DNA from: Saccoglossus kowalevskii
Taxonomy: Eukaryota > Hemichordata > Enteropneusta > Harrimaniidae
Assembly: GCF_000003605.2 (NCBI RefSeq)
Contig: NW_003154742.1
Span: 151,336-185,329 of the forward strand
Direction of reading: 5' to 3'
DNA length: 33,994 bases
Made by a program: the position numbers and the translations under genes. The notes under the pieces were generated by a model. It did not search any database, had not been told where the DNA came from, and saw only the letters and a list, made by a program, of their open reading frames with translations. Numbering within the stretch: the stretch's first letter is position 1; the number at the start of each line of letters is the position of its first letter. Positions 1-33,994 of the stretch are shown one piece after another.

Positions 1-611
1 AAGTGGGGGGGGGGACGTGTCCCCCCTGTCCCCCCATGATCGACGCCCCTGCGTGTTATAAACACGTTTTCTAAACGTTTGTTAATATGTGACGTGTTTT
101 TGGCCTTTGAGTTGGCCTTTGAGGGGACCGGACGCCACCAGTTCAGTGGCCCACTCGAATTTTTTTTTAGGAGGCGTCGCCCCCACCAAATCAACCTGAA
201 ACTCTTCGTGTCAGCAAATTTAACCCTCAAAATGCATGAAATCGCGTTTCAGAGGGTCTAGATTTCAGATCTTGCCCCTCATGAAACATTTCGCCTCTGC
301 AGTTGTGACCACTTATATTCAACATGGCGTATTATCGTTTCCATGGTGTTCAGGTTTTGCAGGGCCGACACTGATACCCTATTTCTGATAACGATGGTGT
401 CTGTGAACAAACACGTCATCTCTTCACTCAGTGACACATGTAAGTTGTCAATTGAATAATCTTCTCATTGTTCTCAATTTATTTTGGATGACCGATTAAC
501 TTCGTCGCACACTCGCACTAACCCCGGGTTAATGACTAACACATTGTATAGTGAGATAAACAACGGTCAGAAGATTACAGTCGCCTGAGATGAAAGAAAA
601 CAACAAACAAG
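1..611. other. 5' flank of the NRF-like gene
   Basis: No gene is recognised here. The first 60 bases hold a poly-G run and CCCCCC tracts ending in CGACGCCCCTG, which resembles the end of the MITE-like repeat at 982-1216. The segment from about 540 to 611 is the likely 5' untranslated leader. I see no convincing TATA box. Confidence 0.4.
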
Positions 612-3600
612 ATGGCGCGCTCGAGTCACGCTCCCTTAGCGGTTGTTGTTTATTCGACTTTTTACCTCGCGGTATTCTGCGGAGAAACGGGTCAGTCAAT
701 AAACACGGACACTTTACGCAGTTTGTTGCAGAAGCCTGGCGCGGAGCAGACTCGGTGGCGATCATTGTTAGATAAGTATAGAAATGGGAATCATGATGTC
801 AAAGAAGACGAACTCGTCGAATGTACAGATTACTGCAGTATGACGAAAGAGGATCTGTATGACATAAGCCCGCAGTGTTTTTGCGATACGTGTCAGTACA
901 ACCAAGATCTCGATTCGCGGGAGAGTTACGCAATGGAAAGTAGGTACACAAGCATACTATGCTACCCGTACTAACTGCCATCACTGGCGGACCCAGCAAT
1001 TCGGGGGACCTGGACTGGGTTTGTCAATTGATTTGTCATTTTTGTTGTCGCCTGAAGGGGGGCTGACGTGCCCCCTCCTGAATTCGCGCGTGGGGCGGAC
1101 CGGAAAAAACTATTCAATTTGTTTTTGTATAATATAAAAAAAAATCATTAACTTACTCTGATGATTTTAAAGTTTGGACCCCCCCCCTCATAAAAAAAAT
1201 CCTGTATCCGCCCCTGTTAATGTAAAGGTTAATGAACCTCTCTGTCTCTGCCAATGACGAACATCATATTATCTATATCAGTTATTTAAATATTGATATG
1301 ATGACTCAATCTAAACACTTCAATTGAATCGAATGATTTCAGCGAACACAATAACATATTTTATAACGTGTCAGCCGGTAATATCTGGATCACACGATTA
1401 GAATGTGCAAGTCAAAATAAGGTGAATCAATATTTAGGAAATATGTTGTTATAAGTTTTAACATGTTTAGTTAAATGCTTGATCCCGACTTTAGCTTGCA
1501 CGCTTTGAACAGCGCTAACAAAGACAATGAATACATGTTGGTAACATGTATAGATCGCGGTCATGGTTACGGTTAAGCTCTGAAGTTATAGTGTCACGTG
1601 AAAACTTTGCCCAATTATGTATTACGATCTGCGGCTTCGCTCATAGCCAGTCATACAATAATCACTAATATATATCTATCACACCACTGCATGACATTTA
1701 AAACACTACACAAGTTCTGATATCATGTTTTTGCATGAAACGGTGCCCATGCACGCCACACATGGTGACATGTGTCAACTTCGAACTGAATAACAATGGG
1801 CATGAGAAACCCCACAAATGTTCTGTTGTCTGAACATGTGACTGTACCCGCTACGTCGATGTAATACTACCAATCTTAGTGTTACTTGACACAATGAAGA
1901 TACTTTTTGAAATTAAAAATGTATAAATCGTGTATAAACTATGCACACTGTGTACAGATATTAATAACCCCATTCATTCTCTTGCTTACGCCGACAGTGC
2001 GGGACTCACAGGGCAGATTTCCGTCGGGCTTCGCGCGCGGTAACTTTAAATGGATTGGACAATACACAGAATGCCATCGAGTTGTAGACGTAGTAACAAA
2101 TACCAGTATGATTAATGGACAATACTGCCTCGCCGGATTCTTCCCTTCACCTGAGGTATTTATTTATTTATTTATTTATTTCACCACTGCTTGCATTATT
2201 TATTTACTCTACTTTGTTCTCAAAATTAGCCAGAACCACCTTCTAGCAGTCTCATTGATGTAGCTCTGTGTGTACCTGACAGCTGCAATGACGGAGATGT
2301 GACGAATCTGTTAAATAAAAGTTAGTAATATCCATTAATTTTAGAGATAATGACACGTTTTGTAGCAATTGTGGTATTATAATCCCTCTGGATACGTCTT
2401 CGGCGATTTGTTTAAAAAACGATGCGAACTCGAGTTTTATTCCAATATTTCCATTTTGTTCTCAGGTCTCCTACCAATTCCAAGCATAGTTACCTTGCTT
2501 GGTGTGGACATGCACCACGTGTTTACCTTCTGTTCATATAATGAGAGCATATCGACGGGAGCAATAGTCATGATGTGAGTACCAATATGTGTACTATGTA
2601 TCAACAATTAATAGTTATTAATTAAATGTGTTGAGATTACAACTACGCTTATATGGTATATGGGATTCGTAATACAGTGGTTATTTACAGATGCATTACC
2701 GGAGTGCTGGCTTTACTAGTTGTAATTGGCACGTGGTACGAACATTTGCGCAAGTCGCCAACAGCCTCTGATAACAACGTCACGGTGGCCGGGGGTGTAT
2801 CGGTGAACGACGCGAATTTTACTCTTCGTGCAAAGTACAATATGGAGCCTTCCGTATCCACCAATGAGAACAATAAGGGTACGTCGTTATAATATTAAAG
2901 CAGTGTGTTTTTATTCGTGAGACACTGATAGAAATTTAATTTATTAAACTGCATAAACACAATGCCTTATAATGAATTCACAGAAAACAGTCACGGCATC
3001 TTAGCCAGAAATCAGTTTGCATCACACAAAAAAAAATATTTTTTACATACACGTTATATACAATTTACGAGATATTCAAATCTGAACTTCCCTGCCCAAA
3101 TTACCTTATTCGTCGATAGCTCGTTGAGGGCCATAGAACCTCGAGATTTGTTTTGCCTTCGAATAATGTTCCATTCTCCAATGTCATCGCGTTTACTGTT
3201 CCCATGGCTACTAAAACTATGGTATTTGGAAAGGTGCATGCAATGTTGGTAAAGAATAGAACATTATTGAGGGGCAAACACAAGTCACGTTGTTCTCTCG
3301 TTCTCAACGCGATCTCGGCACTCATATGAGAATATAATGTAAAATGCAAGACCCACTTTGAATGACTAAATTCACTAATGTATTCATATAATGCAAATTA
3401 TACACACACTTAATAATAAAGCGGCTATAAATCGATTACAGTTTTGTAAAATGTTATCAACAGCAAATGTACTTATTCCGGCAATTTCAGTGGCTATGTT
3501 ATGTGTGTTCCATTTGTGGTTTCGAAATGTGGAGCCACAATTGTCTAAATATAAAAAAAAATGCGAAAACAATTTTATCAGGGCTCTAAGTTCCCATGAA

Positions 3601-6600
3601 TTTGCATCTGTACATTAAAGTTGAAGTAATCACATTTTGTTCATCCTGATTCAAAATCCAATATTTTAATTTCCGAATTTTTAATCTTCATCGTACTGTC
3701 GTGGATGATCGCTCCAGCACTTTGGGAAGAACTGTTGACATCGTTCTCTGCAGTTAGTAATGGATCACGTATACTAAACACACACGATGTGGACAATGGA
3801 GACGATTCGATGCCTGCTTTATATGGATTCCGAGTTCTCTGTGTGTGGTGGTTGATTGTTGGACAGACGTTGGTACTCCAGGGACCGTATATAGGTTAGT
3901 TAAATGGGTAGGGTCTGGGGTTATTCCCATCATGATTGGAGTTTTTCCGCATCCATGTAATATCAACCTCTTTGCTGTGCGAAATGAACATACACAAACA
4001 TAGCGGTACAATGAATATGCAAAACAGTTTGCATTCAAAAGCAAAAGTGGATATCTAACAGTACGAAATAAACATTTTCACTGGAAAACTATAAATTGAA
4101 ATCCTTTCGCAAAACTCCATATCCTTAATGATAAAAAGTATCCAATCATTGCTAACGCGACCAACACTGTCAGCGAGCGCCTAGCAACACTCTACTAAGC
4201 TTTCTCAGTCCATATTATTGCGGCGTAACAACATTTGCGACACGTGTATACAAGTGTCATTACAATCTTCCCTGTAATGGTCATAATGTTGAAAACACAT
4301 CAATGTATTTTACCATTCTATAATAATCATCGAAGAATGTTATATCTTTCAGGCAATCCGCTGGACCTTGTATACATTGTTCAGTTTTTATTCGTCCAAG
4401 GGGTTTTGTATTTCATGTACGTCGAAGATTCGTTTTTCTTTCTTAGGTGAGCTTAAATTCAAGTCAAATTTAGTGTCTACACTCCATACATCATATGTGA
4501 ACGTATGATTGTTTTGTCGGGGTTGGGTAGGGGAAATGAATAGTGTTGTGAGCTGAATGATTGTTTTGTCGGGGTTGGGTAGGGGAAATGAATAGTGTTG
4601 TGAGCTGAATGATTGTTTTGTCGGAGTTGGGTAGGGGAAATGAATAGTGTTGTGAGCTGAATAAATGATACTTTATAATCGAGTGTACGATGCTTATGCC
4701 GACCACATATCATTTGAAACATCACGTTGTTTGCCCATATAAGTGTCAAACCACGTAGTGTATGTACATAACGCTTGCTAAATATTGTTTGTTTCAGCGG
4801 CTTTCTCTTGGCATATTACTCGCTGTCAAAGATGAAAGACGATGGTAAAGAAAACTGGTTCTATTTCTATATACATCGTATCTGGAGGTATGAACTTTAG
4901 ACTGGAAAGAGAAATTGGAATTTTGTTTTACTTTTTATGTTTATTTTTTTTGAGATTGTTTATTTATGTCAAAACCTATCGTAATCATAACTGCGCGAAT
5001 CTTTCCTATATAATACTGATTGTATAGCAACATTTATTTCAGACAATATTATATACAAAAATACAGTGGTCATAATTATTTGACCAGATCTTTCAGAAAA
5101 AAATGTATTTTTGATCGGTCGTATCAGTTTTTCACCAATGTTACTATTCATTGCAGGCTTACTTTAACATATTATATTGCCATATTTTCGTGGATGTATC
5201 TGGTTGAATTGTTTGCCGGAGGGCCCTTCAAATACTATCACATGGAAAGTTTAGAATACTGTTACGACAACGTTTGGTCGAACCTTCTGTATATAAATAA
5301 TCTATATCCATATCCAGGTAGTCTGGCTGAGCAGGTACGTAACCTAAACGCCGAACCACATGATGTATTTACGTCGACGGTCTGAAAATCATTATTACGG
5401 TGTCAACGTAATATATATCACGAGTACGAGGAAACAGTATATGTATTCATACGCACATTGTTTTAATCTGATAGTGTGGAGCGTGGTGGTGGTTCATGGG
5501 ATGTTTAATGCAATTCTACATTGTCACGCCGCTAATTCTTATACTAGTTCACAGGTAAGTAGTAACTGATCTGCTATCATCAGCAAAACACCATACAGTT
5601 AAGGAAAGCTTAGAAATAACTCCCATGTGCTGGAAGTATTAAGTAGAAAGTAGAAATAAGGAATTTATTTTTATATATAACAAATATTTTTTTCAGCAAC
5701 ATTTTAACGTATATCATAAAAAGAATTGAACTTGATATCCAGTAGTGATTGGTGACATCATGACATCATATCATTATTCAAGGGGCGCGTACTGAGTGAC
5801 TGTACTGCTATGTTGTTTCAGAATGTTCTAACACATAATGCAATACAACGCAATAACATTCCAATCGGTTTTATGATAGTACTGTGGACACGCATGCTGT
5901 ACCCAATAAATTACTTCACATTTTCCATACAATTTTAATATTTGTTAACTTTATTATTTAACGTTCACAGAAAGCCTATCATTGGTTTTTCGACTATTGG
6001 CATACTTATTGCTATGTGCGTTTGTTGCACAGTGGCCCTGGCCGAAGCGTATGAAATACCAGTTACCTTAACACAGTCATTACAAGGGTGAGATGAAAAA
6101 GAAGTCAATGTCAATCATGATTTCAAATCCCCAGTATAACCGAGAATGAGAATTGCTTTCTCCATTTCAGATGCGATTAGAAACTGTTAATTTACGAAAT
6201 AGCAACAAATCTACTGTTGAATCCAAATGTATTGTATGTCAACCACAATTAACCAAAATGTTCAAAGGAATATAGCTCAAGAACCAATAGTTTCTTAAAC
6301 TTTTTTGGTATAACAGGTGATAACTGTGTCGTTGCTTCTTGCACGAAAGTATTACAAAGTGTTGTCTGAACACGTCAATCCAAATGACCACAGTGACTCT
6401 CCGAATATGTCATGAACTACGTATAAATACTCTTTTGGAATTATTTGTAAACACTTCGATCTTACCAATGCAATAATACGCCGAGTGCATTCGCTATGTT
6501 TGTAATAATTTGTTAAATGTAGCAAACACTTTTTTGCGATTAGGTCCATAGTTTTACGAGATTCGAATATGAAACATTAATACTTTTGTTTGCAGAGGTT

Positions 6601-9170
6601 TGAGCGAGTTGGATATGACGTTTAGCCAATATGTATACAGTAAGCCGTACACACGCATGACTCCGTATCTTATTGGAATCATTGTAGCCTATGCAATCGT
6701 AAAGTACGGAAAAGACGTTCAGATTAATAAGGTACATACAAAAAAAATATATGTTATTTCCTATAGCGTATACAAAGCGTGTAAAATACTATTTACACGA
6801 GATTCAAACATTTGTAGAATTTTAAATGACGAATGAATACTTGTCTTCCAGTTTGTCAATGGATGTTGCTGGTGTGTATCGATATTTGTGGGATTAGCCT
6901 GTGTCTACGGTATGTACGGAACATATCTATTTGACGGCAAAGTACTAACCAAGTTCGAGACTTTGCTCTTTCATGGCTGCCACCGTTTGGGTTACTCCCT
7001 GGCTATTGGCTGGATGTTATATGCTTGTTTAACCGGAAACGGGGGTAGGTAGCAATTTTCCAGTTTGTCAAGCAAATGTTGTTAATGTGAAAGAACAATT
7101 GTTTGACCTTTTCTTATTTGCTTTTAAACATATGGGCTGCGATACGAGTCTTTGACATATATGACTATAGTAACGTCAACTCTCAATCTAATCGATTGGT
7201 TTATGTTTGAAGCACATATCCACCTGAAAAACTCAAGAATGGTTAACTCATCAACTTTAGTTGTCTGGGAACGAATATTCAGTATTCATTGAAAACATTT
7301 GTGTTCACATAAAGATTTCATGAAAATCTACCTATGATGTTTTGAGTTATAAATAAAAAAAACATTCCCAAATTTGAAGTTTTATGGCAACCAGATCTAC
7401 TTCTCGAAATATAGTTAATGATTGAGCAACTTCTCCTGAGCATTACATCAAAATAAGCCTATAGGTTATAAATGAAAAATAATTTCGGAAATTGTGGCTA
7501 TGGCAACCATATTTGAATCGCTATCAAAATCTAATTGGTTTGTATTAAAGGCAACCTCTTCTGAAAATTCATTAATATATATCTTTAGTTAGAAATAAAA
7601 AAACATTTCCGAAATTGCTGCTTTCGTGACACCAACATGTCCATGCATCAAGAAAGATTTCCTGAAAATGTCATGAGAATCCATCTATACCATTTTGAGC
7701 AATAAAAAAAAATCATTCTCACAATCGGATTACCATGGCAACCAGATCCACATTTGTATCGAAATCTAATAGTTTGCTTACCATGTTCAGGGAAACCATT
7801 TCTTACGATTTCATGGGAATCCTACAATAACCTTTTGAGTTATCAATCCAAAATCATCGCCGAAATTGTTTTTTTTTTTCATGGTTAACGTGTTTCACAT
7901 CTCTATCAATATTGCTATTGTGGCAAGGGCGACCCCCACCCAAGTAATTGTATACAAGCGTACGTAGACCAACACATGTTTTTAGCGGAGGAAATTATTT
8001 ATGATCAGAGTAACATAATAATCATGTGCATATTTCTTTGCAGGTTTTGTTAATAGGTTTCTTTCTTGGAAGTTTTGGTTACCTCTTCATCGCTTGAGTT
8101 ACGCCGTTTACATGATCCACGCAATCGTCATTGTCACTTATATCATGAACAGAGAACACCTGTTTTTCTTAAGTTTTCTAAACGTGGTAAGTAGGTATTC
8201 TGTTAGACCACTTTATTGAAAGTGTGAAAATGTTTTACAGTCGTGGTACACATTGTCATAATATATATGTGTGACTGTCAACACGTTTTGATCTATTACA
8301 AATCGGAATGACATTTCCTTAAACAACCTTGGACAGAATGTTGATTTGCGAATTTATCGTAAACTTGAACGTTCGTTGTAACACATGTGAATATTTCTGT
8401 ATTCATTCATGCCTATGTGGACCATGTTGGCACTGCTAACAGTAATTACATTTCACGTGGTATACTAAGCAAACCAACGGCCTGTTTGTGGTCGAGGTTT
8501 TATTAAAAGTCCGAGGCCGCAAATAGATAGATCAAACCAAACCCAGAGGTGGCATTTACTATTAGTAATGTTAAGTGCTCATGATTGGCTTATTGTTCGA
8601 ATAAGATGAGTCACTACCATGTGATTGACTAGTACAATATTAGAGTATAATGTTATATACTTTTTGTCGTTGGAAAAAAGGAATCGAGTCGGCAACGGGC
8701 GTGCTGGGAGCTTCGGCCCCTAGCTCTGCCAATAACTGACATTAGACTAAATCTATTATGTTGTTTGTATTTAACAGACTGAAAGAGCGTTATCTCTGGA
8801 ACAAAATCCCTGTGGTAGAACCACATGAAAACAATACAATCCCGAGTAACCTATTTGACAATAGAGACAATTTTCAGTCAAAGTATACACACTTGAAATA
8901 AATGATATATCACATAATAGCCACAAAAAGTAAAAGTACAATACATAACTTAATAAAATATTATATATATAAATAAGAAGTATACAGTTACTTTTACTTT
9001 TTATTTTTCTCTTACAGTTTTATTTCTTTGTCGGCAACCTCTTTCTGTCTTATTTTGGTGCCTTCTTCTTTGCACTAATGACGGAGAAACCGTTTCTCAG
9101 AATGGAACAGGTGTTGTGGAGGAAGTGGAACAATCGGAAATCAGGAAAAACGTCAGAGATCACAAATTAG
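612..9170 (+). CDS. NRF-6-like acyltransferase (nose resistant to fluoxetine family), 15 exons, complete
   Basis: Exons: 612-939, 1998-2155, 2230-2320, 2466-2574, 2691-2878, 3718-3894, 4353-4446, 4798-4887, 5157-5334, 5475-5554, 5971-6087, 6596-6731, 6852-7044, 8044-8186 and 9018-9170. All introns are GT-AG, every phase agrees, and the sum is 2235 nt (744 residues plus TAG). The start ATG sits in a good context (CAAGATGGCG) and opens a signal peptide (about residues 1-24). Residues ~40-200 form the cysteine-rich lumenal NRF domain, with GNFKWIGQYTEC at the position of the family's G-N-W-G-Y-C motif and ALCVPDSCND after it. A first membrane segment follows (~230-250). Residues ~290-730 are an acyltransferase-3-type multi-pass domain: ELLTSFSAVSNGSRILNT, WSNLLYINNLYP, MQFYIVTPLI and GFVNRFLSWKFWLPLHRLSY. 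The family is known from C. elegans nrf-6/ndg-4, implicated in lipid and yolk transport and drug sensitivity. Substrate is unknown. Confidence 0.93.
982..1216. repeat. MITE-like repeat with inverted ends in NRF intron 1
   Basis: The left end (CACTGGCGGACCCAG) and the right end (CCTGTATCCGCCCCTG) are imperfect inverted repeats, with G-rich and C-rich blocks inside and an AT-rich centre. This is the form of a short non-autonomous DNA element. The rest of intron 1 (1217-1997) shows nothing I recognise. Confidence 0.5.
2156..2181. repeat. (ATTT)n microsatellite directly behind a splice donor
   Basis: GTATTTATTTATTT... follows exon 2 of the NRF-like gene, so the donor GTATTT is itself part of the repeat. 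Intron 2 is only 74 nt. Confidence 0.8.
3718..3894 (+). CDS. NRF-like gene exon 6: start of the acyltransferase domain, with a changed key position
   Basis: The exon joins the previous one in phase 1 through a CAG acceptor ending at 3717 and encodes LLTSFSAVSNGSRILNT and then LYGFRVLCVWWLIVGQT. In acyltransferase-3 and NRF proteins the Arg of GIR and a His about ten residues later (usually LGHT) are conserved and thought to act in catalysis. Here the Arg is present but the His position is Gln. The CAG at 3751-3753 could act as an alternative acceptor in the same phase, which would delete the LLTSFSAV segment. Confidence 0.85.
4505..4663. repeat. Tandem repeat, three copies of a 52-bp unit
   Basis: Units begin at 4505, 4557 and 4609 with ATGATTGTTTTGTCGG and are nearly identical (one G/A difference in the third). 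They lie in intron 7 of the NRF-like gene. Reading frames across them are shadows of the repeat. Confidence 0.9.
7100..7910. repeat. Degenerate tandem repeat array in NRF intron 13
   Basis: The intron repeats, at a spacing of about 115-150 bases, blocks such as TTTGAGTTATAAATAAAAAA, TTCCGAAATTG, ATGGCAACCAGATC and TCGAAATCTAAT. There are about five diverged copies. No coding potential is visible. Confidence 0.6.
8187..9017. other. NRF intron 14, no gene recognised
   Basis: Intron between exons 14 and 15. It contains short self-complementary stretches near 8485-8525 (GTGGTCGAGG and CCGAGGCCGC) and an AT-rich 3' part. Nothing more can be supported. Confidence 0.5.
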
Positions 9171-9404
9171 CGTTGAATTCACCCACAATGAAATACAGTG
9201 CAAATGTTTGGCATCTTGTTTTCTCTCTGAACTCAGAATGCTCAGGGAATTGATGATGAATTTGAGCACCAAGTCTGACCACAAATGTGGTACATGCAAT
9301 TTTCCACAAATGTTTTTTGAACACTATAACCATTGCTGTATATCTTCACATTAGATAGTTCAATCCACCAGGCAAACTCGTAATTATTTTTGTTACTATA
9401 TTTA

Positions 9405-9410
9405 TTTATT
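9405..9410 (-). terminator. Possible polyadenylation signal (AATAAA, minus strand) of the GPLD1-like gene
   Basis: On the minus strand two overlapping AATAAA hexamers (9401-9410) follow the stop codon (9549-9551) by about 140 nt, a normal 3' UTR length. Confidence 0.45.
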
Positions 9411-9472
9411 AACAAAATAATGATATGCAGTATAAGTCACACAAGAAGACCAGCTGATCATGTGATTGATAT

Positions 9473-9478
9473 ATTAAA
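9473..9478 (+). terminator. Possible polyadenylation signal (ATTAAA) of the NRF-like gene
   Basis: ATTAAA lies about 300 nt after the stop codon, and a second one is at 9494-9499. No AATAAA is present on the plus strand between 9171 and 9548. If used, the transcript would overlap the 3' end of the convergent GPLD1-like transcript. Confidence 0.35.
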
Positions 9479-9548
9479 CTGTCATTCGAAAATATTAAAA
9501 GTATTATTTAGAACAGCATACATGTAGTTCAACCTCTCTTTTTAATGA

Positions 9549-12500
9549 TTACTTAATTTTGAAGACATGAACTGCTCCAGAAAGTCTTGCTCCATGACTA
9601 CTATGGACAGCAGACACAATAAGATCAACACCCTGAAAACAAAGTGTGGGACAATTACACTTATCCAATAAGTTATATCGTCTAGCAACAAATATTCTAG
9701 CAAATGAGCACAGCAAATAAACAACATCGTGCTCGTTTGCATGAACTTGTATTGTACGACCCAGGTAGCTAAAAACATGGTGCATATATTGTAACCACAG
9801 TAATAAATATTTATAGATATATTTTAGATAAAATAAATAGTTCATATAATATATATTTTGGTCGAAATTAGACCATGAATAATATGAACAGTGATTAATA
9901 TAATCTTGTTAATGGAGTATGTACTATGTGTTTAATATGTACAAACATATTTCACGTATGTATTTGAGATTATTTCAAAGATAGCTTGTTACTATTTCGA
10001 GTCTCAAATTGCTGACCCCAAATGTTTGAGTTACTATATTATATTGATGAACACATTCTACCAAATAATGCTCTCGCAATTTGAACAATACTGATAAAAT
10101 AGAGGGAGCTGCTATCTCGAAGAACAATGTTCCTCTACCTGAGAATTGGGTCAAGTTTCATGACTTCACTCAAATGTGGAAGTCATTGTGATAATCAGCT
10201 GGACTAATTGAAACATATCAGGTGACAGTCCCAGCATCTGCCTTAATGTGCATGGAAAATGCGTTAAAAAACATTAAACAACTGAATATTAACAAATCCA
10301 GTTTACCACTTACCTTGATATGTTTTAATAGTGCAATATCACTGCCAAATCGACTTCCTTTCTGCAAGTGAAACACAAAATTGTCAATGAATACGTAATG
10401 ATGAACGTTATACAGCGTGATATGAGTAAATAAATACCAATTCCTGCTTAATTCAAATTGTTGAATGATTAACACATAATTCTGATGTATATTGGAAGGT
10501 GAAATTACTATTGTGATTTGGTTATTTAATAGATGCATTTCAATTGCACAACAAAATCATTGTTTCAGGATCAGAGTTTCATTAATCATATTGGACATTT
10601 CCCAAGTAGCCGTAATATTAGAATCATGGTTACTTAATCTATTTCTTGAAAAATGTAAAAAAAAAAACAAAAAACAAGAAAACATTTTCTGATCAATTTG
10701 TTTTCCAAGATCGAGTGTTTGTGCGTAATTTCATATTTACCATAAGAAATGATCACAACAATTTTACTGGAAAAGTCGACTTTTACTTTCATTTTTGTTG
10801 AAATGAAAAATGCTGTGGAATACATTTTTACAGCAGAAATCAGTGAAGTTCAACAATTGAACAGCGACATTATTTGTATTTTCAATTAAATGAGTCAAAA
10901 TAAAGTCTAAACATAAAACACTGAATCAAAGAAGGTCAGTTCCAACATAGCCATTATTATTATTATAATTATATACTAGTACATGGCTGACGTTGAATAC
11001 TGTAAAATACTTTATCTTAGCCGGAACTAATTTCGCTGAAAAGACTTTTTGTGCGTTGGTAAGAAATTTATTTTCACTGATTTTTGATGAGTAGATCGTA
11101 AAATATGGAAAAAATTGTATATTCACCGGAATTTATTTTCATTGAATTATCTTCTTAGCGAAATTAGCACATAAATGTATTTCAAAATAGTACTTTACAG
11201 TACTCTAAATGCAAGAAGTCGCACTAGTTGTCACCCGGTTTTAATAAACATGTGACGACGGTTTGATGATAGATTCTTATTTATACAATATTTTTTCGAC
11301 TACCTTTGAAAAGCTTTGAATTATTGTTTCAGTAAATCACCAAACAAGGCAATTTGTTGCACTCAGTACAAGTTGAGCTTACAAGCTGAATCTCAATTTC
11401 TACTGTAAATTACACGTAACTGACAAGCATTACAGATAAATAAAGCCATCAATACCAATTATTGATAAAATAGACAAGAATCCACTTTACTCACTTCATT
11501 TGTGCCGTATTCAGCTGAAGCCTGAAAATAAGTCAACACTTTGGTATAATAATGGTCAAGCATAATTAAAGTTGTACTCTAAGATTATGATCTGTATATT
11601 ATTGTGTATATGATGATATAATATCACTATACCTTTTTTCCAGGACATGGAATGATGATTCCAAACAATCCACACTTGCCAGTGACATCACCACTCGGTG
11701 GCGACAAACCACCTTCAAACATATATACACGACCTTCTTCACCTAGAGGTGAAAGTAAAGCATATTACATTTTGCATTAAATATTAAACAAATATAATTT
11801 GTTTTTGTCTCTGTATTAAGTTTATAATAAGGTGATATAATTTTAGGCTAATCTGACGGAATTAACTTTTTTTGGAGATATTTTCAACATTCACAATTCT
11901 ATGAATTGAGACAGACTAAATTTATTTTGGTTTTAATAACACTTACCACCATAAAGTTCTTCAGTGATGTCATCGGTTCGGAAAGATGATCCTATTAATA
12001 AGTCATCTGAAAATAGATAGTTGAAAATTTTTTATAAAATATTAGTTCAGGCAGCACAGTAAAAATATTTTCTGCATTTGCACTTTTTTAACTATATATA
12101 ACTATAGTGGTATAAAATGAGTTTTATATTTATACTTAATAGTTATAGGATATACATGACTGCAATCTGTTAATACCAATTACTGCAGGTACTGCAATAG
12201 TAAAATATGTAGGCATAACACAATTAAAAATTGATATTTATCCGATAATTTGAAAAACATGAACACACCTTGCCAGAATGTTTATATATTATTTATGTGT
12301 ATTCATTCTCCAAATATTTTTTAGTGGCACACAGAGGAAATGCACATACCAATATCATCACCGGTAATGTCATGTATAACAATCTTGTTACCAAATCTGG
12401 CATAACTTCTGTCACCACTGAATGTAGCAAACGGTGTTGGTGGTGGCACATTCATAATGGATGACACATTATAAAGAAATACCTTTCCAGCTTGAGAGAA

Positions 12501-15500
12501 AGTTGTGGGTATCTCTATTAGATTCCCCGGAACATCTGTGTGTTTTAACAACAATGGTACACATGATATTAGATTTATGTGTAAAAAAAAACATGGATAG
12601 CATGGAAAATATTTAATAATAATAATAATATTATTATTATTTTGAAATTGTGCTTTTATATTGATATTTCATGAAAATAGAATTTGTTAAAAAATGTTTA
12701 CAAAAAACAAGCAGTGATTTAAATGATACCTATGATGACCAGAAACATAAATATTTTTTTTTATCTGTGTCTAATATCATGATTTCATATGACAATTTGG
12801 ATGATAAATGCATGTGGGAATAATACTAATAGACGTTGCAACAACTCAGCTCAGATACAGTTAAAGAATAACTTGTGTAACAGTGAATGATAACAATCTG
12901 CGATTAGAATTCACATCTTGTCACTGTGCCAATTTTGAAACGCAGCAAAGTTTGCAATGTAATTTGCTAGGGCAAGGTTGTAAGTCAGCTGCTATTAGTT
13001 ATTACATACACAACATTAGGTAGATAGATTCATACAATACATTTCCTCTAATATACCATTTTTTAGCCATTCATGTTGGGCATACAAGTGGTTATTTGTG
13101 TACTATTTTTAGGCATATAAAAAACACAGTCCTGAAACTGTGCATTTAAATATTCAATCATACAGGTCACTCTATATAATTATAATCAAATCAAATGTTA
13201 AAATTGAATTTACCCTTTGTAAGGCAAGGTACAGCACCCGCCCTGACCAATATATATGCCATAAAATGTTGCGGTTGTACATGGTTAAATGACAAATTAA
13301 CTGCAGAATAATGAATTTAAGCTTTCTCTAAAAGTATGTTGATTTGTAAACAAAATACACTCATTGTAAAAATGTATGTCTAAGGAATAAAGACCTCAAG
13401 TACACACAAAATGAAATGTAGGGAAAGGTCAAGTCAGGATATCTATTTTTAAAATTACATATTTTTTTAGTAAAACAATATAAAGTTTGAACATTTTATG
13501 TTTTCAGCATGTAAAATATGAATGTAACTTTAAAAGACTGATTGTATAAGATGTAATCGGTTATTGTGACTAAGATAGTGGTAATTCATATAGAAATATA
13601 TCATAGTTCACATAGCTAGCTTACTTAAAGAGTTGGCACTGAGTACTAGAACATCCTCTTCTTTATAAGGATTACCAGTTGCCATGGCAGAGCCAAGTTT
13701 CCCAAATGATTTGACACCAGTCATAGTACGAAAAGGTGATGTAGGATTATATTGAGAGCTGAAATTGAATATTTGTAGCCGGCCGACACTTTGGGTATCA
13801 TTCTTTGAATAGCTGCAATTTTTACTGAATTCAATGAGAAAAATAATTTGGTTGGCTGTTTGCTAATGCAATAGAAAAACAATGCAATATTTTCTCTTTT
13901 TAGAGGTGCACATAAAATCAACAATTGAACACACATATTTAGTAGTTATTCAGTTTAGTCCAATCTTGAAAATTACATTATTCTAATTTTAATGTTATTT
14001 TCGATAAAAATGGAAGTTTTTCTGTTGAAAACAATAATTTTAAAAGCTAATATGGTTTTTCAACAGAAAAGTTTCGGTTCCTTCTTTGCATTTGCAAAAG
14101 TCTACTTTGAAGCTCTATTATTAGTAATAACTTCAGATTTTTCAAGTAAGATGACAAAATGCCAGAATTAGTAGAAATTTTGCATATTCCAGCGAACAGT
14201 ATTATGGGAAGCTGAAAAAAAATTGACACAAAGAATGTATACACATGTGGGTTTAACTTACAAAGTACAGATTCGATATGTAGGAGAAGATACTGAGAGC
14301 CATGTATACTAGTAATTGACTTGGGACTGGCAACAGATACACTAACATCATAACCAAACCATTCATAATCCTGTGAAAAAATAATTTGAAATGTCTTGAA
14401 AAGATATGAATAAAAGTAATTCACCCATGACAAGTAATTAGATAAAGTACATCATTGGGTAACTGACACAAAAATAAATATTGGGTTTGAAGTTAGTAAA
14501 TAATTAGATAATCAACATATGCCAAATTTTTTGTCCGTTTCTAATTGCAAGAGTTCCTTACATGGAGGCAGTTAATGAATTTTAAAACAAGTACTGTAAA
14601 ATACTTTATTTTAGCTGGAATAAATTTTTGCCATATAGTCTTTTTGGGTATTTTGTATGGAATTTATTTTCACTAATTTTTGACGAGTTAAATGTAAAAT
14701 ATAGAAAATAAGATATATTCACTGGATTTTGTTTTCACTGAATCATTCCTTCAGCAAAAATAACGAAAATTAATTCCAAGCAAAAATAAAGTATTCCACA
14801 GTAATCACAATCATAAACAATTACTATATCTGTATTTTGGTTACAAGTGACAAACAGGATCCTGGAGCAGAAATACTATTTTCCTGTCTCACTGATTCCT
14901 CATATTATGTAATCTTATCCTTATCCTTCTAATATCTGGTAGTATGCAAATAGTTAAAAACTGACCTGTCTTCCTCTATGTCCAATTCATATTCTAATAC
15001 TCAGCACATGCTTACCTACAACAGATATATCATATACACTTTACTTAAATCACATATATCAATTATTATTAGAGGACACTTACACGCGTAATTATTCCCT
15101 ATTTGGAATTCGCATTCCAATTATGGCACTCTGTAACTTATGACGTTACAGTGACAGATGTATAATAATAGGCCATTATACATCAAGATTGCCTATAATT
15201 AAGCCTATAATTTTCACAGGCAGTTTGACATACCAGTGAGATCTGTATTTGAGAAAAGTACATTGACCATCCCTCTTTGGTTTCCACCATCCATTGGAGC
15301 AAATGGTGAACCAACAACCAAATCATCAAATCCATCTTGATTGAGGTCTCCACTTGTCAGTGAATGTCCAAGATTACAATACTTAGTCTGAAATAACAAA
15401 AATAACAAATATCAATTTTAGCAAATTTCATTGTTTCCAGATCAAATTGACATTACTACATGATCACAGTCCTTGTTTCTCACTGCATGTCCTTTAGTGT

Positions 15501-18500
15501 TTTCACCCATTCCTTGATATTTAGATGTTGTACACCTGTTTTGGCAAATGCTTACTAAAATCATGCTTGCTTGCTCTGCTTCTGGGAATTAATATTGAAA
15601 TTATTTTGAAGTTTATAGGGCCTGTAAATAATACATATGCATAACATGATTTTTTTATGAAATAATTGGTAACCCTGTTGCTAAAATAATGAGAAGACTC
15701 ATGTCTAAAGAATAAACTGTGTTCACATAGCACCCATGTACATTAAGACTCCTTATATGGTAACTCATTTTTATTTTTTTAGTTGAAGTCAATTTTTTCT
15801 CCACATATCAGTCAGCCTGTGGCCGTTTTCATGTTTCTGTTCACATATCGGATATAAATGTGCATGTCACTGCTTTATTTTAGGTTTCTTGTCATATTTT
15901 TAGAAAAAAAAAATAATACANNNNNNNNNNNNNNNNNNNNNNNNNNNNNNNNNNNNNNNNNNNNNNNNNNNNNNNNNNNNNNNNNNNNNNNNNNNNNNNN
16001 NNNNNNNNNNNNNNNNNNNNNNNNNNNNNNNNNNNNNNNNNNNNNNNNNNNNNNNNNNNNNNNNNNNNNNNNNNNNNGTGTAAGGGTGTGGTGACCAGGT
16101 CACAAACTAGTTAATATTTTGAATAAAGACAACATAAAGAAGTATAAAGAGCAATGCTATGTGTACACAGAGAGACTATAACATTGAGCAATGATGACTT
16201 AGATTTAGGGTTATCCGAACCCGCCTATTCACATAGTTCATACCTACCATAGACTTTGGTCAGTCAAAATGACTATTTTGAACTGTAGGCATTAATCAGT
16301 GATTCTGCCAATGACGGAGAGATAGAATCTAGGTCAGGGGAAGCCCCATGACCCCAAGATTTTTTTCCATTACGTCATGAACCACGTGACCGACGTAATG
16401 TGGCGGCACCATCATACCCTGATATTCACCTGATATTCAAGAGTGGGGTGGTTGGGGGGACCTGGAGTCTATGGTGGGTATGAACTATGTGAATAGGCGT
16501 GTTCGGAGAAACCTCTGCATAAATTCACTACGTTCAATTACCCACCATAGACTTGAACTGTAGGCAGAGTCAGACGCCGATAGGTGGCAGGTTTCCTGAG
16601 CAAACAGAAAATGATGAAAGTCTTTTTTCCCATTCTGAGATGACACACTCTACAACTACCACTCATCATCTAGACCCCAAAAGAGGGTGGTGTCTTACCT
16701 TGCCTGTGCTGCCCCTGGAGCAAAACAGCCAAAAATGCTGCTACGGTGACAGAGTTCGGTGTGCCCAAGAAAGCTATATCCAAACCCAATTCAGGGGTAG
16801 TATGCTTTCGAAGTGAAGACCGAAACAGTTCTGCATGAGGACAAGAGGTCGAAAAGCGAGACCTGGAAACTTCCAATGAGTGCTGACGGTAGAGGAATCT
16901 GTTCGCAAAGATGCTGAGACCGACTCATTGCCTATGCGCAAGGACCCTTGTGGTCGTTCGGGCGGGGTCAGCAACTAGAGTCTGACCTGCTACGACGGGA
17001 TCCAACCTAAAGAGGCCCTCCTCAATGGATTGGGTGTCTTTTAGGTAGTAGTTAATAAAGACGTTTGCGTGCTTCAGAAGCCTGCCCTCAGTATATGTTC
17101 GAGGGGGGTGTCTGATGCTTGCGCTAGTGAGTTAGCAATTGCACAGACCTCATGCGCTCGTACTTGGTGTCTCTGCAAGCTCTGTGTCGAGGAAGTTAAA
17201 ATATTATATAGACCTCTAATACAGTCGCAGTAATTCACCTGGCGATGGAAGTTGGGAGGCCGGCCTATCCTGCCTGCCTGAGGATGACGATCAACTTAGG
17301 ATCATGTCCTGGGATTTTGTTCTTGGCGAGGAACCAGATTCATGTCTTTAGCACAACTTGATTGTTCATAAGGGCGGAACAGTTGTCAAAGAAAGACAAT
17401 GCCCCCAGTTCTGACTGACGCCTACCTGAAGCGAGGGCCAGTAGGAAGACCGTTTTCCACGTCAAAAATTTGAGTGGTGCTGATTATAGAGGCTCAAAGG
17501 GCGGTCTGCTTAGAGCGGACAGCACAACCAACAAATCCCAGTAAGGCAGTTCCCTTGTTCTGGGTTTCGGCCTCTGATTATAGAAGGCAGTAAATAGTCT
17601 CCTAATAATAGGACAATCGGCTAGTCTTGTTCCAAAAGCTTTCTCAATGGTGGGGGACAAGGCTAACCTGTAGCCAACGATTGCTGCGTAGGACAAACCC
17701 ATGTCGTCAAACAGGTGCACAAAAGAGTCTGTTACCTGGCCAATAGAGCGATGTTGTGGATTGATCTCCCTTCCGCTACACCAATCAGTGTATGCTCACC
17801 ACCTAGAATTATTGGTGGGATCCCTGTTCGCCCTGGCCAGGAAGTTGGCAGCCCGCTCAGACAAGACATTCGGTAAGTCCGGAAGCACTACTGGTGTTTC
17901 GACTAGCATTTCCAACAGAAGTGGAAACTAGGCCATGGTTGGCCAATTGGGTGTGACCAGTGTCAATATGCAGATGTGCCCCCCTGTCGAAGTTTTCTTC
18001 GGAACCCGGTAAACTAGCGAGAAGGGAGGAAAAGTGTATACATCTATGTGGGTCCACGAGATCGGCAAGGCATCCCTGGACAGGCTCTTGGAGTCGGCAG
18101 GAGTGTTATGTACATCGGGAGCTTGGCGTTCCAGGGTGTGGTGAACTGGTCATTCTTTGGACCGTCCCACAGCCAAAACAGCCTGGAGGCTACCCTGAGG
18201 GGTATCTGCCACTCCCTGTTCTTTAGACGGAGCCGCCTTGAAAGGGCGTCTGCCAGACTGTTCCTTACCCCTGGAAGGTGGTGTGCGGTTAGCTCCACAT
18301 TGTATTCCAGGCATCAAAGGGGAATTTGCTCTGCTGGGACTGACAACGGGGCCGTATACCTTGGGCTTGTTCGTCTAATAGATGCGTTCCACAACCTTGG
18401 AGGGAAGCATCTGTTACCAGAGTCATAGCTGCGGGGAGTCGGTCCAAGAAGACCCCTTGTCCGAGGTTTGCCAGTGACGACCATCAAGGCATAGCTTCCT

Positions 18501-21420
18501 TCGCTTCATTTGAGATCTATACCTGCCTGTCTAGTTCCCGTAGGTGAGCTCGGTGTTGTAGCAACAAGCGTTGTACACGACAGCTGCGTAATGCGGCCTG
18601 GGGAACTACCCTTCGAATTGAAGTCATCATTCCAATGATCCACATTAGTTCTCTAAGGGACACTGAGGGAACGCTGACTAGGCGTGGATCCACAAAGGGA
18701 GGAGGAGGAAAGACCGCCAGAAGCACAGTTTCATCGTTGCCGGGTAAACCACCGCCTGAAACAACAGACTGTGAGGATGCCCTCCGATCAGGGGGGGGGG
18801 AGAATATCAGTACCTCCACCGTCAGGCCTCCTACTCAACGTCTCAGTACACGAAGTATCGCTAGCTGAGCATGAGGACTTTCCACTCATGCCAACACGCA
18901 ATTCACTTTAACCAATTTTTACTGGACATGCGACCTTACTGCGAGCCTCTGGTGTTGTCATTACATCTATTCATTTCTAAATAGATTGGTAAAACATAAA
19001 AATGAACACGACATGCTTGAGGGAAGCGAAATACAGTTGAAAAGGTGACGCAAAAAAAATAACTAAATTGTGTCGCCGGGTTTTATTTTCTTTGTTGTGA
19101 AAAATTATACACACAAAGTGGGAAATCGACACTGGGGGAAAAATAATAAGAAAAACTTATCCTACCAGCCACAGTGTCGGCCACCGTGGCCGGGGTAGCA
19201 ATCTAAGCTAGAAATCTGGACAGGAAAAGCAAGGCATTCCAGGCAAAGCTGTTAAACTTCACCCCCGTCAGTGCGCAGATAGAGAAAGAGTGAATATCAG
19301 GGTATGATGGCACCGCCACATTACCTAGGTCACGTGGTTCGTAACGCAAGGGAAAACAATCGTGGGGTCATGGGACTTCCCCTGACCTAAATTTTATCTC
19401 TCCGTCTTTGGCAGAATCGTTGATTAATGCCTACAGTTCAAAATAGTCATTTTGACTGACCGGAGTCTATGGTGGGTAATTGAACGTAATGAATTGACTT
19501 TTCAGCATAAACTCATAATTCTTTGAATGCAAAAGACATGCATTTAATATCAGTTCTGATACTTTCGTGTACAACAATTTTATAAAAAACAATACAACAC
19601 GCACTTACCTCGCAAGTAATGGTAATGTTTGGATTCTTGCTAAGTTGACCAGAATTTGATCCATAGAATGCATACACCTCTCCCTTTCAAAATAATAACA
19701 GCAATTAAACCAAACATTGAAGTTTTATATTATTCTATCTCATAAACCAATTTAAAGCACTGAAATGGCCAATAGGTTAATTTGCATGCAAGCTATGGAA
19801 GTTGAAAATCATTTAAACATACATTTTTTATTTAAAAACTGTAATGCGATCATATATCTGACACTTAAAATAAAAAGACATGGTAAACAAACATGGGTTT
19901 ACATACTTACTGTATACATAAGACTTTCTGAATTGACAGAAGGTGCACTAACAATTAGATCATTCAATCCATCTACATTAAGATCCATAACTAAGATGGC
20001 ACTTCCAAATCTACCATTATACTGTAGTAAAAAACGTATTTAATTTGAAATTAAATTTTAAGCATAATAAATAATATAATAAATATACAGCACTTCAAAC
20101 ACTGAATAACACTGCATAATAAATAATTATTTGTTAATCTTGATACTTAATAGTCTTTTAACTTTTTCACCACCAGACCTTCTCACTCAAATTTTTCTAC
20201 ATTTTTTCCTTATATTCTTCAATATTTCTGGAAATGAACCCTAATTTTGGAGCCACCAGACAAAATTTGAGTAAATTTTCAGTTTTTACTCAAAAAATAT
20301 GGATATTTTTGTCCCAATCTACTGAAGGAAAGTGCAGACTATAAACAGGACTATTTTGTAAAGTTGTGATGAAAAGAAGCAACTGGTGGTGAAAGGGTTA
20401 AAAAGATAGTACCAATTTCCAAGAAAGCAGAGTTCCAGTTATCATGTAGTATTGATCCACTATTATGACCAGGATCCTGTGATTTTTTTTACATACACTG
20501 AGGACAGCACACAGAACAGTTTTACATCCTCAATGACAGAACACCATTCTTCCAACTAGTGAAGCATTGAGCCAGTGGTGAGCCAACCACAGGAATCAAA
20601 CCCACAAATTTTCCTGATACTGGACTCACTATTAAAACACACAGCAGATTTAATAGCCAACCACAGAAATCAATCTGAAATCTCCCTGATGTTGAACAGA
20701 CATGGTATCCATTAAAACAAATACCAGGTTATATATTACCTTGATGCCTTCTAGGATCACATCAGCTTGTTCATTTAAATCTTTATCTAGTAATGGCAAT
20801 CCTGTAACTTTCCCATACACAATATAAACACGTCCTTGCTGGTAGTTGTTGTTTACGTATAACCTGGTGCCCCAATAAGTAAATCCAGAAATCCATCATT
20901 GTTTATATCAGCAGTAACTATCTTCCTAATTATGAAAACAAATTGCAGTTTCTATGAATGATGTTTTATTTGAATGCTCAATATTATGATTACAAATCAT
21001 TGTTAATGATACAGTCATGTTGCAATTAAAATGAATGTTATTCCTGAAATCTAAATTTTATGCAAATGAGTTATAAATTATTTGTTTGTATGCAAATTAC
21101 CTAGAGTCATTTTATTACTTCTTTATATGTGGTGAATGACAAGCATTTACAGGTAATTTGTCATTTGTCATGTCTGTAGTTTTAACAGTAACATAACATA
21201 ACAGTACATCTCATGTTTAGCATGTTACATGTACAAAACAGTATTAACAATTTAAAGGTTAAAATAGTTAAGTTTTGTTCAACATATAAAAATGTAAAAC
21301 TTGCCATCCAAGATGGGTATATGGAGTTTTAACACTGTAGGTTGCATCAGGCTTTGTCAGATCACCAGCTTCAACATTCCCACCATTTCTTTTTAGTTCT
21401 TCCAAGTTGAGCAATTTGTC
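9549..21420 (-). CDS. GPLD1: GPLD1 C-terminal part: FG-GAP beta-propeller (exons 12-24)
   Basis: Calcium-binding FG-GAP signatures are readable: ADINNDGFLDLLIGAPGY (exon 13), MDLNVDGLNDLIVSAPSV (exon 14), GDLNQDGFDDLVVGSPFAP (exon 16), SFGKLGSAMATG (exon 18), ARFGNKIVIHDITGDDI + DDLLIGSS (exons 19-20), SRFGSDIALLKHIK + GVDLIVSAV (exons 23-24). The protein ends ARLSGAVHVFKIK at TAA 9549-9551. Exon 22 is a 27-nt micro-exon (ASAEYGTNE). Exon 16 ends in phase 1 but exon 17 starts in phase 0, and human GPLD1 has about 17 extra residues at this point, so a roughly 50-nt exon is probably unlocated. Exon 17 ends in phase 1 but exon 18 starts in phase 2. Confidence 0.85.
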
Positions 21421-24400
21421 CTGGTTTTTAAAAACAAAATCAGTCATATCAACAATTGCAGCATATTAACTTTCAACCGAGCCGTTTCCAACATTGTATG
21501 AGCCACCCACAATGCAGCATGTGTCGAAACAGTGTTACCCACAATGCAGCCTATTTCTCAATTGTAAGAACTACCCACAATGCATGTTTCAGTATGTTAC
21601 TCAAAGTGCTACATGATTCTCAAATGCAAGTTACCCAAAATGCAGTATACATAGCGGGACTCCAATGAGTGACTGCATGATATTGGATTTATCAAATGAA
21701 AGTAGTAATTTTCAAAGGCTCGAACATATGAGAATTACCACACAGGTTTAATAAATCCAATATCACACGGTCACGAATTAAAGATCCTATTTATCCCATG
21801 TAAATTACCGACACAATTGAGTTTCTGTTTGCTGTCGTGATATTGACAAAATAAACATCCTGCATAGTAATTTCATTCCAGCACAAGTATATTTTGAAGG
21901 TTGAATATGAAGCATAATGTGATTTATGCGATTTATATGCATGCAACTTTAATAATTATGGTGTTTACAACAGTACAATAAATTACAATGACAAAAGGTA
22001 AATAAAAAAGAATAAACTGATGCCATATCAAAGTAGATATGGTAATAATCTGATTGCCACATTTCTGGCAGCTGCAGATGGCAGGTAAAAGGGATCAAAT
22101 ACTATAGTAACGGATATTCAAGTATGAGTTCCAGTGCAGTGGCATGAATGAGTAATTCTCATTCTCATCTTTAGATTGTGAGAAATCCAATACAAGTATT
22201 CTCCATTGTTTTGCTGGTTAATTGTAATTGATGTATGTGTACATTAAATACACCTCTGGAAACCGGACCACCAAATATTGGCGCTGTTGTGGACTCATGG
22301 CGACTGACACTCATGTTCGATGAGTTTATCGTAACATGGGTGATTTGTTTAGTACCGGTAGATTGAAGGAATTTTCGGTCATGTGATGTGCTACAATTGG
22401 GGATGTTTTCTGTATTATTTAGGATGCCAGAAATCTGCCCATGTTGCATCTCAGAAATGATACTGTATGTGTTGACCAATTGGATATTCTGGTTATTAGC
22501 ATGATGTGTGTTGGTGGAATATTTTAGTCGCTTAATTTCTGGACAAGATGTTTCCTTGGACTGTGGTTTGTTAGCTGCAGTTGCCAGCTTTTTCATTATA
22601 GTACCAATTTTATTGATACTGAAATGGTTGTCGCCGAAACCACTGTTCCCCTGGTTTTGATATACCATGGGAAGGAGTGCTGATAAAGGAAGGGTCATCT
22701 GCGTTTGAGAAGTTAGCGGGCCGCAGGGATGCATATTTCTTAAATATGGTGATAGAACATCTTTCACCGATTGTGGTTTCAACATCGTTAGGTTGACTTT
22801 TCTGTTATTGCGATGATTTTCACCAACTTTTTTATTTTGATGTTCTGTAAACTCTAAATATATGTGTATGGTGCTGTCTATGTATAACTGGATGTCTCCC
22901 CAACAAATTATAGTACTCGGTATCACCACGTAAACCCAAATGAATGGTGTTGCGAAACCACAGTGTATTGATTATCATTTCAGGACTATGCAGACCAAAT
23001 TGTTCCAATTCCCATAGTATTTAAACTTTCCTTGGTGGGTTATGCTTCCCATCTTTCTTTTGTTTTGATTTTAACATTTCGTGAAGGTCACAGATTCTCT
23101 TGAAACTGGACATCGAAGATCAAAAGGATCTCAGCTCATAGTTGTTGCCATTCATTTTGTGGAAACTGAAGATTAATTTTGCCAATTTTTTTTCTAGCTC
23201 ATGAGGAGGTAATCCATGCATTTCTCTCTACTCTTGTATTGCTGGTGTTGGCATAAACCTTTTCAGTAACTTCATATCGTACAGCATTTTCATGGCTGTG
23301 TTCTTTTTTTTGTGCCTCGATCGTCTTTTTGATATTGTTGTCGTCACTGATACAAAGTAGCTTGGACACGTGGCAGTGTCACGCTTATTTTGTGGTGTTT
23401 GTAAGTTTTACACTAGTAAATTCATGTTACCCACAATGCAAAGTTATGCCTCAGTATGAGTTACCCACAATAGAGCATGTTACTCAACAAATCAAGTTAC
23501 ATGTACCCACATTAATTGAAGCCTACGTTTCTCATAACATATTCATCAACTGTATATTTACAATGCACAATAAAAAGTACCTGCAGACTTTTAGCTGGAC
23601 TAAGATACACTCCCTTAGGGGTTCTTTTCATGATGACATCATCCAGTGTAAGACCACCTAGCTGTAGTCTGGAATATAAATGAGTTCTTCTTGGGTGTCT
23701 TTCATAGTCCTTCAGTGCAAGTGATGAATTTTGACATCGGATATACAATGGATTGTGTGGGACATCACAGTCACTATAGCAACAAACAAAACATGTTATA
23801 AAACTTCTGATCTATGCTAATTACTGGAATGCTGTTACATACTTTACAAGTTAAATTATCTAATCATTAGCATATTCCACTCAAGCCAATCAAATTTGAA
23901 GCTGCTATGATAGGTTGTTGTAGACTAGGCATTGACATGTTAAAATGTTAAAAATCCTATCAGGATAAACAAGCGAGATTTGGATGTGCCAGTTATCGGG
24001 GGCAGACATCTGGGCATTTCCATCATCTGGCAACCATCATTGTGGAAAAAAAAGTCGTAACTCGCAGAAAAATAGTTTGGGATAGTTTTGAGACTCTACT
24101 GAACAGTGCAACAGGATTACCCGGTACGCCTACAACATACAATGTACATGTATGCAAATTTGGTTGCTCATGAATACTTTAAATTTGAGTTTGTGCAGTT
24201 TCCTTGACTTTAGCTGTTTTCACCGGCTACTCAAACAGTGTTCACAGCAGCTTGTGCAGAGCCCATAGGAATACATGATACAGTGGTGCGCATCTTAGCA
24301 ACATAGATCGTTATGTGAAGTAGCTTCGCTCCTAAAGATATGGGCATACATGAACCGGTACATCTAAATTCTAGGTTCAGTTTTTGTATGGCAACACAGA

Positions 24401-27400
24401 CAAAAATATGCTTACTCATTAAATGCCACATGCAGAGCCATGTTTGATACAAGTCCCATAAAACATGTGTAAAAAAAATTTGTTCATGTGCAATGACATT
24501 AAATATATTATGTTAATACTACCAATAATTAGGTAATAATTAAAGACTTACTGCATGCCATGATCAATCATATGAATAGTATTATGCCAAATATTCTGTG
24601 ACCAAACAGCCATGTCATCTACACCGCCAAGGAAGTAACTCTGGTATTGTTCCATCAAGAATGGTGATTTCTTTGAATACAGTGGGTACAACTGAAGTAA
24701 GAAGGAGTTAATATTAACATCAACAACATTAGAAAATGCTAATTAATTACTGATGACTGTGAGTCAACTGATGTGTTAAAGCAACACGTTCTTCAGTACT
24801 GAACGTGATTACCAAGTGAAGAATAGGCAGATAATGTAGAACATTTTAGAATCTCACCTCTCCAACTGCAATTCTTTCACCAAATCTGTGCACGAAGAAG
24901 ACTGCAGTAAACAGATCTAGTTGTGTTTTGGAAAGTTCATTGGTTCCCAAAAAAACATGTAGCGGTTTGTTTGTTTGTTTGTTTATGTATGTATAATTGT
25001 TTATATATTTATGTATTGTGTGTTATAGTTGCATTCCCATTTTAACAAATCTTTGAACAATATATTAGCCATCAAATGTTGAAATTATGGATGGGTAATA
25101 TGACTTTAACTGCAGAATTTGAATTTAAGCGAGTTTCTTGAATTAAGTTAGATTTGTAAACAATGTACAATTATATTGTTGGTATGTTTGTCTACAAGCC
25201 CTCCAGTACTCTCAAAATAAAATGTGCAGAAAAAATAGGGCAGGATATATTATTATATCATATTTTTATACTTGAACAGCATCATTTGAACACATTTTAT
25301 GCCATGTTCTGAGAGTGATATTTTAAAAATTTACAAAGTGGGAATGTAACTTTAAGGAAAACCATAGACCTTAGAAAACAGGGGGGACATGCAACTTCTG
25401 AGACAAAAGAAAATCCAGTTTCCTGTGTGCAAGTGGGTTATAATCTCCTGTATAGATAATCCCATTAATACATATACCTGTACATCTGCAACAGTTTTTA
25501 TTAGTTCTTTTATTTTTTTATACGTTTGATAATTTATGCTGTGCCAATATTCACATTTGTCAGTGTATAACGGTTATAAATATGATGAAAAATCCACTTG
25601 TTATAATGACACAAATTTTGACAGGTCATTGCTTACGTTTAGGCAGTTTTGTTTTCTTGTCGAGAAAACTGACCATTTTTATTTCCCTTTCCTGTTTTCA
25701 TAGTAGAATAAAAACTGTTAACTTTGCAATTTTTAGTTTCACTTGTATCAATTGAATGGACTTGGCTATTCAGTTTTAATCAAATGTAATTTTTCTGATT
25801 ATATTCTAACCACAAAGTTGGCTCATTTTGTGTAGCTACACCCTGGCAGCCATGTTTGGCTTATGGAACAGGAGAGGATGTAACAGTGGTGTTGACATAG
25901 CTTTATTGTCAGTTTCACTAAGGTGTTAATTGGGTAGAGGATTATAACTAAGGTTACATGAAAGGGATACCCACAGTAGCATGTCCCTGTTTTCTAAAGT
26001 CTGTAGGAAAACTTAGAAAGCTAAATGCAAATGATATTTTCAAAGAAAATACAAATAATCTGTTTGTGAATCAAGTGAATTAAAGGCCACGTTGTCAGTT
26101 TCAATGTAAGCATGTCTAATAAATAATTACCTTGCAAGAAACATCAAAGCTGCACATTCTTCTAATATAGTTGGAGTGATTACTTTCTTAGCATAGAAGT
26201 CTTGAAAAATTTCAATGAGATCTTGTACAGGGATGTACCTATATATGAACAGAAGGCATTGATGTAAATGTTATCAACACAGCCATCTTAGCATACTGAT
26301 GACCATGTGTTGTGTTAGTTACATAAAACTAGGATGAGTATGGAATCAAGCGGGGGGGGGGGGGGGCATTGTTATAATCATAAACCACACTGTTGTGAGT
26401 AGAATCATATAAACTATTTGGTTTCATGACAATTACAAGGTTCTAGCACTAACAAGGTAGTTATTTGTGAATGCATCTGAAACAGTTCCCACCTCACTCT
26501 GCCTTCCAAACCCACTGGCTTGAAAACTTCATTAATTTACATAAAAGCAACAAGTGAATGCTTTGTTATTTTCTAATCATTAATACTAATATAGTCATAT
26601 TTTGTTTCAACAGTTTGAGTGAAAAAGCAAGAGTAAAACTCAGTTTTCTACAGAGCTGTAATCACGTTCTCTTGAAAAACAAATACTAATTGTGAAAGTG
26701 CAAAAGTTTTGAAAAAAGTGTTGATAAATTCAAAATAAATTTAAATTACCATTCAGTTAGGGAATGAATATAATCCATATTGAACTCAAATAGTGCAGCA
26801 ATATCTCCTCCTGCAAAGAAACACCAAGAGTAAACAGCCACCTGACACAAGAGGGTGCACAAGCATAAACAACCACCTGTTCATGGCATTACAAAAACAA
26901 AGGAGTATATACAAGACGACACAAGAGGGCGCTACTGTGACTGAAGCTTTATGACAAGCACAATACATTTGTATGTGATGCAATTAAACTGAGCTAATTA
27001 TACATACGATAAACACAAATCAAATTGACTCTTCAAAAGACTAGGCAGTTGACAATAAAATACTAATTACTTCTCTTGGATCTCAGTATAAAATACAAAT
27101 CAGTTGATAAAAAACATTTTTGATAATTTCCAAATGAAGTAATTCTTACCTATATCACCAACATCATGAGCGTCTTCAAACGAGCCATAAAAATTCACCT
27201 TGAAGAAAAAAAGAATATTGTCCATATTGATAAAATAATCAATCTATTGTAGCTGAAATGATCACCAGAATTATTTACAAATGTATTAGCAAGCCCACCT
27301 AAGTTTCTGATAAAATATTCTTGAATTGGTCTGTGAGTGACATAACTACAGGAGTTTTTGCTATTTCCATAGAAACCTGATTTTGTATAAACAGAGTTTA

Positions 27401-30400
27401 TATGATTAATTCAATTTCATATAAAAAGCCAAATAATACAAATAAAAAGGATGATCCTTTCATAGATACAGTATTTTTCAGCAGCACTCACACATGTCGT
27501 GAATAATTAGAAAAACTTACATATAATTATGCATTCTTCTCAATCTTTTAACTCCTAAGTAGTCTTTCCAATGCTAATTTTTTTTCTTCCAAAAATTTGC
27601 AAATTTTTTTAAAAATTGTTTGGTTAATCTTGGTGCAAATGGAAACAGTTGAGTTAGTTTAATTTCTTCCACACAACCTGAATTTGGTTTTCACAGTTAA
27701 ATGTGTGTACATGAGTTACCTAATGTGTCTAATCTTAGCTTCACAAAATTTGAGTTCTCCAATTAAAATTGAAAATGGTCCCCATTTAGGGGTTAGCTAT
27801 TTCACTAACAAAAAAGACAATTTTATAGAAATGGTGATTTCATTCAAGAAATGTTGCCATTAGGAAATTTCAAAGTTCATAATTCCATTAAGGGGAAAAC
27901 ACTACCTTGCCCATTGTCTGTAGAAATCCTTGATCAATTCCCAAACTATGCCAGCTGACATCAGCAACATCATGGGAAACAAAGCCAAGTAAAAATACAA
28001 CTAGTTTTTCTGTTTCCTGAAAATAAAAGCAAGTTTCTGCATCAAAACCTGATTCTGAGGGTGTGTACATTATTTGATATACCAAATCAGCACATTTCCA
28101 CAAACAACAAAATGGCCATAGTTACAGGGACATTTAACGATTCCTTGACAGTCATTTACAAATTGTTGTAATTCTGAAAATAAAATAAATATAGCATGCT
28201 GAATAAAATTCTGATTAAAATCTGTTCAGTCTCTAATTTTTTTGCAGTTATTTTTTTTAACTGCCATTATTATATTTGTTTTTAATATCATCTACACCTA
28301 TATTGTTGGTGATGTTTATCATTTTTATCAGCCTTCAGATAAACAGCTATATCCAGTTTATAAAAATTATTAGTTTGTTTTTAAATTCAGAAAGTTGAAA
28401 TAAAAAAAATGTATGACACAATACTACACTTACTGGACTCCACGGCTTAGGATATTTTGTTCTGATGTAATTAACAGTGGCATTGATAAATTCAGACCAA
28501 TGGGTGTCTTCTGATACATCATGATATTTGCCTGTCAATATATGCAAATTTGAACACATGACAAACGTATATTCAGATCTACAATTCTGCTAATTTAAAG
28601 AAAACACACTAGGGTAAACTGGACAGAACGTGGGTACCTGAACTGTTCATCAGTAAACTACCATACCTAGTGGTAGCAAATTTAAGTTTGTACTTCCTGG
28701 CTGACATTTAGTAGGTCCTTCATTCAAATGCTAACAGTTTTTAAAACCAGCAAAAATACATTGACCCAAAACAACTGGCCATGATTTATTAAGATATACA
28801 ACAATGGGGGGATCTTGGTCAGCGTGGGCTATGTGTTTGATCAAATGTGCTTAATACATGCTCATTAAATTGTCATAATTCCATCACAAAGGAATACATG
28901 GTCGCATCCCTATCACGTAGTCTCAAACATGAAATATTGTTTTCATAGTTGACACAATTTATCACAGATATCAAGAATGCTATTCAGGAGTGACAGACTG
29001 TAAACCGTTTAATTTTCACTGCTAGAAATTGTTGCCACTGTGTTGTATCACTGACACTGTTGTATGACCTCCTGAACTGCATTCTTCACCACAAAATGGC
29101 CATCAGTTGGCCATTTTGAACTTGATCCGCCAAATAAAATTATGATCATCATGGTCAAACCAAATCCATTTCCAGAATATGGTGAAAATGTGTGATTTTG
29201 ATGCATTTTTGGTCTTAAAATAGCTGACATTCGGCAATCTTGAATTTGATAATGAAAAAATGCAAGTCCGATAAAATGCCATATGAGTGAGAAGTTTTAT
29301 TTTGTTCTCACCATATGACTGGATATGCATTATATGCATATAGATAATATACTTCAATTACCCAAGTAGGTTAATGCACTGCTCTCAATTTTGAACAAGC
29401 ATGCCCGTTATTAACAAACCACAGAGCACTTAAGGACCTTGCAAAAATGTTGCATCTGAATATGTCTTCTTCAGAGCATGAGGTGTTACTGGTGCTGAAC
29501 AACTAAGCAATAAGACTAAGGAAATGAGTCTTCTATGCATTCATAGAGTAAACACAGAAGCGTAATTTAGTTGAAAATATATTTCTGAATCCGTTTCCCA
29601 ATACCTAAAATGTGAACGAAAAAAAAACTTAAAACAGCTTAAGCTGATATTATGTTTACAATAAATAAAAAAAAAAAAAACAGTTGGTAGACAGTTTATT
29701 ATGTCATTGTTTACGACAATCTCCGGTTGTTGATAGAGATTTTCACAACTGCAATGTCATTTTCAGGGCCTGAACTGGCGCAAATTACTTGATCAAGAGC
29801 ATTTTTACCTTTAACTCGTGAATAGAATGTCTGCTATATAAATATTCAGGTTGAAAGTAATCCAACGATGTATAGCCAGAATTTTTTCTCATTCAAGCAA
29901 AAATAAATGTAATTTTCATCTATTTCGCTGACTATTAAATATGTATTGATAACTTGTAACACTTATAGCAGAAGTGCATGGTTTTATTGTAGTGAGCAAT
30001 ATTGTGATCAAAATAGGATTACTATAGAGGTTGCCTTGACAACTTGCTTTAATACACTCAAATAGAGCAAATATGGTATGTTCATGTTCTCACCCTGTAG
30101 ACAAATTGAATCATAGAAGGTATCTGGAAACGGATTACCAGCTTGAAAAGCATCCTGATGTTGATCAATCAACTATAAAAAATCAAAAGAAAAAGAAAAA
30201 AAATTATGAAATTATCCATAATCTAGTTCTTTCCAGCATCAACACAAATAATTTATGAAGATTAATACATGTATAAACGTATGATATATAATCCAGTGAT
30301 TTGATTGGTTCATATAAACAGTTTGACCCTTGACCTCACTAAGTTATGTTGCATTCAATTCTTACAAAATGTGAAAGGCTGCTGATAGAATTAGCCAACA

Positions 30401-32955
30401 ATTTACATAAAGTGTTGACAAATGTCCCTATAATCATTAATGAATTGATGGGTTCAAAAATGAATTAATTATTTAATCGCATGTTCAAATAAATATCCTA
30501 ATGATAGTTTTTTGCTGGCAAAACCTGGGTGAAATAACTGGAAATGCTTACAAGTAATGAATAGGATATCAAAATTATTGTGTGAGGCTTGTAATGAAAT
30601 ATGAAAATTATTATACCTTATAATATACATATATATATAAAATTACAAGGTCACTCGTTGGTCGCCATGACTGCCTCAACAGCAGATGATGATTTTGAAA
30701 TAGTTTAAAGTGCACTCTGGCTAATACACAGCATATAATATGTAAAATACCTGTCTATAGTCAGTACTGTCTGATTGGTGTATATAACATACCTGTCTAT
30801 AGTCAGTACTGTCTGAGTGGTGAATATAACATACCTGTCTATAGTCAGTACTGTCTGATTGGTGTATACATGTATAACATACCTGTCTATAGTCAGTACT
30901 GTCTGATTGGTGTATATAACATACCTGTCTATAGTCAGTACTGTCTGAGTGGTGTATATAACATACCTGTCTATAGTCAGTACTGTCTGATTGGTGAATA
31001 TAACATACATGTACCTGTCTATAGTCAGTACTGTCTGAGTGGTGTATATAACATACCTGTCTATAGTCAGTACTGTCTGAGTGGTGTATATAACATACCT
31101 GTCTATAGTCAGTACTGTCTGAGTGGTGTATATAACATACCTGTCTATAGTCAGTACTGTCTGAGTGGGGTATATAACATACCTGTCTATAGTCAGTACT
31201 GTCTGATTGGTGTATATAACATACCTGTCTATAGTCAGTACTGTCTGATTGGTGATATAACATACCTCTATAGTCAGTACTGTCTGATTGGTGTATATAA
31301 CATACCTGTCTATAGTCTGTACCATCGGAGTGGTGCTGAAAAAATGACGCTGCTCGATGTGCTGAAAAGAATAACCAGGAAATAGAAATTTAATGTATTA
31401 ATTGATGTAAAGCTGTTATATTTTTTTCATGATGTTATAACTACTGTTTTTGTAACCATGCTATCTCTACCTACTATTAAAATGTGAATTGACATGTGAT
31501 TAGACGCACAGACACCGAATGTTGTTACACTGTTTCCATGACACTTAAGGTAGAAGCCTAATCATAATTTTTGACAAAATTGGTCATAAATCGCATGACA
31601 ATGTTCATTAGTTTATTATGTACAATCATAAAGCTAGTTTCCCATGGTACTATGAAATAGCATTATTTTGTGTGTTACAGTTGGGCTTTTTGAGAAACGT
31701 GTCCTAATATTTCTTGAAAGTTGCTATTTTTAGAACTATTCCATAGAACACAATATTAAAGAAAAATTGTATTTTTGACACTTTTTAAAACCCAGATTTT
31801 TTAAATAATTCAGAACAACAAAAAGTACTCCATCATTAACAAAATGATTTTTTCAGCCAATGTCACCAGGTTTAGTTTTTGAGATATTGCATACCCGGTA
31901 ATATCTCTGCCATAGGAACCTGTGGTAAAATCGTTATAATAGTGTCAAAATGGCGACTTTCCACTAAAATACAACCATCAATTTCTCAAAAAAAAGGCTG
32001 GTGACCCCCAACTTTTTTCAGGTCAATATTCTTATATTGCCTTGGAGTACAATTTATTGCGAAATGAATAAATTCTGTTTTTTTTAATTTATGAGTAGGC
32101 ATCTATCTTAATGGTATATAAATTATGACGACTGCAAATTCATTGAGGTTCTTTCAATGATAACAACTTCCATAACATTTTCGTTGTAACAACTGTGTCT
32201 CTAACAATTAGAAGTATGTAAGTATATGCAAGACTAAAAAAAATTTTAAACAATAAAAAAGATTTCGATATTTTCTAAATATCATTTATTTTCACACTAA
32301 TTTTAATCATTTTTGGATTCAATTACAAAGTCTTCAAATGTTATCTTATGGCTAATTACATTATTGTTTAAATACATTCAGCAACGAAATCCAGATTTCG
32401 CCTTGTTATGTTTACAGACTATACAAGTGAAAATTCATTGTCTATATTTTAAAGGGCGGTGCTCGTCGTGCAGCGCGTGTTCGAATACCGCGTAAAAAAT
32501 AATGTATTTTACACGCGTTGAGTACGTCGCTATGGGTATCGAACAGAACACAGCGCTTGGATGGGGTGACTTGCGGGTTGTCAACATGGCCATCAGTAAG
32601 TTATCTGATCTACTTTATACTCAGAACTAATAAAATAGCCCATCGCTTGTGTTCAAACAATATTTAACCTAATCTTGTCAGCCTCGAGTACTTTTACGTG
32701 TATTCATTGACTTGACCACATAGAGTTATTAGTAAATCAAAACAGTCCCGTCTTATATAAATCATGTATCAGGTTCGACGACGTCACCAGGTAGCCCCGC
32801 CCTCCGCCTGCCCCTTCAGACTTCAACACTGGCCGTTGCGACTTACCAATTTCTGTGTGAGTGATACCTCCGCAACAATCATGACCAACTGTGCACAATG
32901 TTATGAACAACGTGACCACGTTCATGAAGCTCGTCAATAAAAAGCGGTAACTCAT
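9549..32955 (-). CDS. GPLD1: GPLD1-like glycosylphosphatidylinositol-specific phospholipase D, at least 24 exons
   Basis: Exons in order: 32955-32847, 31361-31306, 30172-30094, 28531-28434, 28016-27906, 27198-27150, 26810-26750, 26238-26131, 24885-24858, 24691-24552, 23773-23581, 21420-21305, 20925-20740, 20021-19911, 19683-19609, 15387-15234, 14370-14262, 13812-13625, 12535-12350, 12006-11947, 11742-11633, 11521-11495, 10361-10314, 9632-9549. They total ~828 codons; vertebrate GPLD1 is about 840. The protein has a signal peptide, a zinc-dependent phospholipase domain and FG-GAP beta-propeller repeats. The enzyme hydrolyses the inositol phosphate linkage of GPI anchors and is normally secreted. 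Phases agree at all junctions except 16/17 and 17/18. Exon 13 has a one-base frameshift and intron 12 has a GC donor, so the assembled copy cannot be read straight through. Identity is firm; integrity is not. Confidence 0.93.
10998..11203. mobile_element. MITE copy 1 (TACTGTAAAATACTTTAT family)
   Basis: The left end TACTGTAAAATACTTTAT is inverted at the right end (ATAGTACTTTACAGTA). The interior aligns with the copy at 14592-14803 (shared TTTATTTTCACT, TTTTTGA, GAGTAGATCGTAAAATAT and TATATTCAC blocks). No coding capacity. Confidence 0.75.
13198..13535. mobile_element. Dispersed MITE-like repeat, copy A
   Basis: It shares collinear blocks with 25025-25356: ATTAACTGCAGAAT..GAATTTAAGC, TTGATTTGTAAACAA, TATGTCTA, CAGGATAT, GAACATTTTATG and GAATGTAACTTTAA. 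Ends are weakly inverted repeats. Confidence 0.65.
14592..14803. mobile_element. MITE copy 2 (TACTGTAAAATACTTTAT family)
   Basis: Same family and orientation as 10998-11203, with ends TACTGTAAAATACTTTATTT and AAATAAAGTATTCCACAGTA forming terminal inverted repeats. It lies in GPLD1 between exons 16 and 17. Confidence 0.75.
15921..16077. other. Assembly gap (157 N)
   Basis: A run of N lies in GPLD1 intron 15, just outside the DIRS-like insertion. Reading frames drawn across it are meaningless. Confidence 0.99.
16241..16429. repeat. DIRS-like element, right inverted terminal repeat
   Basis: It starts TACCTACCATAGACT and runs to ATACCCTGATATTCACC. It pairs with 19290-19478 over its whole length. 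Its outer extension (about 16209-16240, TCCGAACCCGCCTATTCACA) is copied in reverse in the internal complementary region. Confidence 0.85.
16467..16553. repeat. Internal complementary region of the DIRS-like element
   Basis: The first half (16467-16512) is the reverse complement of the right outer end (16207-16254). The second half (16522-16553) is the reverse complement of the left outer end (19464-19495). The two are fused head to head, which is the circle-junction template described for DIRS1 replication. Confidence 0.8.
16990..17800 (-). pseudogene. DIRS-like tyrosine recombinase, broken
   Basis: The N-terminal part reads AAIVGYRLALSPTIEKAFGT and CPIIRRLFTAFYNQRPKPRT, then LTWKTVFLLALASGRRQSEL, which contains the first catalytic Arg region of DIRS-type recombinases. 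The C-terminal part reads RAHEVCAIANSLAQASDTPL, then, after a one-base frameshift, KHANVFINYYLKD, where the nucleophile Tyr is expected. The usual Arg of the second box (HxxR) is Cys here (HEVC). Several stops interrupt it, so it is not functional. Confidence 0.75.
17810..18700 (-). pseudogene. DIRS-like reverse transcriptase C-terminal part and RNase H-like domain, broken
   Basis: Minus-strand translation in shifting frames gives LRELMWIIGMMTSIRRVVPQ, then TLVTDASLQGCGTHLLDEQA, then HHLPGVRNSLADALSRRL with EWQIPLRVASRLFWLWDGP, then a YTFPPFSLVYRVPKK block and PLLLEMLVETPVVLPDLP. These match the DASxxGWG, HxPGxxNxxADxLSR and FPPF-L-R motifs of DIRS polyproteins. Stops replace expected codons, for example TAG at MA*FPLLL and TGA/TAG at AMP*WSSL. 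Confidence 0.75.
19290..19478. repeat. DIRS-like element, left inverted terminal repeat
   Basis: Reverse complement of the other arm, ending GTCTATGGTGGGTA. The outer extension ATTGAACGTAATGAATT (19479-19495) is copied in reverse at 16522-16539. Confidence 0.85.
20158..20401. mobile_element. piggyBac-like MITE with TTAA target duplications
   Basis: The 236-bp element (20162-20397) starts CTTTTTCACCACCAG and ends CTGGTGGTGAAAGGG, inverted relative to each other. TTAA flanks it at 20158-20161 and 20398-20401. A TTAA duplication and C/G-rich tips are typical of piggyBac-derived MITEs. It sits in GPLD1 intron 12-13 sequence and has no coding capacity. Confidence 0.75.
20740..20925 (-). pseudogene. 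GPLD1: GPLD1 exon 13 with a one-base frameshift
   Basis: After the FG-GAP motif LLIGAPGY the frame reaches ACG TAA near 20856-20861. Shifting by one base restores NNNYQQGRVYIVYGKVTG and the rest of the exon. The exon must enter in phase 2 (TG|G across the intron) and leave in phase 0, which needs 187 nt modulo 3, but it has 186. One base is therefore missing in the assembled sequence. This may be a sequencing or assembly error or a real null allele; it cannot be decided here. Confidence 0.8.
21303..21304 (-). promoter_or_regulatory. GPLD1: Non-canonical GC splice donor after GPLD1 exon 12
   Basis: Exon 12 ends ...CATCTTGGATG and the intron begins GCAAGT on the minus strand. Only this cut gives phase 2, which joins to exon 13 as TG|G (Trp) to read HLGWKIVTADINNDG, as in the family. 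A GT cut four bases later leads into a stop in exon 13. GC-AG introns are a known minority class with an otherwise strong donor consensus, as here. Confidence 0.75.
21480..21645. repeat. Degenerate tandem repeat with core ACCCACAATGCA (left block)
   Basis: Four or five units of roughly 36-40 bases share CCCACAATGCAGC followed by TTTCTCAATTGTAAG-like sequence. A matching block is at 23425-23515, beyond the Crypton-like relic. Confidence 0.65.
21665..21780. repeat. Palindromic repeat near the Crypton-like relic
   Basis: GTGACTGCATGATATTGGATTTATCAAA on the left is mirrored by AATAAATCCAATATCACACGGTCAC on the right, leaving a loop of roughly 45 bases. It may be an independent fold-back element or an element end. 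Confidence 0.6.
22171..23330 (-). pseudogene. Decayed Crypton-like tyrosine recombinase (DUF3504 type) in GPLD1 intron 11
   Basis: From about 23260 downward the minus strand reads, with stops between pieces, LPPHELEKKLAKLIFSFHKM, NTLWFRNTIHLGLRGDTEYY, then after a frameshift WGDIQLYIDSTIHIYLEFTE, FSINKIGTIMKKLATAA, QLVNTYSIISEMQHGQISGI and APIFGGPVSRGVFNVHI. This order (TVWFLNT-HFGLRG, WGD, EYLxFxERQ, GxNKLGxxMKxMA, INxYSxxSxxQQxxMS) is that of the DUF3504 recombinase family, which includes Cryptons and domesticated ZMYM/QRICH1 genes. The 252-residue open stretch (22171-22929) is its surviving C-terminal part. The NHSxRKT catalytic Arg block is not intact (NKPQSKETS). Non-functional. Confidence 0.68.
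23425..23515. repeat. Degenerate tandem repeat with core ACCCACAATGCA (right block)
   Basis: Three units (GTTACCCACAATGCAAAG, GTTACCCACAATAGAGC, TGTACCCACATTA) in the same orientation as the left block, suggesting one array split by insertion of the sequence between them. Confidence 0.6.
23581..32955 (-). CDS. GPLD1: GPLD1 N-terminal part: signal peptide and zinc-dependent phospholipase domain (exons 1-11)
   Basis: The first ATG (32955) gives a hydrophobic leader, FMNVVTLFITLCTVG, then CCGGITHTEI + AHRAASFFQHH across exons 1-2, the mature N-terminus typical of GPLD1. Exon 3 encodes DQHQDAFQAGNPFPDTFYDS. Exon 4 encodes YHDVSEDTHWSEFINATVNY. Exon 5 encodes LLGFVSHDVADVSWHSLG. Exons 6-7 encode GSFEDAHDVGDIGGDIAALF. 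Exon 8 opens with WYIPVQDLIEIFQDFY. The His and Asp residues in these blocks match the expected metal ligands of the zinc-dependent phospholipase C/D fold. Exon 9 is only 28 nt (RFGERIAVGE). Exon 10 carries SKKSPFLMEQYQSYFLGGVD. Exon 11 is the linker to the propeller. All eleven exons join in consistent phase with no internal stop. Confidence 0.92.
24965..24990. repeat. (TTTG)n microsatellite
   Basis: Short run TTTGTTTGTTTGTTTG in GPLD1 intron 8. Confidence 0.85.
25025..25356. mobile_element. Dispersed MITE-like repeat, copy B
   Basis: Begins TATAGTTGCATTCCCATTTT and ends TGGGAATGTAACTTTAAG, which are inverted repeats of each other. Homologous to 13198-13535 in the same orientation. It directly abuts another inverted-repeat element at 25365. 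Confidence 0.7.
25365..26004. mobile_element. Non-autonomous DNA transposon, about 640 bp
   Basis: The left end AGACCTTAGAAAACAGGG..GGACATGC and the right end GCATGTCCCTGTTTTCTAAAGTCT are terminal inverted repeats of about 28 bases. No open frame of note inside. It lies in GPLD1 intron 8. Confidence 0.72.
26352..26366. repeat. Poly-G tract, 15 bases
   Basis: An uninterrupted G run in GPLD1 intron 7; its length is likely uncertain in any assembly. Confidence 0.85.
28532..30093. other. GPLD1 intron 3, no gene recognised
   Basis: 1.56 kb, AT-rich. Around 29100-29260 there are phrases such as TTGGCCATTTTGAACTTGAT and TTCGGCAATCTTGAATTTGA that look like diverged units of a repeat. Frames there carry no recognisable domain. 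Confidence 0.45.
30747..31305 (-). repeat. 42-bp minisatellite of about 13 units copying GPLD1 exon 2 3' end plus its splice donor
   Basis: On the minus strand each unit reads CACCACTCAGACAGTACTGA then CTATAGACAG|GTATGTTATATA. This matches the exon 2 end (HHSDGTDYRQ) and its GTATGT donor. Variant units differ in length by +6, +6 and -3 bases, so the GPLD1 frame stays open from exon 2 through all units to a stop near 30721, giving repeats of about 14 residues (VCYIHHSDSTDYRQ). Nearly every unit keeps a usable GTATGT donor. The plus strand and one other minus frame are also open, which is a by-product of a unit divisible by three. Confidence 0.9.
31306..31361 (-). CDS. GPLD1: GPLD1 exon 2, source of the adjacent minisatellite
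   Basis: This 56-nt exon encodes HRAASFFQHHSDGTDYRQ and ends CAG|GTATGT. It joins exon 1 in phase 1 and exon 3 in phase 0. Its last ~30 nt plus the donor and first intron bases are what the 42-bp array at 30747-31305 repeats; the exon itself forms the terminal, slightly diverged unit. Confidence 0.88.
31385..32440. other. GPLD1 intron 1, 3' two-thirds, no gene recognised
   Basis: AT-rich non-coding sequence with homopolymer runs. Nothing supported apart from the exon 2 acceptor (TTCTTTTCAG, minus strand, ending at 31362). Confidence 0.45.
32450..32595 (+). other. Candidate upstream first exon of the TIR gene
   Basis: This stretch is CpG-rich, unlike its surroundings. It contains an ATG (32586) in a reasonable context, followed after ten bases by GTAAGT (ATGGCCATCA|GTAAGT). 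Joining to the CTAAAG acceptor at 33181-33185 would keep the frame and read M-A-I-K-K-M-A-S-H, extending the TIR protein by five residues. It lies antisense within GPLD1 intron 1. Inference only. Confidence 0.35.
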
Positions 32956-33190
32956 CTTCCAAGCTGTTGTTGATAACTTTGTTTGTTCCCCTAGGCAAGC
33001 GACAGTTATTACTTGGATTTTTCAGATGTTTTCGTGTATAGCAATTTGCTAAAATAAATAAGTTCAGAGTTGTATTGGTTAATTTCAAATATGACATTTA
33101 ACTAATAATCTAATGCTAGTTATTGACAGTTAACAAACATTTTCTTTAATTCCTTTTTATCACCATGATGAGGGGTCTTCTAAAGAAAAA
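32956..33190. promoter_or_regulatory. Head-to-head intergenic region of GPLD1 and the TIR gene
   Basis: 235 bases separate the two start codons, which point away from each other. The region must hold 5' leader and possibly promoter sequence for at least one gene. No TATA box or strong motif is evident. Confidence 0.5.
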
Positions 33191-33701
33191 ATGGCGTCCC
33201 ACCAGGTTCTTCACGAAGGCGACGACGCTCCAGATTTTTTCGTCACCGGTGATCCTGCAGAACACATCTCAAAATGGATCGATGAAATTACAACACATAT
33301 GGAAAATAATTTCCGTGTGGTTGGTGCTTTTGGTGACCGGGATTTTATCGGAGGACCGCCAATACTAGTTCAGATAACGGAATTCATAGACACATGTAAA
33401 CGAACCATAGTGGTATTCGACGGACGCAGCCGATGGGCAAACTACGCCGCGCAAATGGTCATACATCGAATGTTCCAGGAGAACGCTGAGAAATGTAACG
33501 AACGTCTTATCATCGTTTTACGAAACAAAGAAGCTGCAAAACAAGTGCCAACATTTCTGCGAAACAACCACACACTCAACGCGGATGCGAAGGATTTCTA
33601 CAATAAGTTGTTCTACAGTGTCAAAGGTTACAGCTCGAAAGAAAGGTATAACCTAAACAAACAGAACGAAATTTTACCAAAGCAAGAAACAGAAAACCCC
33701 G
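33191..33701 (+). CDS. Divergent TIR-domain protein, first exon (gene continues past the window)
   Basis: 170 codons from ATG 33191 to a GTGAGT donor at 33702, ending in phase 1. The TIR fold is suggested by APDFFVTG (strand A, residues 13-20), amphipathic KWIDEITTHMENNFRVVG, the box-2-like GDRDFIGG (48-55), KRTIVVFDGRSRW (70-82, the SxxW region) and ERLIIVLRNKE (104-114), then a low-complexity tail. The Glu that follows the Trp in canonical TIRs and acts in NADase TIRs is not evident (WANYAAQM). A cytoplasmic adaptor-like signalling role is likely. No signal peptide or membrane segment in this exon. No downstream exon can be assigned. Confidence 0.75.
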
Positions 33702-33864
33702 GTGAGTGAAAATATATATGAGTGAACTATTAGTTTTAAATTGACCCACTGCTATAGTACCGTAATTGAACACCAAGTATATGTACATGTTAGATCATGT
33801 TAGGAAATGTAAATTTTGTTAGGAGTGGGGTGGCAGATATGAGTTATTTATAGGTTAAAATTTT

Positions 33865-33994
33865 GACCATTCTCACGTCTTTCTCACGTACGTGAGTTGG
33901 GCCGGAAATTAGCCATTGTCACGTAATTACTTTTTCTTGCAGGAGTTTGACAGTTTCCGGTCAGTTCTCACGTGCGTGAGAATGGCTATTTTTT
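33865..33994. repeat. Palindrome-rich repeat at the right edge
   Basis: CTCACGTACGTGAG (33883-33896) is a perfect palindrome and TTCTCACGTGCGTGAGAA (33965-33982) is a near-perfect one. GACCATTCTCACG near 33865 is mirrored by CGTGAGAATGGCT near 33976. This looks like an inverted-repeat element in the first intron of the TIR gene, possibly cut by the window end. Confidence 0.55.

Follow-up and report, generated by a model that had tools for sequence, protein, structure and literature searches.

A repeated exon-intron boundary in GPLD1

The window, a stretch of 33,994 nt from Saccoglossus kowalevskii, carries a 13-unit minisatellite directly after exon 2 of GPLD1, in which each unit repeats the end of that exon together with its splice donor. 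We consider it probable that this is a boundary minisatellite of the kind known as "mirage", mostly removed with the intron and mostly harmless.

The identification of the host gene as a predicted GPLD1 is supported by a Zn_dep_PLPC match on exons 1-4, joined by hand (exon numbers count coding exons only). Five further reading frames were scanned, yielding one Zn_dep_PLPC match just below the cut-off, one FG-GAP match and no domain match in the remaining three. A PF00882 search of the animal's own genome gave no match, presumably because introns split the domain, and the joined GPLD1 N-terminus had no relatives in PDB. Exon 1 ends in phase 1 at the donor ATTG/GTAAGT. With exon 2 plus the array as query, the 572-Mb assembly returned only the self-match (a single candidate, scored), and the region from exon 1 to exon 3 gave no other exon-covering match among the 40 candidates scored of 2109.

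Table 1. Coordinates of GPLD1 exons and array features in the window
Feature	Position	Strand	Remarks
GPLD1 first coding exon (MSYRFLL...GITHTEI)	32847..32955	-	joined reading, Zn_dep_PLPC
GPLD1 exon 2, 56 nt	31361..31306	-	AG precedes; donor CAG/GTATGT at 31305; end phase 0
GPLD1 exon 3 (LIDQHQDAFQAGNPFPDTFYDSICLQ...)	30095..30172	-	joined reading in phase 0; 3' end approximate
Boundary minisatellite, 13 units	30751..31305	-	every unit closes with a copied exon 2 end, donor follows
Unit 1, 2-nt deletion (GACAG to GAG; GAG/GTATGT), with first base of donor 31265	31265..31305	-	
Unit 8, +6 nt: ACATGT inserted within its donor, giving GTACATGTATGT	30967..31014	-	
Unit 11, +6 nt: hexamer ACATGT as in unit 8, different place	30835..30882	-	
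Intron past last unit: altered donor GTATTT, then in-frame TAG at 30723..30721	30721..30750	-	

TRF placed the array at 30739-31322, with a period of 42, 13.7 copies and 91% matches. Cutting at every "...GACTATAGA(CA)G/GTA" defines units that run head-to-tail on the minus strand and measure 40, 41, 42 (nine units) and 48 nt (two units), for a total of 555 nt ending at 30751. Each unit copies the terminal 30 nt of exon 2 and the start of the intron as far as its base 12, GTATGT donor included, and the common unit agrees with this boundary segment at 38 of 42 positions, in agreement with an earlier sequence-only reading that had described about 13 units of this composition. That reading also gave the length variants as +6, +6 and -3, all multiples of three; both +6 variants were recovered, whereas the supposed -3 resolved into a loss of two bases in unit 1 and a compensating loss of one base in the neighboring unit 2. 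Units 5, 6, 7 and 9 are identical, as are units 3, 10 and 13, and the nine 42-nt units vary at three columns. Differences are found at exon 2, in units 1-2 and past the last unit, with the +6 units 8 and 11 in the interior; the edges do not diverge cleanly, since unit 13, the last, belongs to the second identical set. Near-alike units flanked by a divergent exon 2, divergent units 1-2 and a divergent end are as would be expected from turnover within the array. An Rfam search of the window gave 0 matches.

The array probably originated by tandem duplication of a segment running from the end of exon 2 across its donor to intron base 12. It would then have expanded, unequal exchange or slippage keeping the units similar, and the start of intron 2 would have come to hold 13 additional donors. 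Splicing of most mRNAs probably proceeds from the donor at 31305, directly after exon 2, the array leaving with an intron of 1133 nt (counted from that donor). A downstream donor, if used now and then, would in most cases produce a longer protein in frame. As such errors would be mostly in frame, they may have been tolerated rather than selected for.

Donors and reading frame

The earlier claim of a donor in almost every unit held: all 13 downstream donors have GT, the hexamer being GTATGT in 11, GTACAT at 31014 and GTATTT at 30750. Twelve of the 13 lie in the host frame (13/14 with exon 2's own), the sole exception being donor 31265, which adds 40 nt, leads to a stop and has the weakest U1 pairing among the donors computed. 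U1 pairing of intact unit donors is about equal to that of the GPLD1 exon 1 and exon 3 donors (duplex energies of -8.8, -9.1 and -9.0, respectively).

From exon 2 the host frame stays open over 212 codons, up to the TAG at 30723, as had been claimed for the whole array, though such openness is unremarkable. Through the array three of the six frames are open, and of 5000 random 42-mers of intron composition 36% were open in any given frame, while exactly three open frames occurred in 27%. The openness of the host frame is likely due to chance and is weak evidence of coding; in view of the three open frames and the 36% of open random 42-mers, we rejected it as coding evidence. A Pfam search with the 222-aa array frame listed 10 families, all under their cut-offs. 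Relative to the unit, exon 2 carries four substitutions, three of which are synonymous (P ~0.02 for at least three of four, at a synonymous rate of 17/90). This bias could reflect coding constraint on the array, but constraint confined to exon 2 accounts for it equally well, since an outgroup would be needed to assign the changes to one branch or the other.

Donor-bearing repeats elsewhere in the genome

The contig also holds a second array, L003, with a period of 36 bp and about 34 copies; it begins where an exon of an LRR/IQ gene ends and has the same anatomy as the GPLD1 array. Its host frame has stop codons within the first unit, and GT is lost in 4 of 29 units examined. Column variation amounts to 4.0% in the donor, 3.7% in the exon-like part and 6.1% in the non-exon-like rest of the unit; the donor block is not set apart, as 16 of the 36 six-column blocks, counting the donor block, are as invariant or more. 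The maintenance of this array despite stops in its host frame suggests that boundary arrays persist without coding use. The periods of both donor arrays (42 and 36) are divisible by three.

Genome-wide, motif triplets spaced 15-45 were counted against a reversed-pattern control, the counts being of overlapping matches, large satellites included, and not of arrays. There were 32 triplets of CAGGTAAGT (control 21), 791 of AGGTATGT (control 736) and 3292 of GGTAAGT (control 6341). We discarded a genome-wide excess of donor-bearing repeats as inconsistent, since two of the three motifs are slightly above the control and the third is far below it. A sample of 178,789 non-N bases from 32 loci (L001, L020 and L028, which overlap others or are mitochondrial, were excluded) contained three arrays of ≥10 copies and period ≥18; two of the three in this small sample are at a donor, one being the window's own.

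Alternative explanations

If the downstream donors were regularly used, exon 2 would be a variable exon of 56 + about 42n nt, GPLD1 would gain n x 14 residues, and variation in array length would lead to protein-length variants. The 12 in-frame downstream donors, a frame open to the array end and the similar U1 energies of unit, exon 1 and exon 3 donors are all consistent with such use, and the exon 3 junction (SDSTDYRQ/LIDQHQ) would be rebuilt at almost every donor because each unit re-creates exon 2's last ten residues. Human tandem-repeat intron modifications likewise often have repeat-keeping transcripts, and nine of ten coding ones are in frame, according to the available text of that study (PMC2812944). 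Regular use nevertheless appears unlikely to us: an open frame is expected by chance, two of the three variable columns among the 42-nt units are nonsynonymous if read in frame (codons by hand), the second array persists though unable to code usefully, and amphioxus mirages are reported to leave regular splicing undisturbed, as published RT-PCR suggests in the available part of that report (PMC3087553). Still bolder, and quite unlikely, is a length-variable, donor-studded exon extension giving a ladder of GPLD1 isoforms that depends on both allele and tissue, in 14-residue steps at a single point of the catalytic domain, with such minisatellites recurring in a second deuterostome phylum. Protein-length variation arising from the array is possible. 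The sequence-only reading was borne out in its anatomy, its GPLD1 host and its in-frame potential; its proposal that copy number could drive protein length or tune splicing found no direct support.

U1 sites downstream of an exon can enhance splicing, and the 14 consecutive donor sites at the short exon 2, its own included, might recruit U1 and raise exon 2 inclusion while going unused as donors. The donor block of the second array, no more set apart than many of its other blocks, argues against such a helper role, which we regard as improbable. A typical unit also starts with GTATGT and ends with ACAG, with TACTGAC, which we take to be branch-site-like, shortly before the CAG, so array parts might be spliced as new short introns between unit donors and the AG ends of later units. 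Intron gain from AGGT tandem duplication has indeed been proposed in the portions available of two studies (PMC4974935, PMC3087553). By reading, however, ~10 nt separate the branch-like site from the AG and a pyrimidine tract is lacking, making an intron in the making highly improbable. Against our preferred reading, an array mostly removed with the intron, we counted the synonymous bias, the compensating -2/-1 indels and the periods divisible by three, as well as the lower variability of the second array's donor columns relative to the non-exon-like rest and the undiverged last unit 13.

Comparison with known systems

Minisatellites at exon-intron junctions are natural experiments on donor choice among many near-identical donors. 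The GPLD1 array offers 14 donors in one gene, 11 downstream ones having exon 2's own GTATGT and 13/14 being in frame, and its contrast at the RNA level with the second array, where extra donors would bring stops, would bear on position versus context and on in-frame leakiness. This hemichordate case extends a phenomenon reported, in the literature searched, from amphioxus and, in a related form, from human gene duplicates.

Amphioxus mirage minisatellites are described, in the sections available, from Adh3, the globins BflGb6 and BflGb9, PGBD5 and troponin C (PMC3087553, PMC3902484). As far as those sections go, they share with the GPLD1 array tandem copies of an exon-intron boundary within a gene and AG/GT in many units, and the 42 of the GPLD1 array falls inside the unit range of Adh3 (10-72 bp). 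The GPLD1 unit spans the exon-intron boundary (38/42) and the units carry splice signals (13/13 GT), as in mirages, which in these sections are described in cephalochordates, whereas the GPLD1 host is a hemichordate and outside that range. The cephalochordate limit is one of reports and not of mechanism, and we call the array mirage-like. Further traits of mirages are a homogenised interior with diverged cluster edges and length differences between alleles or cells; the GPLD1 array, read in one haplotype, combines alike units 5-7 with +6 interior units and an undiverged last unit. Openness of the host frame together with a donor in almost every unit distinguishes the GPLD1 array; none such was found in the available parts of the published mirage descriptions. 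Mitochondrial codons suggest a hemichordate host, and the host does not resemble a lancelet: ATA is apparently read as Ile, and COX1 sits between ND1 and COX2 in inverted orientation. The mitochondrial gene orders of Branchiostoma, Epigonichthys and Asymmetron, in the part available, are without such an inversion (PMC2034537).

Internal tandem repeats at exon-intron boundaries of human genes were reported by De Grassi and Ciccarelli (2009; PMC2812944), whose available text states that for 66% of tandem-repeat "intron modifications" a further transcript retains the repeat in an exon. Like the GPLD1 array, these repeats span the exon-intron boundary; per that text they may be kept in or spliced out of the mRNA, the coding ones mostly in frame. 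The human cases concern recently duplicated genes and have RNA support, whereas the GPLD1 array is known from DNA alone and has no second exon copy among the 40 candidates scored.

Intron gain by tandem genomic duplication was reportedly described by Zhuo in 2007. An example by duplication of AGGT is the potato RdRp gene, in the part of the report available (PMC4974935). There, as in the GPLD1 array, sequence bearing a splice signal was duplicated; the AGGT duplication creates a new intron, whereas the GPLD1 duplication sits at an existing intron and adds donors to it.

The GPLD1 gene model

Read jointly on the minus strand, the first three coding exons give MSYRFLL...GITHTEIAHRAASFFQHHSDGTDYRQ-LIDQHQDAFQAGNPFPDTFYDSICLQ, with junction phases 1, then 0. 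Exons 1–4, joined by hand, encode an N-terminus that matches Zn_dep_PLPC above the cut-off (5.1e-07). Five further reading frames yielded a second Zn_dep_PLPC match (1.3e-05; 25.7 bits, just below the 26.8 cut-off) in one and an FG-GAP match (1.1e-10) in another, the other three having no family match. We take the Zn_dep_PLPC and FG-GAP frames together to represent the GPLD1 architecture.

Coordinates of the GPLD1 exons and of the two donor arrays (coding exons numbered; window positions except for the sister array)
Feature	Position	Strand	Remarks
GPLD1 first coding exon	32955..32847	-	joined reading
GPLD1 exon 2	31361..31306	-	joined reading
GPLD1 boundary array	31305 to 30751	-	13 units: 40, 41, 42 (x9), 48, 48 nt
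GPLD1 exon 3	from 30172	-	joined reading
Sister array	about L003:7121-8513 (G000:C4410:17121-18513)		period 36, 34 copies at 7121-8342, where the array ends at a run of N

The window has a GC content of 35.6%. Within the gene lie a run of 157 N (15921-16077) and, at 16500-18900, reading frames that look retroelement-like from their sequence. Intron 1 carries, upstream of exon 2, an interspersed repeat of ~567 bp (31545-32111); at least 39 more copies of nearly full length exist, 88-93% identical. A TIR-like frame (33203-33709, plus strand; TIR_2 22.5 bits, under the cut-off of 28) stands head-to-head with GPLD1, and at 4505-4662 a 52-bp G-rich unit lacking the donor motif sought occurs in three almost perfect copies.

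A boundary minisatellite in intron 2

The GPLD1 array is genuine: it is a boundary minisatellite of mirage type, a tandem of exon–intron boundary copies, and makes up ~49% of the 1133-nt intron 2. The sequence-only reading had described the unit as the end of exon 2 plus its donor and the start of the intron, and the common unit indeed matches the last 30 exon and first 12 intron nucleotides at 38 of 42 positions. Several units are identical (5 = 6 = 7 = 9; also 3 = 10 = 13), and only three columns vary among the nine 42-nt units; a manual in-frame translation makes one of them silent (ATA/ATT) and the other two residue-changing (H/P, H/Q). Exon 2 and the unit differ at four of the 30 exon positions. 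Three of these differences are synonymous, against a synonymous share of 17/90 among possible single changes (chance of at least three in four, ~0.02), a bias that constraint on exon 2 alone can produce.

The observation of a donor in almost every unit was borne out, GT being kept in all 13 downstream donors (GTATGT in 11, GTACAT and GTATTT in one each). For the exon 2 donor and the unit donor alike, the energy predicted for pairing with the 5' end of U1 is -8.8 kcal/mol, compared with -9.1 and -9.0 for the exon 1 and exon 3 donors and -14.5 for the full consensus. The two changed donors are predicted at -7.6 and -7.7 kcal/mol, and GAG|GTATGT at 31265 at -6.9.

A sister array in an LRR/IQ gene

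A second long donor array turned up in one (L003) of 24 additional stretches of 10 kb, 20 of which lie on the same contig. This sister array starts where a 190-nt exon ends. One frame is open in that exon, and the first unit translates in it as V S L stop stop; neither Pfam nor PDB gave a match to the exon. LRR and IQ domains were found in three of the four minus-strand frames scanned upstream, and we therefore take the host to be an LRRIQ1-like gene. Among its 29 intact 36-nt units (of 33 pieces, four being dropped for length), GT is lost in four. Variation averages 4.0% over the donor columns, 3.7% over the exon-like end and 6.1% elsewhere in the unit. The donor block does not stand out in this array: counting the block itself, 16 of the 36 circular six-column blocks show variation no higher than its own. 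The donor is nevertheless conserved a little more than the remainder of the intron part.

Reading frame and possible length variation

Because the GPLD1 array is in frame and rich in donors, its design makes a GPLD1 of variable length possible. As the sequence-only reading held, the host frame, carried from exon 2, stays open through the array, as far as a TAG at 30723, and it holds 12 of the 13 downstream donors; the exception, at 31265, adds 40 nt and then leads to a stop. That reading also listed unit variants of +6, +6 and -3. Both +6 variants stand, each a palindromic hexamer ACATGT inserted at a different place (units at 30967-31014 and 30835-30882), whereas the -3 is split between the first two units (-2 in the first, -1 in the second), across which the frame is restored.

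Against a coding role, chance explains the open frame. The array can be read without a stop in three of its six frames. For random 42-mers of intron composition (n=5000), any given frame is open in 36% of cases and the number of open frames is exactly three in 27%, so the openness is unremarkable. The sister array, the best available control, points the same way: its stops would enter the host protein, yet it persists, which shows that arrays of this sort can last without any coding use.

Donor arrays in the genome

The 32 loci analysed (178,789 non-N bases) contain three arrays of at least 10 copies and period at least 18, and two of these arrays start at a donor. Random 42-mers (n=20,000) contain the donor-like NNGGTRWGN in 5.9% and ..GGTA[AT]GT in 1.1%. 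Across the assembly (572,110,611 bases, 4830 contigs), three donor-type patterns, each counted against its reversed motif, gave 32 vs 21, 791 vs 736 and 3292 vs 6341 hits, with no consistent excess. The genome is minisatellite-rich, and the local two of three is therefore not to be extrapolated. Long arrays with donor-like units occur, among the matches listed, in G000:C710, C868, C505, C886 and other contigs; in C710 and C868 the listed ones extend across more than 15 kb.

Mitochondrial contig

Mitochondrial genes are found on a 17,037-bp contig (L028, G000:C4830), where COX1 lies between ND1 and COX2 in inverted orientation. Ten ATA codons occur in the COX1 frame, nine inside the alignment with PDB chains; compared by hand, these stand opposite Ile 5, Val 2, Leu 1 and Met 1 in 7o37_a, and Ile 5, Val 3, Leu 1 and Met 0 in 1occ_A. 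The single COX1 AAA codon stands opposite Lys, and the eight in ND1 fall at what we take to be conserved Lys positions. The code thus apparently reads ATA as Ile and AAA as Lys. According to the part of the source available, ATA = Ile is common to echinoderms and hemichordates and AAA = Asn is confined to echinoderms (PMC2697986). These codon readings point, with moderate confidence, to a hemichordate host. The lancelet gene orders in the accessible part of PMC2034537 do not match this contig's order.

Comparison with known boundary repeats

The phylum of the GPLD1 array is probably new for the mirage kind; among the matches listed, drawn from a search with most subscription journals outside it, titles and abstract openings contained no hemichordate report of such arrays. 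In the portions available of the papers cited here, mirages are minisatellite-like duplications of exon–intron boundaries in amphioxus, with Adh3 units of 10-72 bp, and Adh3 data together with that study's own RT-PCR suggest that regular splicing is undisturbed, cryptic use being possible (PMC3087553); PGBD5 and troponin C are further mirage genes (PMC3902484). For humans, 27 intron modifications through tandem repeats at boundaries are described, 66% of them with a repeat-keeping transcript and nine of the ten coding cases in frame (PMC2812944).
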